Of a DNA stretch of 64,000 nucleotides, positions 1-64,000 are shown piece by piece. Within the stretch, counting starts at the first letter, position 1. Each line of letters starts with the position of its first letter. The stretch spans positions 45,950-109,949 of the forward strand of contig JAGNKU010000016.1 of the NCBI GenBank assembly GCA_017999985.1. The letters run 5' to 3'. The position numbers were made by a program, and so were the translations under genes. The DNA is from Phycisphaerae bacterium (GTDB taxonomy: Bacteria > Planctomycetota > Phycisphaerae > UBA1845 > Fen-1342). The notes beneath the pieces were generated by a model. The model was not told the origin of the DNA and did no database searches. It saw only the letters and a program-made list of their open reading frames with translations.

Positions 1-321
1 CTACAGAGCCCATATCCACGGGTCGCCGGCAGAAAACCGTAGGCTGTTTTCGGACGCGCGCCAAGCGGGACGGCGGCTGGTAGCGCGGCTGGTTCACCGG
101 GGCCGGGCAGGTGCGGTGCGGGCGGCGACTGGCGTTCCAGCACACAACGCCCACGCGTTATCGGAAGCCGCCGGTAACGACGGGGTTGGCGGCGGTGGCC
201 GGCGCGTCGCTATCGGAATGGTCTGAGCGCCCTGCCCGATTCGGACGATGGAACCGGGGCAGACGGAGTTTCGAGACGTTCACCCCGGCCCGCGAAGCCG
301 GGCCAGCACCCGAGGAAGTGC
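1..321. other. Left-edge intergenic stretch
   Basis: No gene is recognised here. Short open frames on both strands have arginine/proline-rich, low-complexity translations typical of noncoding reading of GC-rich DNA. Near 286-305 there is a short GC-rich inverted repeat (GGCCCG/CGGGCC) just upstream of the coiled-coil gene. No convincing promoter hexamers were seen. Confidence 0.5.
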
Positions 322-1575
322 ATGAGCACGGTGACGACCCCAGCGCCGCACACCGCCGAGGATGAGGGCGGGTTGATCCTGACGGCGGACGCACCCGGGA
401 CCGGGTTGCGCAAGACGAGCCAGCCGCCCCGTTCGCGCGGGGCCCGCTGGCGACGGCTCTGCGATGACCTGACGGCCCGCGCCGAAGCGCTCCGCAGACT
501 GCGTGACGAGATCGAGCCGAAGGCCGCACTGCTCGACGACCGCGCGAAGGAGCTGGACACGCGTGCGGCGGACCTGGATGCGCAGGTGCGGCAGAGCGAG
601 GCCCTGGCCGCCGAACTAGCGCACGGCAGCGCCGAGCTGTCAAAATTCGCCGCCCAGCTCGATGCGCGGCGCGCAGAAATGGACCAGGAGGCGGAAGCCC
701 AGAAGATTCGCAGCGAGGAGTTGGCAGCGCTGGCCGCCGCGGTGGATGAGCGTGAGAAGGAGTCCGCCTCCCGGGCGCGTGCGCTTGACGAGCGCGCGCG
801 GGTCCTCGAGATGCGGGCGCGCGAAGTACACACGCAAGTCGGTGAGCTGTCGGCGCGGATGGCGGAGCTGGAGCCCCGGCAGGCCGCGCTGGAAGACCTG
901 GCCGAACGACTGAACCGCCAGCGTCGCGAGGTGGACGCCCAGAGCGCGGCCTGCGCGGTGCGCGAGCAGGAATTGGACGAGCGGCAGCGCACGCTGGGCG
1001 CGCTGGCCGAGCAACTGGCCACGCGCGCGGCCGACGTGGATAAGCGCCAGAAGGCGCTCGCGAAGGTGGCCCACAAGGTCAAGGAACGGCGGCGTGCCAT
1101 GTCGCGCCGCGTGGCGGAAGTCGAGGAGAAGTGGCGCGCGATCCAGGGCGCGACCGAGCGGCTCGAGGCTCGCAGCGCCGAGCTGAACGCCTGCCGGTCC
1201 GATCTGAGCGCCGAGACGGCGCAACTGGCCGAGCTGCGCAGCCAGCTCACCGTGCGGGCCACGGAACTCGATGAGCGCGAGGCAGAGCTGGCCGCCAACC
1301 TCAGCCGCCATGAGCAGCGCGCCCAGATGCTGGATCGCCGCACCCTGGAGGTCGATCGGCGCGAGCGCACCCTGGGGCGACGCGCGGACGAGCTGGCCGC
1401 CCGCGAGCGCGAGCTGAACGTGCAGCGGCAGCGGCTGGAAGCGCAACGCGGCGACTTCGACGCCTGCGTCGGCACGCTCGCACGCTGGATCGGCTCGTAC
1501 GTCAGCGCGGCGCGGGCCGAGGGCGAATCCGCCAGCAGCGGCAGCAACCTGGACGACGAGACGACAGTTCGCTGA
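322..1575 (+). CDS. Long coiled-coil protein
   Basis: This 417-residue protein has no recognised enzyme domain. After a polar N-terminus of about 50 residues, nearly the whole chain (about 55-395) is charged and rich in Ala, Glu, Arg and Leu, with recurring phrases such as RAADLDAQ, ELDERE, RARALDERA and ELDERQRTL. These look like amplified coiled-coil repeats. There is no signal peptide or membrane segment, so it is probably cytoplasmic and structural, possibly SMC- or filament-like. The start follows GAGGAAG at good spacing. Function is unknown; similar proteins in planctomycetes are usually annotated hypothetical. Confidence 0.75.
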   Translation: MSTVTTPAPHTAEDEGGLILTADAPGTGLRKTSQPPRSRGARWRRLCDDLTARAEALRRLRDEIEPKAALLDDRAKELDTRAADLDAQVRQSEALAAELAHGSAELSKFAAQLDARRAEMDQEAEAQKIRSEELAALAAAVDEREKESASRARALDERARVLEMRAREVHTQVGELSARMAELEPRQAALEDLAERLNRQRREVDAQSAACAVREQELDERQRTLGALAEQLATRAADVDKRQKALAKVAHKVKERRRAMSRRVAEVEEKWRAIQGATERLEARSAELNACRSDLSAETAQLAELRSQLTVRATELDEREAELAANLSRHEQRAQMLDRRTLEVDRRERTLGRRADELAARERELNVQRQRLEAQRGDFDACVGTLARWIGSYVSAARAEGESASSGSNLDDETTVR

Positions 1576-1685
1576 CGGTGCCCGACACGGCGCCGTCTGC
1601 TCTGTCCCGGGGGCTACGCGGGCGGAGTCTGACTATCACATCCTGGCCGCAGCCCTATACTCTTCAATGAGCCAGGAGAGTCGGT

Positions 1686-3161
1686 ATGCGGCGCGGGTGT
1701 GTCGGCGTGTTAGTTGCGTTGGCCGTTGGCGTGCGCGCTGGCGGCTGTGAACACACGACCGGGTTACTTCTGCCGGCACGGGAAAGCGACACGCTGGACC
1801 TGCCCGCACCCGTGCTGGTTGCACGCCTCATGCACGTCAGCGACCTGCACCTGATGGATACCCTGTCGCCGGCGCGGTTCGCGCAGGCCCACGCGTTCAG
1901 CGCGACCGCCTGGCGGCCGTACGAGGCGTACTCGACGCAGCTCGCGGACGGCATTCTGCGCGCCACCAATCGTATCCACGCTGCGGGTCGGACAATTGAC
2001 TTCGTGATGCTCACGGGAGACGTGTGTGACAACGCACAGGCGAACGAACTGGCGTGGCTGCGCGCCTTGTTCGATGGCGGCGTCGTGAACCCGCTGTCGG
2101 GGCCGGACGACCGCGCGCCGGCGGACCGTCCGGCGGTGGAACTAGACCCGTATGCGGCGTTCGAGGCGCAGGGGCTGTATCGGGCCGGCGTGCACGGCGC
2201 GCTACCCTCGATTCCCTGGTACACGCTGATCGGGAACCACGATGCGCTCGCCCTCGGCGTATTTCCGTTTTTCGAGGCGGCCGCTGGGCATCGCACGGCG
2301 CCGCTACCGCTCGAGTGGCGGCCGGGGATCGTGCTGCCCGTGTTGCTTGACCCCACCGGGGCGTGGGCCTACGGCAATGTCACGCCTGCTGAGCCGGGCC
2401 CGCCGGGGTGGTTCGAGGTGGCCCAGCCGGTGGTGCCGGACCCGGCGCGGGCGTACTTCAGCAAGCCCGAGTTCGTGCAGGCGCTGTTCACGACCGCGAC
2501 GGAACCGGCCGGGCATGGGTTTGCCGGTGTGGATGCGGGGGCGACGTGGTACAGCGTGAGTCCGGTGGCGGGTCTGCGGCTGATCGGGCTCGACACGACG
2601 GACGCGGTGCGGAAGCTGCCGGGTCACATGTACGACAACGGCGCGCTTTCGCGCGCCCAGTTCGCGTTCCTGCAGGCGGAACTGGCCGCCGCGATCCGGC
2701 GCGGCGAGCTGGTGATCGTCGCGACGCACCATCCCAGCGACACGCTGACGACGCTCGCGGGCACCGAAGTCGGCGCGGACGAGTTTCGCGCCGCCTTGCA
2801 GGCCTGCCCGGCGGTGGTGCTGCACCTGGCCGGGCACATGCATCGCAACCGCGTGGTCGATCGTGTGACGTATGTGGAGATCGAAACGTGCGCGACGCTC
2901 GATCCGCCGCAGGAGGCCCGGCTCGTCGAACTATGGCGCGACACGACCGGCGGGCAGATCGCGGTGGTGTACGAGATGTTCTCGCACATTCAAGATGAGC
3001 TGCCGCCGCTGGGGGATGATCCGCTGCGGGCGCTGCGCGCGCAGGCGCTTGCGCGAGGTGACAAACTGGCCGCGGCGCGCCAGCGGCAGCACGATCCCTC
3101 CGGGGCCGACCCGCGCGGCACGCCCGCCGATCGCGCCGGCGTACTCATCCTGCCGCGCTAG
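1686..3161 (+). CDS. Exported calcineurin-like metallophosphoesterase
   Basis: Predicted binuclear-metal phosphoesterase of 491 residues. All family motifs are visible in order: SDLHL (about residue 51), LTGDVCDN, IGNHDALAL, ATHHPSD and GHMH near the C-terminus, supplying the Asp, His and Asn metal ligands. The N-terminus is hydrophobic and ends in AGGC, so it may be a lipoprotein, although the residue three before Cys is not a typical Leu. The substrate cannot be told from sequence. GGAGAG lies 6-7 bases before the ATG. The 3' end overlaps the convergent ispF by 17 bases. Confidence 0.85.
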   Translation: MRRGCVGVLVALAVGVRAGGCEHTTGLLLPARESDTLDLPAPVLVARLMHVSDLHLMDTLSPARFAQAHAFSATAWRPYEAYSTQLADGILRATNRIHAAGRTIDFVMLTGDVCDNAQANELAWLRALFDGGVVNPLSGPDDRAPADRPAVELDPYAAFEAQGLYRAGVHGALPSIPWYTLIGNHDALALGVFPFFEAAAGHRTAPLPLEWRPGIVLPVLLDPTGAWAYGNVTPAEPGPPGWFEVAQPVVPDPARAYFSKPEFVQALFTTATEPAGHGFAGVDAGATWYSVSPVAGLRLIGLDTTDAVRKLPGHMYDNGALSRAQFAFLQAELAAAIRRGELVIVATHHPSDTLTTLAGTEVGADEFRAALQACPAVVLHLAGHMHRNRVVDRVTYVEIETCATLDPPQEARLVELWRDTTGGQIAVVYEMFSHIQDELPPLGDDPLRALRAQALARGDKLAAARQRQHDPSGADPRGTPADRAGVLILPR

Positions 3162-3633
3162 GGCCGAGGAGCACTGCCGCCCAGCACGCGATGGCCTCGC
3201 TACGGCCGATCGCATCCAGGCCTTCGTTCGTGGTTGCCTTGACACCGACGCGGTCCGGCGCGAGGCCGAGCAATGCGGCGACGGCAGCGCGGATGCGTTC
3301 CTTGTGCGGCCCCAGACGCGGCTGCTGGGCGTGGATGATGAGATCTACGTTTTCGACTGCGTAGCCGCCGGCACGCGCGCGGCGCAGCGCCTCAGTCACG
3401 AAACGCCGGCTGTCGGCACCCTTCCAGGCAGGGTCAGTGTCCGGGAAGAGATCGCCGATGTCGGGTTGGCCGGCGGCGCCGAGCAGCGCATCGCACACGG
3501 CGTGCAGCACGACATCCGCATCGCTGTGGCCGAGCAAGCCCCGATCATGCGGAATCGGCACGCCGCCCAGGATGAGCGGGCGATGTTCAACGAGCCGGTG
3601 CAGGTCATAGCCGATGCCGATCCGCGTGCTCAT
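3145..3633 (-). CDS. ispF: 2-C-methyl-D-erythritol 2,4-cyclodiphosphate synthase
   Basis: MEP-pathway enzyme of isoprenoid synthesis. It converts 4-diphosphocytidyl-methylerythritol 2-phosphate to the cyclic 2,4-diphosphate with release of CMP. At 162 residues it has the usual IspF length. Hallmarks seen: GYDLHR near the N-terminus and GHSDADV (zinc ligands Asp, His, His), DIGDLFPDTD, and the C-terminal TTNEGLDAIGR. I chose the ATG giving MSTRIGIGYDLH; a longer in-frame start adds 27 residues with no family similarity. It stands alone, without ispD beside it, and converges on the phosphoesterase gene. Confidence 0.96.
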   Translation of the reverse strand: MSTRIGIGYDLHRLVEHRPLILGGVPIPHDRGLLGHSDADVVLHAVCDALLGAAGQPDIGDLFPDTDPAWKGADSRRFVTEALRRARAGGYAVENVDLIIHAQQPRLGPHKERIRAAVAALLGLAPDRVGVKATTNEGLDAIGRSEAIACWAAVLLGPSAAG

Positions 3634-3741
3634 TAGACGGTCCGCCGGTGGTACGGGCACTTGGTGCGCGGTTATGCTATCGAGCGGGCGTCCGAACGGC
3701 GAGTCGGGCGACACGTAGAATCAGAGGAACGGCAGGCGCGA

Positions 3742-4209
3742 ATGGCGAAGGCACGGCGGTCCAACGAATACACCGACTATCGCCGGGTGCTGAAGGCGAA
3801 GGGCGATGTCTCCCTGGGCGCCTACGCCCGGGCGGAACGCCGGCGGCGCATTCTGATCGGGCTGGCTGGGCTGGGGCTGATCGTGGGGGCGGGCGTGGCG
3901 TACTACCTGCTGCGGCCGGCACCGACCAAGCCAATGGTGCCGACCGTGCCGCTGGCCGTCCGGTGCGTGGTGCCGACTTGCGGTTGGGAGGGCGTGCTGG
4001 ACGTGCCGCTGGCGCAGACCGAGCAGCCCCAGGAATGTCCGAAGTGCAAGCAGCGTTCGTGCCAGAAGCTGTGGGAGTGCCGCGATTGCGGGACGCAATT
4101 CCTGCCCAAGGGCGTGCCGACCAACCTGCGGTGTCCGGCGTGCGGAAGCGCGGCGGTGGGCACGGCCGAGGCGACGGTGGGCGGGCTGGAGGGTAGTGAC
4201 TCGCCCTGA
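3742..4209 (+). CDS. Membrane-anchored double zinc-ribbon protein
   Basis: A small protein (155 residues from the internal ATG) of unknown function. A basic N-terminus of about 35 residues is followed by one membrane segment (ILIGLAGLGLIVGAGVAYYLL). The soluble part holds several Cys pairs: CVVPTC, CPKC, CRDC and CPAC. The last two bracket a rubredoxin/FmdB-like zinc ribbon. It may bind zinc and contact nucleic acid or protein partners, but nothing specific is shown. AGAGG lies 14 bases upstream of this ATG; a start at 3661 is possible but would overlap the promoter region shared with ispF. Confidence 0.7.
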   Translation: MAKARRSNEYTDYRRVLKAKGDVSLGAYARAERRRRILIGLAGLGLIVGAGVAYYLLRPAPTKPMVPTVPLAVRCVVPTCGWEGVLDVPLAQTEQPQECPKCKQRSCQKLWECRDCGTQFLPKGVPTNLRCPACGSAAVGTAEATVGGLEGSDSP

Positions 4210-4428
4210 GCAGCGGGTGACACAAGGGTTCAGGGCGAAGCGGTCGATAATGTTCTGGCGAGGACGCCGGCGGGCCGCGTTGACGGGCCGCGTGGTGGTC
4301 CGTAGCATCGAAGCAGACGCGGGGAGGCTTGGGGCCGTCGAGGTCCGATAACGGCCGCCCCGCGAGTTGTTGCCGCCTGCGGGCAGACCGGCACGTCTGC
4401 GGTCTGGCGGCGGGCATGGAGGCTGCAG

Positions 4429-6489
<2,061 letters not shown>

Positions 6490-6794
6490 CGCGCGCCGTT
6501 TCCGGTGCGGGGCACGGCGCCTTATTCCCCTCCCTCTCAGGAAGTGGGCAGGGGGAGGGTCGACGGCAGGAGCGGCGTATCCTCTCCCTGGGAGGAGGAG
6601 GGATCGTGACCGCCGCTGGTCGTCTGCTTGCGGGGTAGATCACTGCGGTTTCAGCGTGAACGGCGCCGGGCGGGTCGATAGCCTGAGTGTATCTGGTGCG
6701 GCGTGGCCCCGGGGAAGGGCGCGCCGGTGCCGGGAGTGAGGTGCGCGATTGGACCAGCGACCAGACTGCGCTGCCAGTAAGAGCGTAGCGCACA
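6490..6794. other. Spacer after prkA with C/G-rich inverted repeats
   Basis: No credible gene. At 6527-6559 a C-rich stretch (CCCCTCCCTCT) faces a G-rich one (AGGGGGAGGG), and at about 6580-6602 there is a second imperfect inverted repeat around CTCTCCCTGGGAGGAG. These resemble the C/T-rich intergenic repeats common in planctomycete genomes. They may also act as a weak terminator for prkA, although there is no T-tract. Confidence 0.4.
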
Positions 6795-7046
6795 TCAAGG
6801 GGTTGTTGGTCCGGACGCAGGCATCGTCGCTGCCGGCAGGATGGGGGCCAGGATCTCTCGGATGGCTGCCATACGTTCAAAGACGTGGTCCAACTTCTTG
6901 CGCACGGTCGAAACGACTGCTGCGCTATCAGGCTCTTCATCCTCGTCCCATTTCGAAAGGACCTCGTTGAAGAGTGTGGTCCAGCTATCAGCAATCTTCT
7001 TTGGATCCGGGAATCGCTTGAACCCGAGTTCATCTGACCGTGCCAC
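6795..7046 (-). CDS. Hypothetical small protein, possibly a gene remnant
   Basis: An 83-residue frame starting at GTG that reads like real protein. It is acidic/helical, with FKRFPDPKKIADSW, FNEVLSKWDEDEEPD and VRKKLDHVFERMAAIREIL, unlike the Arg/Pro-rich antisense frames nearby. Local GC content is clearly lower than in flanking genes, suggesting transfer or decay. The frame stays open upstream of the GTG for about 25 codons to a TGA at 7122-7124, and that part (GTEWRRRAIQQLV) also looks protein-like. No ATG or ribosome-binding site is present, so it could be the 3' remnant of a longer gene. No family recognised. Confidence 0.4.
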   Translation of the reverse strand: MARSDELGFKRFPDPKKIADSWTTLFNEVLSKWDEDEEPDSAAVVSTVRKKLDHVFERMAAIREILAPILPAATMPASGPTTP

Positions 7047-7111
7047 GAGCTGTTGAATGGCACGTCGTCGCCACTCGGTGCCCTTACACCACCCAAGCGC
7101 TGCTCGCGCCC

Positions 7112-7140
7112 TCGACGGCTCTCACCTCTGGCGGTATAGA
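7112..7140 (+). promoter_or_regulatory. Candidate sigma70-type promoter for yeaH
   Basis: TCGACG (7112-7117) and TATAGA (7135-7140) are separated by 17 bases, matching the -35/-10 consensus at 4/6 and 5/6. It would give yeaH its own start independent of prkA. Confidence 0.35.
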
Positions 7141-7149
7141 ATCCGATAG

Positions 7150-7170
7150 AAAGGGCGTCTGACGCCTTTT
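7150..7170 (+). promoter_or_regulatory. Stem-loop in the yeaH leader
   Basis: AAAGGGCG and CGCCTTTT pair over 8 positions (one G-U) around the loop TCTGA, ending in four T residues. It begins about 10 bases after the proposed -10 box and lies 19 bases before the yeaH ATG. It could be a 5' stabilising hairpin, an attenuator, or the terminator of the prkA transcript. Confidence 0.45.
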
Positions 7171-7188
7171 CCTGGACTTGCAGGTGCC

Positions 7189-8304
7189 ATGGTGGATAAC
7201 GGCGGCCCGCTCAAGATCGGCAAGGACCATCAGCGCTTCCGGCAGATCGTCAAGGGGCGCATCCGTAAGGACTTGCGCAAATTCCTGACCCGCGGCGAGC
7301 TGATCGGCAAAGAGGGCAAGCGCCTCGTCAGCATCCCCGTGCCCGGTATCGACCTGCCCCATTTCCGCTATGGCGACAACAATGACCAGGGCGTCGGGCA
7401 GGGCGACGGCGAGGCCGGTCAGACGGTCGACGGCGATGAATCCGGCGCCGGCCCCGGCGGGACCGAACCCGGCCAGCACATCCTCGAGGTCGAGGTTTCG
7501 CTCGAAGAGCTGGCTGACATCCTCGGCGAAGAGCTGCAGCTCCCGCGGATCATGCCCAAGGGCCGCCACAACATCACCAGCGTCAAGGAGCGCTACAGCA
7601 GCATTCGCCAATCCGGTCCGGAGTCGTTGCGGCATTTCAAGCGAACGTTCCGTCGCGCGTTGCGCCGGCTGATCATGTCCGGCGCCTGGGACCCGAACAA
7701 CCCGAAAATGGTCTTCGAACGATCGGACAAGCTCTATCGCAGTTGGAAGCCGGTGCGCAAGCCGCAATCGAACGCCGTCATCGTCTACATGATGGACGTC
7801 TCCGGCTCGATGGGTCACGAGCAGAAAGAGTTGGTCCGGCTGGAGGCCTTCTGGATCGACGCCTGGCTCCGCCGCAACTACGACGGCATCGAGAGCCGGT
7901 ACATCGTGCACGACGTGCACGCCGCCGAGGTCGATCGCGAGACGTTTTTCCATCTGCGCGAGGATGGCGGCACGAAGATTTCGAGCGCGTTCAAGTTCTG
8001 CAAGGAAATGCTCGACAAGCACTACGCGGCGAGCGAATGGAACATCTACCTCTTCCATTTCTCCGACGGGGACAACTCATCGGAGGCGGACTCGCGCGAG
8101 TGCTGCGACATGCTCAAGCAGCACCTGCTGCCGAACGCGAACCAGTTCGGCTACTGCCAGGTGGCCAGCGCCTACGGCAGCGGGCATTTCATCAACGTCC
8201 TGCGTGAGCACCTGGCCAACCAGGAGAACATGGTCACCAGCCGGGTGAACACGAAGGACGACATCTACGACAGCATCAAGGAATTCTTCGCCAAGGGCCG
8301 TTGA
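7189..8304 (+). CDS. yeaH: YeaH/YhbH (DUF444) von Willebrand factor A protein
   Basis: The 371-residue partner protein of PrkA. The N-terminal region (about 1-90) has the charged DUF444 start (HQRFRQIVKGRIRKDLRKF) and a Gly/Asp-rich linker near 65-95. From about residue 195 comes a VWA domain with an intact MIDAS motif DVSGSM, and later HFSDGDNSSEAD. E. coli yeaGH are co-transcribed under RpoS/NtrC control. The ATG lacks a strong ribosome-binding site, and GTG three bases on is an alternative. The gene ends 12 bases from the convergent kinase. Confidence 0.92.
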   Translation: MVDNGGPLKIGKDHQRFRQIVKGRIRKDLRKFLTRGELIGKEGKRLVSIPVPGIDLPHFRYGDNNDQGVGQGDGEAGQTVDGDESGAGPGGTEPGQHILEVEVSLEELADILGEELQLPRIMPKGRHNITSVKERYSSIRQSGPESLRHFKRTFRRALRRLIMSGAWDPNNPKMVFERSDKLYRSWKPVRKPQSNAVIVYMMDVSGSMGHEQKELVRLEAFWIDAWLRRNYDGIESRYIVHDVHAAEVDRETFFHLREDGGTKISSAFKFCKEMLDKHYAASEWNIYLFHFSDGDNSSEADSRECCDMLKQHLLPNANQFGYCQVASAYGSGHFINVLREHLANQENMVTSRVNTKDDIYDSIKEFFAKGR

Positions 8305-8316
8305 GCCGTGGTGCGC

Positions 8317-10056
8317 CTACGGGGGGACTTCGGGGGTGTCGCTGCCGGCACCGACGCTTGCTTTGTAGAGCTGCGCGGTCCACTCGGCGGACTGGGCGGG
8401 CCGACCCCAGGCATCGTAGAGCTGCACCAGCCGACGCATGGCCTCGAGCGTCTGCGGATGCTCGGGTCCGTAGGAGCTCCGCAGGCCCTCGTAGCTGCTG
8501 AGCAGCGGCAGTTCCGCCTGCGCGTATCGGCCGAGGCGGATCAGGCACTCACCGTGCTCGCTCTGAAGCTTCGCGGCATACCAGTTGCGGCGCGGCAGCA
8601 CGAGCTTGGCGATCGCCACCAGCCGCCCGTATTCAGCCTCGGCCTCCTCCGCGCGGCCTTGTGCCAGCAGTTGGGCTGCGGTCGTGCGCAGCACCTCGAG
8701 CGGAATCCGCGGAAGGATCGGCGGCGAGGCCGGCTGGCCATCGTCCTCGGCCCTGTCGGCGCCGGTGTCCTCGCCGAGGATGAATTCCGTCAGCCGCTTG
8801 GTGGCCTCGGCCTGGGCCCGGGCGTGCTCCTCCGCGGCGCGGGCGCGCAGCAGGCCGCTGTACGTCCCGATGGTCGTGGTCGCGAGGCCGAGCAGGACGG
8901 CCGCTAGCGTGGCGACGAGCCCCTTGTTCCGCTGCGCGAACTTCGTCCATTCGTACCAGGTGCTGGGCGGACGGGCGGTGATCGGGCGGTCCGTCAGGTA
9001 GAGCCGCACGTCGCCCGCCAGCTCCGATACGCTCTGGTAACGCCGGGCCGGCTCCTCGGCTGTCGCCGTGCGGATGATGGTCTCGACATCCGGCGGCACG
9101 CTGGGATCGATGGCCCGCGGGCGTCGCGGCTGCTGCTCGGCGAAGACGCGCCACGCCTCGGGGAGCGGCAGGTCCTCGACCGGGTAGGGCAGGTCGCCGG
9201 TCATGAGCTTGAAGAGGATCACGCCGAGCGAGTAGACGTCGCTGCGGACGTCGCACGACTCGCGTTCGCCGCGGCGTTGCTCGGGGCTCATGTAGGCGAG
9301 CGTACCGACCATGGCGCCGGTGGTGCCGATCCTGGTCCCGTGCGTCGTGTCGCTGCCGGTGATGGCGGCGACGCCGAAGTCGACGACCTTGACCTGGAGC
9401 TCCTGGCAGGTGGGGTCCTTGGGCGGCAGGACGAGGATGTTCGAGGGCTTGAGGTCCAGGTGGATGACGGACTTCATGTGGGCGTGCTGAATCGCCTCGC
9501 AGATCTTGCAGAACAGCACGAGGCGCTCGCGGCGCGGCAGGTTGTGCTGCTTGACGTAGTCGTCCAGCCGTTCGCCCTCGATGAGTTCCATGACGAAGTA
9601 CGAAAGACCGTCCTCGGTCTGGTCGGCGTCGTAGATGCTGGCGACAAAGGGGTGGTTCAGCCGCCCGAGGATGCGCGGCTCGTGACCGGACCAGCGGGCG
9701 TCGCCGCCGCCGGTGTGGACGACCTTGAGCGCCACGCGGCGGTGCGGCCAGCGCTGCTCGGCCTCGTACACGGTGCCCATCCCGCCGTGGCCGAGCTCGC
9801 GGATGAGGCGATACGGTCCGATCTGCCGGCCGACCAGCGCATCGGTGCGGGGCGGCTTGTCCACGGGGCCGGCGAGGAGCGACGTTTCCAGGAATGTGCT
9901 GCCGCGTTCGCTGGCGGCGAGCAGGTTCTCGACCTCATGGCGCAGATCCGGGGCGTCGGGCAGCTCCGACGTCAGAAACGCATCCCGGGCCTCGGGCGGC
10001 ACTTTCTGCGCCGCGTGGAAGACCCGCTCGATGATGCGGAAGCTGTCGGCGTTCAT
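8317..10056 (-). CDS. Membrane Ser/Thr protein kinase with C-terminal TPRs
   Basis: PknB-type kinase of 579 residues. Seen in order: P-loop GHGGMG (89-94), ATP-binding Lys in VALKVV (about 111), catalytic loop HLDLKPSN (199-206), DFG (226-228) and the APE-region MSPEQ. One membrane helix (about 380-401) follows, then an outer region with TPR-like repeats (about 455-570). The usual HRD Arg is Leu (HLD) while the catalytic Asp is kept, so activity is expected but activation may not depend on loop phosphorylation. Its ATG overlaps the sigma-factor stop (ATGA), implying coupled translation. The substrate is unknown; a sigma-factor regulatory circuit is likely. Confidence 0.93.
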   Translation of the reverse strand: MNADSFRIIERVFHAAQKVPPEARDAFLTSELPDAPDLRHEVENLLAASERGSTFLETSLLAGPVDKPPRTDALVGRQIGPYRLIRELGHGGMGTVYEAEQRWPHRRVALKVVHTGGGDARWSGHEPRILGRLNHPFVASIYDADQTEDGLSYFVMELIEGERLDDYVKQHNLPRRERLVLFCKICEAIQHAHMKSVIHLDLKPSNILVLPPKDPTCQELQVKVVDFGVAAITGSDTTHGTRIGTTGAMVGTLAYMSPEQRRGERESCDVRSDVYSLGVILFKLMTGDLPYPVEDLPLPEAWRVFAEQQPRRPRAIDPSVPPDVETIIRTATAEEPARRYQSVSELAGDVRLYLTDRPITARPPSTWYEWTKFAQRNKGLVATLAAVLLGLATTTIGTYSGLLRARAAEEHARAQAEATKRLTEFILGEDTGADRAEDDGQPASPPILPRIPLEVLRTTAAQLLAQGRAEEAEAEYGRLVAIAKLVLPRRNWYAAKLQSEHGECLIRLGRYAQAELPLLSSYEGLRSSYGPEHPQTLEAMRRLVQLYDAWGRPAQSAEWTAQLYKASVGAGSDTPEVPP

Positions 10057-10670
10057 GGCGGCACCGTCGCGCTGTCGTTGGCTGGCGTGCTGCCGTCCAG
10101 GGCGTTGAACAACCAGGCCTTCGCCAGCCGCCAGTCGTTGTGAATGCTGGCGCGCGACAGCCCCAGCTCGTCCGCCGCCTCCTGGAAGGTCAGGCCCAGC
10201 AGGAAGAGCAGCTCCACGACGCGCGCGTGACGGGGTGATATTTCGTGCAGGCGCTGCAGGGCCTCGTCGAGCGCGAGGAAATCGGAGCTGTCCCAGCCCT
10301 GCTGGGCCGCGCACTCGTCGGAGAGCAGTTGGCGGTGAAACACGGGCCGATGCGCGCCGTTGTGCCCGCGCCCGCCGCGCTTCTGCGCGTCGATCCGCCG
10401 GGCCAGGTCGCACAACTGCTGGCGCATCTTCTGGACCAGCAGCGCCAGGGCGTGGGCGCGCGACGTGCAGTTCTCGACACCGCATTCCGACAGCTTGAAG
10501 AACGCCTGGTGGACCAGCGACGCGGTCCCCGGCCGGTTCAGGCCCGACCACTTGGCCAGCAGACGATGGGCACGCTCGCAGGCCTTGTCGTAGACCAGCG
10601 GGATCCAGTCCCGCAGCCGCTGCGGAGCCTCGCTCCCGGGCTCACCGTTGTTGCCCCGGTCACTGACCAT
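10053..10670 (-). CDS. ECF-type RNA polymerase sigma factor
   Basis: A 205-residue sigma factor of the ECF type common next to Ser/Thr kinases in planctomycetes. Region 2 is diverged (ASLVHQAFFKLS, MRQQLCDLARRI). Region 4 is clear: LHEISPRHARVVELLFLLG, then the helix-turn-helix EAADELGLSRASIHNDWRLAKAWL, which would contact the -35 element. The start was set at the ATG preceded by GGAAG at 5-6 bases; a start ten codons upstream is less likely. First gene of a two-gene operon with the kinase. No anti-sigma gene is adjacent, so the kinase may be the controller. Confidence 0.9.
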   Translation of the reverse strand: MVSDRGNNGEPGSEAPQRLRDWIPLVYDKACERAHRLLAKWSGLNRPGTASLVHQAFFKLSECGVENCTSRAHALALLVQKMRQQLCDLARRIDAQKRGGRGHNGAHRPVFHRQLLSDECAAQQGWDSSDFLALDEALQRLHEISPRHARVVELLFLLGLTFQEAADELGLSRASIHNDWRLAKAWLFNALDGSTPANDSATVPP

Positions 10671-10728
10671 CTGTCTTCCGTCGCGCACGTTGTGTCGCAC
10701 GCCGGCGGGCCGGCGCCGTCACACCTTG

Positions 10729-10734
10729 ATTATA
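10729..10734 (-). promoter_or_regulatory. TATAAT -10 box upstream of sigma/kinase operon
   Basis: A perfect TATAAT on the minus strand, about 60 bases before the sigma-factor ATG. No good -35 hexamer lies at the right distance, so it could depend on an activator or be a chance match. Confidence 0.35.
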
Positions 10735-10782
10735 CACGTTTGGGTAAGACCGCAGGGTTGCCATGCCAGCCGCAAGCCCGCA

Positions 10783-11304
10783 TCACGGCCAGAACGCCGC
10801 GATTGCCACGGTGATCCAGATCGCGGCACCAGCTATCAGCTTGGCAACCGTGCCGGCGAAGCGTCCCACGCCCGCCCCGAGACCCGACTTCAGAGCTGCG
10901 TGGCCAGAACGCCCGCCGCTGAGCTCGAACGCCCAGGCGCCGATCGCGGCGCCGCCGCAGGTGCCCAGGAGGGAGCCCAACACCGGCGCGAAGAAGGTGC
11001 CCACGACGGCACCCAGGATGGCTCCCAGCAGTGCGCCTAGCGCCCCCCGGCGCGTTCCGCCGACGCTCCGGCTGCCGACCGCGCCGGCGACGAACTCGAA
11101 GACCTCGGCGGCCAGCGCGACCACGCCGATCGCAATCAGGACGGGGACGCCAATGAGCGGGGTGCCGTCGCCGGTGTCCCACCACCACCACGCGACGAGC
11201 AGCGTGCCCAGCACCATCAGCCACGTGCCCGGCAGGCCGACGACAACCAGGGCCAGCCAGCCGGCGTTCAGGAGCGTCAGCCCGGCCGCAATGAGATAGG
11301 ACAT
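10783..11304 (-). CDS. DUF456 family membrane protein
   Basis: A 173-residue integral membrane protein of unknown function. It begins with a hydrophobic helix (YLIAAGLTLLNAGWLALVVVGLPGTWLMVLG) and has the DUF456 layout: the N-terminal GLPGT turn, a long Gly/Ala-rich central part (RRGALGALLGAILGAVVGTFFAPVLGSLLG) and a final helix near the C-terminus. Probably 4-5 membrane segments. The start is the ATG after GAGG, 6 bases away; a longer frame to 11415 is Arg-rich and unlikely. Isolated gene, 142 bases downstream of the next minus-strand gene. Confidence 0.85.
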   Translation of the reverse strand: MSYLIAAGLTLLNAGWLALVVVGLPGTWLMVLGTLLVAWWWWDTGDGTPLIGVPVLIAIGVVALAAEVFEFVAGAVGSRSVGGTRRGALGALLGAILGAVVGTFFAPVLGSLLGTCGGAAIGAWAFELSGGRSGHAALKSGLGAGVGRFAGTVAKLIAGAAIWITVAIAAFWP

Positions 11305-11446
11305 ACCATCCTCACCGCCGCTCGCGGGGCACAGCCGCACCGGCGGCCGCGCGAGCACACGCATTTGGGTGCCCGTTCGGCCCCGCTGCGGCGCCGCGCC
11401 GCGCCGGTGCGACATGGCGGCGCTCCCCGGTGGCGCCGCCGGTCTT

Positions 11447-11647
11447 CTACGGCTCCGGCGGTGACTGGGCCGGCGGTGGGATTGGCGCGACGCGGAGGTT
11501 GCGATAGGCGCCTTCCTGCTGAAACCGACTGCAGTCCCGGTGAGCTTCCTCCTCGGTGTCGTAGCGCCCGAGCGTGACCGTCAGACCATCGACAGCCTGG
11601 GCCTGAATCCGCCAGCGCTTCGGCTGAATGGGCCGGATCGGAGGCAT
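11447..11647 (-). CDS. Small protein of unknown function
   Basis: Only 66 residues, but supported by an excellent ribosome-binding site (AAGGAG, 7 bases before ATG) and a non-random composition: PKRWRIQAQ, VTLGRYDTEEEAHRDCSRF, then a Pro-rich tail. The Trp/Tyr-containing beta-strand followed by an acidic helix recalls SPOR-like or half-RNA-binding folds, but no family is claimed. It lies directly downstream of the RRM gene (75-base gap) on the same strand and may be co-transcribed with it. Confidence 0.65.
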   Translation of the reverse strand: MPPIRPIQPKRWRIQAQAVDGLTVTLGRYDTEEEAHRDCSRFQQEGAYRNLRVAPIPPPAQSPPEP

Positions 11648-11722
11648 GCGGTACTCCTTGAACGGTGGCGCCGGCGCGCCGGCCCCCGGCAGCGGCCCGT
11701 GGGTGGCGCCGCAAGCACAAAC

Positions 11723-12031
11723 CTAGTACCGCCGACCGCCGCCACGGCCGCCATGGCCTCCGCCACCGAATCCGCCGCGGCTCTCGCGTGGCCGGGCTTC
11801 GTTGACCGTGAGGGTGCGGCCGTCGTGCTCGGACCCGTTGAGGGCGGTGATCGCTGACTGGGCCTCGTCGTCGCTGCTCATCTCCACAAACGCGAATCCC
11901 TTGCTGCGCCCGGTCTCTCGATCGGCAACGACCTCGGCGCTGCGGACGGTTCCATGCTGCGCGAACAACTGCTCGAGATCCGCGCTGCTGACGGTGTAGC
12001 TCAAGTTCCCGACATACAACCTCTTGCCCAT
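11723..12031 (-). CDS. Glycine-rich RRM RNA-binding protein
   Basis: A 102-residue single-RRM protein. The domain spans residues 2-78 with RNP2 LYVGNL and RNP1 KGFAFVEM both intact. The tail is a Gly/Arg stretch ([18 protein letters not shown]) like cyanobacterial Rbp proteins and eukaryotic glycine-rich RNA-binding proteins. It likely binds single-stranded RNA and may act as an RNA chaperone in cold or stress. GGAG lies 8 bases before the ATG. A consensus promoter about 170 bases upstream gives it a long structured leader, as expected for an autoregulated RNA-binding protein. Confidence 0.92.
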   Translation of the reverse strand: MGKRLYVGNLSYTVSSADLEQLFAQHGTVRSAEVVADRETGRSKGFAFVEMSSDDEAQSAITALNGSEHDGRTLTVNEARPRESRGGFGGGGHGGRGGGRRY

Positions 12032-12095
12032 CGGATCACTCCATACGATGGCAGGCCGGACCCAATGTTTCTCTTTCAGGGTCGCGTGTGAAAGC

Positions 12096-12111
12096 GGCCG
12101 ACGTTTCGGCC
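12096..12111 (-). promoter_or_regulatory. Leader hairpin of the RRM gene
   Basis: Perfect 6-bp inverted repeat GGCCGA/TCGGCC with a 4-base loop, in the proposed 5' untranslated region about 65 bases before the RRM gene start. Possible RNA control structure. Confidence 0.4.
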
Positions 12112-12201
12112 TGGGAGGTAGGAAAGCGATCCAGGCCATGCAGTCTGGATTGGTTGCACAATCTTCACGCACACGCCTGATTCGACGAACCAACCGTGTT
12201 C

Positions 12202-12230
12202 ATTATAACGCCGGGTCGACGACTGTCCAA
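12202..12230 (-). promoter_or_regulatory. sigma70-type promoter for the RRM gene
   Basis: On the minus strand TTGGAC (12225-12230) and TATAAT (12202-12207) are 17 bases apart, a near-consensus promoter. Predicted start near 12195, about 165 bases before the RRM gene ATG. It lies just downstream of folD, so it would make the RRM gene independent of that gene. Confidence 0.6.
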
Positions 12231-12270
12231 AGCCAGGCACCCCCGCGGCGCGCACGCCGCGAACGCCCCC

Positions 12271-13155
12271 TCAGACCCCGCGCCGCAGTTGCTTCTGCGC
12301 GGCTTCTACCGTGTTGCGCAGCAGCATCGCCACCGTGAGCGGTCCGACGCCGCCCGGCACCGGCGTGAGCGCGCTGGCCACCTCGCGTACCGCGGCAAAA
12401 TCGACGTCGCCGACCGTGCGGCGAACCTCGCGGCCGTCCGCGTCGCGTTCCTTGATGCGGTGAATGCCGACGTCGATCACCACGGCCCCAGGTTTCACAT
12501 GTGCGACGCCGATCGCGCGGGGCTGGCCCATCGCGACCACGAGAATGTCCGCCGCCCGCGTGTGGCTCGACAGGTTGCGCGTCGCAATATGGCAGCCAGT
12601 CACCGTCGCTTCGTGCGTCAGCAGGAACATCGTCACCGGCCGGCCGACAATGCGGCTCTGGCCGACGACGACGGCATGGGCGCCGCGCTCGACGACGCCG
12701 CTGCGGCGAATCAGCTCGGTGACCGCGAGGGCGGTGCAGGGGGCGATGAGCGGCTCGCCGTAGAAGAGCAGGCCGATGTTGGCCGGGTTGACGCCTTCGA
12801 CGTCCTTGTACGGATCGATGTGATACTGGGCGACGGCGGGCTCGATGTGTGGCGGCAGGGGCAATTGCAGCAGGATCCCGGTCACCGTCGGATCCGCATT
12901 CAGCCGGTCGAGTGTCGCCAGCAGTTCGGCCTGCGTGGTGGACTCGGGCAGCTCGACGAGGTCGTACTGCACGCCGACCTTGACGGCGAGGTGGCGTTGC
13001 GAACCGGCATACAGCCGTCCGGCCTCGTCCGTGCCGACTAGAACAGCGCAGAGCTTGATCGGGCCGTGGTGGGCGTTGTACCACGCGACCTGGCGGGTGA
13101 CCTCGGTGCGAATCTCGGCGGCATACGCCGCTCCGTCAAGAATGCGCGCGGGCAT
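12271..13155 (-). CDS. folD: FolD-like methylene-tetrahydrofolate dehydrogenase, variant active site
   Basis: A 294-residue member of the FolD family (5,10-methylene-THF dehydrogenase / methenyl-THF cyclohydrolase, one-carbon metabolism). Seen: N-terminal catalytic domain with GILLQLPLPPHI (Gln97), KDVEGVNPANIG, PCTALAV, the NAD(P)-binding VVVGQSRIVGRPV and the C-terminal TPVPGGVGPLTVAMLL. However, the conserved Tyr-x3-Lys motif reads Tyr49-x3-Gln53, and the Asp of DVDG is Glu120. In bifunctional enzymes that Lys is needed for the cyclohydrolase step, so this may be dehydrogenase-only. GGTGGAG supports the start. The family call is secure; the bifunctional label is doubtful. Confidence 0.9.
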   Translation of the reverse strand: MPARILDGAAYAAEIRTEVTRQVAWYNAHHGPIKLCAVLVGTDEAGRLYAGSQRHLAVKVGVQYDLVELPESTTQAELLATLDRLNADPTVTGILLQLPLPPHIEPAVAQYHIDPYKDVEGVNPANIGLLFYGEPLIAPCTALAVTELIRRSGVVERGAHAVVVGQSRIVGRPVTMFLLTHEATVTGCHIATRNLSSHTRAADILVVAMGQPRAIGVAHVKPGAVVIDVGIHRIKERDADGREVRRTVGDVDFAAVREVASALTPVPGGVGPLTVAMLLRNTVEAAQKQLRRGV

Positions 13156-13322
13156 GGCGTCTCCACCTCGGCGCTCGGGCGGCGAATGAACGCGTGCCAC
13201 CACCGCCGGCTCCACAGTGCGACACAGACCGAACGTCGCCGGCCGGCATGCGAAAGAGAGATTAGACGAACTTGCGCTGGCTGTCGAACCGGGGGCGCCG
13301 GCGCGAAAGCAGCGTCAGCCGG

Positions 13323-13351
13323 TTGCGGGGAGCGCGCCCGCCGGCTATGAA
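13323..13351 (+). promoter_or_regulatory. Candidate promoter for the POT transporter
   Basis: TTGCGG (13323-13328) and TATGAA (13346-13351) with a 17-base spacer, 45 bases before the transporter ATG in the divergent folD/transporter gap. Confidence 0.3.
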
Positions 13352-13396
13352 GTGCCAGATTCTACTTGCGTCGCGACCCAGCGCGAGGAGCCCAGC

Positions 13397-15064
13397 ATGG
13401 AGAGTGTGCCCGCCAAGACCCCGTTTTGGGTGCAGGTGCGCAGCCTGCCGGCAAATTTCTGGTACGCCAATGTCATGGAGATGTTCGAGCGCCTGGCGTT
13501 CTTCAGTGTCAGCGCCATCCGCGCGTTGTTCCTGGTTGCGGCGACCAGTTCAAACGGGCTTGGGCTCAGCTATACGCAGAAAGGTACGATTCTCAGCATC
13601 TGGGCGGCGCTGCAGTGCCTGATCCCGATGGTCTCCGGCGGCTATACGGACCGCTACGGCTACCGAAAGAGCTTGGCGGTGGCCTTCACGATCAACACCC
13701 TGGGCTATCTGCTGATGGCCCATTCGAAGGGCCTCGCCGATGTGCTCGGCGGGCGCGGGCTGCCGGACGCCGGATTCTGGGTCTTCCTGTTCGCGGCGTG
13801 CATGGTGGCCAGCGGCACCGCGATCTTCAAGCCGCCGGTCCAGGGCACGATCGCCCGCGTCACAACGGCGGAGACTTCGTCGCTGGGCTGGGGGCTGTTC
13901 TACTGGGTCGTCAACATTGGCGGAGCGCTGGCTCCGGCGATGGCAGGCTCGCTGCGGGGTGAGGTTGACTGGCGCTACGTGTTCTATTTTGCCGCGGGGG
14001 TCACCGCATTGAACTTCCTGCCGGCGTTTTTGCTCTATCGCGAACCCGCGCACGTGCCGGCTGCCGCGGGCGACGAGGAGCAGAAAGGGCCTTTCGGAGT
14101 GTTCTGCGCGTCGATCGCCAACGTTTTCAGGGACCCGCGGCTGGTCGCGTTTCTGCTGATCTTCTCGTGCTTCTGGCTGATGTTCATGCAGCTCTTTGAC
14201 CTGCTGCCGAACTTCATCGACGAATGGGTGAATACCAGCGACGTTGCCGGCTTCTTCGGTACCATTCGGCACGACTGGGTCACGGCGACCGGACAGACCA
14301 AGCCCGAGATCATCGTGAACATCGACGCCGTAACGATCATCCTGCTGGTCATTCCGATCTCCTGGCTCATCAGCCGCATGCACAAGGTGGCAGCCATGAT
14401 CATCGGGATGCTGATCGCGACCTTCGGCTTCATCGGTTGCGGGCTGACGACGATCGGCTGGCTGTGCTGCGTCATGATCTTCGTCTTCGCGATCGGCGAG
14501 ATGATCTGCAGCCCGACGTTCAGCGCGTACATCGGCCTCATCGCGCCGCCGGACAAGAAGGCCCTCTACATGGGCTATTCCAATATCCCGCTCGCGATCG
14601 GCTGGGCCGTCGGTAACCTGCTGTCCGGCTACGCCTACGAGCACTTCAGCAGCAAGGTCAATCTGGCCCGACACTACCTCGTGCATACGCTCGGCCTGCC
14701 GAATGACCTGGTCGCGAATACGACCGCGCTGCCGGGCGAGCAAGTGGTCAACAGCCTGGCTTACATCGTGAAGACCGGCGACGGCGCGGCAGTCTGCGAC
14801 GCGGTCTCGTCACTGACGCAGTACACCGCCAAGAGCCCCGCCGCGCCCGAGCAGATCACCGCCGCCTTCGAGCGCATCGTCGCGCAGGTCGACCCGGCGG
14901 CTGTGCAGCACGTCACGCAGCTGCTGTGGAACGCGTATCACCCGCAGGTGGTGTGGTTCGGGCTGGGTGCCGTGGGCTTGATCGGCACGCTCGGCATGAT
15001 CGGGTTTTACTTCGTCACACGGGGCGGCGGCTCGGGACCGGCGGAATCCGCTTCGGCCGCCTGA
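13397..15064 (+). CDS. POT/PTR-like MFS transporter
   Basis: A 555-residue inner-membrane transporter of the major facilitator superfamily, proton-dependent oligopeptide (POT) branch. Evidence: the ExxER motif in the first helix (MEMFERLAFFS), IRALFLV, the DRYGYRKSL loop after helix 2, FYWVVNIGG in the middle (PTR signature region) and at least 12 hydrophobic segments. A loop of about 100 residues near 440-520 separates the last helices. Probably imports small peptides or related solutes by proton symport. GAGGAG precedes the ATG. Its 3' end overlaps the convergent YkgJ-type gene by 58 bases. Confidence 0.82.
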   Translation: MESVPAKTPFWVQVRSLPANFWYANVMEMFERLAFFSVSAIRALFLVAATSSNGLGLSYTQKGTILSIWAALQCLIPMVSGGYTDRYGYRKSLAVAFTINTLGYLLMAHSKGLADVLGGRGLPDAGFWVFLFAACMVASGTAIFKPPVQGTIARVTTAETSSLGWGLFYWVVNIGGALAPAMAGSLRGEVDWRYVFYFAAGVTALNFLPAFLLYREPAHVPAAAGDEEQKGPFGVFCASIANVFRDPRLVAFLLIFSCFWLMFMQLFDLLPNFIDEWVNTSDVAGFFGTIRHDWVTATGQTKPEIIVNIDAVTIILLVIPISWLISRMHKVAAMIIGMLIATFGFIGCGLTTIGWLCCVMIFVFAIGEMICSPTFSAYIGLIAPPDKKALYMGYSNIPLAIGWAVGNLLSGYAYEHFSSKVNLARHYLVHTLGLPNDLVANTTALPGEQVVNSLAYIVKTGDGAAVCDAVSSLTQYTAKSPAAPEQITAAFERIVAQVDPAAVQHVTQLLWNAYHPQVVWFGLGAVGLIGTLGMIGFYFVTRGGGSGPAESASAA

Positions 15065-15372
15065 ATTTCGTATCCGAATCGTGCCCGCGCCGCGACGCAA
15101 TCCGGCGAGCCGGCGGCGAACTCGCGGCAGAGCGTCGGTCGCTGGGTGTAGATCCGGCACGCGTTGGCGTGCAGCGGCCCGTCCAGTGCCACGCAGCGGT
15201 CGGTGTCCCGGTGCCGCTTCATGAAACGCAGGGCCGGCGCCCCCGGGCGGCGATACAACGTGGTTAGCGCCACCAGCCGCGGGTCGCCCTCGAACTGGTC
15301 CGCCTCCGCGTCGGTCAGCAGCACATCCAGGCCATGACAGCACGCACCGCAGGTTTGACAGTCAAACGACAT
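15007..15372 (-). CDS. YkgJ-type Fe-S/zinc cluster-binding protein
   Basis: A 121-residue protein of the YkgJ family (CxxCxxCC-type). N-terminal CQTCGACC, followed by CVALDGP, then CRIYTQRPTLCREF, the standard spacing of eight cysteines that chelate iron-sulfur or zinc. Exact role unknown; some relatives are linked to oxidative modification enzymes. The start is the ATG before SFDCQTC; the longer open frame upstream lacks similarity. The last 58 bases overlap the POT transporter tail to tail. Confidence 0.85.
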   Translation of the reverse strand: MSFDCQTCGACCHGLDVLLTDAEADQFEGDPRLVALTTLYRRPGAPALRFMKRHRDTDRCVALDGPLHANACRIYTQRPTLCREFAAGSPDCVAARARFGYEIQAAEADSAGPEPPPRVTK

Positions 15373-15556
15373 GATCGACGTCCACGTGGTGGCCACCGGC
15401 CTTCGGCGCCGTTCGCGCCGGCCCGCACTGGCACATCCGGCCCTTCCACGGGTAATCTTAGGCGCTCCGGGGCCCGGTGGCACGTCGGCAGCGATCGGCC
15501 GGGTGGCGGTCACGGCTTGCGCCGGTGGCTCTGGACGGACCACGGGAGGCACGGTC

Positions 15557-16072
15557 GTGAAACAGATGTTCGTCGGTGGGGCGGTGCTGGTGTTGTTGGT
15601 CGGGGGGCTGGTCGCGTACGGCGTGCGGCACTTGCGCGCGCAGTTCAGCGGTGCGGAGGGGTTCCCGGTCGGCTTCGCGCTGGGCAACGCAGGCTCGAAC
15701 AGCATCGAGCTGCACGTCGCGGTGACGCACGACATGGTGAAGGCGGACCCGCCGACCATCACCCCCAACGGTGTATTGCTCTGGAACGAATGGGTTCCGC
15801 AGCATTTCGAATTGCGCGACGCGGCGGGGCAGTCCGTGCGTCTGAACCGCGCGGGCACCAGCGTCGTGATCAACGAGCGGAAGGCGTTCAACCCCGAGTT
15901 CTACCTGGTCGCACGACTCACGCCGGGCACCACGTACAGCCTCGACTACATCCCCTATGTGGGCGAGAACAAGCGCCACCGCCATACCTTCACGGCGACG
16001 GCGGCCGAGCAGCCGTTTCAGCGCCTGATCTTCGAGACCATCCGCACTGCCCCGCCACGGTCGGCGCCGTAG
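15557..16072 (+). CDS. Membrane-anchored hypothetical protein
   Basis: A 171-residue protein from a GTG start that has GGGAGGC 6 bases upstream. One N-terminal membrane helix (FVGGAVLVLLVGGLVAYGV), then a soluble extracytoplasmic part predicted as beta-sandwich (VGFALGNAGSNSIELHVAVTHD, FELRDAAGQSVRLNRAGTSVVI, LTPGTTYSLDYIPYVGENK). The last phrase resembles a fibronectin-III or Ig-like strand pattern. Function unknown. It stands alone between two minus-strand genes. Confidence 0.65.
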   Translation: MKQMFVGGAVLVLLVGGLVAYGVRHLRAQFSGAEGFPVGFALGNAGSNSIELHVAVTHDMVKADPPTITPNGVLLWNEWVPQHFELRDAAGQSVRLNRAGTSVVINERKAFNPEFYLVARLTPGTTYSLDYIPYVGENKRHRHTFTATAAEQPFQRLIFETIRTAPPRSAP

Positions 16073-16101
16073 TGTACAAGCTCGTTGCAGGTGGCTCCGG
16101 T

Positions 16102-16161
16102 CATGGGTGGTGGGGCGTCCCGCCCGCCGCGGCAACGGGCAATATGCCCGTACCACCCATG
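16102..16161. repeat. Palindromic intergenic repeat (GGTGILPV type)
   Basis: Perfect 10-bp inverted ends CATGGGTGGT/ACCACCCATG enclose an inner palindrome ACGGGC-AATAT-GCCCGT (16135-16151). The minus-strand reading gives MGGTGILPV, a spurious peptide I recall from many planctomycete intergenic regions, so this is probably a dispersed repeat copy. It sits between convergent genes and may also terminate transcription. Confidence 0.6.
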
Positions 16162-16192
16162 TTGGAGTAATTGTGAAGAACTGCGTTGGCGG

Positions 16193-16621
16193 CTACGTCC
16201 CGAACAGCTTCTGCAGGACGTCCTTGGCCCGGTCCGCGTCCGCGTCGGCGTAGAAGGCGATGCTCGTGACGCAGCGCCCGCCGAGCGACAGGGCAGCGTA
16301 GCTGAGAATGTTGATGTTGGCGTCCGACAGCGCGTTGGCGATCTTCGCGCCGAGCCCGGGCGCGTCCGGCGCCTCGATCCGCAGCGTCCGCAAATGGCCC
16401 GCCTTGGACAACCCGGCCCTTTCCGCGGTCTCCAGCTCCTGCACGCTGCGCAGTGGGGAGATGAACAGCGTGGCCTGGCCGGAAGTCTCGCGGCGGGCGA
16501 TGATCAGCTCGAGATTGAGGCCGCCGGCGCTGAGCGCCCGCAGCTTCTCGCCGAGCGCCCCCTTGTGATCCGCCAGCGTGCCACCCCAGACGTGCTCTTT
16601 CGTGATGCGATAGTCTTTCAT
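16193..16621 (-). CDS. ACT-domain protein
   Basis: A 142-residue protein with an ACT-like ligand-binding fold in its C-terminal half: LRTLRIEAPDAPGLGAKIANALSDANINILSYAA has the beta-alpha-beta pattern with the Gly turn where amino acids bind, followed by VTSIAFYADADADRAKDVLQKL. The N-terminal half may be a second, diverged ACT unit. Likely a small-molecule sensor; no catalytic domain is attached. GGGAGG lies 5 bases before ATG. It follows the lpx-linked oxidoreductase by 120 bases on the same strand and might be the last operon member. Confidence 0.75.
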   Translation of the reverse strand: MKDYRITKEHVWGGTLADHKGALGEKLRALSAGGLNLELIIARRETSGQATLFISPLRSVQELETAERAGLSKAGHLRTLRIEAPDAPGLGAKIANALSDANINILSYAALSLGGRCVTSIAFYADADADRAKDVLQKLFGT

Positions 16622-16741
16622 GTCGCCTCCCGAGGCAACGAGCCGCAGCGATCCGCTTTGAACACGCCCAGAATGTACCGTCCGCCAAGGCGAAGTGGTA
16701 GTGCGAAGTTGAAGTCCGCACGTCCGTGTCGGTCGGTCGTG

Positions 16742-17809
16742 CTACGTCCGACGTACGGACTGGCCAACAATGTCCGCCGCCAGCCCCACGCGTCCGCCGG
16801 CGTCGCCGTCCCAGGCATGCGTCGCGATGCTCTGCACGATCTGTTCGGCCAGCCGGACCGCGGCGACGCCATCCTCCACGCTGACCGGCGGGCGCTTGTG
16901 CGTCCGCACGCATTCGACGAATGTCTCCAGCTCGGTGCGCAGCGGGTCCTGGTCGTCGATCTGCAGCGGCTCGACGTGGACCATTTTGCCGAAGTCGAGG
17001 CCCGCCATCTGCGACAGGTCCTCGATGTTCTTCTCGCGCGCCAGCTTCAGCACGTCGAGGTTGCGGTCCAGCGTGATCGCGACGCCGACCTTCTTCTGAT
17101 AGTCCAGCGAGACGTACGCCTTCTCGGCGAAGACCCGCAGCTTGCGCTCGGTCTTCAGCGCCAGGCGCGACGCGGTGAGGTTCGCCACGGCGCCGCCCCT
17201 GCAGGTCACGCGCGCGTTCGCGATGTCCTCGTACTTCCCGAGCACGTTGACGCCGACCGCATCGACGCGCTGCACCTCATCGCGGACCAGGTGCAGCAGG
17301 ATGTCGATGTCGTGGATCATCAGGTCGAACACGACGCCGACATCCGCCGAGCGGAACGTGAACGGGCTGATCCGGTGCGTTTCGACGAATTTCGGCCGCA
17401 GCCCCAGCCGGTCCACCGCCCGCACCGCCGGATTGAAGCGCTCCGTGTGCCCGACCTGCACGATGACGTCATGCTCGCGGGCAAGCGCGGCGATCTGCTC
17501 GGCATCCGTCGCCGTTGGCGCCAGCGGCTTCTCGATCAGCACATGAATGCCACGCTCGATGAGGGGCCGGCTGACGGCCAGGTGGTGCACGGTCGGGACG
17601 GCGATGTTCACCGCGGCGACGTCGCCCAGCTCCGGCGTCAGGCGGTCGGCGTAGCGCACCTTCAGCGGTTCGGCGAGCTGCCGCGCGCGCTCCACGTTTG
17701 AGTCGATCACGGCGACGAGCTGCACGCCGGGCATCTGGGCATAGGTGCGCACGTGGTGGCGGCCCATGTGGCCGGCGCCGATCACGGCAACGGGCAGGGG
17801 GGTATTCAA
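16742..17809 (-). CDS. Gfo/Idh/MocA-family oxidoreductase in the lipid A operon
   Basis: A 355-residue NAD(P)-dependent sugar dehydrogenase. Rossmann motif VAVIGAGHMGRHH (8-20), the EKP motif in HVLIEKPLAPT (about 95), and the family middle-domain motif HDIDILLHL. It starts with TTG four bases after the lpxA stop, with GAGGAT inside lpxA as ribosome-binding site, so it is coupled to lpxA. In Acidithiobacillus and Leptospira a similar lpxA-linked dehydrogenase (GnnA) oxidises UDP-GlcNAc at C3 for 3-amino lipid A. The partner transaminase GnnB is not present here, so the substrate is uncertain. Confidence 0.88.
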   Translation of the reverse strand: MNTPLPVAVIGAGHMGRHHVRTYAQMPGVQLVAVIDSNVERARQLAEPLKVRYADRLTPELGDVAAVNIAVPTVHHLAVSRPLIERGIHVLIEKPLAPTATDAEQIAALAREHDVIVQVGHTERFNPAVRAVDRLGLRPKFVETHRISPFTFRSADVGVVFDLMIHDIDILLHLVRDEVQRVDAVGVNVLGKYEDIANARVTCRGGAVANLTASRLALKTERKLRVFAEKAYVSLDYQKKVGVAITLDRNLDVLKLAREKNIEDLSQMAGLDFGKMVHVEPLQIDDQDPLRTELETFVECVRTHKRPPVSVEDGVAAVRLAEQIVQSIATHAWDGDAGGRVGLAADIVGQSVRRT

Positions 17810-17813
17810 CGGG

Positions 17814-18692
17814 CTAATCCTCTTTCCGGTGGTCGTAGAAGCCGGCCAGGTCCTGCACGCTGTCCGTGCGATAGTGCTCGCGGACGCGGCCGAAGATGCC
17901 GATTTCGAGCTTGCGTTTCAGGAAGTCGACCAGGTAGCGCACGTGGTCGTCGTCGATGAGCCCGTTGGTCTCGATCTCGCGCAGGGCCTCGCTGGTGCGC
18001 AGCGGGGCGCGCTCGCCGCGCCGGGCATACAGCAGCCGCGCGGCCGCGCGGATGCGGACGATGGACTGCTCGGGAAAGCGCCAGCGGCGCAGGCCCTCGG
18101 TGTTCACGCCGCGCACCGACTGGTCATAGCCGAGCACCTTCATGAACGGCGGCACATCGTGCGTGATGCGCGTCATGCCAGCGATGTAAGCGTTGCGGCC
18201 GACCGTGACGAAGTGGTGCATGGCGCTGGCGCCGCCGATGACCACGCAGTCTTCGAGCTTGATGTGGCCGGCGAGCTGCACGATGTTGGCGATGACGATG
18301 TGGTTGCCGAGTTCGGCGTCGTGGGCCACGTGCACGCCGACCATGAGCAGGTTGTGATTGCCGATGCGCGTGACGCCCCCGCTGCGCTGATCGGCCTCGG
18401 TCCCGCGGTGGATGGTGACGTGCTCGCGGAAGATGTTCTCCGCGCCGACGACCAGGCGCGTGGGTCCGCCCTTGTACTTGAGGTCCTGCGGGGCCGCGCC
18501 CAGCACGCAGCCGGGATAGAACACGTTGCCCGGCCCGAACTCCGCCGGCCCCTGCAGCGTGACCCGCGGGTGCAGCGTGCAGCCGTCGCCGACGCGCACG
18601 TGCGGGCCGATATAGCTGAAGGCGCCGACTTCGATATCCACGCCGAGCTCGGCCTTCGGATCAACGTACGCGCTGGGATGTATGCGGCTCAT
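17814..18692 (-). CDS. lpxA: UDP-N-acetylglucosamine acyltransferase
   Basis: First step of lipid A synthesis: transfers a hydroxyacyl chain from ACP to UDP-GlcNAc (cytoplasmic). 292 residues, slightly longer than the usual 260-270. Left-handed parallel beta-helix hexapeptide repeats run from about residue 5 to 190 (IHPSAYVDPKAELGVDIEVGAF), with the hallmark GAAPQDLKYKG, the catalytic-region HVTIHRGT and the GLRRWRF/IRAAARLLY C-terminal helices. The ATG overlaps the lpxC/fabZ stop as ATGA. Third of four lpx genes in a skp-lpxD-lpxC/fabZ-lpxA order. Confidence 0.95.
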   Translation of the reverse strand: MSRIHPSAYVDPKAELGVDIEVGAFSYIGPHVRVGDGCTLHPRVTLQGPAEFGPGNVFYPGCVLGAAPQDLKYKGGPTRLVVGAENIFREHVTIHRGTEADQRSGGVTRIGNHNLLMVGVHVAHDAELGNHIVIANIVQLAGHIKLEDCVVIGGASAMHHFVTVGRNAYIAGMTRITHDVPPFMKVLGYDQSVRGVNTEGLRRWRFPEQSIVRIRAAARLLYARRGERAPLRTSEALREIETNGLIDDDHVRYLVDFLKRKLEIGIFGRVREHYRTDSVQDLAGFYDHRKED

Positions 18693-19999
18693 ACGGGGTC
18701 GGCATCCACGAGCATGAAGCGGATCATCGCTTCGGCCACGAGTTCGCCGCCCACGGTGGCGCGGCACAGCGTCTGCCCGGTGCGCGCCTTGACGCGCACG
18801 GCCTCGGCCTCCATGACCAGTTGATCGCCGGGCATGACCGGCCGGCGGAACTTGACCTTGTCCAGGCTGAGCAGCACCGCGACCTTGCCGGTGTGCTCGA
18901 GCTTCTGCGAGAGCAGCACGCCACTGAGCTGCGCCAGCGCCTCGATGATGAGCACGCCCGGCATGATCGGCTGCCGCGGGTAATGTCCCTGGAAAAACGG
19001 CTCGTTGATCGTGACGTTCTTGATGCCGACGGCGCGCCGGTCACCCTCGATCTGCACGACGCGGTCGACCAGCAGCATCGGAAAGCGGTGCGGCAGGATG
19101 CGCTGCACCTGGCGGATGTCGAGTTCGGGCGCATGCGTGAGCCGCTGCTCGAACTGCGCGCGGGCCCGCTGCTCGCAGAGCCGCCGCGTCAGCTCGTGGT
19201 TCAGGTGGTGCCCGGACTTGCGCGCGTAAATCTTGCCGCAGATGAAGCAGCCCGCCAGCATCAGGTCGCCGACCAGGTCGAGAATCTTGTGCCGCACGCA
19301 CTCGTTTTCGTAGCGATACCGGTTGTCGATCGGGCCGTCGCGGCCGATGACCAGCACGTCGGCGTACGTCAGGTGCAGCCCCAGCCCCGCCGTCCGCAAC
19401 TGCTGCGCCTCCTCCTCCAGTACGAACGTGCGCGACGGGGCGATCTCGCGGCGGAAGCTTTCCGGCGTGAGCACGAAGCGGTGAATCTGGTGGCCGATGG
19501 CGCTCTGCTGGCCGTAGTCGAGCTCGTAGATGATCTCGAGTCGGCCCGGCTCGCCCGGCCACGCGACCAGCTCGGCATCGCCGTCGCTCACCCGCAGGGG
19601 TTCCGTGACTTCGAGCAGGTTGCGCTCCGCGTCCTGGGCGACGACGCCGGCCTCAGCGAGCGAATCCAGGAACGGCAGGCAGCTCCCGTCCGTCGCGGGC
19701 AGCTCGGCGTTGTCGAGCTCGATGATCAGGTTGTCGATTTCCAGCCCGCGGGCCGCGGCCAGGCAATGCTCGACGGTCTCGATCGCGGCGGTCCCGTTGC
19801 GCAGCGACGTGCGCCGGGCGCGTTTGCTCAGGTTCTCGAAGCGCGCCGGGATGCGCACGGGCTCGGGCTGGTCGGTGCGCACGAACGCAATACCGCTGTT
19901 CGGCGGCGCGGGCTTGAAGCGCACCCGCACCGGGAAGCCGGTGAACAGTCCGCGCCCGGACAGTTCAGTCTCGCGTTCTATCGTCTGCTGCTGACTCAA
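18689..19999 (-). CDS. lpxC/fabZ: Fused LpxC deacetylase / FabZ dehydratase
   Basis: A 436-residue bifunctional protein. Residues 1-285 are UDP-3-O-acyl-GlcNAc deacetylase (committed lipid A step): zinc ligands His78 (TVEHCLAA), His237 and Asp241 (VRHKILDLVGDL), plus the GHHLNHE motif near 263-269. Residues about 293-436 are 3-hydroxyacyl-ACP dehydratase: LPHRFPMLLVDRV, catalytic His339 and Glu353 in GHYPRQPIMPGVLIIEALAQ. Such fusions are known in Bacteroidota and Planctomycetota. Start is TTG with GGAG 5 bases upstream, inside the lpxD tail (35-base overlap). Confidence 0.95.
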   Translation of the reverse strand: MSQQQTIERETELSGRGLFTGFPVRVRFKPAPPNSGIAFVRTDQPEPVRIPARFENLSKRARRTSLRNGTAAIETVEHCLAAARGLEIDNLIIELDNAELPATDGSCLPFLDSLAEAGVVAQDAERNLLEVTEPLRVSDGDAELVAWPGEPGRLEIIYELDYGQQSAIGHQIHRFVLTPESFRREIAPSRTFVLEEEAQQLRTAGLGLHLTYADVLVIGRDGPIDNRYRYENECVRHKILDLVGDLMLAGCFICGKIYARKSGHHLNHELTRRLCEQRARAQFEQRLTHAPELDIRQVQRILPHRFPMLLVDRVVQIEGDRRAVGIKNVTINEPFFQGHYPRQPIMPGVLIIEALAQLSGVLLSQKLEHTGKVAVLLSLDKVKFRRPVMPGDQLVMEAEAVRVKARTGQTLCRATVGGELVAEAMIRFMLVDADPV

Positions 20000-21023
20000 G
20001 TCGCTCCACTCGCGCGAGCAAGTCCCGCATTTGTGCCATCATTTTAGGCAGGCGGCGGATGCTGATCAGCTCTCGTGCATACTGGGTCGCGTTCACAGCG
20101 GGAATTCCGCGGTACGAGGCCGAGCCCGCGAGATCACCTGAGATAACGCTCGCCGCCGCGACGATCGCCCGGTCACCGATGTGCACGTGGTCCGTCACGC
20201 CCACTTTGCCGCCGAGCATGACTTGCTTTCCGATGGTCACCGAGCCCGAGAGCCCGCACTGGCCGGCCATGACCGTATCCTCGCCAATCTGCACATTATG
20301 GCCGACCTGGACAAGATTGTCGATCTTCGTGCCGCGGCCGATGCGCGTTTCGCCGCTGCGCGCCCGGTCGATGCAGGTGTTGGAGCCCACCTCGACGTCA
20401 TCCTCAATGACGACGATCCCGATCTGCGGGATCTTCACGTGCCTGCCGCCGCGCTGGTGGTAGCCGAAACCGTCGGTGCCGATTGTCGAATTCGCGTGGA
20501 TGATCACGCGGTCGCCCAGCCGGCAGTACTCGCGCACGACGACGTTCGGCCAGAGCACGCACTCGCGGCCGAGCTGCGCCCCGGTCCCGATGTACACGCC
20601 CGGATGGAGCTGCGTGCCGGGGCCGACCACCGCGTCCGGACCCACCCAGACGTGCGGCCCGATGCACGCGCCCGCGACCACCGCGCTGTCCGCCACGCGC
20701 GCCGCGGGGTCGACGCCCGCCGGCACGGTCGGGGTCGGCGGCGCCAGGACCGCGAGCGCGGCACACAGCGCGATGTCTGGGTCCGACACGACGATGACCG
20801 TGCGCCCGGACGGCACCGGGCACGCGGTCGAGATCAGCACCGCGCCGGCCTGCGACCCGGCCAGGCGCGGCAACACGCTGGGCGCGCCGATCCAGGACAG
20901 CGCGTCCGGGCCGGCGTTTTCCAGCGTTGCCACACGCCGGATGACCTGACTGCCGTCCCCGTGCAGCGTGCCGTTCAGGCGGCGGGCCAGTTCGGCGGCG
21001 GTGATTGTGGGCGTGCTGCTCAT
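19965..21023 (-). CDS. lpxD: UDP-3-O-acylglucosamine N-acyltransferase
   Basis: Third lipid A enzyme: adds the second acyl chain at N2. 352 residues: N-terminal uridine-binding domain (1-95), hexapeptide beta-helix (about 100-300; IGPHVWVGPDAVVGPGTQL, NSTIGTDGFGYH with the catalytic-type His, KIPQIGIVVIEDDVEVGSNTCIDRA) and a C-terminal coiled helix (RRLPKMMAQMRDLLARVERL). The ATG chosen gives MSSTPTIT; the ribosome-binding site is weak, and the gene begins 16 bases after the skp stop. Confidence 0.95.
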   Translation of the reverse strand: MSSTPTITAAELARRLNGTLHGDGSQVIRRVATLENAGPDALSWIGAPSVLPRLAGSQAGAVLISTACPVPSGRTVIVVSDPDIALCAALAVLAPPTPTVPAGVDPAARVADSAVVAGACIGPHVWVGPDAVVGPGTQLHPGVYIGTGAQLGRECVLWPNVVVREYCRLGDRVIIHANSTIGTDGFGYHQRGGRHVKIPQIGIVVIEDDVEVGSNTCIDRARSGETRIGRGTKIDNLVQVGHNVQIGEDTVMAGQCGLSGSVTIGKQVMLGGKVGVTDHVHIGDRAIVAAASVISGDLAGSASYRGIPAVNATQYARELISIRRLPKMMAQMRDLLARVERLESAADDRTRD

Positions 21024-21039
21024 GGGGGCGCTCGGACGG

Positions 21040-21669
21040 CTACTGCTGCAACATCTGGACGCGCGGCTGGGCACGGTATTCCGCATTGAGCTTGTCGAGC
21101 ACGACCTGGCTGATGTCAATGCTGGCGTTGTTGTAGAGCAGGTGCAGGTTCCGGATCTGGTCCTTGATCACGTCGGGGTCCATCGAGACCGCCTGGAACT
21201 CGCCCTTGTACAGCACCAGGTCGTATCCGTCGCGTTTGGCGATTGCCTCCGTGGCCTGGAGCATCTCCTTGTAAATGCGCACGGACCACAGCGCGAACTC
21301 CCGGGCCACGTCCGCCTGCTTCAGGTCCGCCCAGTTCTTGTAATCGATCTGGAGCGCCAGCATCTCGCGCATGCGCTGCACGAGCGTCGGGTCGGCGGGG
21401 TCCATCCGGTCCAGCTCGGCCTGCAGCGTGTCGATGCGGTCCCGGCGCTGCTTGTTTTCCGCGCTCAGCTTCTCCTGCAGCGCCCCGACCTCGTCAACCA
21501 GGTCTTTCTGCCGCTGATAGTCGTTCAGGACCTGTACGACGTTGATGCACGCCAGACGCCCGGTCGGCGCGCTGCCGCCGCCCTGTGCCTGCATGGTGCG
21601 GCTGAAGGCCAAGACCGCCACGCCGATCGCCAGCCCGGTGCCCAACCCAGTCAACCAAGATCGTTTCAT
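21040..21669 (-). CDS. skp: OmpH/Skp-like periplasmic chaperone
   Basis: A 209-residue exported protein. Signal peptide at 1-29 (SWLTGLGTGLAIGVAVLAFSRTMQAQ), then the OmpH start ACINVVQVLNDYQRQKDL, a long helical, charged coiled-coil arm (50-130) and the return strand (ALWSVRIYKEMLQATEAIAKRDGYDLVLYK). Skp trimers hold unfolded outer-membrane proteins; the skp-lpxD-fabZ-lpxA order is conserved across Gram-negative bacteria, usually after bamA, which is not here. AAGGAG is 6 bases before ATG. First gene of the minus-strand envelope operon. Confidence 0.9.
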   Translation of the reverse strand: MKRSWLTGLGTGLAIGVAVLAFSRTMQAQGGGSAPTGRLACINVVQVLNDYQRQKDLVDEVGALQEKLSAENKQRRDRIDTLQAELDRMDPADPTLVQRMREMLALQIDYKNWADLKQADVAREFALWSVRIYKEMLQATEAIAKRDGYDLVLYKGEFQAVSMDPDVIKDQIRNLHLLYNNASIDISQVVLDKLNAEYRAQPRVQMLQQ

Positions 21670-22030
21670 GTGCGACTCCTTGCTCGCAGGTGCTCAGCGT
21701 CCGGGCGGCCGCGGCGCGGGCGTCCCGTCCACGTCACATTGTCTTCGGTTACCGGGCGTTCACAAGGGGCCGGGGGGCGGCGCGGGACCGCGCTGTATTC
21801 CAGACGTTGCCCGGTCGCGGCCGTCCCGGGCCGTGCGGCGACGCCCACATCATGCCGGGATGTACGGATGCCACGCCGTGGAGCAGAAAGCTCGATTATT
21901 GGCCGGCGCGCCCTTCCGGGTCGCCGACCGTCCGCCGGCGCCCGCGGCCGCGGCGACGTTCTTCAAGTGCTCTACTAGGACCACCGATGCGTCCATGGAA
22001 GACCAGCTTCTCGTGGAGGCGTCGAACGCC
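21670..22030. other. Divergent promoter region between skp and the sensor kinase
   Basis: No gene is supported. For the minus strand a weak promoter-like pair is TTGTGA (21762-21767) and GACAAT (21740-21745), 16 bases apart, about 70 bases before skp. For the plus strand no good hexamer pair was found. An alternative kinase start ATG lies at 21995. Confidence 0.35.
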
Positions 22031-23884
22031 ATGGCCATCGCTCAGACCAAACCCGCGCCCCCGACCGGCCATGGACCACGCCACCGCTTCTGGTGGGACG
22101 GCGTCATTCCAGAGGCGCTGGGGCTCTGTTTCGTCGTGATCATCTTTGTGGGGTTCGGCGCGGGGTATGTCATTGCCAATTGCAGTTGGCGGCAGCAGAA
22201 CTTGGACGCACATCGCGCCGAGCTCCATGCCTTTGCGCAGGCCTGGGCGAACATCCTGGGCGCTTTCGCCGAGGCCGACGACACCGCGCTGCGCACGCTG
22301 GAACTGGGTCTGAGCGGCATGCCGCGCGTGCAGTGCGTGCGGTGGACTACACCCGAGGGACAGGCACGGTACGAGTGGTCTGCATCCGTGCGCGCGCCCG
22401 GCGACGCGGCCACGGTCTGGGCATCCAAGTCCCGCGCGCTGCTGGTCGCAAGAATCCCCGTGCAGTCGCCGGACGGACGTGCCGCGGGCACGCTGTACGT
22501 GGAGCGCGACGCGCACGTGGCGGCCGGGCATGACACCTTCCTGTTGCTTAACTGGGGCTTCGCGGCCGGCGTGAGCCTGGTTGCGTTCGCGGTCTTCTAT
22601 CACCGCCTGCGGCGCCACTTGCGGCCGGTGGCTGCCATCGAGCGGAATCTACAGACCTATGCGGACGGGGTGGAGCGGCAACTCCTGACGCTGACGCTCA
22701 GCGACTCGCTGGGCACCGCGGCGCGCGGCTGGAACCGGCTGATCGAAGAGCTGGCCGGGCTGCAGCGCCAGGTGCAGGGCGCGGCGGGCGCGGGGGCCGC
22801 CAACGAGGTGCTCGCCCGGTTCGAGAACGCGGTATTCCGGCGGGTCGTCGACCGGTTGCCGTTCGGCGTGATCTGTGTCGGCGAGGACCAACGGATCGGC
22901 TACGCGAACGCCGCGGCCGGCGGCCTGCTGGGCCCTAAGTCGGACCCGCTGGTGGGCCGGCAGGTGGGTGAGGCGATCGACAATCCGGCGGTGGTGCAGG
23001 CTCTGATTGGGGCGCGGGCGCGCTCGGGTGGCAGTCAGTCGATCGAGCATACCTGCGGCAGTGGCGAGCACGAGACGACGCTGCGCTTCCGGATCCTGGG
23101 TCTGCCGTCGCCGCCGGCGGGCGGCGACGCGTTGATCACGGTGGAGGACGTCAGCCAGTTGCGCGAGGGGCAGCGGGCTCGCGATAACTTCCTCTACCAC
23201 GTGACGCACGAGCTGCGCACGCCGCTCACGAACATCCACGCGTACGCGGAGACGCTGACGCAGCCGGAGTTCGACGACGAGCAGACGCGGAAGGAATGCT
23301 ACAACGTGCTCATCAGCGAGACGCGGCGTTTGTCGCGACTGGTCGAGGACATCCTGAGCATCTCGCAGCTCGAGGTGGGTACGGCGCGGCTGGACGTGGG
23401 CGAGGTGGACCTGGCGCGGCTGGTGCGGCAGATGGTGCAGGACAATCTCGGGACGGCCGACGAGAAGCGCATCGACCTCACGCTGGCGCTGCCGCCGAAG
23501 GTGCCCAAGCTGAACGGGGACAAGCAGCGCCTCTCGGTGCTGCTCAACAACCTGATCGGCAACGCGATCAAGTACACGCCAGGGAACGGCAAGGTGCACG
23601 TGGCGGTCGAGGTGCAGGAACGGCAGGTGCGGATCGCCGTGCAGGACACGGGGATCGGCATCGCGCCCGAGGACCAGGCGCACGTGTTCGAGAAGTTCTA
23701 CCGGGCTACGGACGACGCCGTGCAGGCCGTGCCGGGCACGGGGCTGGGGCTGGCCCTGGCCCGCGAGGTCGCCCGCCTGCACGGGGGCGACATTGTGCTG
23801 GAAAGCGAGCGCGGCAAGGGCTCGACGTTCACCATCGAGCTGCCGCTGGCCACCACGGACACGGCGGAGGTGTCGACGCGATGA
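22031..23884 (+). CDS. Membrane sensor histidine kinase with PAS domain
   Basis: A 617-residue two-component sensor. Two membrane helices (about 29-49 and 169-192) bracket a periplasmic domain of about 120 residues. A HAMP-like linker, a PAS domain (about 273-375) and HisKA (HVTHELRTPLTNI, phospho-His near 394) follow, then HATPase_c with N box, DTGIGIAPEDQ and GTGLGLALAREVARLHGG. The start at 22031 has GGAGG 11 bases upstream; ATG at 21995 would add 12 residues. Its stop overlaps the response-regulator ATG (ATGA), so they form a cognate pair. It heads the long gene string into the pilus operon and may tune pilus function. Confidence 0.93.
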   Translation: MAIAQTKPAPPTGHGPRHRFWWDGVIPEALGLCFVVIIFVGFGAGYVIANCSWRQQNLDAHRAELHAFAQAWANILGAFAEADDTALRTLELGLSGMPRVQCVRWTTPEGQARYEWSASVRAPGDAATVWASKSRALLVARIPVQSPDGRAAGTLYVERDAHVAAGHDTFLLLNWGFAAGVSLVAFAVFYHRLRRHLRPVAAIERNLQTYADGVERQLLTLTLSDSLGTAARGWNRLIEELAGLQRQVQGAAGAGAANEVLARFENAVFRRVVDRLPFGVICVGEDQRIGYANAAAGGLLGPKSDPLVGRQVGEAIDNPAVVQALIGARARSGGSQSIEHTCGSGEHETTLRFRILGLPSPPAGGDALITVEDVSQLREGQRARDNFLYHVTHELRTPLTNIHAYAETLTQPEFDDEQTRKECYNVLISETRRLSRLVEDILSISQLEVGTARLDVGEVDLARLVRQMVQDNLGTADEKRIDLTLALPPKVPKLNGDKQRLSVLLNNLIGNAIKYTPGNGKVHVAVEVQERQVRIAVQDTGIGIAPEDQAHVFEKFYRATDDAVQAVPGTGLGLALAREVARLHGGDIVLESERGKGSTFTIELPLATTDTAEVSTR

Positions 23885-24273
23885 TCCGCATTGTCGTCGC
23901 CGAAGACGACCCGCACATCCTGCGATTGATCAGCATGTGGTTGCAGCGCCAGGGCTACACCGTGCTGGAAGCCCGCAATGGCGTGGCGGCCCGCGCGCTG
24001 ATCGAGGTTGAGCCCGTCGACGTACTGGTCACGGACGTGAACATGCCGGGCCTGGATGGCGTGGCACTGATCGAAGCGGTGGTGCAGGCCGGCCGCGTGC
24101 GGCGGGGCGTCATCGTGCTGACCAACCGCTGGGATCACAGCGAGATCCGCGATCGGCTGGCGCAGTGGGGCGTCCAGGTCCTGCCCAAGCCGTTCAGCCC
24201 GAGTCGCCTGTCGGAGGTGGTCGAAGCGATGTTGAGTTCGGGGACCGCGGCGCCGCCGACCCGGCAAGGATGA
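23881..24273 (+). CDS. Single-domain response regulator
   Basis: A 130-residue CheY-like receiver without output domain. Acidic pocket Asp9/Asp10 (VAEDDPH), phospho-acceptor Asp52 (VLVTDVNMPGLDG), Thr81 and Lys103 (LPKPF) are all present. Lacking a DNA-binding part, it probably acts by protein contact, perhaps on the HD-GYP protein encoded six bases downstream. Translation is coupled to the kinase. Confidence 0.92.
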   Translation: MIRIVVAEDDPHILRLISMWLQRQGYTVLEARNGVAARALIEVEPVDVLVTDVNMPGLDGVALIEAVVQAGRVRRGVIVLTNRWDHSEIRDRLAQWGVQVLPKPFSPSRLSEVVEAMLSSGTAAPPTRQG

Positions 24274-24279
24274 AGTGAC

Positions 24280-25830
24280 ATGAGTACCTCCGGAACGCCC
24301 GCGATCGACGAAGGCCTGTTGCATGACTTGGTGGACGGTCTGTCGCGCCCGGGGCGCGACGCGTCGCTGGCGGTCGGGATCGTGGGCTGCGCCCGACACG
24401 CGCCGCAGCCGCCGGCTCACTGTATGCGCGCCTGCCTGCAGGGGGACGTCGGCGCGCTGGCGACGCGCGGCTGCGCGTTTCTGCAGGCGGCGGCCGCGAA
24501 CCAGATCGAGCCCGCGACCCTGCAGGCGGACCGCTGCGCGCGCGGGTTTCGCGTGGCGGCCCAAACCACGACCATCGGCGGGGCGGCCGCGACGCTCCTG
24601 ACGGTCGAGGGGCCGCTGCCGGACGCGCCGCTTCCAACCACCGAACCGAATCTGCTGGGGCACCTCGAGACCGCGTCGCGCCTGGTGCAGCGCGTCGGGC
24701 AGATGCTCGAGGAGAACAACGGCTTCGCCAACGAGGTCCTGCAGAACTACGAGCAGCTCAACCTGATCTTCGACCTCACGCAGCAGATCGCCAGCGTCAC
24801 CGACGCGCAAGCGATCGAGAAGCTGCTGCTGCAGCGCGTCGCGCGCCTGCTGGCCACCGAAACGTTGTGGCTCTGTTCACCGGACGGGGCCTACCGACCC
24901 GTGGGCGCTGTCCCGCCGGGGCCGCGCGCGGCGACAGCGCTGGATGTCGCGCCCGCCGCGGTCGCGGAGATTGTGGACGCGGTGCGGCACAGCCGGCTGG
25001 TGCGCGTCGCGGACGTCAACGGCCGACAGCTCATCGCCGGGCCGCTGGTGCGACTCGATGACCAGGTGGACGTCTTGCTGGCCGACCGCAGCGCCGCGCG
25101 CGGGGCCTTTCAGTCCGGGGACATGATGCTCGTCGAATCGGTGCTCGCGTTCGGCGGGCAGATCCTGAGCAACACGGAGCTGCACGAGCGCATGCGGCGC
25201 ATGGTGCTCGAGGTCACGCGGGCGCTCGTGGCGGCGATCGACAAGAAGGACCATTACACGAGCGGACACTCCGAGCGCGGCGGGTTCCTCACGCGGCTGA
25301 CGGCCCAGGAGCTCGGTGTGCCCCCGGAGCAGCAGCAGGCCATGGAATGGGCCGGGCTGCTCCATGACGTCGGCAAGATCGGCATCCCCGAGGAGATCCT
25401 CTGCAAGCCGGGCAAGCTGACGCCCGCGGAGTTTGACATCATCAAGCAGCATCCGCGCATGGGCTACGAGATCCTACAGCCCATCGCGAGCTTCAACGTG
25501 ATCCTGGAGGGCGTGCTCTACCACCATGAATACCCCGATGGCAGCGGTTACCCGGAGGGCCTCGTCGGCGAGCACATCCCGCTGGTGGCGCGCATCGTGC
25601 ACGTCGTCGACACGTTCGACGCCCTGACCTCGACGCGCTCCTACCGCCAGGCCTTCAGCATCGACAAGGCCATCGAGATCATTCGGGCCGAGGAAGGGAC
25701 GCGGATCGACGCGGAGGTGGGGGAGGCCTTCGTGCGGGCGTTCACGGCGTATCGGCACAGCGATCCCGTGGATTTCGCCGCCCGCTTTCCTACGGCGCAC
25801 GGACCGGAGCCTGACCATGCCAAATCCTGA
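24280..25830 (+). CDS. HD-GYP c-di-GMP phosphodiesterase with GAF-like region
   Basis: 516 residues. The N-terminal half has no sharp signature; residues about 150-300 read like a coiled linker plus a GAF-type sensor. The C-terminal HD-GYP domain (about 310-500) is complete: HSERGGF, HDVGKIGIPEEIL, HPRMGYEIL, HHEYPDGSGYPEGL and DTFDALTSTRSYR, so hydrolysis of cyclic di-GMP is expected. It sits between a response regulator and a GGDEF-like protein, ahead of the pilus ATPase, fitting control of surface behaviour by c-di-GMP. AAGGATGA lies upstream of the ATG. The last 14 bases overlap the next gene. Confidence 0.92.
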   Translation: MSTSGTPAIDEGLLHDLVDGLSRPGRDASLAVGIVGCARHAPQPPAHCMRACLQGDVGALATRGCAFLQAAAANQIEPATLQADRCARGFRVAAQTTTIGGAAATLLTVEGPLPDAPLPTTEPNLLGHLETASRLVQRVGQMLEENNGFANEVLQNYEQLNLIFDLTQQIASVTDAQAIEKLLLQRVARLLATETLWLCSPDGAYRPVGAVPPGPRAATALDVAPAAVAEIVDAVRHSRLVRVADVNGRQLIAGPLVRLDDQVDVLLADRSAARGAFQSGDMMLVESVLAFGGQILSNTELHERMRRMVLEVTRALVAAIDKKDHYTSGHSERGGFLTRLTAQELGVPPEQQQAMEWAGLLHDVGKIGIPEEILCKPGKLTPAEFDIIKQHPRMGYEILQPIASFNVILEGVLYHHEYPDGSGYPEGLVGEHIPLVARIVHVVDTFDALTSTRSYRQAFSIDKAIEIIRAEEGTRIDAEVGEAFVRAFTAYRHSDPVDFAARFPTAHGPEPDHAKS

Positions 25831-27058
25831 CGCCTGGGCTGCCAACCTGCCGTTCCTCATCGGCGCCGTGGCCCTGATCGCGGCCCTGGGCGTCGGCGCG
25901 CTGCTGCTCACGCGCCGCCGCGCAACGCCCACCAGCACGCCCGTCCTGACGCTGCCACCGGTGGCGCCGCCGCCGACCGAGCCACTGCCGACTCCGCCGG
26001 CGACCGCGCCGGGCCCCGCGCACCGCGTCTGCGCGGCGTTTCACCGCTGGTTGGCCGAGAACGGCGACAACCCGGAGGCCTGGGCTGCTTTTGACCAGCT
26101 GGTGCGCGAGGTCCTGGTCGAACACGTCGGCGCGACGCGCGTGCGCTGCTACCGCGTGCAGCCCGACTGCGAGACGCTCCTGACGATTTCCAACGGCGGG
26201 CGCGGGTCGGCCGCCGTTGGCCCGAGCGTCCGCGGCGGCCTGCTCGGGCACGTCGCCACGACGGGGCGGGAGTTCCTCGCGGGCGACGCAGCGCACGGCC
26301 CCCTCGTGGACCGGCTCGCGGCGCAGTGCGAGGACGGCTGGGAGTGGGTCTGGCCCGTCCGCGAGCACAACGCCACCATCGGCCTGATCGCGGTGGGCAA
26401 CCTGCGTGACCGCACGGTCCTGACGAGCGAAATGCGCCAGACCATCGGCCAGTTGCTGGCCCTCTGCTGGCAGCACGTGGCCAGCCTCGAGCGGCTGCAG
26501 GTCGTCCGGCGCACCGACCAGGCCTCGGGCGTTCTGACGCGGCTGGATTTCTTCGCCCTGGGCGAGCGCCTCCTGCGCGATTCCTACGCGACCAACGAGC
26601 CCGTGGTCGTGGCCGTGCTGGCGCTGGAGGGGTTGCGCCGGCTCGACGACGCGCACTGCTGGTCCGAACGCGACGAGCTCATCGAGCGACTGGGCGAGGT
26701 CGTGATGCAGCGCACGCGCAGCGACGACCTGGTGGGCCGTTTCGCCGATGACCGCTTCATCGTGCTGCTCCGCCGGCTCGACAGCGGGCTGGGCCGCCTG
26801 ATCGCCGAGAAGATGCTCCGGGCCGCCAACGACTGCGTGCAGCAGCTCGCGTCCCTGCAGGGCCGCGTCCGCCTGCGCATGGGCCTGGCCGGTAGCGGCT
26901 TCGCCCAGCCGACGCTCACGGACCTCCTGGCCGCGGCGTTCGATGCCGTCGACCGCGCCCGCCAAGCCGACCTGCCGATCGGCACCGACCTCGTGGCACC
27001 GGGTCCGCCGGCACGTCGCGCGGACCCGGCGGAGCCCCGCACGGGAGGCCCAGCGTGA
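25817..27058 (+). CDS. GAF protein with degenerate GGDEF domain
   Basis: 413 residues. N-terminal membrane helix (FLIGAVALIAALGVGALLLT), Pro/Thr-rich linker (35-75), a GAF-like domain (about 80-225), then a GGDEF-type fold (about 235-390) with the preserved entry RTDQASGVLTRLDFFALGERLL. The active-site motif GGDEF is replaced by ADDRF (in VGRFADDRFIVLL), so cyclase activity is not expected. It may bind GTP or act as a regulator of the neighbouring HD-GYP enzyme. The stop is overlapped by the next gene's GTG start. Confidence 0.8.
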   Translation: MPNPDAWAANLPFLIGAVALIAALGVGALLLTRRRATPTSTPVLTLPPVAPPPTEPLPTPPATAPGPAHRVCAAFHRWLAENGDNPEAWAAFDQLVREVLVEHVGATRVRCYRVQPDCETLLTISNGGRGSAAVGPSVRGGLLGHVATTGREFLAGDAAHGPLVDRLAAQCEDGWEWVWPVREHNATIGLIAVGNLRDRTVLTSEMRQTIGQLLALCWQHVASLERLQVVRRTDQASGVLTRLDFFALGERLLRDSYATNEPVVVAVLALEGLRRLDDAHCWSERDELIERLGEVVMQRTRSDDLVGRFADDRFIVLLRRLDSGLGRLIAEKMLRAANDCVQQLASLQGRVRLRMGLAGSGFAQPTLTDLLAAAFDAVDRARQADLPIGTDLVAPGPPARRADPAEPRTGGPA

Positions 27059-27399
27059 AGATCCAGACGCAACCCCACGGCAATCTCACGGTACTGGTCG
27101 CGCACGGCCCGCTGGTCGCCGACGAGCTCGACGACCTGCGCCGCGCCGTCGAGACCGCCCTGGCCGCCGGCAACAAGCGCGTGGTCATCGATCTGGCCGA
27201 CGTGCCGTATCTCGACAGCGCCGGCATCGAGTTGCTGCTCAATCTCTGCGGAGTGCACCTGGCGACGCCGCAGCGCCCCAAGCTGGCCTCCCTGAGCGAG
27301 ACCTGCCTGGAGGCGCTGGAGCTCACCGACGTGCTGCCGCGGATCGACGTCTTCGACACCGTGGACAACGCGCTGCGCAGTTGCCAGCGCGGAACCTGA
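27055..27399 (+). CDS. STAS-domain anti-sigma-antagonist-like protein
   Basis: A 114-residue single STAS domain. The phosphorylatable Ser lies in the conserved loop YLDSAGIELLL (Ser55), as in SpoIIAA/RsbV, so it probably switches partners by phosphorylation. No anti-sigma kinase of the RsbW type is adjacent; the partner may be the histidine kinase or a protein elsewhere. The GTG start overlaps the preceding TGA (GTGA), implying coupled translation. The next gene, the pilus ATPase, follows after 30 bases. Confidence 0.88.
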   Translation: MKIQTQPHGNLTVLVAHGPLVADELDDLRRAVETALAAGNKRVVIDLADVPYLDSAGIELLLNLCGVHLATPQRPKLASLSETCLEALELTDVLPRIDVFDTVDNALRSCQRGT

Positions 27400-27429
27400 A
27401 ACCCCTGATCGGACGGTCGTAACCGACAT

Positions 27430-29211
27430 ATGCCACTCAAACGCGTCAACAAGCTCGGGCAGGTACTCCTGGACGAGGGTCTCGTGACCGAGACCGATCT
27501 CCGGCGGGCGCTCGAGTCGCAGGACAAGGACAACAAGCGCCTCGGCGAAGTGCTCATGGACATGGGCATCCTTTCGCCGAAGGCCATGCTCAGCGCGCTG
27601 GCCAAGCAGCTCAACGTCAAGGCCGTCCAACTGCGGCACGGCCTGATCGACCCGGCCGTCGCGCGCCTGCTTGACCGCGAGGAGGCCGCGCGGCTCAAGG
27701 CCCTCCCGCTTTTCAAGGTCGGCGACACCCTGACCGTCGCGATGGCCGAGCCCCAGGCGCTGCCGACGATCGACCGCCTGGGGGCCCTGACCGGCTGCCG
27801 GATCAACCCGGTGCTGGCCCTTGAATCCAACATCGCCGAGTTCCAGGAGAAGTATCTGGGCGAGCAGGTCGACATCGATTCGTTCCTGGTCACCCTGACT
27901 GAGTCCGAGGTCAAGGTCGTCGAGCGCGAGACGATCGACGAGGACACGTCGCACGAAATCAGCCGGATGGTCGACGGCAGCCCGATCATCAACCTCGTCA
28001 ACCTGGCGATCATGACAGCGGTCCGCGACGGCGCTAGCGACATTCACGTCGAGCCCACCAAGCAGGCCACGCGCCTGCGCTATCGCATCGACGGCAACCT
28101 CCGCGAGCTGATGTCGGCCCCGAACAGCATGCACGCGGCGATCGTTTCGCGCATCAAGGTCATCGGCAGGATGGACATCGCCGAGCGGCGCCTGCCACAG
28201 GAAGGCCGCGTGCATGTCGTCGCCGAGGGCCGCGAGATCGACCTGCGCGTCTCCTCCATGCCGACGCTGCTGGGCGAGAAGATCGTGCTGCGCATCCTCG
28301 ACAAGTCGAACCTCAATGTCGCGCTGGACAAGCTCGGGGTGTCCGCCGACCAGTTGCCGCGCTTCCGCCGCATCTTCTCCAAGCCGCACGGCATCGTGCT
28401 CGTCACTGGCCCGACGGGCAGCGGCAAGACCACCACGCTCTATTCGGTCATCGACCTGCTCTCGTCGCCCGAGCGCAACATCGTGACCATCGAGGACCCG
28501 GTCGAATACCAGCTCGACGGCATTAACCAGGTGCAGGTCAACGAGGCCGTCCAGATGACGTTTGCACGCGCCCTGCGCTCCCTGTTACGCCAGGACCCCG
28601 ATGTCATCATGGTCGGCGAAATCCGCGACACGGACACCGCCCGCGTGGCGATCCAGGCGGCGCTCACCGGCCACCTGGTGCTCTCCACGCTGCACACCAA
28701 CAACGCGCCGGGCGCTTTCATCCGCCTCGCCGACATGGGCATCGAACGCTACCTGCTGGCGTCCGCGTTCAACGGCGTCGTGGCCCAGCGCCTGGCCCGC
28801 ACGATCTGCCCGTTCTGCCGCACCTCGTACTACCCGCCCGAGTCCGCCCTGGCCGACGCCGGCTGGCTCGGCGACACGCAGCGGGTCTTCTTCAAGGGCG
28901 AGGGCTGCAAGCAGTGCCATGACAGCGGCTTCCGCGGCCGGGCGGGCATCTACGAACTGCTCGAGGTGACCGACGAGGTGCGCCAGCACCTCCATCGCGC
29001 CGAGGAGGAAGAGGAGATCAAGGCGGTGGCCCGCCAGCACGGCTGGCGGCCGCTGCGCGAGGAGGGGCTGCGGCTGGTGGAAGAAGGTCGTTCGACATTG
29101 GAAGAAGTGCTCCGCGTCACGCACGCGGAGACCGAGGCACAGACCCGCGCGGAGCACGCGCCGCAGCCGCGGCCCGCACTGGCGACCGCGGCGAGCAGCG
29201 CCGGCGAATAA
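27430..29211 (+). CDS. pilB: Type IV pilus / type II secretion assembly ATPase
   Basis: 593-residue PilB/GspE-family hexameric ATPase powering pilin assembly from the cytoplasm. N-terminal MshEN domain (1-150; GQVLLDEGLVTETDL, RLGEVLMDMGIL), which in relatives binds c-di-GMP. Then the ATPase core with DGASDIHVEPT (Asp box 1), Walker A GPTGSGKTT (about 328-336), Asp box, Walker B-region RQDPDVIMVGEIRD, His box TGHLVLSTLHTNNA, and the tetracysteine zinc clip CPFC...CKQC. The upstream c-di-GMP genes and the MshEN domain suggest direct control. pilB and gspE cannot be separated with certainty. Confidence 0.94.
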   Translation: MPLKRVNKLGQVLLDEGLVTETDLRRALESQDKDNKRLGEVLMDMGILSPKAMLSALAKQLNVKAVQLRHGLIDPAVARLLDREEAARLKALPLFKVGDTLTVAMAEPQALPTIDRLGALTGCRINPVLALESNIAEFQEKYLGEQVDIDSFLVTLTESEVKVVERETIDEDTSHEISRMVDGSPIINLVNLAIMTAVRDGASDIHVEPTKQATRLRYRIDGNLRELMSAPNSMHAAIVSRIKVIGRMDIAERRLPQEGRVHVVAEGREIDLRVSSMPTLLGEKIVLRILDKSNLNVALDKLGVSADQLPRFRRIFSKPHGIVLVTGPTGSGKTTTLYSVIDLLSSPERNIVTIEDPVEYQLDGINQVQVNEAVQMTFARALRSLLRQDPDVIMVGEIRDTDTARVAIQAALTGHLVLSTLHTNNAPGAFIRLADMGIERYLLASAFNGVVAQRLARTICPFCRTSYYPPESALADAGWLGDTQRVFFKGEGCKQCHDSGFRGRAGIYELLEVTDEVRQHLHRAEEEEEIKAVARQHGWRPLREEGLRLVEEGRSTLEEVLRVTHAETEAQTRAEHAPQPRPALATAASSAGE

Positions 29212-29271
29212 TGCGCGGCCGGCGGAGTTGAGACGTCCGGTGGCCGACGCGTGTCGGCCGAGAGGCTTACG

Positions 29272-30489
29272 ATGCAGTTCGTGTACGAAGCCATGGCGCC
29301 CGACGGTCGCACGGTCAGCGACCGGGTGGACGCGGCCGATCAGACGGCCGCCGTCACGACCCTCCGCGAGAAGGGCCTGCTCGTCATGCGCCTGCACGAA
29401 CACGCCGCCGTGGCCGCATCGGAACCGCGCGCGCCGGCCCTGCCCTGGCCCGCAGCCCGCCTGGGCGCGCGCGACCTGATGCTCCTGACGCGGCAACTCA
29501 AGATGCTGCTGGAGTCGGGGGCCCCGCTCGTTCCCGCGCTCGAGGCGGCGCAGGAACAGACCGCCAAGCCGGCGGTGCGGGCCATGCTCCGGCGCCTGTG
29601 CGAGCGCGTCGAGGAAGGCGACACGCTGTCCGAGGCACTCGCGGCCGAGGGTGAGCTGTTCGACCCGGTCTTCCGCAGCATGGTCGCGGCCGGCGAGGCC
29701 ACCGCGTCGCTGCCCCAGGTCTTCGGGCGGCTGTGCGACCTCGCCCAGCAGCAGATGCAGACGCGCAAGCTCGTACTGGGGGCGCTGCTGTACCCGGCCA
29801 TCCTGTGCCTGCTGCTGGTCGGCGTCGTTTCGATCCTGATGTTCTTCGTCGTCCCGCGCTTCAAAGTGCTCTTCATGAGCCTGCGCTCACCGCTCCCACC
29901 GCTCACCCAGGTGTTGTTCCAGGTTTCCGAGTTCGTCACGCTGCACTGGCCCTACGTGGTCGGCGCGTTCGTGGCCGTCGTCGTGGCGGCGGTGCTCGGT
30001 TTCCGCCTGCGCAGCACGCGCGTCTGGCTCGATGAGGTCCTGCTGCGCCTGCCGGTTGTCGGTCCGCTCGCTGCGCGCCTGATCTTCGCGCGCGTCGTGC
30101 GCATCTGGGCCTCGATGCTGCGCTGCCATGTGCCGTTGCTGGAGGCCATCCGCCAGTCACGCGCGGCCATCACCAACGTCGCCTTTCTGCGGCTCATCGC
30201 CGAGGTCGAGGAAGCGGTGTCGTCCGGCGGCCGCATGGGGCAGGCGCTCGCCGCCACGCAACTGGCTGACCCCATCATCGTCTCCGCGATCCGCACCGGC
30301 GAGGACAACGGCCGCCTGGCCGAGGCCACGGAATTCGTCTCGAGCTGGATGGACGAGGACAACAGCACCACGGTCCAGCACGTGACGCGTCTCGCCGAGC
30401 CGGCCATGCTCGCCGTCATGGGCGTCGTGGTCGGCTGCGTGGCGATGTCGCTGTTCATTCCGTTGTTTGACCTGGCAGGAGCCGCCTGA
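29272..30489 (+). CDS. pilC: Type IV pilus / T2SS inner-membrane platform protein
   Basis: 405-residue PilC/GspF family protein. Short N-terminal part (FVYEAMAPDGRTVSDRVDA), then two homologous T2SSF domains (about 60-190 and 270-400), each starting with a helical LLTRQLKMLLESGAPLVPAL / ARVVRIWASMLRCHVPLLEAI motif and ending in membrane helices (three in total). The start is the ATG after GAGG in the 60-base gap after pilB. It works with the ATPase and the PilM/N/O proteins. Confidence 0.93.
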   Translation: MQFVYEAMAPDGRTVSDRVDAADQTAAVTTLREKGLLVMRLHEHAAVAASEPRAPALPWPAARLGARDLMLLTRQLKMLLESGAPLVPALEAAQEQTAKPAVRAMLRRLCERVEEGDTLSEALAAEGELFDPVFRSMVAAGEATASLPQVFGRLCDLAQQQMQTRKLVLGALLYPAILCLLLVGVVSILMFFVVPRFKVLFMSLRSPLPPLTQVLFQVSEFVTLHWPYVVGAFVAVVVAAVLGFRLRSTRVWLDEVLLRLPVVGPLAARLIFARVVRIWASMLRCHVPLLEAIRQSRAAITNVAFLRLIAEVEEAVSSGGRMGQALAATQLADPIIVSAIRTGEDNGRLAEATEFVSSWMDEDNSTTVQHVTRLAEPAMLAVMGVVVGCVAMSLFIPLFDLAGAA

Positions 30490-30520
30490 TGCCCGCTACC
30501 GACCCTCAAGGAGCACGGCC

Positions 30521-31681
30521 GTGGTGACCTGGCTGCGACCCCGCCGCTCGGCCATCAGCTTCGACGTCGGCGCTGCCGGCGTGCGGGCCTACCAGTTACG
30601 CCTGCGCGGCCAGCGGGCCACGCTGTGCGACGCCCTCCAGCTTGAGCGCGATGCCGCGCTGGTGGCGGCTGCCACGCCGCCCGAGACGGCGCCGGCCGCC
30701 AACACGTCGGCCGCGCCGCCTGCGGTCGAGACCGACCCTGCGCAGCTCGGCCGGCTGATCGGCCAGGCGCACTTCGAGGGCCGCGAAATCTGCCTCGTGC
30801 TATCGCCGCCCGACGTGCAGTTCTTTCCGATGCGGCTGCCCGAGCAGGCTTTGTCCCAGGCGCCGGACCGCGTGGAGCAGGCCCTCCGCTGGGAGGTCGC
30901 GCAGGACAGCCGCCATTCGGCCGACAACCTGGAAGTACGCTACTGGAAGCTGCCACACGCGCGCGGCCAGCAGGCCAACGTCATGGCCGTGGTCATGCCG
31001 ACCGAGCTGGCCTTGCGCTGGTACGACCAGTTGCATGAGCAGGGGCTCACGCTGCGCCGGATCGACGTCTCGCCGTGTGCGCTGGTGCGCCTGGCGCGGT
31101 GTGTCTGGACGCCGGCCGCCGGCGACGTCTGGGGGGTGCTCGACCTCGGCCTGCGGCACGCCACGCTGACCGTGGTCGTCGGCACCGTGCCGACGTACGT
31201 CCGCTCGTTGTCAGTGTCGCCGTGCCAATGGACACAGAAACTCGTTGATGCCTTCGAGGTCTCGTTCGCGACCGCCGAGCAACTCAAACGCCAGCAGGTC
31301 GTAGAGCTGTCCGACCGCGGCGTTCGCGGCACGCCGGCCGGACGCAACCTCGTCGACGTGGCGGACCTGGCGGGCGCGTTCTCCGGCGTGCTGCGCGATT
31401 CGCTCCGCACGCTCGCGCTCGAAGTCGGGCGCTGCCTGTCATACGTTCTGCAGAGTTTCCCCGACGCAGGTGCCAAGCGGCTCTTCCTGGCGGGCGGGGG
31501 GGCCGGACTGGGCGGGCTGACCGCCGTCCTCGAGAACGAGCTTGGCATCTCCGTGAATACGCTGGCAGCGGGCGACACCCCCGGCGCACCGCAGTGGGAG
31601 CGCCCACTGTCGGGCGTGCGCGCGGAACCGCGTGGTGCCGCCGCGCTGGGTGCCGCGCTGCTCGACCTGGAGGTGCCATGA
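30521..31681 (+). CDS. pilM: PilM-like actin-fold assembly protein
   Basis: 386 residues, actin-like ATPase fold of the PilM/GspL-cytoplasmic family. N-terminal SFDVGAAGVRAYQLRLRG (phosphate-1 region), then VLSPPDVQFFPMRLPEQAL, QALRWEVAQDSRHSADNLEVRYW and the C-terminal LFLAGGGAGLGGLTAVLENELGI (adenosine motif). Start is GTG with AAGGAG 7 bases upstream; a TTG 18 codons earlier is less likely. The stop overlaps pilN (ATGA). Confidence 0.88.
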   Translation: MVTWLRPRRSAISFDVGAAGVRAYQLRLRGQRATLCDALQLERDAALVAAATPPETAPAANTSAAPPAVETDPAQLGRLIGQAHFEGREICLVLSPPDVQFFPMRLPEQALSQAPDRVEQALRWEVAQDSRHSADNLEVRYWKLPHARGQQANVMAVVMPTELALRWYDQLHEQGLTLRRIDVSPCALVRLARCVWTPAAGDVWGVLDLGLRHATLTVVVGTVPTYVRSLSVSPCQWTQKLVDAFEVSFATAEQLKRQQVVELSDRGVRGTPAGRNLVDVADLAGAFSGVLRDSLRTLALEVGRCLSYVLQSFPDAGAKRLFLAGGGAGLGGLTAVLENELGISVNTLAAGDTPGAPQWERPLSGVRAEPRGAAALGAALLDLEVP

Positions 31682-32319
31682 CCTGCTCGGTGAACCTGAT
31701 TCCCGGCGCGCGCGTCCACGCGCGGATCCGCGGCCGGCGTCGCCGGCTGTGGCTGGTCACGTGCGGCCTGGCCGTGGTGCTGCTGGCCACCGGCTGGGGC
31801 GTCGAGCGCACGGCCTCGGAGTCGGTCACGCGCCTGTCGGAGTCGGTCAAGGGCCTGGAGGCGCAGCAGGCCGAGGTGCAGCGCCGGCTTGTGCTGGCGA
31901 GCGCCCAGTGCGCGCAATTGCTCGCGCAGCTCGAAACGATCGGTGCCGCCACGCGGCCGCAGCCCTGGCCCCGGCGGATGTTGAAGCTGCTGCAGGCCGC
32001 CCCCGAGGGAATCCGGCTGACCAGCCTGAATGTGGAACCCTCCGCGCCGGACAACGCCCGTCGCGCGGCCCCGCCTCCCGTCGCGGCACCTGGGGTCGCG
32101 AGCCCGGCTGCTGCCGGAGGCACGATCGTCGAAAAGCGCTCCGTGCGTCTCGAGGGGCTCGCTGCCGACCATGGCGCGCTGATTCAGTTCCTGCACCAGT
32201 TGCAGGGTCTGCCCGGCTGGGAACGCGTTGAATTGGTGCGCGCCAAACAGGAGTCCCGCGCCGACGGCACCGCCGTCGCGTTCGAGCTCGACTGTTGCAC
32301 GCGGGAGGACCAGCCGTGA
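31678..32319 (+). CDS. pilN: PilN-like inner-membrane assembly protein
   Basis: 213 residues. N-terminal NLIPGARVHARIRGRRRRLWL recalls the PilN start that binds PilM, then one membrane helix (LWLVTCGLAVVLLATGWGV), a coiled segment (SESVKGLEAQQAEVQRRLVLA) and a ferredoxin-like C-terminal domain with a Pro/Ala linker near 130-150. The call rests on position and architecture, as primary sequence is weakly conserved. Both ends overlap neighbours (ATGA with pilM, GTGA with pilO). Confidence 0.8.
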   Translation: MTCSVNLIPGARVHARIRGRRRRLWLVTCGLAVVLLATGWGVERTASESVTRLSESVKGLEAQQAEVQRRLVLASAQCAQLLAQLETIGAATRPQPWPRRMLKLLQAAPEGIRLTSLNVEPSAPDNARRAAPPPVAAPGVASPAAAGGTIVEKRSVRLEGLAADHGALIQFLHQLQGLPGWERVELVRAKQESRADGTAVAFELDCCTREDQP

Positions 32320-32900
32320 TCGTCTGCAAGCGGCCCTGGACCATCTATGACGTGGATGTCTGTGGTGCGGCGGGCCTGCTGGTGCTCGGCGTGGCGACCT
32401 GGTGGATCGTCTTCGCGCCGTGGGGGCAAATGTGGTCGGACTATCAGCGCTTTGCGGCGGCCCGCACGGCCGGCGAGTCCGACTTGCGCGCCGCGGTCGC
32501 CGAATTGCGGACGTCCGAGCAGGCGCTCGCGCAACTCGACCTGATTCTCGCCGCCGAGTCGGCGGACATCCCGCGGACCGATGCGCTGGCTGGACTGCTG
32601 CGGGACATGACGGACCTGGCCGCTGGCGCCGACCTCGAAGTACTGAACGTCACGCCGCAGCCGGTGGGCATGGTCGGGTCATATCTGGCAAATGACATTC
32701 GCGTGGACGGCCGCGGGCGCAGCCAGGATTTCATACGTTTCCTCGACCGGCTGGCGCGCGCGAACCCGTACCAGTCGCTGCAGGCTTGCACGATTGGCCG
32801 GCCGGCGCGGGCCGGCGGGCTGGCGTGCGAGTTGGCGTGGACCGTGCGGCTCTACGTCCTGCCGCCGACCGAGACCGTGGGCGCGGGGGGGGGCTCATGA
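32316..32900 (+). CDS. pilO: PilO-like inner-membrane assembly protein
   Basis: 194 residues with PilO layout: short cytoplasmic start, membrane helix (AAGLLVLGVATWWIVFAPWG), coiled segment (GESDLRAAVAELRTSEQALAQLDLIL) and a periplasmic ferredoxin-like domain (LEVLNVTPQPVGMVGSYLAND, FIRFLDRLARANPYQSL). Starts with GTG overlapping the pilN stop. Assigned mainly by gene order. Confidence 0.78.
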   Translation: MIVCKRPWTIYDVDVCGAAGLLVLGVATWWIVFAPWGQMWSDYQRFAAARTAGESDLRAAVAELRTSEQALAQLDLILAAESADIPRTDALAGLLRDMTDLAAGADLEVLNVTPQPVGMVGSYLANDIRVDGRGRSQDFIRFLDRLARANPYQSLQACTIGRPARAGGLACELAWTVRLYVLPPTETVGAGGGS

Positions 32901-33442
32901 AACGCATCCCGATCCGCTTGCGCGTGCTGGGGGGCCTGGCGACGGCTGCCGGATTGTTCTGGGTGGTCGATCGCTTCACCGCGGGCGGGCCGCAGACGGC
33001 GGCCGGCGCGACGGCCCCCGTTGCGTCGTCCATGCCGGCGACGGACTGGGAGGAGACTACGGCGCTCATTCTGCGGCTGACGACCGACACATACGTGCCG
33101 GTCGAGCCGGAGCTGGCCACGCTGCGCGACCTCTTCGCGGAGGCCGAGGTGCCGGCCAGCGCGCCCGAGCTGGACGCGGCGGTCGAAGACGTGGTGGCCG
33201 TCCCGGAGATTGATCCCGTCGCGGAATTTCAGGCCGCGCACCGGCTGGTGGGGGTGATGCTGGGACAGCGTCCGCTGGCGGTCATCGACGAGCGCGTCAT
33301 GCCGCTCCATGCGGAGGTGGATGGTTTTCGGCTCGTGCAGGTCGCGCGCGATTTTGTGGTGCTCCGGCGGGCCGACACCGGCGCGCAAGTGCGGCTGGAG
33401 CTGCAGCCGCGTCCGAGAAATTCGGCCCGCGGCGCCCCGTAG
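32897..33442 (+). CDS. PilP-like periplasmic protein
   Basis: 181 residues. N-terminal basic stretch and membrane helix (LRVLGGLATAAGLFWVVDRF), a low-complexity linker, then a small C-terminal beta domain (AHRLVGVMLGQRPLAVIDERVMPLHAEVDGFRLVQVARDFVVLRRADTGAQ, seen in pieces) that resembles the homology region of PilP/GspC, which docks the inner-membrane complex on the secretin. Assigned by position after pilO and this domain. The ATG overlaps the pilO stop. Confidence 0.7.
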   Translation: MKRIPIRLRVLGGLATAAGLFWVVDRFTAGGPQTAAGATAPVASSMPATDWEETTALILRLTTDTYVPVEPELATLRDLFAEAEVPASAPELDAAVEDVVAVPEIDPVAEFQAAHRLVGVMLGQRPLAVIDERVMPLHAEVDGFRLVQVARDFVVLRRADTGAQVRLELQPRPRNSARGAP

Positions 33443-33629
33443 GCCGGGGCCGGCGCGGGAGCGGTCTGAAGGCCGTTACCGCGGGCGGCGCGCTGTTAAA
33501 GACCCCCCGCCGCCGGGTCGATGGTCCAGACAGGGAAGCGTCACAGCGCACGCAGCAGCGGCGGCTTCCCGAGACGCACAGTCGAGCTACGGTCCCAGGG
33601 GCCGCAGAGCGCGAGAAGGAGTCGTTGAG

Positions 33630-34142
33630 ATGGCGGTCTACACGCAACGCAGACAGTACGGTTTCTCGCTGGTCGAGCTGGTGGTCGTAATCGTGATCAT
33701 TGGCATCCTCGCCGCGATCGCGATTCCGCGTTTGAGCCGCGGATCCTCGGGCGCCAGCCAATCGGCCGTGCAGGCGAACCTGGCGACGGTGCGCTCCGCG
33801 ATCTCGATGTATGCGACCGAGCATAAGAACGCCTTTCCCGGTCCGGACGCCACCGGCTTCAAGAACAAGCTGACCATGTACACCGACGTCAACGGCACGA
33901 CGTCGGCCACGAAGACGACGACCTGCAAGTTCGGACCCTACCTGCTGACAGTTCCACCTTGCCCGGTTGGTGAGAATGCCGGCAAGACCACGGCCGCCAA
34001 CGTGCTGATTGACAGCACCAACAGCCCGCCGGTGCCGGTCACGACCGGCGGCGAAGGCTGGGTTTACAACCCGAACACCGGTGAGTTCCTGCCGAACACG
34101 ACGCAGACAGACGACGCAGGTATCGCGTACAACACGTACTAG
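33630..34142 (+). CDS. Major pilin / pseudopilin (GspG-like)
   Basis: 170 residues with a classical prepilin leader. Basic MAVYTQRRQYG ends at the peptidase site G^FSLVELVVVIVIIGILAAIAIPRL (Glu at +5 present). The globular part has SAISMYATEHKNAFPG, typical for GspG/PilA proteins, but no obvious Ca-binding end. AAGGAG lies 9 bases before ATG. It follows pilP-like after 187 bases, room for its own promoter, and is followed by a strong hairpin terminator. Probably the main fibre subunit. Confidence 0.9.
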   Translation: MAVYTQRRQYGFSLVELVVVIVIIGILAAIAIPRLSRGSSGASQSAVQANLATVRSAISMYATEHKNAFPGPDATGFKNKLTMYTDVNGTTSATKTTTCKFGPYLLTVPPCPVGENAGKTTAANVLIDSTNSPPVPVTTGGEGWVYNPNTGEFLPNTTQTDDAGIAYNTY

Positions 34143-34228
34143 CCGGAGCGGCCGCCGCGGCGAGTTCGCTTCTCGCGTTGGACTCGCCCTGGTGCAGCGC
34201 CCCGTAGTGCGTGCGGGCCAAGACGAGC

Positions 34229-34258
34229 AAGGTCGGCGCCCCCAGGGCCGCCGACCTT
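34229..34258 (+). terminator. Hairpin terminator after the pilin gene
   Basis: Perfect 10-bp arms AAGGTCGGCG/CGCCGACCTT around a 10-base loop, 87 bases after the pilin stop. The T-run after it is short (TTGTT). Confidence 0.65.
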
Positions 34259-34346
34259 GTTCATCTGATGCGAGAGCGATGGAGAGCTGCCCGGCGCAAA
34301 TTGCCGCGCAGCACCGACTTAGTACTTCTGACTTCTTACCTCTGAC

Positions 34347-35594
34347 TTACTCGTATAGCAGATACTTCGTCCGCCGCTGCACGAACTCTTCCAGGTCCTT
34401 CTGCCACAGCCGCGCGTAGCCCAGCGGCGCATCCCCCGTCTTCACCGCCTCGACGACCGCCTTGCCGAACAGTAGCCGGTCGACCCGGTCGATGTCGAAG
34501 TTCTCGCCGAACAGGTCCTTCAGCTCCCACACGATCGCCAGCCCGGTTTCCAGCGGGTCAAACGCGTCGCGATCCGTCAGCAGCACCTGCACGCCGCCGC
34601 AGACTTGGTCCTTGAACTTGCTCGCGTTCGGCGTGAACTGAAACGGCACGAAGCGCACGCCCTTCAGCGGCAAAGCATTCAGCCGCGCCGCCAGCTTCAG
34701 CCCGTCAATCCACGGCGCCCCCAGACGCTCGAACGGCGTATCCGTGCCGCGCCCGACCGACACATCGCACGCCTCGATGAGGCCGATCGCCGGGTACAGC
34801 GCGGCCTGCGTCAATGAACGCATGTTCGGCGATGGGTTCACCCAGGGCAGCAGTGTCGCGTCGAACCACGCCCCGCGCCGCCAGCCCTCGACCTTGACCA
34901 CCTCCAGGTCCGCGTGGATGTTCCGTTCCTCGTTCACCATCCGCGCCAGCTCGCCCATCGTCATGCCGTGCACGAGCGGCACCTTGTGGTACGCGGTGAA
35001 TTCGCCGTCGCGATCGTTGAGCGGTCCGAAGACGCGCGTGCCGGTGATCGGGTTCGGCCGGTCGAGCACGACGAACTTGAGCTTGCGTTTGGCGGCCTCT
35101 TCGAGGGCGTAGCCCATCGTCGCGGGATACGTGTAGAACCGCGTGCCGATGTCCTGGATGTCGTAGACCAGCGTATCGACGCCGGCGAGCATCTCGTCCG
35201 TCGGCCGCCGCGTCTCGCCGTAGAGACTGTAGACCTTCAGTCCGCTCAGCGGGTCCTGGCTGTCGCCGACGCGTTCGTCCAGCTCGCCCTTCAGACCGTG
35301 CTCGGGGCTGAACAGTACGACCAGCTCGACGCCGGGCGCCGCTCGCAGCAGCTCGATCGTCGAGCGGCCCAGCCGATCGATGCCGGTCTGGTTCGTGATC
35401 AGCCCGACCTTGCGGCCCTGCAGTACGCTGAAGTTGTCGCGCACCAGGACATCGATGCCGGTCAAAACGCCGCCAGCCGGCGTCTCTGGTTTGGCAGGGG
35501 TCTGGCCCAGCACCGGAGCAACGCCGACGATCGCCAGCAAAACAAGCGCACTCGCAGCGCGCGACATATTGATGAGGGTTTCACGCATGAGCAT
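34347..35594 (-). CDS. Exported NamZ-like exo-N-acetylmuramidase (DUF1343)
   Basis: 415 residues, DUF1343 family. B. subtilis NamZ of this family removes terminal N-acetylmuramic acid from peptidoglycan fragments (GH171). Signal peptide at 1-31 (ALVLLAIVGVAPVLGQ). Family motifs: GLITNQTGID, LFSPEHGLKG, DTLVYDIQDIGTRFYTY, VVLDRPNPI, PNASKF and the C-terminal WQKDLEEFVQRRTKYLLYE. Likely acts on recycled cell-wall material outside the inner membrane. The start at MLMRETL has GGAG 7 bases upstream. No other recycling genes are next to it. Confidence 0.92.
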   Translation of the reverse strand: MLMRETLINMSRAASALVLLAIVGVAPVLGQTPAKPETPAGGVLTGIDVLVRDNFSVLQGRKVGLITNQTGIDRLGRSTIELLRAAPGVELVVLFSPEHGLKGELDERVGDSQDPLSGLKVYSLYGETRRPTDEMLAGVDTLVYDIQDIGTRFYTYPATMGYALEEAAKRKLKFVVLDRPNPITGTRVFGPLNDRDGEFTAYHKVPLVHGMTMGELARMVNEERNIHADLEVVKVEGWRRGAWFDATLLPWVNPSPNMRSLTQAALYPAIGLIEACDVSVGRGTDTPFERLGAPWIDGLKLAARLNALPLKGVRFVPFQFTPNASKFKDQVCGGVQVLLTDRDAFDPLETGLAIVWELKDLFGENFDIDRVDRLLFGKAVVEAVKTGDAPLGYARLWQKDLEEFVQRRTKYLLYE

Positions 35595-35918
35595 GTCATG
35601 TCTCCGACAGACAAACCGCGCGGCGCACAGCAGCCCCGTCGGCCGTCCGCGCTCAGGTGCCATTCATAGCCTAATCCGCGCCCATGAGCCACCCCAACGC
35701 TCGCGTGCCACAGCTCCCGAGCAGTGCCGGATGACCTCATGCCACTGCTCTTGAGCAGCGCCGGCGTCGCGCCGCGCGCACAGTAGAACAGGCCTCCGCG
35801 CCTGCTCAAGCGGCGTGGTCGACTTCAGCAGGTCAATGTACTTCCGGGCAGACCCAGCGAGTAGTGGTGCCCGGACTGGCTGTGTGCCGCCCCTTTCGTG
35901 GCTCCGTGGCTTTGGCCG
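35595..35918. other. Intergenic region, no gene seen
   Basis: Between the NamZ-like gene and the TPR lipoprotein gene. Two near-identical segments, GAGCAGTGCCGG and GAGCAGCGCCGG, lie about 35 bases apart near 35720-35765, the second within a small inverted repeat (GCTCTTGAGC). No open frame with protein-like composition and no clear promoter were found. Confidence 0.4.
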
Positions 35919-36998
35919 TCACGGCGTCGGCTGCTGGAGCACGGCCAGGGCCACGGGGTTCTCTGCGTCGCGGGCCAGTAGGGCCTGCGCCGCCGATGTT
36001 GCCAGCTTCGCGTCGCCAGTGCGCGCCGCCAGGGCACTGACCAGCTCCAAGCTCCGCGCGTCCTTGCGATCCTGCTGCAGCGCCTGCTGCGCGACGCGCA
36101 GGGCCCCCGCCAGGTCCCCAGACTGTGCCAAAGCCCGCGCCAGCGTGCGCTGGGCCAGCAAGTGCTCGGAATTGGCCTGCAACACGAGTTGAGCCTGCGT
36201 GCGGGCCGCGGCGCTGTTCCCCTGCTCCAGGTAACACTCGGCCAGCATCAGGCGGAGGCCGCTTGCCGGCGTGCCGTCGGCGCTACCAACGATGTCGACC
36301 AGCAGAGGGGTAGCCTCGGCGGTGCGACCCGCCCGAAACAACGCTGTCGCCAGGCGCTCGCGCTGTTCGGCGCCCGCCTGGGGCGACGCGGCGATCCGCT
36401 GCCAGGCGGTGGCGGCCCCGACCCAATCGTTCGACTGCTCGCAGCACTCGGCGAGCGTGGCCTGGTAGGCATCGGTCCATTCGAACTGCTGCGCGCGTGC
36501 GGTCAGTGCCGCCCGCGCTTCGGCCGGCTTCCCGAGCTGCAACAGTGTCTGCGCGACGGCGACCGGGTAGGCCACGTGCTGCTGATCGCATTCGGCGGCC
36601 CGGCGATACGCGGCCAGGGCGTCGTCCCAGCGCTGCTGCTGTTGCAGCGCGACGCCCAGCAGGTAGTCCACCTCGGCCTGCGCGGGACCATCAAGGTGAG
36701 CCTTGCGGAGCGCCGCGAGCGCGCGATCCGTCTGCCCCTGTGCCAGCCAGACGCGCGCACGCAGCGGAATCCGGCTTTCATCATTGGGATCCAGCCGATC
36801 GGCCTCGGCCAGCTCGGCCGCGGCACCGGCGACGTTGCCCGTGGCAATCTGTTCCGCGGCCAGTCGGGCCTTCACCTGGGCCCGCGCCGTGTTCCAGCGC
36901 CGCGTGCCTTCCTCGCGTGCCTTGGGCATCGTGCCTTGGCAGCCGGCGGCGAGCAGCAGTGTCACCGCGGGCAGGACCGGCAGCCAGCGACGCGTCAT
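35919..36998 (-). CDS. TPR lipoprotein linked to the secretin
   Basis: 359 residues. A lipoprotein signal ends in LLLAAGC (lipidated Cys near 20). The rest is a run of about eight helical TPR-type repeats (for example AQAEVDYLLGVALQQQQRWDDALAAYRRA). The ATG overlaps the secretin stop (ATGA), so it is translationally coupled. By analogy with PilF/PilW, a TPR lipoprotein needed for secretin multimer formation in the outer membrane, this is the likely role. Confidence 0.85.
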   Translation of the reverse strand: MTRRWLPVLPAVTLLLAAGCQGTMPKAREEGTRRWNTARAQVKARLAAEQIATGNVAGAAAELAEADRLDPNDESRIPLRARVWLAQGQTDRALAALRKAHLDGPAQAEVDYLLGVALQQQQRWDDALAAYRRAAECDQQHVAYPVAVAQTLLQLGKPAEARAALTARAQQFEWTDAYQATLAECCEQSNDWVGAATAWQRIAASPQAGAEQRERLATALFRAGRTAEATPLLVDIVGSADGTPASGLRLMLAECYLEQGNSAAARTQAQLVLQANSEHLLAQRTLARALAQSGDLAGALRVAQQALQQDRKDARSLELVSALAARTGDAKLATSAAQALLARDAENPVALAVLQQPTP

Positions 36999-38962
36999 GG
37001 CGACACTCCTTCCTCAGCGGTGGGCAGCGGTGGGGGCGGAGCGCCATCGGTCGCCGGACGCCCGTACGGCGGCGGTGCCTCCTCCGGTGGCACGGTCCGC
37101 TCATTTCGGATCAGGTCCCAGACGAAGCTGCGCATGCGTGTGCCTTCCTCGTCCCAGATGCGTTCGTCGAGCAGCCGCTCCTTGAGCTTGATCGCGGCCA
37201 TGTGCTTCGGCTGGTTGTGCAGTGTCATGCGGGTGTTGAGCAGGGCGAGATCGCGGTGTCCGCGCTCGAGGTCCGCAAGCGCCGCATGATAGAACGCCTG
37301 GGCCAGCCGCTCGCGCCCGGTGCCCATCAGCCCCATGCGGCTGCCGACCCGGATGCGCTCGACGTCGTCGAGCAGCGCCTCGTTGCGGGCGCGTTCCGCG
37401 TCCGTCTCCTTCAGGACGTGCACCGTGAGTAGGATGATGACTTCCTCGCGGATGGTTTGGTCGTTGCGGCTGCCGAAGGCGAGCCCGGCGATCGGGATGT
37501 TGCCAAGGACCGGCAACTGGCTGCGCGTGTTCACCGTGCGCTCGCGGAAGAGGCCGCCGATCAGCACCGTATCGCCGTCGTTCACCAGGATGTCCGCGTG
37601 GGCCTCCGTCGTCTCCTCGAACGGCAGGTTCGCGGCGGTGAGTCCGCCGTTGCTGTCCTTGGGGTGCACAGAGAGCCGCACGCTACCGTCCTCGTTGATG
37701 AACGGGCAGAATTTGATCTGCGTGCCGGTCTCCAGGAACTCCACCGTCTGCACGGCCGCCGTCTCGGTCACCGTGGTGGTGAGATAGCCATCGCGCCGCC
37801 CGACAATGACCTCGGCTTGCTGCTTGTTCAGCGCGACCACCTTGGGATTGGCCACCACGGCCACGTCGGTGACCTCTTCGAGGGCCCGCACAAATGCCGC
37901 GATGTTGTTCGAGATCACGCCGAATGTGAACCCGCCGCCGGTGACGTTGCCGGCAAAGTCGGTGTTCATGTTGAACGTCGCGTCCTGGAACTCGCGGGCC
38001 GGCAGTGGCCCGGTGGTCAGGTCGGCCGACGCGTTGCTGGTGCTCGCGACGTTCTGGAAGTCGATGCCGCCGAGCAGCGTGAAGTCGATTCCTAGCTGGT
38101 TGCTCTCGTTGAGCGTCGCGCGCAGGACGGTGGACTCGATCAGGACTTGTCGGGGCCGCTGGTCCAGCTCGGCCAGCAGGCGCTCCGCCATCTCGAGCTG
38201 GGCCGGGTGCGCCGTGACGATCAGGTAATCGGTGGCGACCGAGCGCATCTCGGCGGCCAGCGTACTGGAGCCACTGGAACTTGCGGTTTCGGATTCCCCA
38301 CCACCTTCCATGATCGTCGCCCGGTCACCTAGCACCGACTTGAGCGCCGCCGCGGCTTCCTTCGGCCGGATGTAGCGCAGCCGGAACACACGCGTCTCTG
38401 GCGGCGGCTGGAGCGCCGCGATCTCCTCGGGCAGCCCCACGAAAATCGTGCCGCCCGACCGTCGGAACGCGAGCTGGTTGGGTGTGAGGATTGCGTCCAG
38501 GGCCTGCTCGAGCGTGACGCCATACAGGTTGGCGGACACCCGTCCCGTGACGCGGTTGCTGGTGACAATGTTCGTGCGCGCCTCGTAGCTGAGCATCTCC
38601 AGCAGGGCCGCGATGTCGAGGTCGCGGGCGTGGACGTCGAGCAGGCCGTGCTCGGTCGGCGTCACCTGGGCGGCGCCCGGCTCGACGCCGGCGGCGACGG
38701 CGCTGGGGGTGCCGGGCTCAAGAGGGGCGCCCCCCGTCGCGATTTTCGCGACGAAGCGCATGAGGTCGGCGGCGGCGCCGGGGCTGGGCTGGACGGGCGG
38801 CGCCGCGTCCGGCCCCGCTGGGCTCGCCTGGCCCGCGACCCACGGTGGGAACAATGCCAGGGCCAGCACGCCGGTCCAGGCCCGACGGCGGGCGCGGCCT
38901 CCGGGCCGTCTGCGTCCGGTGTTGTCTGGCGTACGACGCCGCTGCGGGTGATCCGTACTCAT
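36995..38962 (-). CDS. Outer-membrane secretin (PilQ/GspD-like)
   Basis: 655 residues. Arg-rich start and signal peptide (about 27-46, ending VAGQAS). An STN-like N domain (HARDLDIAALLEMLSYEARTNIV...GVTLEQALDAIL), a NolW-type domain (VFRLRYIRPKEAAAALKSVLGD, DYLIVTAHPAQLEMAERLLAELD), then the secretin core with SQLPVLGNIPIAGLAFGS and EEVIILLTVHVL. Forms the outer-membrane channel for the pilus or secretion fibre. A Pro-rich C-terminal tail could be the docking site for the coupled TPR lipoprotein. Divergent from the minor pilin genes. Confidence 0.92.
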   Translation of the reverse strand: MSTDHPQRRRTPDNTGRRRPGGRARRRAWTGVLALALFPPWVAGQASPAGPDAAPPVQPSPGAAADLMRFVAKIATGGAPLEPGTPSAVAAGVEPGAAQVTPTEHGLLDVHARDLDIAALLEMLSYEARTNIVTSNRVTGRVSANLYGVTLEQALDAILTPNQLAFRRSGGTIFVGLPEEIAALQPPPETRVFRLRYIRPKEAAAALKSVLGDRATIMEGGGESETASSSGSSTLAAEMRSVATDYLIVTAHPAQLEMAERLLAELDQRPRQVLIESTVLRATLNESNQLGIDFTLLGGIDFQNVASTSNASADLTTGPLPAREFQDATFNMNTDFAGNVTGGGFTFGVISNNIAAFVRALEEVTDVAVVANPKVVALNKQQAEVIVGRRDGYLTTTVTETAAVQTVEFLETGTQIKFCPFINEDGSVRLSVHPKDSNGGLTAANLPFEETTEAHADILVNDGDTVLIGGLFRERTVNTRSQLPVLGNIPIAGLAFGSRNDQTIREEVIILLTVHVLKETDAERARNEALLDDVERIRVGSRMGLMGTGRERLAQAFYHAALADLERGHRDLALLNTRMTLHNQPKHMAAIKLKERLLDERIWDEEGTRMRSFVWDLIRNERTVPPEEAPPPYGRPATDGAPPPPLPTAEEGVSP

Positions 38963-39166
38963 CGCGTGCTTGACTTACCTTCCATGGCCGGGTTGGCACG
39001 CCGGCGCTGCCCGCCGCACGCCGCCGCGGGCATCCATGCCCCGGGCGCGGCTGTTATCCCATTCATCGGAGCGCGGTTATCGGTGGGTTCAGGAATCCCC
39101 GGGCGGGCGGCGGGCGGCGCGGTGTGCCTCAGCAAAGCCGGCCGCGCGGTCGGTCGATGAATACGG

Positions 39167-39733
39167 ATGATGCGCGCTCGATCTGGCAGGGGTTGCGGAC
39201 GCTGCGGCGCCGCCGTTGCAACGGCCGGCGGGCCGAATTTGCGCGGCTTCAGCATGCTCGAACTCGTGCTGGTCCTCGTGATTATCGGCGTTGTTTCCGC
39301 GGTGGTCGTGCCGCGCTTCGGCGCGAGTGTTGCGCGGTACCGGCTGGAGGCGGCGGCGCAGCGGGTCACCGCCGACCTGCGCCTGGTCCGGCAGCGCGCC
39401 CAGCAGGCCAGCCTGGCGCAGACGATCGTCTTCGACGCGGTGGCCGACACGTACGGCGTTGCGACCATGCCGGATCCGGACCATCCGAACGGCACGTATC
39501 TGGTCCGGCTCGACCGGGCCCCGTACGAGGTCAACCTGGTGAGCGCCGACTTCGGCGGCGACGCGGAACTGGTTCTTGACGGCCACGGCCAACCGGACAG
39601 CGGCGGCACGCTGGTCCTGCGGCTGGGCACGAGCCAGCAGACACTGACGGTAAGCGCGGAAACCGCGCAGGTGACGGTGAGTGAAGAACACGTGACCACG
39701 GTGGAAGAGGCCGTGGCAACGCCTTTGCCATGA
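39167..39733 (+). CDS. Minor pseudopilin, GspH/FimT-like
   Basis: 188 residues. Prepilin site LRG^FSMLELVLVLVIIGVVSAVVVPRF near residue 27 with Glu at +5. The globular part begins with the GspH pattern RLEAAAQRVTADLRLVRQRAQQASLAQTIVFD followed by short beta strands. Start ATG at 39167 (39170 equivalent); no strong ribosome-binding site. First of four overlapping minor pilin genes, starting 204 bases from the divergent secretin gene. Likely part of the tip-initiating complex. Confidence 0.85.
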   Translation: MMRARSGRGCGRCGAAVATAGGPNLRGFSMLELVLVLVIIGVVSAVVVPRFGASVARYRLEAAAQRVTADLRLVRQRAQQASLAQTIVFDAVADTYGVATMPDPDHPNGTYLVRLDRAPYEVNLVSADFGGDAELVLDGHGQPDSGGTLVLRLGTSQQTLTVSAETAQVTVSEEHVTTVEEAVATPLP

Positions 39734-41421
39734 GGCCGCGCACGCCCACGACCGGCGGCGACATCGACCGGACGACCATGCGACGCAGACGGCGACATTC
39801 CTATTGCGGCTTCACCCTGGTCGAGCTGGTGATCGGCATGGCGGTGGCGACGATCCTGCTGGCCGGATTGGCGTCGGCCGTGATGCTGGCGGCGCAGGCG
39901 CTGCCGGGCACGGAGCGGCTGGCGGACAAGCTGCTTCAACAGGCCCGCGTGCTCGATCAACTGGTGGGGGAGCTGCAGTATGCCCTGTTCTTTGCCGAGC
40001 GCAGCACGCAGGCGATCACGTTCACCGTGGCGGATCGCAACGGCGATGGCTCGCCCGAGCGCATCCGTTACGCCTGGTCGGGCACAGCCGGTGATCCGCT
40101 GACGCGCCAGTACAATGGCGGGACCGTCGTCAATGTGCTGGAGAACGTCCACCAGTTTAATCTGGGCTATGACTTGAAAAGTGCGACGGAATCCTACGCC
40201 GGCTTGTGGGTCGAGGGCGCGGAAGAGCTGGTTAACAGCTACGTGGGCTACCTGTCCCTGAACGACTACACGATTCAGAGCAGCAAGTGGATCGGACAGT
40301 ACTTTCAACCCACCGCCGTGGCGTTTCCGGTCGGGCAGGCCAGTTGGCGGCTGACGCGCGTCCAGTTTCAGGCCAAACGCGACGGGGCCGCCGACGGAAT
40401 CATCCTCGTGCAGATTCGCAAACCGACCGCCGACTACACACCCTCGAGCAACATACTGGAACAACAGACTCTGCTGGAGTCGAGCCTGGGGACGACCTAC
40501 GCCTGGAAGGAGGTGAGCTTCCAGAGGTTATGCGGCCTGGTTCCGGGCGAGGGAGTCTGCCTGGTCCTGGCGTACGGCCCCGGCAGCGGCAACGCCGCGA
40601 AGGTCCAGTTCGACAGTTCCGGCGGCACGGACCGTCTGATCACCAGCAACGCCGGGTCGTCTTGGACGCGTGATACCAGCCGGTCGCTCAACTATCGCGC
40701 CTACGGCGCGGTGTCCACGCCGGGCCCGGACCAGACGATCACGCGGCAGTACGTGACGGCGGTACGCGTCGCGCTGCAGGCCGGCGCGGATGCCACGTCC
40801 CAGGTCACCGCGTCGGCGCGGGCGTTGAACACGCCCGAAGTGCTCGCCGGGTACTGGGAGGCGGACTTCAGCGCCAATCCCACCGTGCTGGACGTGAATG
40901 CGGACGGGGTGGGTGACTGGGTGCGGCGGGACGGGCAGGCGTTCAGTGAGGCCACCTTGAGTGGAGGTGTCTGGGATGTGGATAGTACGCTCGACTCGCA
41001 GCCGAATTGCGACTTCACCGCGCTGACCACGATCGATCTGCGCCTGCGCAACACAACGACGATTGGCAACCCGGTGGTGTTCGCCTTCAACGCGGATTGG
41101 GTGGGCAGCAACGTCGCACCCCTGCTGATCAGGCTCCAGCGGAAGGCGGATGGCACGCAAGCGCTGCGGGTGTATGGCCAGACGGACGCCGCCACCGACG
41201 TGGAATTGGCCCAGGCCGCGGGGCTCCAAGACTTCGTGACGCTGCGGCTGCTGATCGATCCGGGCCGCAACAGTGTCAACGTCCGCGTGAACGGGACCGA
41301 GGTCGGCACGTTCGCCTACTACACGTTTACCGCGGCGAGCTACAACCACTTCGCCAGCTTGCTGGCCAACACCACGGGCCTGGACGTGGACTACGCGCGC
41401 ATCCGCGTGGGAGGCAGTTGA
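39730..41421 (+). CDS. Giant minor pilin, GspJ/PilW-like with two jelly-roll-type domains
   Basis: 563 residues, about three times the usual GspJ length. Prepilin signature YCG^FTLVELVIGMAVATILLAGLASAV near residue 27, then a GspJ-like part to about 145. Residues about 160-330 (IGQYFQPTAVAFPVGQASW, LTRVQFQAKRDG) resemble a choice-of-anchor / extracellular beta-sandwich domain. Residues about 370-563 (VWDVDSTLDSQPNCDFTALTTIDLRLRN, TLRLLIDPGRNSVNVRVNGTEVG) look like a concanavalin/LamG-type jelly roll. The ATG overlaps the GspH-like stop. A tip adhesin is inferred. Confidence 0.8.
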   Translation: MRPRTPTTGGDIDRTTMRRRRRHSYCGFTLVELVIGMAVATILLAGLASAVMLAAQALPGTERLADKLLQQARVLDQLVGELQYALFFAERSTQAITFTVADRNGDGSPERIRYAWSGTAGDPLTRQYNGGTVVNVLENVHQFNLGYDLKSATESYAGLWVEGAEELVNSYVGYLSLNDYTIQSSKWIGQYFQPTAVAFPVGQASWRLTRVQFQAKRDGAADGIILVQIRKPTADYTPSSNILEQQTLLESSLGTTYAWKEVSFQRLCGLVPGEGVCLVLAYGPGSGNAAKVQFDSSGGTDRLITSNAGSSWTRDTSRSLNYRAYGAVSTPGPDQTITRQYVTAVRVALQAGADATSQVTASARALNTPEVLAGYWEADFSANPTVLDVNADGVGDWVRRDGQAFSEATLSGGVWDVDSTLDSQPNCDFTALTTIDLRLRNTTTIGNPVVFAFNADWVGSNVAPLLIRLQRKADGTQALRVYGQTDAATDVELAQAAGLQDFVTLRLLIDPGRNSVNVRVNGTEVGTFAYYTFTAASYNHFASLLANTTGLDVDYARIRVGGS

Positions 41422-41963
41422 TGCGCGGCACTCCCCCCATCCCGGCACGCCGGTCATTCTCGCTGGTCGAGGTCGTCGTCTCCGTCCTGATCATGGGTGT
41501 GATGTTCGTCGCCGCCCTGAACACCGTCGGGGCCGCGCGGGGCGGCGAATACCGCCTCGCCGAACGCGAGCAGGCGCTGCTGCTGGCGCAGGCGCTCATG
41601 GCGGAAATCCTGCAGCAGGCCTATATCGACGCGGCAGGCGCCTATGGTACCTGGGGCCTGGGGTCAGCCGAGGTGACCGGCACCCGCAGCGAGTTCGACG
41701 ACGTCGATGATTACGACGACTGGCAGGCGAGCCCGCCGCAGAACAAGGACGGCACGCCCATCGCGTGGGCCGGCGATTTCGGGCATGCCGTCGATGTGGC
41801 GTGGGTCACCGCAGGCAACCTCAGCCAGACGTCCAGCAGCGAGACGGGCATCAAGCGCATCGTCGTTACGGTCACGCGCGGCGGACGGACCCTCGTGTCG
41901 CTGACCGCCTTCCGGACGGAGGCCTGGCGCGACCCGCTCGACGTTTTGGGAGCGCACCCATGA
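41421..41963 (+). CDS. Minor pseudopilin, GspI/PilV-like
   Basis: 180 residues. Prepilin motif ARRS^FSLVEVVVSVLIMGVMFVAALNTVG; the residue before the cleavage site is Ser rather than Gly, which is unusual, while Glu at +5 is present. The rest follows GspI: REQALLLAQALMAEILQQAY, then beta strands (KRIVVTVTRGGRTLVSLTAFR). GGAGG lies 7 bases before ATG, and the start overlaps the previous stop by one base (TGATG). Confidence 0.82.
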   Translation: MRGTPPIPARRSFSLVEVVVSVLIMGVMFVAALNTVGAARGGEYRLAEREQALLLAQALMAEILQQAYIDAAGAYGTWGLGSAEVTGTRSEFDDVDDYDDWQASPPQNKDGTPIAWAGDFGHAVDVAWVTAGNLSQTSSSETGIKRIVVTVTRGGRTLVSLTAFRTEAWRDPLDVLGAHP

Positions 41964-42937
41964 ACGTCGTCGTGCACCATCGGCCAACGGGCGGCGCACG
42001 TCGCGGCAGCGTTTACCTGGCGGTGCTGAGTATCGCGCTGGTTGTGTCGGTCATCGGCGTGTCGGCGCTGGTGGGCATCCGCAATGAGCAGGCCGCGCTG
42101 CGGCTGACGGAGAACGCGGTGCAGGCCGATTTCCTGGCCCAGTCCGCGTTCGACCTGGCGCTGCGGACCCTGATGGAAAACACGAGCTGGCGGACGACGT
42201 ACACCAACAACACCTGGGCCGCGCTCGGCGTCGTCGGTGACGCGGCGCTGGCGTTCAAGCTGGTCGATGAGGCCGACGGGGTGTTGGCGGGTGACCCCAA
42301 TCAGCCCGTGCGCCTGTATGCCCGCAGCGCCCTGGCGGGCGCCATACGTATCTACAGCGCACGCGTTGCGCGCAGCGGGAGCGGTAACCTGGTCACCAAC
42401 GGCGGCATCGAAAGCGGCACCACCGGCTGGACCGCGCGCTACTGCACGCTCACGGCTCAGAGCAGCAGTTCGCACAGTGGTAACCAGAACCTGCAGGTGC
42501 GCAGCCGGACGTACTCGTATTCCGGCCCGTACCAGGATCTTACCACCGCGCTCCGCAATGGCGCGACCTACAACATCGAAGTCTGGGCCCGCATGGAATC
42601 GGGCGGCACCAACATGCAAATCTGGCTGGGCGTGGACGGCTCGGGCAGCAGTTTCACGTGGTTCGGCGGGGCGACGACGTGGGTGGGAACTTCCTGGACG
42701 CAGATCAGCACGACGATCACGCCAACGTGGACCGGCTCATTGACGGAGGCGTGGCTGGCGATCGACACGTACGCATCCGGGTCCACGGGCAACTTCCGCA
42801 TCGATGACGTCGTGGTGGTGGAGTCGAACCCGGATCGCCGGCTGGCGCCCGTGCCAGGCACCTGGCGGCGCGAGATCCGCACCGGGCTGGCCGAGGCTGG
42901 CGAGCCGATTCCGGCCGGCGCGCTGGTCGCCCGCTGA
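41960..42937 (+). CDS. PilX/GspK-like protein carrying a carbohydrate-binding-type domain
   Basis: 325 residues. Arg/Gly start RRGSVYLAVLSIALVVSVIGVSALVGI is a pilin-like helix without the canonical FTLIE (as in PilX/GspK proteins). QADFLAQSAFDLALRTLM follows. Residues about 142-290 form a CenC/CBM4_9-like beta sandwich: NLVTNGGIESGTTGW at its start, ATYNIEVWARMESGG, then FRIDDVVVVE at its end. Such modules bind polysaccharides. The ATG overlaps the GspI-like stop. Last gene of the minor pilin set. Confidence 0.78.
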   Translation: MNVVVHHRPTGGARRGSVYLAVLSIALVVSVIGVSALVGIRNEQAALRLTENAVQADFLAQSAFDLALRTLMENTSWRTTYTNNTWAALGVVGDAALAFKLVDEADGVLAGDPNQPVRLYARSALAGAIRIYSARVARSGSGNLVTNGGIESGTTGWTARYCTLTAQSSSSHSGNQNLQVRSRTYSYSGPYQDLTTALRNGATYNIEVWARMESGGTNMQIWLGVDGSGSSFTWFGGATTWVGTSWTQISTTITPTWTGSLTEAWLAIDTYASGSTGNFRIDDVVVVESNPDRRLAPVPGTWRREIRTGLAEAGEPIPAGALVAR

Positions 42938-43000
42938 TGGGCGCCGGCGCGGCGCCTGTGACCCGTTCCCGTATCAGATCGCGGGCTTTGGTCGGGCGCG

Positions 43001-43996
43001 CTATTCCGCCGCTGCCAACTCGTAGCCCCGCGCGAGGTGATACATCGCCTTGTCGAAGAAGAGGGCCATCCGGCGATTGAACTCGAGCACGCGGTAGGAG
43101 TCGATCGGCCGCTCGCCGACGCCATGGGTCCACAGCGCCGTCCAGATGTGCTTCTTCAGCAACGTGAGCGCGCTGAGCACCTCGGGCAGGCCGAAGCCCT
43201 GCGGGCGGTATTGCCCCGCGAGGTCGCGATAGAACGCGCGCACCTCGTCGTCTGCAACGTCCCCGCGGAGCCAGCGGGTAAACTGGGCGAGCGAGCGCGT
43301 GGCCCGGGCGAGCAGAAGGGTCTCCGCCAGGGCCTGGTAGGAAGGCGTGCTGGGGTTGGCGCGCACGTCGGCCAGCCACACGCCCGCGATCTCCTCCGCC
43401 TGCTGTTCGACGCGGTCGGCCAGGTCGTCCGAGAGCAGCGCCTTCTCGGCGTGAGATTCGAGCCGCACCAGCGAATCGTGGATCTCCCAGCCTTCCTGGT
43501 GGGCGGCGACACACGCCTGGAGGGCCTTTTCGTTCGAGGCGAACGCCAGCGGCGGATGCTGGCCGATCGGGCAGTAGCGCACGTCTTCGGCGTCGTCACC
43601 GGCCTGCTCGCGGCCGCCGATCTTCTCGATCTCAAACGTCACGATCAGCAGGTCGCCGTAGTGCTCGTTCGGCAGCGAGTCGGCGTCGAGCAGCCGCACG
43701 ACGCGGCCCACCACGCCGGCCTCTTCGCGCAGCTCGCGGCTGGCCGCGTCGGCGATCGTCTCGCCCAGCTCGGCGAAGCCCATCGGCAGGCACCACATGC
43801 CGGCGTGCGGCGGCCGCCGGCGTTTCACCAGCAGCACCTCGCGGCGGGCGTTGAGCACGACGCTGGCCGCGACCGGCAGGGGGTTCTCGTAGAAGACGGT
43901 CTCGCAGGCGGGGCAGACCACGCGCGGTCGGCCGTGGACCGCGCGGGTCGCGACCGGCTGGCCGCAGCGCGCGCAGTAGTTCCGCTCTACGGGCAT
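43001..43996 (-). CDS. Zinc-ribbon Nudix hydrolase with RsbRD-like C-terminal domain
   Basis: 331 residues. An N-terminal zinc ribbon (YCARCGQPV...VVCPACETVFYENP), then a Nudix domain with a complete box GFAELGETIADAASRELREEAGV (about 77-99, seen in pieces), typical for NDP-sugar or NADH pyrophosphatases. Residues about 180-331 are all-helical (EEIAGVWLADVRANPSTPSY, GLPEVLSALTLLKKHIWTALW), resembling the RsbRD N-terminal globin-like domain. The start at ATG 43996 lies inside the methyltransferase 3' end (10-base overlap). The fusion suggests a regulatory rather than housekeeping role. Confidence 0.8.
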   Translation of the reverse strand: MPVERNYCARCGQPVATRAVHGRPRVVCPACETVFYENPLPVAASVVLNARREVLLVKRRRPPHAGMWCLPMGFAELGETIADAASRELREEAGVVGRVVRLLDADSLPNEHYGDLLIVTFEIEKIGGREQAGDDAEDVRYCPIGQHPPLAFASNEKALQACVAAHQEGWEIHDSLVRLESHAEKALLSDDLADRVEQQAEEIAGVWLADVRANPSTPSYQALAETLLLARATRSLAQFTRWLRGDVADDEVRAFYRDLAGQYRPQGFGLPEVLSALTLLKKHIWTALWTHGVGERPIDSYRVLEFNRRMALFFDKAMYHLARGYELAAAE

Positions 43997-44790
43997 CGCG
44001 GCCCCCGGCAACGGAAGACGGCGTCGTTCTTCTCGAGCTCGACGCTCGGCTGGCGGGCCAGCGCGGCGCGGATCGACTTGGCCAGCGGGCGCGGAATCTC
44101 GCCGCCGGGCTCGGACTCCGGCAGCAGGAGCGGCAACTTGAAGCGGAGATACGTGAGGAAATCGTCGTACTGGTCGCGCGTGAACGTGAGTGCGTTCTGG
44201 TAGTCGATGCGCTCCGCTTCCGCGAACCAGGGCGCGAGCAGGCGCGGTGCGCTCTCCACGCTGAAGTTGCGGATGTCACCGAGCAGGCGCGGATCAGTCA
44301 GCGTGAGGCCGGCGGCGCGCAGCAGGTCGCGGCACGAGCTTTCGGTGTGCGTGACCGCCAGGAACAGCCCGTGCGGCGCGAGCACGCGGGCGATGTCCGG
44401 CAGCACGTCGGGGAAGAAGTACAGGGAATAGCTCGCGACGATCAGGTCCAGGCTGTGGTCCGGCCAGTCGAGCTGTGCCTTGATCCGCCGGCAGACGAAA
44501 CGCCCGGTCCGACCAGTGGCGGCGACGCGGGCCAGGAAGGGGGCTTCGTTGGCGGCGCAGGCGTCGATGCCGATGATCTGGGCCTGCGGCGCGACACGCC
44601 GCGCGAGGGCCTCGGCCATGAACCCGAAGCCGCAGCCGAGGTCGAGCACCTGGCGGGCGAAGCCGAGGTCGAGGTCCGCCAGCACCGCGTCGCGCACGTC
44701 GATTGGGTTCGTGGAGTGGCGGCGAATGATGTCCGACGCGTCCGCGTGCCGGTCCGGGTTCTCGAAGGATGTGATGGACGGTTCCGACAT
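43987..44790 (-). CDS. Class I SAM-dependent methyltransferase
   Basis: 267 residues. Rossmann-like methyltransferase with motif I VLDLGCGFGFMAEAL (about 47-61), acidic residue after strand 2 (IIGIDACAANE), and motif post-I DLIVASYSLYFFPDVLPDIARVL typical of the UbiE/Methyltransf_11 group. C-terminal TYLRFKLPLLLPESEPGGEI is family-unspecific. Substrate unknown; it overlaps the Nudix-RsbRD gene by 10 bases, so the two are probably co-translated. Confidence 0.82.
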   Translation of the reverse strand: MSEPSITSFENPDRHADASDIIRRHSTNPIDVRDAVLADLDLGFARQVLDLGCGFGFMAEALARRVAPQAQIIGIDACAANEAPFLARVAATGRTGRFVCRRIKAQLDWPDHSLDLIVASYSLYFFPDVLPDIARVLAPHGLFLAVTHTESSCRDLLRAAGLTLTDPRLLGDIRNFSVESAPRLLAPWFAEAERIDYQNALTFTRDQYDDFLTYLRFKLPLLLPESEPGGEIPRPLAKSIRAALARQPSVELEKNDAVFRCRGPRCP

Positions 44791-44884
44791 GGATGCCCAT
44801 TATCGCCCGACGGCGACGCAAACGCAAAGGCAATCCGTGGCGCGGGCGGTTGCGGGCCGGGCGGACCGGCGCGAACATGAGCGC

Positions 44885-45715
44885 ATGAGCGCAGCGCCCA
44901 AGCCAGCCGCGTCCGAGCCGCTGCCCGGCGGCACCGTCTGCCCGGACTGCGGGTACGACCTGCGTGGCTCGACGAGTGCGCGCTGCTCGGAGTGTGGGCG
45001 CCCGCTCGACCTGGTGCGCACGCGCGAAACCCAGATCCCGTGGTGTCACCGCCAGACGCGCGGCTGGTTCCGTGCGTACTGGCAGACCGTCTGGCTCGTG
45101 GTCCGTTACCCGAAGTACCTGTGCGCGGAAATGTGCCGGCCGGTGAGCTACCCGGATTCGCAGCGCTTCCGCTGGGTGACGCTGCTGCACGTCTACCTGC
45201 CACTGCTCGTAGCGCATGTGCTTATCGTGGTGTTCCTGAAGCAGCACGGCGCGCGCATCGACGCGCTGGCGAAAAACTTGATGGTGGGGGGCCAGCTTGC
45301 ATTGCTGGTGTGGCTGATCGCGCTGCCGGGCTTGGCGAGCTATTTCTTTCAGTCACGCCGGCTGGGGCTCGAGCAGCAGAATCGGGCGATCGCGCTGAGC
45401 TACTACGCCTGGGCGCCGCTGAGCGTGCTGCCGCTGTGCCTGCCGCTCTTGACGGTCGGGCTGTACACCTGGGCCCCCCGCGACGTGGGCTTCATGGCGT
45501 GGCACTGCGCGGCGGCGGTAGTTGCGCTCTACGCCGCGTTGCTGTGCGAGCGGCGACTGCTGCGAATGGTGCAATACCTGCTGCACGGCGGCTGGCTGAC
45601 GACCCTGCTGCGGGTGGCGATCCTGAATGTGCTCGGGCTCATTCTCGCCGGCCTCATCGCCGGCGTGGTCGCCACCTTCTTCTGGCTGGCGGTCGTCGTC
45701 TACAGCCTGTGTTGA
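44885..45715 (+). CDS. Zinc-ribbon multi-pass membrane protein, copy 1
   Basis: 276 residues. N-terminal zinc ribbon CPDCGYDLRGSTSARCSECG (about 20-39), a stretch common in planctomycete membrane proteins, then a cytosolic linker and about six membrane helices from residue 95 on. Characteristic phrases RPVSYPDSQRFRWVTLLH, LPGLASYFF and QQNRAIALSYYAWAPL are shared almost word for word with the gene at 47248. Function unknown (Yip1-like layout is one option). Its last 363 bases are overlapped by the convergent gene starting at 47170. Confidence 0.8.
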   Translation: MSAAPKPAASEPLPGGTVCPDCGYDLRGSTSARCSECGRPLDLVRTRETQIPWCHRQTRGWFRAYWQTVWLVVRYPKYLCAEMCRPVSYPDSQRFRWVTLLHVYLPLLVAHVLIVVFLKQHGARIDALAKNLMVGGQLALLVWLIALPGLASYFFQSRRLGLEQQNRAIALSYYAWAPLSVLPLCLPLLTVGLYTWAPRDVGFMAWHCAAAVVALYAALLCERRLLRMVQYLLHGGWLTTLLRVAILNVLGLILAGLIAGVVATFFWLAVVVYSLC

Positions 45716-47170
45716 CGGCGCCGTGCTCGATGGGAGCGTGATGGTGGGCTGGTGGGGCGGATCGCCGTTCAGATAGAACAACTGATCGCGGCCCAGGTGC
45801 TCGGGCGTTTCAGCGGGCTTGCCGCCGTCGTCGGTGCCGTTTTCTCCAACACTGTAGAGCACCGGCGGCTCGGCGTCGGGGTGATACGCGATTTCGCGGC
45901 CGTCCGCGGCGAGCGGGTCCACCGGAACCGCCGGCAGATAATCCGGGACCAGATCGGCCAATTGCGCTGGTCGGCGGCCATGATCGAGTTCATAGAGCCG
46001 GATGGCCAGCGCGGCGGCCGCCATGCGGCGGAAGGCGAGGTGGGCGAGTTGAACACGCGCGGCGCTGGGCAGCGGAAATCCCGACAGCGCGTACGGCCCA
46101 CGCACGAGAAACGGGATCAAGCCGCTGGCTCGCGCTGGGTCGTCCTCCGCCCGCGCGGACGTCAGCAGCCACTCCGGCGGCGCGTCTGCCAGATCGGACT
46201 GCAGTGTGGCGACACGCAGCGCGCCGAGTTTCCATCCCGGTTCCAGGGCGAGTCTGCTGGCCGCGACCTGCCGTCGAGAGAAGCCCCAATAGACTGGACG
46301 GACGCCTGGGTTCTGGAAGGCGTCCAACTGCAGCAGACGCTCACCAAACATGCTGCGAGCCCAGGCACTGGCGACAGGGTGCTCGTCGCAGAGGTCCGCG
46401 ATGAGCGCCGCGACCTGCGCGCGCTTCGCCGCGCGTCCGGCCGCGTCGCGCTCGTCGTCCGCGCCGACGCGCAACGCATGACTGAACGCCTGAACGCGCC
46501 CCGCGACAAGGCCATCAATACCTAGGCGGGTGATGTGTCCGATGAGGAACGGCTCACTCTGACCCAGGTGCCGGCCGAAGGCCAGCAGGTCACGCGCGCC
46601 CTCCAGCCACTCGCTATCGTTGCCCGTGACCTGGGCTCGCAACGCGGCCAGACGCACGAGCCGCGCCAGTTGGCGTTCGGGCGACCAGTCCCAGCGCATC
46701 GAGTTCACGAGCGGCGATCGGAGCGTGTACCCCCAGTCGCTCTCCGTGCAGGCCCGCGCGACACGCAGCAACGCCAGTGGTTCGGTGTTTGCGGCGACGA
46801 TCTGCTCGATCTCAACGGGGCCATCACGGTAGGCATCGACATTGAGCGCTTGCCAGTAGACGTCGTTCGGCATCCCGGCGGGGACTGCCTTTTTGAGGAT
46901 GGCCTGTTGGATGTACCAAGCCCCATTTTCCTTGTCCGGCACCGGCCGCGGCGCGAGATCGTCGATCGTCACGGGCTGGCCCGCGGCGCGCCAAGTCGCG
47001 AGCGCGCTCTGCAACCGCGACTCGGCGTAGTAACCCCAGCCGATGCGAACGAGGGCCAGGAACAGCACATACGCCCCGAGCCCGATGCTGATCCGCTTGA
47101 GCCACCAGAAGCGCGGCGGGATCGGGTGCGCTTCGTCCGGGTTGTCGAACGGCGCTGGCATCGCGGCCAT
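45353..47170 (-). CDS. Membrane-anchored hypothetical protein, copy 1, with antisense-extended tail
   Basis: 605 residues in frame. After a PPRFWWLKR motif comes one membrane helix (ISIGLGAYVLFLALVRIGWGYY), then a large soluble domain rich in Ala/Leu helices. It ends with the conserved block AIRLYELDHGRRPAQLADLVPDYLPAVPVDP...PVLYSVGENGTDDGG, which looks like a pilin-like or DUF1559-type C-terminal cap. The homologous part ends near residue 480. About 120 further residues (Gln/Arg-rich) are antisense to the membrane gene and may be unphysiological. Paralogue of the protein at 48031. Confidence 0.7.
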   Translation of the reverse strand: MAAMPAPFDNPDEAHPIPPRFWWLKRISIGLGAYVLFLALVRIGWGYYAESRLQSALATWRAAGQPVTIDDLAPRPVPDKENGAWYIQQAILKKAVPAGMPNDVYWQALNVDAYRDGPVEIEQIVAANTEPLALLRVARACTESDWGYTLRSPLVNSMRWDWSPERQLARLVRLAALRAQVTGNDSEWLEGARDLLAFGRHLGQSEPFLIGHITRLGIDGLVAGRVQAFSHALRVGADDERDAAGRAAKRAQVAALIADLCDEHPVASAWARSMFGERLLQLDAFQNPGVRPVYWGFSRRQVAASRLALEPGWKLGALRVATLQSDLADAPPEWLLTSARAEDDPARASGLIPFLVRGPYALSGFPLPSAARVQLAHLAFRRMAAAALAIRLYELDHGRRPAQLADLVPDYLPAVPVDPLAADGREIAYHPDAEPPVLYSVGENGTDDGGKPAETPEHLGRDQLFYLNGDPPHQPTITLPSSTAPSTQAVDDDRQPEEGGDHAGDEAGENEPEHIQDRHPQQGRQPAAVQQVLHHSQQSPLAQQRGVERNYRRRAVPRHEAHVAGGPGVQPDRQERQAQRQHAQRRPGVVAQRDRPILLLEPQPA

Positions 47171-47247
47171 TATACGCGACCGGTCGGCACGGCATGCCAT
47201 GCGCATCGTCGGTTGCGGGCCGCATCGCTTCGCGCGAAGATGCCGAC

Positions 47248-48114
47248 ATGGCCGAATCACCCACCTCCATCCCGCCCGCATCCGTGACGCCGGCGGCGCC
47301 GGAGGCGCTACCCGTCGGCGCGGTCTGCCCCGATTGCGGCTACGACCTGCGCGGATCGATCAGCGCGCTGTGCTCCGAGTGTGGTCGCTCCCTCGACGTG
47401 TTCCGGGCCCGCGAGCCGCAGATCCCCTGGAGCCACCGGCGAGCGCTGGGTTGGTTCAAGGCCTACTGGCTGACGGTCTCGCACGTCCTCCGGCGGCCAA
47501 AGGTCTTCTGCCTGGAGGTCGTCCGGCCGGTGAGCTATGCAGATTCACAGTCGTTCCGCTGGGTGACACTGCTGCACGCGTACGTGCCGCTGCTGGCATG
47601 CATGCTGGTCTGGCTGGCCACGGAGGCGGGCCGCGGCCACACGGTTTCCGCCGGCGATTGGTGGTGGCTGGGAGGACTGCTGCTCTGGGTGTTACTCATG
47701 CTGGCTGCGCTGCCGGGCCTGGCAAGCTACTTCTTTCACTGGCGGCAGCAATCCGTACAGCAGCAGAACCGGGCGATCGCGCTGAGCTACTACGCGTGGG
47801 CGCCGCTGGCGCTGATGCCGGTGGGTTCAATCGCGAGCATCGTCCTCGACTTGGCAGGCAATTGGGGCCTGCCGCGCGGCTACTCCATCGGCCACCCGTG
47901 GCAGGGTTGCTTCGTAATGATGGGCCTGGTGAGCCTGGCGCCCTACCTTTTACTGTACGAGTTCGCGAAGCACCTCGGGCGCGAAACCGCCGTGCACCGA
48001 TTCGTACGGATGGCCCTGCTGTGGGCGCTGTCACTCGGGCTGGGGTTGGTGCTCGCCCTCATCCCCGTCGCCGCCGGCTACGTCGCCGTTCTGATCGAGA
48101 GCTTCCGCGGATGA
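47248..48114 (+). CDS. Zinc-ribbon multi-pass membrane protein, copy 2
   Basis: 288 residues, paralogue of the gene at 44885 with the same layout: zinc ribbon CPDCGYDLRGSISALCSECG (about 28-47), linker RRALGWFKAYWLTVSHVLRRPKVF, then about six membrane helices with RPVSYADSQSFRWVTLLHAY and QQQNRAIALSYYAWAPL. Starts 77 bases from the divergent copy-1 partner gene and overlaps its own convergent partner by 84 bases. Function unknown. Confidence 0.8.
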   Translation: MAESPTSIPPASVTPAAPEALPVGAVCPDCGYDLRGSISALCSECGRSLDVFRAREPQIPWSHRRALGWFKAYWLTVSHVLRRPKVFCLEVVRPVSYADSQSFRWVTLLHAYVPLLACMLVWLATEAGRGHTVSAGDWWWLGGLLLWVLLMLAALPGLASYFFHWRQQSVQQQNRAIALSYYAWAPLALMPVGSIASIVLDLAGNWGLPRGYSIGHPWQGCFVMMGLVSLAPYLLLYEFAKHLGRETAVHRFVRMALLWALSLGLGLVLALIPVAAGYVAVLIESFRG

Positions 48115-49608
48115 TGGTTGCGTCATCGGCGCGCTGCCGGACGATTGCGACGGCGGCGCGCAGGGCCGGTCGCCGTTCAGGAAAAACGGGATGTCCCGCG
48201 CGCGCCAGTCGACGCTGCCATCCGCCCGCAGCCCGAACACGCCGCCGTCGTCGTTTTCGTTCTGGCCGACGCTGTAAAGCACCGGCACGACGGCGTCGGG
48301 CAGGTACCGCAGCGGGCCTTCCTCCGGATCGAACGGATCGCCGGGCACGGCCGGCAGATAGTCGGGAACCAGCTCGGCGAGCGTCCGTGGACGGCGTCCA
48401 TGATCGAGCTCATAGAGCCGGATACTCAGGGCGGTGGCGGTGCAGCGACGCAGCGTGATCAGCACGTAGACCTGCTTGAGCGTGCCTTCCAGCGACGGCG
48501 AGAGAATACTGGAGAATAGATGCGCGATGGCCGCGGGTCCCTCTGGCGGGGTGCTGGCGGCGGGATCACCCGGCGCGTGCCGGCGCGCCGCAACCCAGGT
48601 CTCAAAAGTGGCCGCGCGGGCATATTCGTCGCAGCGCTGCATCTGGCGCAGCAGGTCGAGTTTCCACGCGGGAGCGAGCAGCACGCCCACGCCCCGACCG
48701 AATGCCATCGCCGGCAATGGTGCCCCGGCTCCGGCCAGGAAGCTCATGCCGGTGGGCGCGTTGACCACCCAGAGCACGGTGTCAAGTTGATAGGCGCGTT
48801 CGCCATGCATGGCGCGCTCCCAGCGCTGCTTCAGCGGCGCCACCTGCAGCAGGTCGCGCACGAGCGCTTGCACTTGCGCGCGGGTCGCCGGTCGCCCTGC
48901 TTCAGCGGCGCCCGGGACCTCCGCCGCGACGCGCAGCCCCGGGGTGATCTCCTCCAGCGCGTGGAGCAGCAGTGCCTCCCCCGCGATCGCCACCAGCGGG
49001 GAGATCAGGCCGGGTGCCGTGGCGTCGACGTGGGGCCCGATCGCCAGCATGTCGCGCGCGATCGCGAGTGCCGCCGCGTCGTCGCCGAGCACGTGCTGAT
49101 ACCGTACGGCTATGCAGCCGGCTTTAGCGAGCGACCGCTGCGGCGTCAGGTTGGGCAGCATGATGCTGACGGCCGGCGACGTGAGTTGGATGTGCCAGTC
49201 CACCGCAGTCTTGATGCTCGCCTCGTGGAGCAGGTGCAGCGCCTCGGCGTGGGCGTCGAGGAACGCGCGCGCATCGGTGGGACCGAGCGTGCCGTGGCGC
49301 AGACCGTAGTAAATCTCGTCAGGATCCAGCGACGGCAGGCCGGCCGCGGCTTTCCGCAGGAACTCGGCGGCGTTGTCCGCGGCTGCCACCGGCGGGGGGA
49401 TGAAGTCCTGCAGGTACACCGGCTGGCCGGCGGCGCGATAGCGAGCGAGCTGCGCCTGCAGCCGGCGCTCCGCCACCTGCCCCCAGATCAGTCGTGTGAC
49501 CGTTAACGCGAGCAGGAAGAAGACGAACGCCGCCGCGAAGCGCTTCAGCCACCAGTACCGCGGCGGCACCGGGCGCGACTCCTCCGGACTGGCGGATGTT
49601 TGCGACAT
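48031..49608 (-). CDS. Membrane-anchored hypothetical protein, copy 2
   Basis: 525 residues, paralogue of the protein at 45353. Shares PPRYWWLKRF and a membrane helix (AAAFVFFLLALTVTRLIWGQV) at the N-terminus, YRAAGQPVYLQDF, and the C-terminal block LSIRLYELDHGRRPRTLAELVPDYLPAVPGDPFDP...PVLYSVGQNENDDGG. The soluble middle (100-430) is Ala/Leu-rich and helical. The start at MSQTSAS was chosen to match copy 1. The frame ends 84 bases inside the convergent membrane gene. Function unknown; probably works with the zinc-ribbon membrane partner. Confidence 0.75.
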   Translation of the reverse strand: MSQTSASPEESRPVPPRYWWLKRFAAAFVFFLLALTVTRLIWGQVAERRLQAQLARYRAAGQPVYLQDFIPPPVAAADNAAEFLRKAAAGLPSLDPDEIYYGLRHGTLGPTDARAFLDAHAEALHLLHEASIKTAVDWHIQLTSPAVSIMLPNLTPQRSLAKAGCIAVRYQHVLGDDAAALAIARDMLAIGPHVDATAPGLISPLVAIAGEALLLHALEEITPGLRVAAEVPGAAEAGRPATRAQVQALVRDLLQVAPLKQRWERAMHGERAYQLDTVLWVVNAPTGMSFLAGAGAPLPAMAFGRGVGVLLAPAWKLDLLRQMQRCDEYARAATFETWVAARRHAPGDPAASTPPEGPAAIAHLFSSILSPSLEGTLKQVYVLITLRRCTATALSIRLYELDHGRRPRTLAELVPDYLPAVPGDPFDPEEGPLRYLPDAVVPVLYSVGQNENDDGGVFGLRADGSVDWRARDIPFFLNGDRPCAPPSQSSGSAPMTQPSSAEALDQNGDVAGGDGDEGEHQPQPE

Positions 49609-49646
49609 GCACGGCATTGTAGCCGGTGAATCGGCCGTCCGGGGGT

Positions 49647-49675
49647 GGCACGGTCTGGCGCAGCCAGGCCGTGCC
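49647..49675. repeat. Palindromic intergenic repeat
   Basis: GGCACGGTCTGG and CCAGGCCGTGCC pair over 12 positions (one G-T) around CGCAG. I recall near-identical palindromes (CACGGTCTGG...CCAGGCCGTG) scattered between planctomycete genes, so this is probably one copy of a dispersed family. It lies between the copy-2 protein and fdx. Confidence 0.55.
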
Positions 49676-49714
49676 CGTGTCACGTCGGCCGCATGGGGTC
49701 GACGCTGCCCAGGG

Positions 49715-50134
49715 CTAATGCTCCGCCTCACGCGCCAGGTTGCGGTTCCACGCGGGGATCTCGACGACGACATCGCTGGTGCCGTCAGGGACGCATTGGC
49801 ACGCCAGTCGCGAGTTCACCGTCAGCCCGTAGGCCTCGTCGAGCTGGTCTTCCTCGTCGTCGCTGAGCTCATTGCACGTGTCGAGCCCCGCGCGGACGAT
49901 CACATGGCAGGTCGCGCATGCGCACAGTCCGCCGCAGGCGTGATCAAGCTCGACGCCGTTTGCGGTCGCCAGGTCGAGTATCGATCCGGGCCGGCCGAGC
50001 GTCGGGCGTGGCAGGGCGGCAGGATCGACGGCGATGACATGCTCACGCCCATGCGCATCGATGATTTTGAGCGTGTACGCGCGCGTCGGCGGCGGCACCG
50101 CCGCGTCCTTCAGGTAGGGGTTCTGGCCACCCAC
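49715..50134 (-). CDS. fdx: [2Fe-2S] ferredoxin of the isc operon
   Basis: 139 residues, plant/adrenodoxin-type ferredoxin. Cluster ligands Cys67, Cys73, Cys76 (CGGLCACATC) and Cys112 (SRLACQC), the Isc-type spacing. It supplies electrons for iron-sulfur cluster assembly by IscS/IscU. Start is GTG with GGAGGAA 6 bases upstream. Last gene of the isc operon, separated from hscA by a 158-base repeat-rich gap. Confidence 0.92.
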   Translation of the reverse strand: MGGQNPYLKDAAVPPPTRAYTLKIIDAHGREHVIAVDPAALPRPTLGRPGSILDLATANGVELDHACGGLCACATCHVIVRAGLDTCNELSDDEEDQLDEAYGLTVNSRLACQCVPDGTSDVVVEIPAWNRNLAREAEH

Positions 50135-50150
50135 GAACTTCCTCCGCAGC

Positions 50151-50310
50151 GTAACAAGGATTGCAGGTGACAAGGTAACCAGGTGTGCCCAACTGGCAGA
50201 TCGCGCCGCTGCGCCCGTTGGCCGTGAGGGCACCCATTGTTACCTTGTTACTTTGTCACCTTGTCACCGCCCGTTGTCACCTAATCACCTTGTCACTCTT
50301 CTTTGTCACC
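50151..50310. repeat. Degenerate GTNACCTTG/ACAAGGTNAC repeats, inverted
   Basis: Forward-oriented units (TAACAAGG, GTGACAAGGTAACC) at 50151-50180 face many reverse units (TTGTTACCTTGTTAC, TTGTCACCTTGTCACC, ATCACCTTGTCAC) at 50237-50310. The two sets can pair into a long imperfect hairpin in the hscA-fdx gap and continue into the 3' end of hscA. Confidence 0.6.
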
Positions 50311-52227
50311 TTTCACCAGCGCCTCGCGGATGCCGATCTCCGCCAGGTGCAGCGTGCCGTGGCCGAACGCAGTCAGCGCGCGATGCAGCTCGTCCAGATC
50401 GCTGGTCTCCTGCGCCAGTTTGCGTAGCGCGGCGATGTCCTGCTCGATCCGCGCCCGCTCTTCCGGCGCCAGCAAATGCCCGACTCTGGCCAGCATCTGC
50501 TCGGTCTTGTGCGTGTCGAACTCGACCTGGTTGCGCAGGTCGATCCGGCGATGGGCATCGATGTCGCGCTGGGCGAACTGGATGCTCTCCCGCGCGATGC
50601 GATCGACTTCGGCGCGCGTCAGCCCGTGGCTCGGGATGATCTGAATGCCGGCCTGCTGCCCGCTGCGCAGCTCCTTCGCCGACACGTTCAGAATGCCGTT
50701 CGCGTCGAGCAGGAACTCGACCTCGACCTTCGGCATGCCGGCCGCCATCGGCGGCAGACCGTCCAGCACGAACTCGCCGAGCGACCGGCAATCCGCCGCC
50801 AACTCGCGCTCGCCTTGCAGGACGTTGATCTTGATCGCCGTCTGGCCGTCGACGAAGGTCGTGAACTTCTCCGTCGTCCGGCACGGGATCGTCGTGTTGC
50901 GCACGATGAGCTTGCCCATCGCGCCGCCCATCGTCTCGATGCCGAGCGAAAGCGGCGTTACATCGAGCAGCAGCATGTCCGCCTGTTTGCCGCTCAGGAT
51001 CGACGCCTGAATCGCCGCGCCCAGCGCGACGACCTCGTCGGGATTCAGGGCCGTGTACGGTGGCCGGCCGAAGAACTCGGCGATGCGCTGGCGCACCAGC
51101 GGCATCCGGGTCGAGCCGCCCACCAGAATGGCCTGCTCCAGGTCCGCAGGCGTCAGCTGCGCGTCGCGCAGCACCTGGCCGCAGAGCGTCAGCGTCTGTT
51201 CGACCAGCGGCGCAATCCGGTGCTCGAATTCGGCGCGCGTGATTGTCCGCCGATACACGCGGTCGCGTCCCAGATCCAACTCGATTTCGGCCTGCGTTTG
51301 CTCGCTCAGGCGGATCTTCACGGCCTCGGCCAGCGTGCGCAATGCCTGTTTCGTCGCGGGTGCGGTGATGGAGACACCGTATTGCGCGTGTACTTCCTCG
51401 GTGACGAGGTTAATGATCGCGCGGTCGAAGTCGTCGCCGCCGAGGTGCGTGTCGCCGGCCGTGCTCAGCACCTGGAACACGCCGTCTTCGAGCCGCAGGA
51501 TCGAGATGTCGAACGTCCCGCCGCCAAGATCGTAGACGGCCACGGTCTGGCCCGCGTGCGCCGCTACGCCCCCGGCGTCCGCGGTCGGGCACGACGGGAT
51601 CGGCAGGGGGGTGTGCCCCGGCGGTGAGGCCGCGGCCCGCGCGCGCGGCGGCGGCCGATGCAGGCCGATGCCGTAGGCCAGCGCGGCGGCCGTCGGCTCG
51701 TTCACGATCCGCACCACCTCGAGGCCGGCGGCGCGACCGGCGTCGCGCGTCGCCTGCCGCTGTGCATCGTCGAAATACGCCGGCACGGTGATCACGGCCT
51801 TTTCCACCGGCCGCCCCAGGTGCCGCTCGGCCCGCTCCTTCAGGGCACGCAGGATGAGCGCGGAGATTTCCTCCGGCGTGTACCTTCGACCGTCGATTTC
51901 GATCTGCACGGTGTCGCGCGGGCCGGCGCTGACGGCGTAGCTCAGGTAGGGCAGGTCGCGGCGAATGTCTTCGAGCCCCTTGCCGATGAGGCGCTTGACC
52001 GAATAGACGGTCGCGCGCGCGTTCTCGATCGCGTGGGCGCGGGCCGTCCAGCCGATCGTGACCTGCGGTGGCGCGCCATTGGCGCCCGGCGTCACGCCGA
52101 TGACCGATGGCACCCGACCGTCGCCGTTTTCATCGCGGATGATATGTGGGCCGGCAGCATCGACGTACGCGATCAGCGAGAAGGTCGTGCCGAGGTCGAT
52201 GCCGACGATGATTTCGTCGTTGCTCAT
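50293..52227 (-). CDS. hscA: Hsp70-type chaperone HscA
   Basis: 644 residues, Hsp70 fold. IVGIDLGTTFSLIA (phosphate 1), VITVPAYFDDAQRQATRDAG, VYDLGGGTFDISIL (phosphate 2), ILVGGSTRMPLVRQ (adenosine), then the substrate-binding domain (LLLDVTPLSLGIETMGG) and a shortened lid. Acts with HscB to release clusters from IscU. Odd feature: about 37 extra residues (190-226, Pro/Ala-rich) before GQTVAVYDLGGG that DnaK/HscA normally lack. It begins five bases after the hscB stop. Context, not sequence alone, makes it HscA rather than DnaK. Confidence 0.93.
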   Translation of the reverse strand: MSNDEIIVGIDLGTTFSLIAYVDAAGPHIIRDENGDGRVPSVIGVTPGANGAPPQVTIGWTARAHAIENARATVYSVKRLIGKGLEDIRRDLPYLSYAVSAGPRDTVQIEIDGRRYTPEEISALILRALKERAERHLGRPVEKAVITVPAYFDDAQRQATRDAGRAAGLEVVRIVNEPTAAALAYGIGLHRPPPRARAAASPPGHTPLPIPSCPTADAGGVAAHAGQTVAVYDLGGGTFDISILRLEDGVFQVLSTAGDTHLGGDDFDRAIINLVTEEVHAQYGVSITAPATKQALRTLAEAVKIRLSEQTQAEIELDLGRDRVYRRTITRAEFEHRIAPLVEQTLTLCGQVLRDAQLTPADLEQAILVGGSTRMPLVRQRIAEFFGRPPYTALNPDEVVALGAAIQASILSGKQADMLLLDVTPLSLGIETMGGAMGKLIVRNTTIPCRTTEKFTTFVDGQTAIKINVLQGERELAADCRSLGEFVLDGLPPMAAGMPKVEVEFLLDANGILNVSAKELRSGQQAGIQIIPSHGLTRAEVDRIARESIQFAQRDIDAHRRIDLRNQVEFDTHKTEQMLARVGHLLAPEERARIEQDIAALRKLAQETSDLDELHRALTAFGHGTLHLAEIGIREALVKGDKEE

Positions 52228-52232
52228 CTGGC

Positions 52233-52844
52233 TCACAGCTCGGACAGCAGCTTCTGGTAGTACTTGATCGAGTTGAGCGTCGCCCGCAGCCGACGGCGCA
52301 GGCCTTCGTCGCCGGGCAGTTGGCGGGCGAGCGCGGCGATCTGGGCCAGGGTGGTGTCGTAGTGTTGCCGGGCCCGGGCGCGACACGCATCGAGCGCGGC
52401 CGTGTCGGAGGCGGCCTTCGCCTCGGCGGTTTCCTCGCGCAGCATCAGGGTCGTCGCGAGCACGCCGTCGAGGACGCTCTTGTCGCTGCTGGCCGCGGTG
52501 CCGCCAACGAGCTCGAGCAGGTACTCGGCCCGCAGCACGGGGTCGGAGAGGATGCGGTGGGCCTCGTTGAGCTGTGCGCTGAGCCGCAGGCTGACGGAGG
52601 AGTCGGTGCTGCGGCCGTGGTGGTCCGGGTGCACGCCCCGCGAGACCTGCAGGTAGCGTTGGCGCAAGGCGGCGGCGTCGATGTCGAAGCTGGGGAGGAA
52701 CCCGAGCAGCTCGAAATGATTCAGACCGTCGGCGGGATAGAGGCTGTGGCAGTTGTCGCAGAACGCGGGCGAGTCCATCGGGCCATGGCAGGTCTCGCAC
52801 TTAGCCGGCGTACAGCGCTCGCCATTATCCATCCGTGTCGGCAT
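52233..52844 (-). CDS. hscB: J-domain co-chaperone HscB with N-terminal zinc finger
   Basis: 203 residues. Residues 16-33 hold two Cys pairs (CETC...CDNC), a zinc-binding N-terminus typical of eukaryotic mitochondrial HSC20 and absent from E. coli HscB. Then a J domain with HPD (VHPDHHG) and FELLGFLPSFDID, and the C-terminal three-helix IscU-binding domain (AHRILSDPVLRAEYLLELVGG). It recruits IscU to HscA. ATG at 52844 is taken; MDNGERC four codons on is an alternative. Confidence 0.92.
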   Translation of the reverse strand: MPTRMDNGERCTPAKCETCHGPMDSPAFCDNCHSLYPADGLNHFELLGFLPSFDIDAAALRQRYLQVSRGVHPDHHGRSTDSSVSLRLSAQLNEAHRILSDPVLRAEYLLELVGGTAASSDKSVLDGVLATTLMLREETAEAKAASDTAALDACRARARQHYDTTLAQIAALARQLPGDEGLRRRLRATLNSIKYYQKLLSEL

Positions 52845-52900
52845 GTCCGTTGCCCGTCAAGAAACCGCGCGGCGTCCGGGGCGTCGCACGCCGGTCGGAG

Positions 52901-53341
52901 TCAGGCGGAGTAGCTGGAGCCGCAACCGCAGGTATGCTTGGCGTTGGGGTTCTTGAAGGTGAACCCTTTGCCCATCATACCGTCCTCGAAGTCGATGGTC
53001 GTGCCGCCAAGTTCGCCGACCATGAAGCTCTTGAGGTCGCAGACAATGACAATGTCGTGTGACAGGAAGACTTCGTCGGTGTCAGCCACCGGCGCGCTGC
53101 GCTCGTCACGCAGGTCCAAAACGTAGCTCAGACCGCTGCAGCCGCCGCCCTTTACGCCCAGGTACAGGTACTGCGTCGCCGGGCTCTCCGTCTTCTCCAT
53201 GTAGCTGCGGACGTTCTGCGCGGCGAGCTCGGTCAGAACGATACCCTGGCCATCGGCCGCAGGCTTGGCGCGGCGGCGCGCCGTCAGTCCGGCCGGGGTT
53301 GGCGGGGTGGTCGCTGCGTTGGCATCGGGCCTGGAGGTCAT
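52901..53341 (-). CDS. iscA: A-type iron-sulfur carrier
   Basis: 146 residues with a 30-residue Ala/Pro/Arg-rich N-terminal extension, then the IscA/HesB domain. The three ligand cysteines are Cys68 (GGGCSG), Cys138 and Cys140 (TCGCGSS). FEDGMMGKGFTFKNPNA matches the family. Receives clusters from IscU and passes them to [4Fe-4S] targets. GGAG is 11 bases before the ATG. Between iscU and hscB in canonical order. Confidence 0.94.
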   Translation of the reverse strand: MTSRPDANAATTPPTPAGLTARRRAKPAADGQGIVLTELAAQNVRSYMEKTESPATQYLYLGVKGGGCSGLSYVLDLRDERSAPVADTDEVFLSHDIVIVCDLKSFMVGELGGTTIDFEDGMMGKGFTFKNPNAKHTCGCGSSYSA

Positions 53342-53447
53342 GCGTCTTCATCTCCGTATTGACGTTTCGTGGCCGGCAGCGCCCCGTTGTGCGGGGCACG
53401 CCGCTTCGTCTGATTCTATCGTGCGTCGGCCGGCGCGGCTTCGGCCG

Positions 53448-53855
53448 CTACTTGGCTTCCGCCGTCTGACGCTTGGCGGCGCGCTTGGCTTTCAGGTCGG
53501 CCACCGCGGCGCGGATGGCGTCCTCCGCGAGCACGCTGCAGTGGATCTTGACCGGCGGCAGCGCCAGCTCGCGGACAATGTCGGTGTTCTTGATCTCGAG
53601 CGCCTCGTCGAGCGTACGCCCCTTGACCCATTCCGTCGCCAGCGAGCTGGACGCGATCGCCGACCCGCAGCCGAACGTCTTGAACTTCGCGTCGACGATA
53701 TTCTCGTTCTCGTCGACCATGATCTGGAGCTTCATCACGTCGCCGCACTCGGGCGCGCCGACGATCCCCGTACCGACGTTCTCGCTGTTGCGGTCCAGCG
53801 TCCCGACGTTGCGCGGGTGCTCGTAGTGATCCAGGATCTTCTCGCCATACGCCAT
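53448..53855 (-). CDS. iscU: Iron-sulfur scaffold IscU
   Basis: 135 residues. Ligands Cys37 (PECGD, with Asp39), Cys63 (GCGSAIASSS) and Cys106 in the HscA-recognition motif LPPVKIHCSVLAEDAI are intact. MAYGEKILDHYEHPRNVG is the typical start. GAGGAG lies 8 bases upstream. It assembles [2Fe-2S] clusters using sulfur from IscS. Confidence 0.97.
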   Translation of the reverse strand: MAYGEKILDHYEHPRNVGTLDRNSENVGTGIVGAPECGDVMKLQIMVDENENIVDAKFKTFGCGSAIASSSLATEWVKGRTLDEALEIKNTDIVRELALPPVKIHCSVLAEDAIRAAVADLKAKRAAKRQTAEAK

Positions 53856-53914
53856 GCGGACAACTCCTCAAAAACCGCCCGGCGTCACCGGCCGTGGCCA
53901 GCGGCGCCGAGCGC

Positions 53915-55123
53915 CTACGGGTGGGCCCACGCGACTTGGCCCGGGTCGATGCCTTCCTGGGCCATCTCGTAAAGCGGGCTCATGTCGCGCAGCTTGCGGA
54001 CCGCCGCCACGACGCGCTCGATCGTGTAGTCAATCTCCGCCTCGGTCGTGAACCGCCCGACCGAGAAGCGGATGCTGCTGTGCGCCAGGTCGTCCCCGAC
54101 GCCGATCGCCTTCAGCACGTAGCTCGGCTCGAGTGACGCGCTGGTGCAGGCGGACCCGCTCGCGACCGCGATCTCGCTCATGCCCATCATCAGGCTTTCG
54201 CCTTCGACGTACGCGAACGAGACATTCAGGTTGCTCGGCGTGCGCTCGGTCGGATGCCCGTTCAGGTTCACCAGATCGAGCTGCGACCGCAGCCCGTTCC
54301 AAAGCCGGTCACGCAGGCCGGCCAGCCGCGCCGGCTCGGTGTCCATGTGCCGCCGGCACAGCTCGGCCGCCGCGCCCAGACCGACGATGCCCGGCACGTT
54401 CAGCGTGCCCGAACGCATGTTCCGCTCGTGGCCCCCGCCGTGCAGGATGGACTCGAGGATGACGCGTGGCCGCTTCCGGCGGACGTACAGTGCTCCGACG
54501 CCTTTCGGTCCGTGAATCTTGTGGGCGCTGCACGTCAGCAGGTCAATCCCCATGTCCTGGACGTTGATCGGCACCTTGCCGAACGTCTGGCAGCAGTCCG
54601 TGTGGAACAGCACGCCGCGGTCCTTGCAGAGCCGGCCGATTTCGGCGATCGGTTGCACGGTCCCGATCTCGTTGTTGCCGTGCATGATCGACACCAGGAT
54701 CGTGTCGTCCTTGATCGCGGCCGCCAGGGCCTGCACGTCGATACGCCCCTCGCGGTCGACCGGCAGGAACGTCACGCGATAGCCGTGCTGCTCGAGGTAC
54801 TTGCACGGGTCGATCACCGCCTTGTGCTCGGTCGGCTGCGTGATGATGTGCGTGCCCTTGTCGCGGTACTTCTCGGCGACGCCCTTGATCGCGAGGTTGT
54901 TGCCCTCGGTCGCGCCGCTCGTGAACACGATCTCCTTCGACTCCGCGCCGATCAGGTCCGCGACCTGCTGCCGGGCGGCGGCGACCGCCTCCTCGGCCTC
55001 CCACCCGAACGCGTGGCTCCGCGAGGCGGCGTTGCCGAACTTCTCGCAGAAGTACGGCCGCATCGCCTCAAAAACCTGCGGATCAACCTGCGTCGTGGCG
55101 TTGTTGTCCAGGTAGACCTTCAT
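53915..55123 (-). CDS. iscS: Cysteine desulfurase
   Basis: 402 residues, PLP-dependent class V aminotransferase fold. PLP Lys202 ([10 protein letters not shown]), His100 (PTEHKAV), and active-site Cys326 on the long flexible loop ([10 protein letters not shown]), the group I (IscS) type. Releases sulfur from cysteine as persulfide for IscU and tRNA thiolation. The ATG overlaps the iscR stop (ATGA), so translation is coupled. Confidence 0.97.
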
Positions 55124-55575
55124 TGAATGACTGCCTTTGCTCCATCACTGGGCGTTTGCCGAAGCCGTTCGTGCGCGATCTCGGCAATGGTAACCGATTC
55201 CAGAAACGTGCGCAACCGCTCGTGCAGGCGGACGACCGACTGGCGGATGAAGCATTTCGCCGTCCGATTGCACTTGCGCGCTCCGCGACTCGTGTTGGTA
55301 CAGCGCACCAGGTGCACAGGCCCTTCGACGGCCGCGATCAAATCGTTCAGGGTGAACTGCTCCGGGGCGACGTTCAGCACGTACCCCCCGTGCGCCCCGC
55401 GGACCGACGCGACGTGCCCCGTGCGATTCAGCTTCTTGAGCACGTTCATCAGCAGCGGCAGCGGCACATCGTGTTCCTGGGCGATGTCACGGGCGCTTAC
55501 CACCTGTTTGCCGACCTGCGCCAGGTGGCAGACGGCGATCAGGCCGTACTCGGTTTTCCGTGTCAGCGTGAGCAT
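55120..55575 (-). CDS. iscR: Rrf2-family regulator IscR
   Basis: 151 residues. Winged helix ([47 protein letters not shown]) followed by cluster-binding cysteines Cys92, Cys102 and Cys108. The first spacing (nine residues between) is longer than in E. coli IscR. Expected to sense [2Fe-2S] status and repress its own operon. The start at [11 protein letters not shown] has GAGG 6 bases upstream; a start 13 codons earlier would overlap the -10 box of the promoter. Confidence 0.93.
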
Positions 55576-55604
55576 ACCGGTCCTCAACTCCTCCCATTTA
55601 CCTG

Positions 55605-55633
55605 AATATAGCATCGGAGAGGTACAGTTTCAA
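55605..55633 (-). promoter_or_regulatory. sigma70-type promoter of the isc operon
   Basis: TTGAAA (55628-55633) and TATATT (55605-55610) on the minus strand with a 17-base spacer, about 30 bases before the iscR ATG. One of the best promoter matches in the window; IscR probably binds over it, but no operator could be defined. Confidence 0.7.
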
Positions 55634-55759
55634 ATCAAGGCGCACAGCTTGTCCGATAATCAGGCTGCCCGCAACCGTGGCGACCGGCCCGGGGGCCCAT
55701 TCGGCGAAACGGGCCGGGCGCGGATTCCGTCGCCGGCTGGGTGCGGATAGACTGCGTCC

Positions 55760-57466
55760 ATGTCGTCTGTGGACCGCGACACGGGGCTGATTCCGCCGCG
55801 CTTCCCGCTCTGGATCATGGCGCGTTTTCGTCTGCGGCAGCTTCTCAATGCCGTGGACCAGCAACTGCGTGACGCTCCGCTGCGGATGCTGGTGGGGGTG
55901 TTGCTCCTGCTGACCATCTGGGCGGGCCTGTATTGGGTCATGCGGGAGGTGCTGCGGCAACTGGGCCGGTACGAGCTGGTCGCGCTGGTGGCGCGGCAGC
56001 AGATTTTCATTCACTTCTTCACGTTGCTGGCGATCATGCTCGCGTTCTCGAATGCCCTCCTGGCGTTCGGGAGCCTGTTCTCGCGGGCGGAGGCCCGGCA
56101 CCTCATCAGCATGCCCGTTCCGCCCCGACAAGTTGTGCTCGCCAAATGGATCGAGGGCATGCTGCTGTCGAGCTGGTCGTTCCTGCTGCTGGGCGTGCCG
56201 CTCATGCTGGCGGTGGCGTGGAACACCGAGGTCCAGTGGTACTACTACCCGCTGTTTGTCGGGCACTTCCTGGGTTTCGTGATCATCCCCGCGACCATCG
56301 GGCTGCTGGTCGCCTGGGCCGTGGCGATGTGGTTTCCGCATCGGCCGGCGGTCGTGCTTGCGATCGGCGCCGCGCTGGTGGCGGCCATCCTGCTTTTGTG
56401 GGTGCGGAGCGTCGTGCAGCGCCCCGACGTCTCGGACGAGTGGCTCCGCTCGCTGTACCGCACCGTGTCGCTTCCGCAGCAGCCGCTGTTGCCCACGACC
56501 TGGACGGCACGCGGCGTGTTCGCGGCGATCGAGCGACGGGCCGAGGTGAGCGTGCTGTATCTCGGCGCGGTGCTGTCGACCGGGGCGTTCGTCAGTTGGC
56601 TGACCGTCAACGTTCTCGGTCGCACCTGGGCGCGGGCGTTCAGCCGGGCTGACCAGGGCCGCGCGTACGGCCGGATCCGCGAGGGCTGGTTCACGGCGGC
56701 CGTGTGCGCGCTGCTGTTCCCCTACCTGCCGGCGCGCATGAAGTCGATGATGCTGAAGGACCTGCGGACCTTCGCGCGCGATCCGGCCCAATGGACGCAA
56801 ATGGTCATCATGCTGGGGCTGCTGGTGATCTACGCGCTCAACCTGAAGCGTCTGCCCGTGGACCTGGACAGCCCCGGCATGCGTACGCTCATCGCCTTTC
56901 TGAACCTCGCGACGGTCAGCCTGATCCTGGCGACGTTCACGGGGCGCTTCGTGTTCCCGATGTTGTCGCTGGAGAGCCAGCAACTCTGGCTCCTGGGCTT
57001 GCTGCCGGCCCGGCGGTCGAGCGTCCTGTGGGTGAAGTTCGCGTTCTCGGTCACCATTACCGGGCTGTCGGCGTTGCTCGTGATGGGATTGGCCATCCGC
57101 GCCTTGGAGCTTCCGACCGAGTGGGCGCAACTCAACTTGCTGGCATGCCTGGCAATCTGCATTGGCCTCTCAGGACTGTCCGTCGGGCTCGGCGCGCGGT
57201 TCCCACTGCTGGGGCAAAGAAATCCGGCCCGCATTGCCTCCGGCTTCGGCGGTACGTTGAACCTGATCGCGAGCATGCTGTTCGTGTCGCTGGAGGTGGT
57301 CGGCGTGGCGTACGCGGGCCTGCTGCAATTGGGCGCGCCGCTGATGGAACTCGATGAGGTGCGCATCCGCATGTGGATCGTGCCGGGACTGCTCCTGCTG
57401 GGCGGCGCGGTTGCGGCCGTAAGCATGTGGGTGGGCATGCGCCATTTCGAGCGTCTGGAAACCTGA
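55760..57466 (+). CDS. Putative ABC exporter membrane protein
   Basis: 568 residues with about 12 hydrophobic segments and two large hydrophilic loops. Starts with FRLRQLLNAVDQQL, followed by helices MLVGVLLLLTIWAGLYW and FIHFFTLLAIMLAFSNAL. ARHLISMPVPPRQVVLAKWIEGM and SQQLWLLGLLPARRSSVLWVKF resemble the coupling helices of ABC-2 type permeases (putative ABC exporter family). No ATPase gene is adjacent, so the partner must lie elsewhere. Divergent from iscR. Confidence 0.7.
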   Translation: MSSVDRDTGLIPPRFPLWIMARFRLRQLLNAVDQQLRDAPLRMLVGVLLLLTIWAGLYWVMREVLRQLGRYELVALVARQQIFIHFFTLLAIMLAFSNALLAFGSLFSRAEARHLISMPVPPRQVVLAKWIEGMLLSSWSFLLLGVPLMLAVAWNTEVQWYYYPLFVGHFLGFVIIPATIGLLVAWAVAMWFPHRPAVVLAIGAALVAAILLLWVRSVVQRPDVSDEWLRSLYRTVSLPQQPLLPTTWTARGVFAAIERRAEVSVLYLGAVLSTGAFVSWLTVNVLGRTWARAFSRADQGRAYGRIREGWFTAAVCALLFPYLPARMKSMMLKDLRTFARDPAQWTQMVIMLGLLVIYALNLKRLPVDLDSPGMRTLIAFLNLATVSLILATFTGRFVFPMLSLESQQLWLLGLLPARRSSVLWVKFAFSVTITGLSALLVMGLAIRALELPTEWAQLNLLACLAICIGLSGLSVGLGARFPLLGQRNPARIASGFGGTLNLIASMLFVSLEVVGVAYAGLLQLGAPLMELDEVRIRMWIVPGLLLLGGAVAAVSMWVGMRHFERLET

Positions 57467-57544
57467 ACCCGCCGCCGCTGGCTTGCGCACGCCGCCGGCG
57501 CGCGTTGGCACGCTGCGCCTGGTTCCGCGCCGGGGGTTTTCCGC

Positions 57545-57573
57545 TTGAGTGATCGCACGCTCGGCGTTATAAG
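57545..57573 (+). promoter_or_regulatory. sigma70-type promoter for the papain-like protease
   Basis: TTGAGT (57545-57550), 17-base spacer, TATAAG (57568-57573); start near 57580, about 97 bases before the GTG start codon. Confidence 0.55.
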
Positions 57574-57676
57574 GAATGTGGCGGACCACCTCCTCCTGGA
57601 GTCCGGCTGAGCCGGCCGCGCGGGGAGACGTTTCGCACGGGTGCCAACGACCGAAACCTGCACAAGGGGTACTGAC

Positions 57677-60600
57677 GTGAATCGGTGTGTCTGCGAAGCG
57701 GCGCGGGGTGTGTTCGTGACGTGCGTCGGCCTGGTCCTGCTGAGCGCGGCGTGCCCGGCGCTGGGTCAGCTCTCCAGCGACGACATCGCCGCCTTGCGTG
57801 CGCGGGGTGAGCGTGAGGGCTGGACATTCACGGTCGGCGAAAGTGAGGCGACGGCCATCCCGCTGGAGCAGTTGTGCGGGGCCGTGGAGCCGCCCGGCTG
57901 GCGCGAGAACGCGAAGTTTGATGCCCGCGCGGCCGGCCGGAGCCTGCCGAACAAGTGGGATTGGCGCTCGCACATCACAGGCTACCCCGCTATTCGGAAC
58001 CAGCTCGACTGCGGAAGTTGCTGGGCGTTCGCGGCCGTCGGTGCCATGGAGTGGGCGCTGGCTCGCGAGGCCGGGCTTTCCAGGGACCTCTCCGAGCAAT
58101 GGCTGGTGAGCTGCAACCGGGATGGCATGGGCTGCAACGGCGGCTGGCACACCACGGCGCTGAACTACCTGACCTGCGGTGGCAGCACGGACCCGTGCGG
58201 CGGAACCGGTGCTGTGCTGGAATCCGCGTTCCCCTACGTGGGCTGGGGCGCGACCTGTAATTGCCCTTACGCGCACCCGTACTGCCTGAATTCGTGGTTC
58301 ATGGTCGGCACCGAGTACGGGGTGCCCTCGGTGGACCAGATCAAGCAGGCCATCTACGACCACGGCCCGGTCGCAGTCGCGATTTACGTCAACAACGCGT
58401 TTCAGGCCTATCGTTCCGGCATCTTCAACGCGTGCGAGTCGAGCCCGCCGAACCACGCGGTCATGCTCGTCGGCTGGGATGATACTCAAGGCACCAGCGG
58501 CGTCTGGATTCTGCGCAACCAGTGGGGCACGAGCTGGGGTGAGCAGGGCTACATGCGCATCGCCTACGGCTGCAGCCGTGTCGGCTATGCGACGGCCTAC
58601 GTGAACTACCACGCCCCGGACTGCAACGGCAACAACATCCCGGACAGTCAGGACATCGACGGCGGCACGAGCCTCGACTGTAACGCCAACGAGGTGCCCG
58701 ACGAATGCGAACCCGGCGGCACCGTCGACTGCAACCAGAACGGCGTGTCCGACCTCTGTGACATCCACATTGGCACCGGCGCGGATTGCGACGCCAACGG
58801 CGTGCTCGACCAGTGCGACATCGCAAGTGGGGCGGGTCAGGACTGCAACGCCAACGGCACGCTCGACGCCTGCGAGTTCAACGCCGCTTATCACCTGGAT
58901 GACGGCACCTTTGATAACGCGTGGGGCGGTGGCTACCAGCTTGAAGACATCATCTGGCTCAACCGGTTCGTGGTGAAGCCCGGCGGCCAGACTCTCGACA
59001 GCATCTCGATTGCGTGGGGCTGGATTCCCTCGGGTACACCCACGGCCTTGGCGGTCTGGCGCGACCCCAACGGCGATGGCGATCCGCACGACGCCGTCCT
59101 GCTTTGGAAGTCGACGACGCCGGTGCTGGTGAGCCAGCCCGCGACGGACATTTTCAAGACCGTTGCCATCCCGGACGTCTATGTCGGTGAGCCCGGCACC
59201 GTGTTCTTCATTGGTGCGTACACGTCGCTGACCGACGATTGGGATCGCTACCCGGCCGCGATCGACCAGTCGGTCAACCCGGGCGGGGCCTGGCTGGCCG
59301 AGGGCGACAACCTCGATAGCCTGGGGGCGAACGACCTCTACTCAATCGACGAACTGGATCCCGAAACCGGCGGCGTTTTCATGATCCGCGCCGGCTGCGT
59401 GCCGCCGGACTGCAACAACAATGGTGTCCTCGACGAGTGCGACATCAGCTCCGGCACGAGCCATGATCTCAACGGCAACGGTCTGCCCGACGACTGCGAG
59501 CCCGACTGCAACGGCAATGGTATCCCCGACGATCTCGACCTCAGCCAGGGGACCAGCGCGGACTGCAACGGCGACGCCGTTCCGGACGAGTGCCAGCCGA
59601 ACCTCGGCCCGAAGATCACGTCGCAGCCGAAGGCCGTCACGGTGTGCGTCGATCTGCCCGCGACTTTCCGCGTGGTGGCGACCGGCCTCGGCGCGCTTGC
59701 GTACCAGTGGCGCAAAGACGGCGTGCCGATCGACGGCGCGATCAGCGACACGCTGAGCTTCGCGGCCGTCACGGTGGCGGACGACGGCGCGTACACGGTC
59801 GCCGTGACCGACACCTGCGGTACTGTCGTCAGCGCCGCCGCCGTGCTCGCCGTGGGGCGGCCGATCATTGACGCGCAGCCGCAGGACCGGTCGGTGCCGG
59901 CGGGCGGGCAGGTGGAGTTCGCCGTGGCCGTGAGCGGCGGAACGGCCTTCACGTACGAGTGGCGTAAGGACGGCACGCCGATCTATGGGGCCGTCTCCGC
60001 CACGTACGCGATCAGCTTCGTCACACCGGCACACGCCGGGGTCTACGACGTTGTCATCGGCGGTTGCGGGTCGGCGCAGAGTGCGCCCGCCACGCTGACC
60101 GTTGTGCTTGCCGCGCCGGAGGCCCCGACGCCGGCGGACGGCGACGAGAAGACCCCCATCAACGTGACGCTCGCCTGGAACCCGGTCGTCGCGGCGGCCG
60201 CGTACGACGTCTGGCTCGATAGCGGCGGCGGCCTGACGTTCCGCGGGCAGTCCGCATCCACAACCTGGCCGCTGGCGGGCCTCGCCTACAGCACGACCTA
60301 CCGGTGGCGCGTCGTGGCGCGCGCGGGCGACCTCGCGACCGCCGGCCCGGTCTGGACCTTTACCACCATGCCCAAGCCCCCGGACCCGCCGGTGGCGCCC
60401 GCGCAGCCGGACCCGCCGGACGGGGCCACGGGCGTGCCCGTTGACGTCGTGCTGAGTTGGTCTGAGTGCGCCGGCACGGAGTTCTACAAGGTCCTGGTCG
60501 GCGAGGACGCGAAGCTGTCGGACGCGCGCATGGAGGCGAGCCTGCTGACGACGAGCTATACGATTGTGGGTCTGGAGCCGGCGAAGACGTATCGCTGGCG

Positions 60601-61000
60601 CATCATCGCCAAGAACAGCGCGGGCGCGACGCCCGGCCCGGTCTGGACGTTCACCACCAAGCCGGCCGATGAGGCCCCGGGCATCACGGATGAGTGCCCG
60701 GATGACCCGGATAAGACCGAGCCGGGCACCTGCGGCTGTGGTACGCCAGACGTGGATTCCGACGACGACGGCGTCATGGACTGCGTGGATAACTGCCCCG
60801 AGACGGCAAACGCGGACCAGGCCGACGCGGATACCGACGGCGTGGGCGACGTGTGCCAGGAACCTGACGATCAGTCCGGCCAGGCCCGGCCGGGCACCAC
60901 GTTCGCGTGTCCCGCGACCAGCACGGCGCTGCTCGGGTTGAGCGTCTTCGGCCTGTTCTGGACGCGCGGCGGCGCCCGCGGCCGTAGGCGGCATCGGTAG
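57677..61000 (+). CDS. Secreted papain-like cysteine protease with repeat, Ig-like and FnIII domains
   Basis: 1107 residues. Signal peptide at about 1-30. A C1-family protease domain (about 88-310): Gln109, Cys115 (CGSCWAF), His260 (NHAVMLVGW), Asn281 (RNQWGTSWGEQGY), with no clear long propeptide. Then DCNGNNIPD-type dockerin-like calcium repeats (about 316-400), a beta domain, more repeats (about 585-650), two Ig-like domains (WRKDGVPIDGA, WRKDGTPIYGA), two FnIII-like domains, a thrombospondin type 3-like stretch (DVDSDDDGVMDCVDNCPE) and a C-terminal helix plus Arg tail resembling a sorting signal. GTG start after AGGGG. Confidence 0.9.
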   Translation: MNRCVCEAARGVFVTCVGLVLLSAACPALGQLSSDDIAALRARGEREGWTFTVGESEATAIPLEQLCGAVEPPGWRENAKFDARAAGRSLPNKWDWRSHITGYPAIRNQLDCGSCWAFAAVGAMEWALAREAGLSRDLSEQWLVSCNRDGMGCNGGWHTTALNYLTCGGSTDPCGGTGAVLESAFPYVGWGATCNCPYAHPYCLNSWFMVGTEYGVPSVDQIKQAIYDHGPVAVAIYVNNAFQAYRSGIFNACESSPPNHAVMLVGWDDTQGTSGVWILRNQWGTSWGEQGYMRIAYGCSRVGYATAYVNYHAPDCNGNNIPDSQDIDGGTSLDCNANEVPDECEPGGTVDCNQNGVSDLCDIHIGTGADCDANGVLDQCDIASGAGQDCNANGTLDACEFNAAYHLDDGTFDNAWGGGYQLEDIIWLNRFVVKPGGQTLDSISIAWGWIPSGTPTALAVWRDPNGDGDPHDAVLLWKSTTPVLVSQPATDIFKTVAIPDVYVGEPGTVFFIGAYTSLTDDWDRYPAAIDQSVNPGGAWLAEGDNLDSLGANDLYSIDELDPETGGVFMIRAGCVPPDCNNNGVLDECDISSGTSHDLNGNGLPDDCEPDCNGNGIPDDLDLSQGTSADCNGDAVPDECQPNLGPKITSQPKAVTVCVDLPATFRVVATGLGALAYQWRKDGVPIDGAISDTLSFAAVTVADDGAYTVAVTDTCGTVVSAAAVLAVGRPIIDAQPQDRSVPAGGQVEFAVAVSGGTAFTYEWRKDGTPIYGAVSATYAISFVTPAHAGVYDVVIGGCGSAQSAPATLTVVLAAPEAPTPADGDEKTPINVTLAWNPVVAAAAYDVWLDSGGGLTFRGQSASTTWPLAGLAYSTTYRWRVVARAGDLATAGPVWTFTTMPKPPDPPVAPAQPDPPDGATGVPVDVVLSWSECAGTEFYKVLVGEDAKLSDARMEASLLTTSYTIVGLEPAKTYRWRIIAKNSAGATPGPVWTFTTKPADEAPGITDECPDDPDKTEPGTCGCGTPDVDSDDDGVMDCVDNCPETANADQADADTDGVGDVCQEPDDQSGQARPGTTFACPATSTALLGLSVFGLFWTRGGARGRRRHR

Positions 61001-61047
61001 ACGGCTGGCTCCGGTATTGTGCCGGAGCGGTCGGCGGAGAAACGCGA

Positions 61048-61083
61048 CGGCGGCGACGAAACCAGTGTGTCTCGTCGCCGCCG
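61048..61083. terminator. Bidirectional hairpin between protease and tRNA-Lys
   Basis: Perfect 12-bp arms CGGCGGCGACGA/TCGTCGCCGCCG with a 12-base loop. It lies 47 bases after the protease stop and 11 bases beyond the 3' end of the convergent tRNA gene, so it can end both transcripts. Confidence 0.65.
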
Positions 61084-61094
61084 GCGTTTACGAC

Positions 61095-61167
61095 TGCCTC
61101 GGCAAGGGCTCGAACCTTGGACCCGCTGGTTAAGAGCCAGCTGCTCTACCAACTGAGCTACCGAGGC
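61095..61167 (-). tRNA. tRNA-Lys(CUU)
   Basis: Full 73-base cloverleaf on the minus strand: acceptor GCCTCGG/CCGAGGC, D arm GCTC-GAGC, anticodon stem GCTGG/CCAGC with loop CTCTTAA (anticodon CTT), T arm CAAGG-TTCGAGC-CCTTG and discriminator A. CCA is not encoded. Confidence 0.97.
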
Positions 61168-61199
61168 ATGCTCGGCCTTTCAGCCGCCTGAAGCAGCGT

Positions 61200-61227
61200 A
61201 TGATAGCAGTTCTGCCGCGCCGTTCAA
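61200..61227 (-). promoter_or_regulatory. Promoter for tRNA-Lys
   Basis: TTGAAC (61222-61227) and TATCAT (61200-61205) on the minus strand with a 16-base spacer; expected start about 26 bases before the mature tRNA. Confidence 0.5.
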
Positions 61228-61351
61228 GGCCCCGCGGTGCACCGGCGCGGGCAGACAAAGGCGCCGCCATCCGTTAAATTCTCGCCCGGCGCGACAGCCG
61301 AGCGCGTAGCGCGGCGCGCGACTCGCTGACGAAAGGCAGGTTGGTACACTC

Positions 61352-62137
61352 GTGGCGCAAGTCCGTGTTCTGATCCTGCGGGCGGCCGGCATCAACTGTG
61401 ACCTCGAAACCCAGCATGCCTGGGAACTGGCCGGGGGCGTGCCGACACGCATCCATGTCCGGCAGCTCATCGAGCAGCCAAGCCAGCTCGACGACTTCCA
61501 GATCCTCACGATCCCCGGCGGATTCAGCTATGGCGACGACATCGCCGCCGGCCGTATCCTGGCCAACCAGGTCCGCCGACATCTCATCGACGGCCTGGAG
61601 CGTTTCATCGGCGCCGGTAAGCTCGTGCTCGGCATCTGCAACGGCTTCCAGGTGCTGGTGCAGACCAACATCCTGCCCTTCGGTCGGACCACGACCCGGC
61701 CGCGCCGCTGCACGATCGCCGAGAACGCGCCGGCGGGCTTCCAGGACCGCTGGGTGTACCTGCAGGCCCCCGAATCGCGGTGTGTGTTCCTCGATCCAGG
61801 ACAGGTGTACGAGATGCCCATCGCGCACGGCGAGGGCCGCGTGACGTTCGCCGGCGAAGCGGACCTCGCGGCCGTCACACAGGGAGGGCAGGTTGCGCTG
61901 ACCTACGGCCCGCCACGAGCCGGCGACGCGAACCTGCATGGTGAGCCGGCCAATCCGAACGGGAGTCAGGCGGACATCGCCGGCCTGTGTGACGCCACGG
62001 GGCGGGTGCTCGGCCTCATGCCGCACCCGGAGCGCTTTGTCACGTGGACCCAGCATCCCTGCTGGACCTCGCAACCTGCGCGTCCCTCCGGCGACGGGCT
62101 CGCGCTTTTCCGTCGGGCCGTCGCCTACTTCGCATAG
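61352..62137 (+). CDS. purQ: Phosphoribosylformylglycinamidine synthase glutaminase subunit
   Basis: 261 residues, class I glutamine amidotransferase. Supplies ammonia for FGAM synthesis in purine biosynthesis, with PurL and PurS. RAAGINCDLET at the start, oxyanion region TIPGGFSYGDD, nucleophile Cys96 (GICNGFQVL), and HPERF with catalytic His/Glu near the end. GTG start, with a moderate AGG-type ribosome-binding site. No other pur gene is beside it. Confidence 0.95.
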   Translation: MAQVRVLILRAAGINCDLETQHAWELAGGVPTRIHVRQLIEQPSQLDDFQILTIPGGFSYGDDIAAGRILANQVRRHLIDGLERFIGAGKLVLGICNGFQVLVQTNILPFGRTTTRPRRCTIAENAPAGFQDRWVYLQAPESRCVFLDPGQVYEMPIAHGEGRVTFAGEADLAAVTQGGQVALTYGPPRAGDANLHGEPANPNGSQADIAGLCDATGRVLGLMPHPERFVTWTQHPCWTSQPARPSGDGLALFRRAVAYFA

Positions 62138-62168
62138 GGTCGGGGCGAAGCTTCACGCATAACAAGCC

Positions 62169-62200
62169 GGGGAGCGCACGCGGTCGTGCATGCGCTCCCC
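62169..62200. terminator. Bidirectional terminator hairpin
   Basis: Perfect 10-bp arms GGGGAGCGCA/TGCGCTCCCC around a 12-base loop, between convergent purQ and the selenoprotein gene. Confidence 0.65.
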
Positions 62201-62231
62201 AGGTTGGGCACGTGTGGCGGGTGAACGGTTG

Positions 62232-63167
62232 CTATGAACCGGCCAGCAGCTCCACGAACGGGTTGATGTCGCGGAAGTTGAAGTCTCCGTCGCCGTTGAC
62301 ATCGCCATTGTGAATGTCGCAGTCCGGGAACAGCGTCTCGTAGGCCGTCGGGTTCGTGATTGCGAGCACGAACGGATTGATGTCCGCGAACGTGACGTCC
62401 AGATCGCAGTTCATGTCGCCGGGCACCCCCAAGGCCTCAAATGGCCACAGGTCTTTGCCGGCCTGGTAGACCTGCGCGGGGAACGCCGCCGCGGGCACTT
62501 GCGCCCACGCAATCACGCCCAGGTTGGCCTGGACCCAGGTGGCGCTGAAGGTGAGGTCCCGGGATTCGTAATAGCAAGCGCCCGGCTGCAGCGTCACGTC
62601 GCTGGTGGTCGTCGCGGCGCGAAACGTGTTGCGGGAGTAGGTCGGGCTGCTGGGGAAATGGTCCTCCACGACGACCGCGTACAGCCGCACGGTCACGGGC
62701 GCGGACGCCTCTTCCAGGCAGACCCGCATCTGCAGGCGGTACGTGGTCCCGCTGACCAGGAACGCGCCGACCTGCATTGTGACCGGCGTCGGCACGGCCT
62801 GCCGCTGCACGAGTTTGGTCGCGTAGGTGTTGATGGGCCACGCGTCAAAGAGACCGTCGTACGCGAACCACGGCACGCCATCCGACCAGATGTTGTAGAA
62901 CTGTCCCCGCGCGTTGCCCCAGGTCGTGGCGTAGGCGTCGCTGACGTGATACTCGACGACCGCGAAGTTGTTGGGATACTGATTGATCAGGTTGCTGACG
63001 ACCGGACCGGCCGAAGCGCAGGTGCTTCAGCCAATCATGGTGAAATATTCGCCGAGCACCATGCGCTCGGCGCCATAGGCTCCGACCCCACAGGCCAGCA
63101 CCGCCAGCAGAACGGTTCCGCCTGCCCGCCACCCTGGCTGATGTATCGGCGCGCGTAATCCAGACAT
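62232..63167 (-). CDS. Exported thioredoxin/Omp28-like selenoprotein (UxxC) with dockerin-like tail
   Basis: 311 residues if the in-frame TGA at 63027-63029 is read as selenocysteine (residue 47). The ATG has AAGGAG 9 bases upstream. Signal peptide at about 12-33 (GGTVLLAVLACGVGAYGA), then MVLGEYFTMIG-U-STC: Sec47 and Cys50 form a UxxC redox pair at the place of the thioredoxin CxxC. Val98-Pro99 (DGVPWF) is the expected cis-Pro loop, 52 residues on. Residues about 120-240 are a beta domain as in Omp28-type proteins, and 250-311 two dockerin-like repeats (FADINPFV, FRDINPFV). No other stop occurs in the frame. Alternatives: a nonsense mutation or a sequencing error (TGC to TGA). Confidence 0.75.
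62994..63017 (-). promoter_or_regulatory. Putative bacterial SECIS element
   Basis: Stem-loop in the mRNA just after the TGA (63027-63029). Upper stem CGGCC/GGUCG (5 pairs, one G-U), apical loop GGUCC starting 18 nt after UGA, a U/UC internal bulge, then lower stem GCU/AGC. Spacing, loop size and loop GGU fit the published bacterial SECIS rules (G in the first two loop positions, 16-37 nt from UGA) and closely mirror E. coli fdhF. Confidence 0.65.
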
Positions 63168-63204
63168 ACGTTCGGCTCCTTCCTGTGTCGGTTGACTCTC
63201 GCCC

Positions 63205-63231
63205 CCGAGACGTCCGACAGATCCGTCTCGG
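63205..63231 (-). terminator. Hairpin after the partial secreted-protein gene
   Basis: 8-bp arms CCGAGACG/CGTCTCGG with an 11-base loop, 11 bases after the stop of the upstream gene and 37 bases before the selenoprotein ATG. It may terminate or reduce read-through. Confidence 0.45.
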
Positions 63232-63242
63232 TGCTTACGACC

Positions 63243-64000
63243 CTACGGCGTAGTCAGCAAGTTCACGAACGGGTTGATGTCGCCAAAACTGACCTGCCCG
63301 TCGCTGTTGATGTCGCCATTCATGCGATTGCAGCCTGGGAACGCGCTGCCGTACGCGCCCGGATTGGTGAGCGCCAGGACGAACGGGTTGATGTCCGCGA
63401 AGCTCACGACGCCGTCGCAGTTGAGGTCGCCTGTCAACCCACCGTGCGGAATGACGCCCCAGATCTCGATGTCGTCGATATTCCAGCCGGGGTAGGTCAC
63501 CGACACGTCCGTCGGTCCCATGCTCCAGCGGAACTGCACCGTCGCCTGGTGGTCCGCTGCCGGCACCGTGTACACCTGGTGCGACCACGCCGAGTCACTG
63601 ATCGTCACTGTGTTTACCCACACCGGCGTCCACGCGGTCCCGTCGGTCGACACCTCGATACCCGCAACGTCGTACTGCTCCACGCCGAGCCAACGCCAGA
63701 ACCGCAACTGCACACCGGCGGCCGCGCTGCAATCCAGCGCGGTCGTCGTCAGGTAGCGCGCGCTCATTTCGTTCGTGTAATCGCCGGCGAGATTGAAGCC
63801 ATAGACGTTGATGCCCGTGCGACCGCTACTGGGATCCGCGTCGTGCGTGCCCGCGCCCGTCGGTTGCCCGAATGCCCACGCACCCGTCGTCGTCCAGCCC
63901 GGGTTCGTGTCCAGCGGGAAGCTGTACAGCACCTCCGGCACCCCGTAGACGTTCAGCAGCATCGTCGCGATGTTCGAGTCCCCGCCGTCCGGCGGCGTCC
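63243..64000 (-). CDS. C-terminal part of a secreted protein with dockerin-like repeats (partial)
   Basis: The open frame runs off the right edge (no stop or certain start before 64000), so only about 252 C-terminal residues are seen. They contain a MAM/jelly-roll-like beta domain (SARYLTTTALDCSAAAGVQ, LRFWRWLGVEQYDVAGIEVS, YPGWNIDDIEIWGV), then two dockerin-like repeats (GDLNCDGVVSFADINPFV and GDINSDGQVSFGDINPFV). This ending is usual for planctomycete secreted peptidases such as M14 or C25 types. The catalytic part would lie outside the window, so the enzyme class is unknown. Confidence 0.75.
   Translation of the reverse strand, partial: TPPDGGDSNIATMLLNVYGVPEVLYSFPLDTNPGWTTTGAWAFGQPTGAGTHDADPSSGRTGINVYGFNLAGDYTNEMSARYLTTTALDCSAAAGVQLRFWRWLGVEQYDVAGIEVSTDGTAWTPVWVNTVTISDSAWSHQVYTVPAADHQATVQFRWSMGPTDVSVTYPGWNIDDIEIWGVIPHGGLTGDLNCDGVVSFADINPFVLALTNPGAYGSAFPGCNRMNGDINSDGQVSFGDINPFVNLLTTP

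Follow-up and report, generated by a model that had tools for sequence, protein, structure and literature searches.

The closest described relatives of the protein analyzed here belong to the GOS_C family, a group of Trx-like proteins with a UxxC motif that has been in print since 2008, comprising 74 Sec-containing and 312 Cys-containing sequences and recorded with no known function (PMC2398784), and that is listed together with NF045500 in Table 1 of a 2026 review (PMC13188914). The NCBIfam name of NF045500 is ‘Omp28-related selenoprotein’. The nearest solved fold is that of HBP35 from Porphyromonas gingivalis (PDB 5y1a), which reduces insulin in vitro through its two cysteines; it differs from the present protein in having these two cysteines in place of a Sec-Cys pair, in sharing only 11% identity and in carrying another C-terminal domain. 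A second solved structure, that of Agrobacterium Atu2684/AGR_C_4864 (PDB 2axo), which we take to represent DUF1223, shares 13% identity.

The gene under study lies on the minus strand of a 64,000-nucleotide stretch of planctomycete DNA (hereafter the window), and its product resembles GOS_C in its Trx-like fold, its UxxC motif, the occurrence of Sec/Cys pairs and a SECIS-like element past the UGA (PMC2398784). In contrast, the available portions of the two sources do not mention a dockerin-like tail for GOS_C (PMC2398784, PMC13188914). NF045500, whose Trx-like fold with UxxC is present, aligns to residues 33-223 with 29.8 bits (E 3.7e-7), far below its cutoff of 200, and we therefore assign the gene to a branch that is new and divergent, though its kind is already known. 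Of 42 branch members, 41 match NF045500 at E <=1e-3 (best 3.9e-23) and two heme-fused copies score 98.5 and 102.5 bits, while none of the branch bit scores examined reaches the cutoff of 200. The Omp28 lipoprotein model NF033782 falls short as well (17.3 bits against a cutoff of 150). It is therefore likely that the gene represents a new branch of the already listed GOS_C/NF045500 selenoprotein family, annotated without a function; the term ‘undescribed’, used in the initial annotation, applies to the branch and not to the family. A literature search for Omp28 together with selenoprotein found nothing, while selenoprotein together with dockerin matched, as far as the retrieved text goes, only work on carbohydrate enzymes.

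Reading frame and in-frame TGA

The whole reading frame (62232..63167, minus strand) encodes 311 residues if its single TGA is read as selenocysteine, and runs from an ATG at 63165-63167 (minus strand) to a TAG. A Shine-Dalgarno-like AGGAAGGAG (63176..63184, minus strand), positioned 8 nt 5' of the ATG, corresponds to the strong ribosome-binding site claimed in the initial annotation, and the positions given there for the ATG, the TGA at codon 47, Ser-Thr-Cys, DGVPWF and the TAG at 62232 were all reproduced. The in-frame TGA (63027..63029, minus strand) is predicted, from the frame and from a column mostly occupied by TGA or Cys in relatives, to encode selenocysteine 47, the first residue of a U-S-T-C redox motif (residues 47-50; 63018..63029, minus strand) that was read directly and in the alignment of relatives.

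The expectation that standard gene calling would lose the N-terminal part was borne out, since the mechanical ORF list retained only 62232-62876, a 214-residue product starting at an internal GTG (62874..62876, minus strand), where a standard gene caller would be expected to start. The nearest database protein, P0002 (87% identity), likewise has 214 residues, the length of the GTG-started version, and so looks truncated at the same place. Both lengths are also what would be found if the TGA were a true stop, with the gene either broken or restarted at the GTG. This we regard as very improbable: a GTG start would leave a thioredoxin fold, modelled with high confidence, without its N-terminal half, and the relatives and the RNA hairpin described below likewise stand against it.

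The surroundings of the gene were also inspected. Its upstream neighbour (63243-63998, minus strand), which is cut by the contig end, shows weak Reelin-subrepeat and MAM-like matches and ends in a similar dockerin-type tail (15.3 against the PF00404 cutoff of 22.9). Between the gene and a convergent gene (61352-62137, plus strand) lies an inverted repeat (62163..62206) with 19-nt arms that are 84% complementary, possibly a terminator shared by both. Further along, at 57641-61000 (plus strand), a protein of 1119 residues displays, by eye, papain-like protease motifs (CGSCWAFA) and repeats resembling D-x-N-x-D-type and Ig/FN3-like ones.

Codon at residue 47 in related genomes

A first set of 61 related genomes was searched, and matches were obtained in 42 of them, many to the common tail alone and dozens spanning the thioredoxin part with one internal TGA or none. 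Places that agreed throughout the 80-nt context of the site entered the count as one, both here and in the held-out set, for which an order-wide profile search supplied places in 11 genomes absent from the first set and one further place in G010. The residue-47 column of the first set contained 47 distinct sites (30 TGA, 15 TGC, 1 TGT and 1 AGC), while that of the held-out set contained 39 (30 TGA, 6 TGC, 1 TGT, 1 GGC and 1 TAT). With both sets pooled, TGA or Cys occupies 83 of the 86 distinct sites (60 TGA, 23 Cys), the exceptions being AGC, GGC and TAT. The in-frame UGA is thus aligned with the Cys of homologues, as in bacterial selenoprotein genes. Furthermore, an R-x-V-L-x-E-x-F-T stretch ahead of the TGA is conserved in the same frame among relatives, which, together with the column, argues against a true stop.

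The order-wide profile scan returned 91 matches at E <=1e-20 in 32 of 114 genomes, of which, counted by eye, 61 rows have one TGA and 30 have none. A phylum-wide scan found matches at E <=1e-15 in 3 of 392 genomes, a figure that may understate the spread because six candidates were scored per genome. Among named public genomes, 6 of 18 loci reach the site (5 TGA, 1 TGC); five of these carry the label Phycisphaerae or Phycisphaerales and one, with TGA, that of Thermoanaerobaculales (L095). Two public loci, L091 and L092, seem to correspond to the G021 and G002 copies and are therefore not independent. The identical TGA in independently assembled genomes speaks against a sequencing error. One held-out locus (L169, G501:C45:6900-8400) has Cys at the usual site, where it was scored as TGC, followed at a distance of three codons by a TGA in the same frame, possibly a CxxU arrangement.

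The frame would equally stay open if UGA were read as some other amino acid, through a general reassignment of the code or a suppressor tRNA. TGA, however, ends 24 of the 40 long window ORFs examined, the codon at the site is replaced by Cys and hardly by anything else (3 exceptions in 86), and the genome contains a complete selenocysteine gene set (see below), so that we consider such decoding extremely improbable.

SECIS hairpin

The bacterial SECIS model, as given in the relevant part of the review, calls for a loop of 3-9 nt with a G within its first two positions, a stem of 4-16 bp, a spacing of 16-37 nt and a minimum free energy of -7.5 kcal/mol or lower (PMC13188914). Folding and covariation place a predicted upper hairpin at 62999..63013 (minus strand), with the loop GGUCC at 63004-63008, 18 nt past the TGA. 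Its loop may be drawn as GGUCC or GUC, giving a stem of 5-6 bp located 18-19 nt past the UGA. By itself the core reaches -7.4 kcal/mol and narrowly misses -7.5, while addition of the lower stem gives -11.7, so that the hairpin agrees with the model in all respects once the lower stem is included in the energy. A rival fold that pairs the TGA itself reaches -23.3 once 3 nt upstream are added and is stronger than the hairpin; we infer that it would not survive a ribosome positioned at the UGA.

For the 30 TGA sites of the first set, three of which (L059, L072 and L075) were moved by one codon to bring them into register, pairing within the 5-bp helix amounts to 92.4% of cells, as opposed to 71.6% in shuffles, with 26 double-change cells against 9.2; for the 30 TGA sites of the held-out set the corresponding values are 84.0% against 73.3%, and 15 against 4.9. 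As kinship can beat shuffles without any structure, slid versions of the helix were also needed, and these are paired in 29-47% (first set) and 29-55% (held-out set). RNAalifold recovers the same 5-bp helix unprompted. Such covariation past the TGA is a further point against a true stop.

The Gly codon in the loop is GGT at 28 of the 30 TGA sites of the first set and at none of the 17 others (Fisher p 6e-11), and at 27 of 30 TGA and 5 of 9 non-TGA sites of the held-out set (Fisher p 0.04), where it is a weaker marker; held-out non-TGA copies that keep GGT are perhaps recent Sec losses. At the locus L145 (G457:C205:3100-8100), for example, non-TGA copies keep the GGT loop codon and up to five pairs of the hairpin, and one of them has a Gly codon at the site; these too are perhaps recent losses of Sec. 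The E. coli fdhF gene, which encodes an unrelated protein and has different stem letters, also has GGT at codon +7 past its TGA, presumably in the apical loop of its SECIS hairpin; a 37-base fdhF piece folded alone did not recover the known hairpin.

Selenocysteine-decoding genes

The search for decoding genes returned a complete set in the window's genome: selA (526.5 bits, cutoff 267.9), selB (301.4 bits, cutoff 242.25), the tRNA-Sec gene selC (68.8 bits, cutoff 47; ARAGORN anticodon tca) and selD (360.4 bits, cutoff 125). The selD gene (L050, G000:C12) has its own in-frame TGA in CGGU-AGK, which we take to be the usual Sec position of SelD, and about 33 nt past that TGA it folds into a hairpin whose apex carries GGTCC.

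Across the 61 first-set genomes, to which the tRNA-Sec and SelB survey applies, the agreement between decoding machinery and TGA members is good, not perfect. A tRNA-Sec match above 60 bits was found in 10 of the 16 genomes with TGA members and not in the other six (G007, G018, G019, G025, G026 and G041), all six of which have SelB above cutoff; in G019, two tRNA matches just above cutoff (47.0 and 49.3 bits) were taken as other tRNAs. Conversely, no SelB match above cutoff was found in G009 and G031, both of which have tRNA-Sec. Most of these assemblies are incomplete, yet the completeness ratings of G026 and G041 are 96 and 97%. The selC DNA of the window's genome, used as a query against 17 genomes, gave a single 28-base match (G041), where ARAGORN found no tRNA. 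Neither tRNA-Sec nor SelB was seen in G029, G035, G038, G039, G051 and G057, and these genomes, having no family match either, provide no test of the link between family and machinery.

The open frame, the column of UGA and Cys codons, a hairpin that covaries and a full set of genes for decoding Sec, selB and selC included, support the selenoprotein reading of the initial annotation, and two of the refuting conditions named there, a genome without selB/selC and homologues without Cys or Sec at the column, do not apply. We put at roughly 0.9 the probability that the UGA is decoded as selenocysteine via the SECIS just downstream and that the product is a likely exported, thioredoxin-like thiol-disulfide oxidoreductase.

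Protein architecture and proposed function

The protein starts with a signal-peptide-like segment (residues 1-33; 63069..63167, minus strand), recognized by eye from its basic start, hydrophobic core and small end residues, and an equivalent segment is present in aligned relatives. It is followed by a thioredoxin-fold domain (about residues 34-126; 62790..63068, minus strand), predicted with high model confidence, and by an Omp28-like beta-sandwich domain (about residues 127-245; 62433..62789, minus strand), the domain combination of the Omp28/HBP35 structural family. In the predicted structure, Sec47-Ser-Thr-Cys50 would open the first long helix of the thioredoxin domain. Pro99 of DGVPWF (62871..62873, minus strand), invariant in 53 aligned sequences, is presumably at the cis-Pro position of thioredoxins. 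Model, motif and conservation thus agree with the thioredoxin/Omp28-like fold with UxxC that had been assigned to the protein.

The protein ends in a dockerin-like tail with two D-x-N-x-D-type repeats (residues 248-310; 62238..62426, minus strand), which was read directly and has many matches in the genome. Of 40 matches in this genome, 6 cover the thioredoxin part, the others being listed at about residues 204-311, mostly the tail. While the tail itself was correctly noted in the initial annotation, it is not special to this protein, as it recurs across the genome and in the neighbouring gene. It resembles type I dockerins in its two repeats, and differs from them in that the protein has no match to the Pfam dockerin PF00404 at E <=1 and the genome none to the cohesin PF00963, a profile that could miss a divergent partner. 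The tail probably functions as a module for attachment or sorting that many exported proteins of this cell have in common, and the sequence suggests that the protein is exported and attached to the surface.

In the proposed mechanism, SelB with Sec-tRNA would bind the GGUCC-loop hairpin, allowing Sec to be inserted at the UGA, and the protein would then be exported. Sec47 could attack disulfides or become oxidised itself, with Cys50 resolving the intermediate, and the protein may in this way reduce or reshuffle disulfides of secreted or surface proteins, by analogy with the action of HBP35 on insulin. HBP35 also binds hemin (PMC2907840), and sister copies of the gene bear nine heme motifs (see below), which would suit a selenoprotein whose main job is heme or metal binding, or that of a peroxidase, with Sec serving in redox sensing. 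Since few features are conserved as strongly as the U-x-x-C motif and the thioredoxin fold, a main role other than disulfide exchange appears rather unlikely.

Paralogues and heme-fused sister copies

The window's genome (G000) possesses six copies, with TGA in this gene (on C16) and on C3 and C2, and Cys on C3 and twice on C1. The C3 copies are tandem paralogues (L053, G000:C3:53000-56100) with TGA in one and TGC in the other at the same site, and both have dockerin-like tails. The third TGA copy (L055, G000:C2:107700-109700) is without the resolving Cys (U-A-Y-D), shows CGT where the loop would otherwise have GGT, and is perhaps decaying.

The heme-fused set comprises all 15 order-wide rows with frames of 815-880 residues (L172-L186). 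In each of the 15, nine CxxCH motifs with near-fixed spacing are found C-terminal to the thioredoxin-Omp28 domain, and aspartate-rich (TSP3-like) repeats between the domain and the heme block are conserved in their alignment. The site codon is TGA in nine and TGC in six, and the window genome's own heme-fused copy (L172, G000:C1:697800-701400) is of the Cys form. Pfam scans of two heme-fused copies gave TSP_3, Cytochrome_C554 and doubled-CXXCH above cutoffs; an AlphaFold model of a cytochrome-fused copy yielded no usable structure (pLDDT 44.1).

These sister copies suggest themselves as the best clue to redox partners, though they concern paralogues and not this gene; by analogy, extracytoplasmic c-type cytochromes could act as electron partner. 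A wider proposal, which we advance tentatively and with more doubt than confidence, is that Phycisphaerae-like planctomycetes have multi-copy exported selenothiol modules, in which one Sec/Cys thioredoxin-Omp28 domain is carried on interchangeable tails (dockerin-like, TSP3-like or nine-heme cytochrome) and extracytoplasmic disulfide chemistry would be wired directly to a heme electron chain.

Significance

Genes of this branch are prone to mis-calling, and the nearest public protein, having the length of the GTG-cut version, would lack the redox site. The branch is rich in Sec/Cys pairs, even within one genome, where three TGA and three Cys copies coexist, and these many pairs, together with the covarying SECIS, make it a good natural system in which to ask when extracytoplasmic Sec is retained and when it gives way to Cys. 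Furthermore, the cytochrome-fused copies provide a concrete hint of a possible electron exchange partner for a GOS_C-type selenoprotein.
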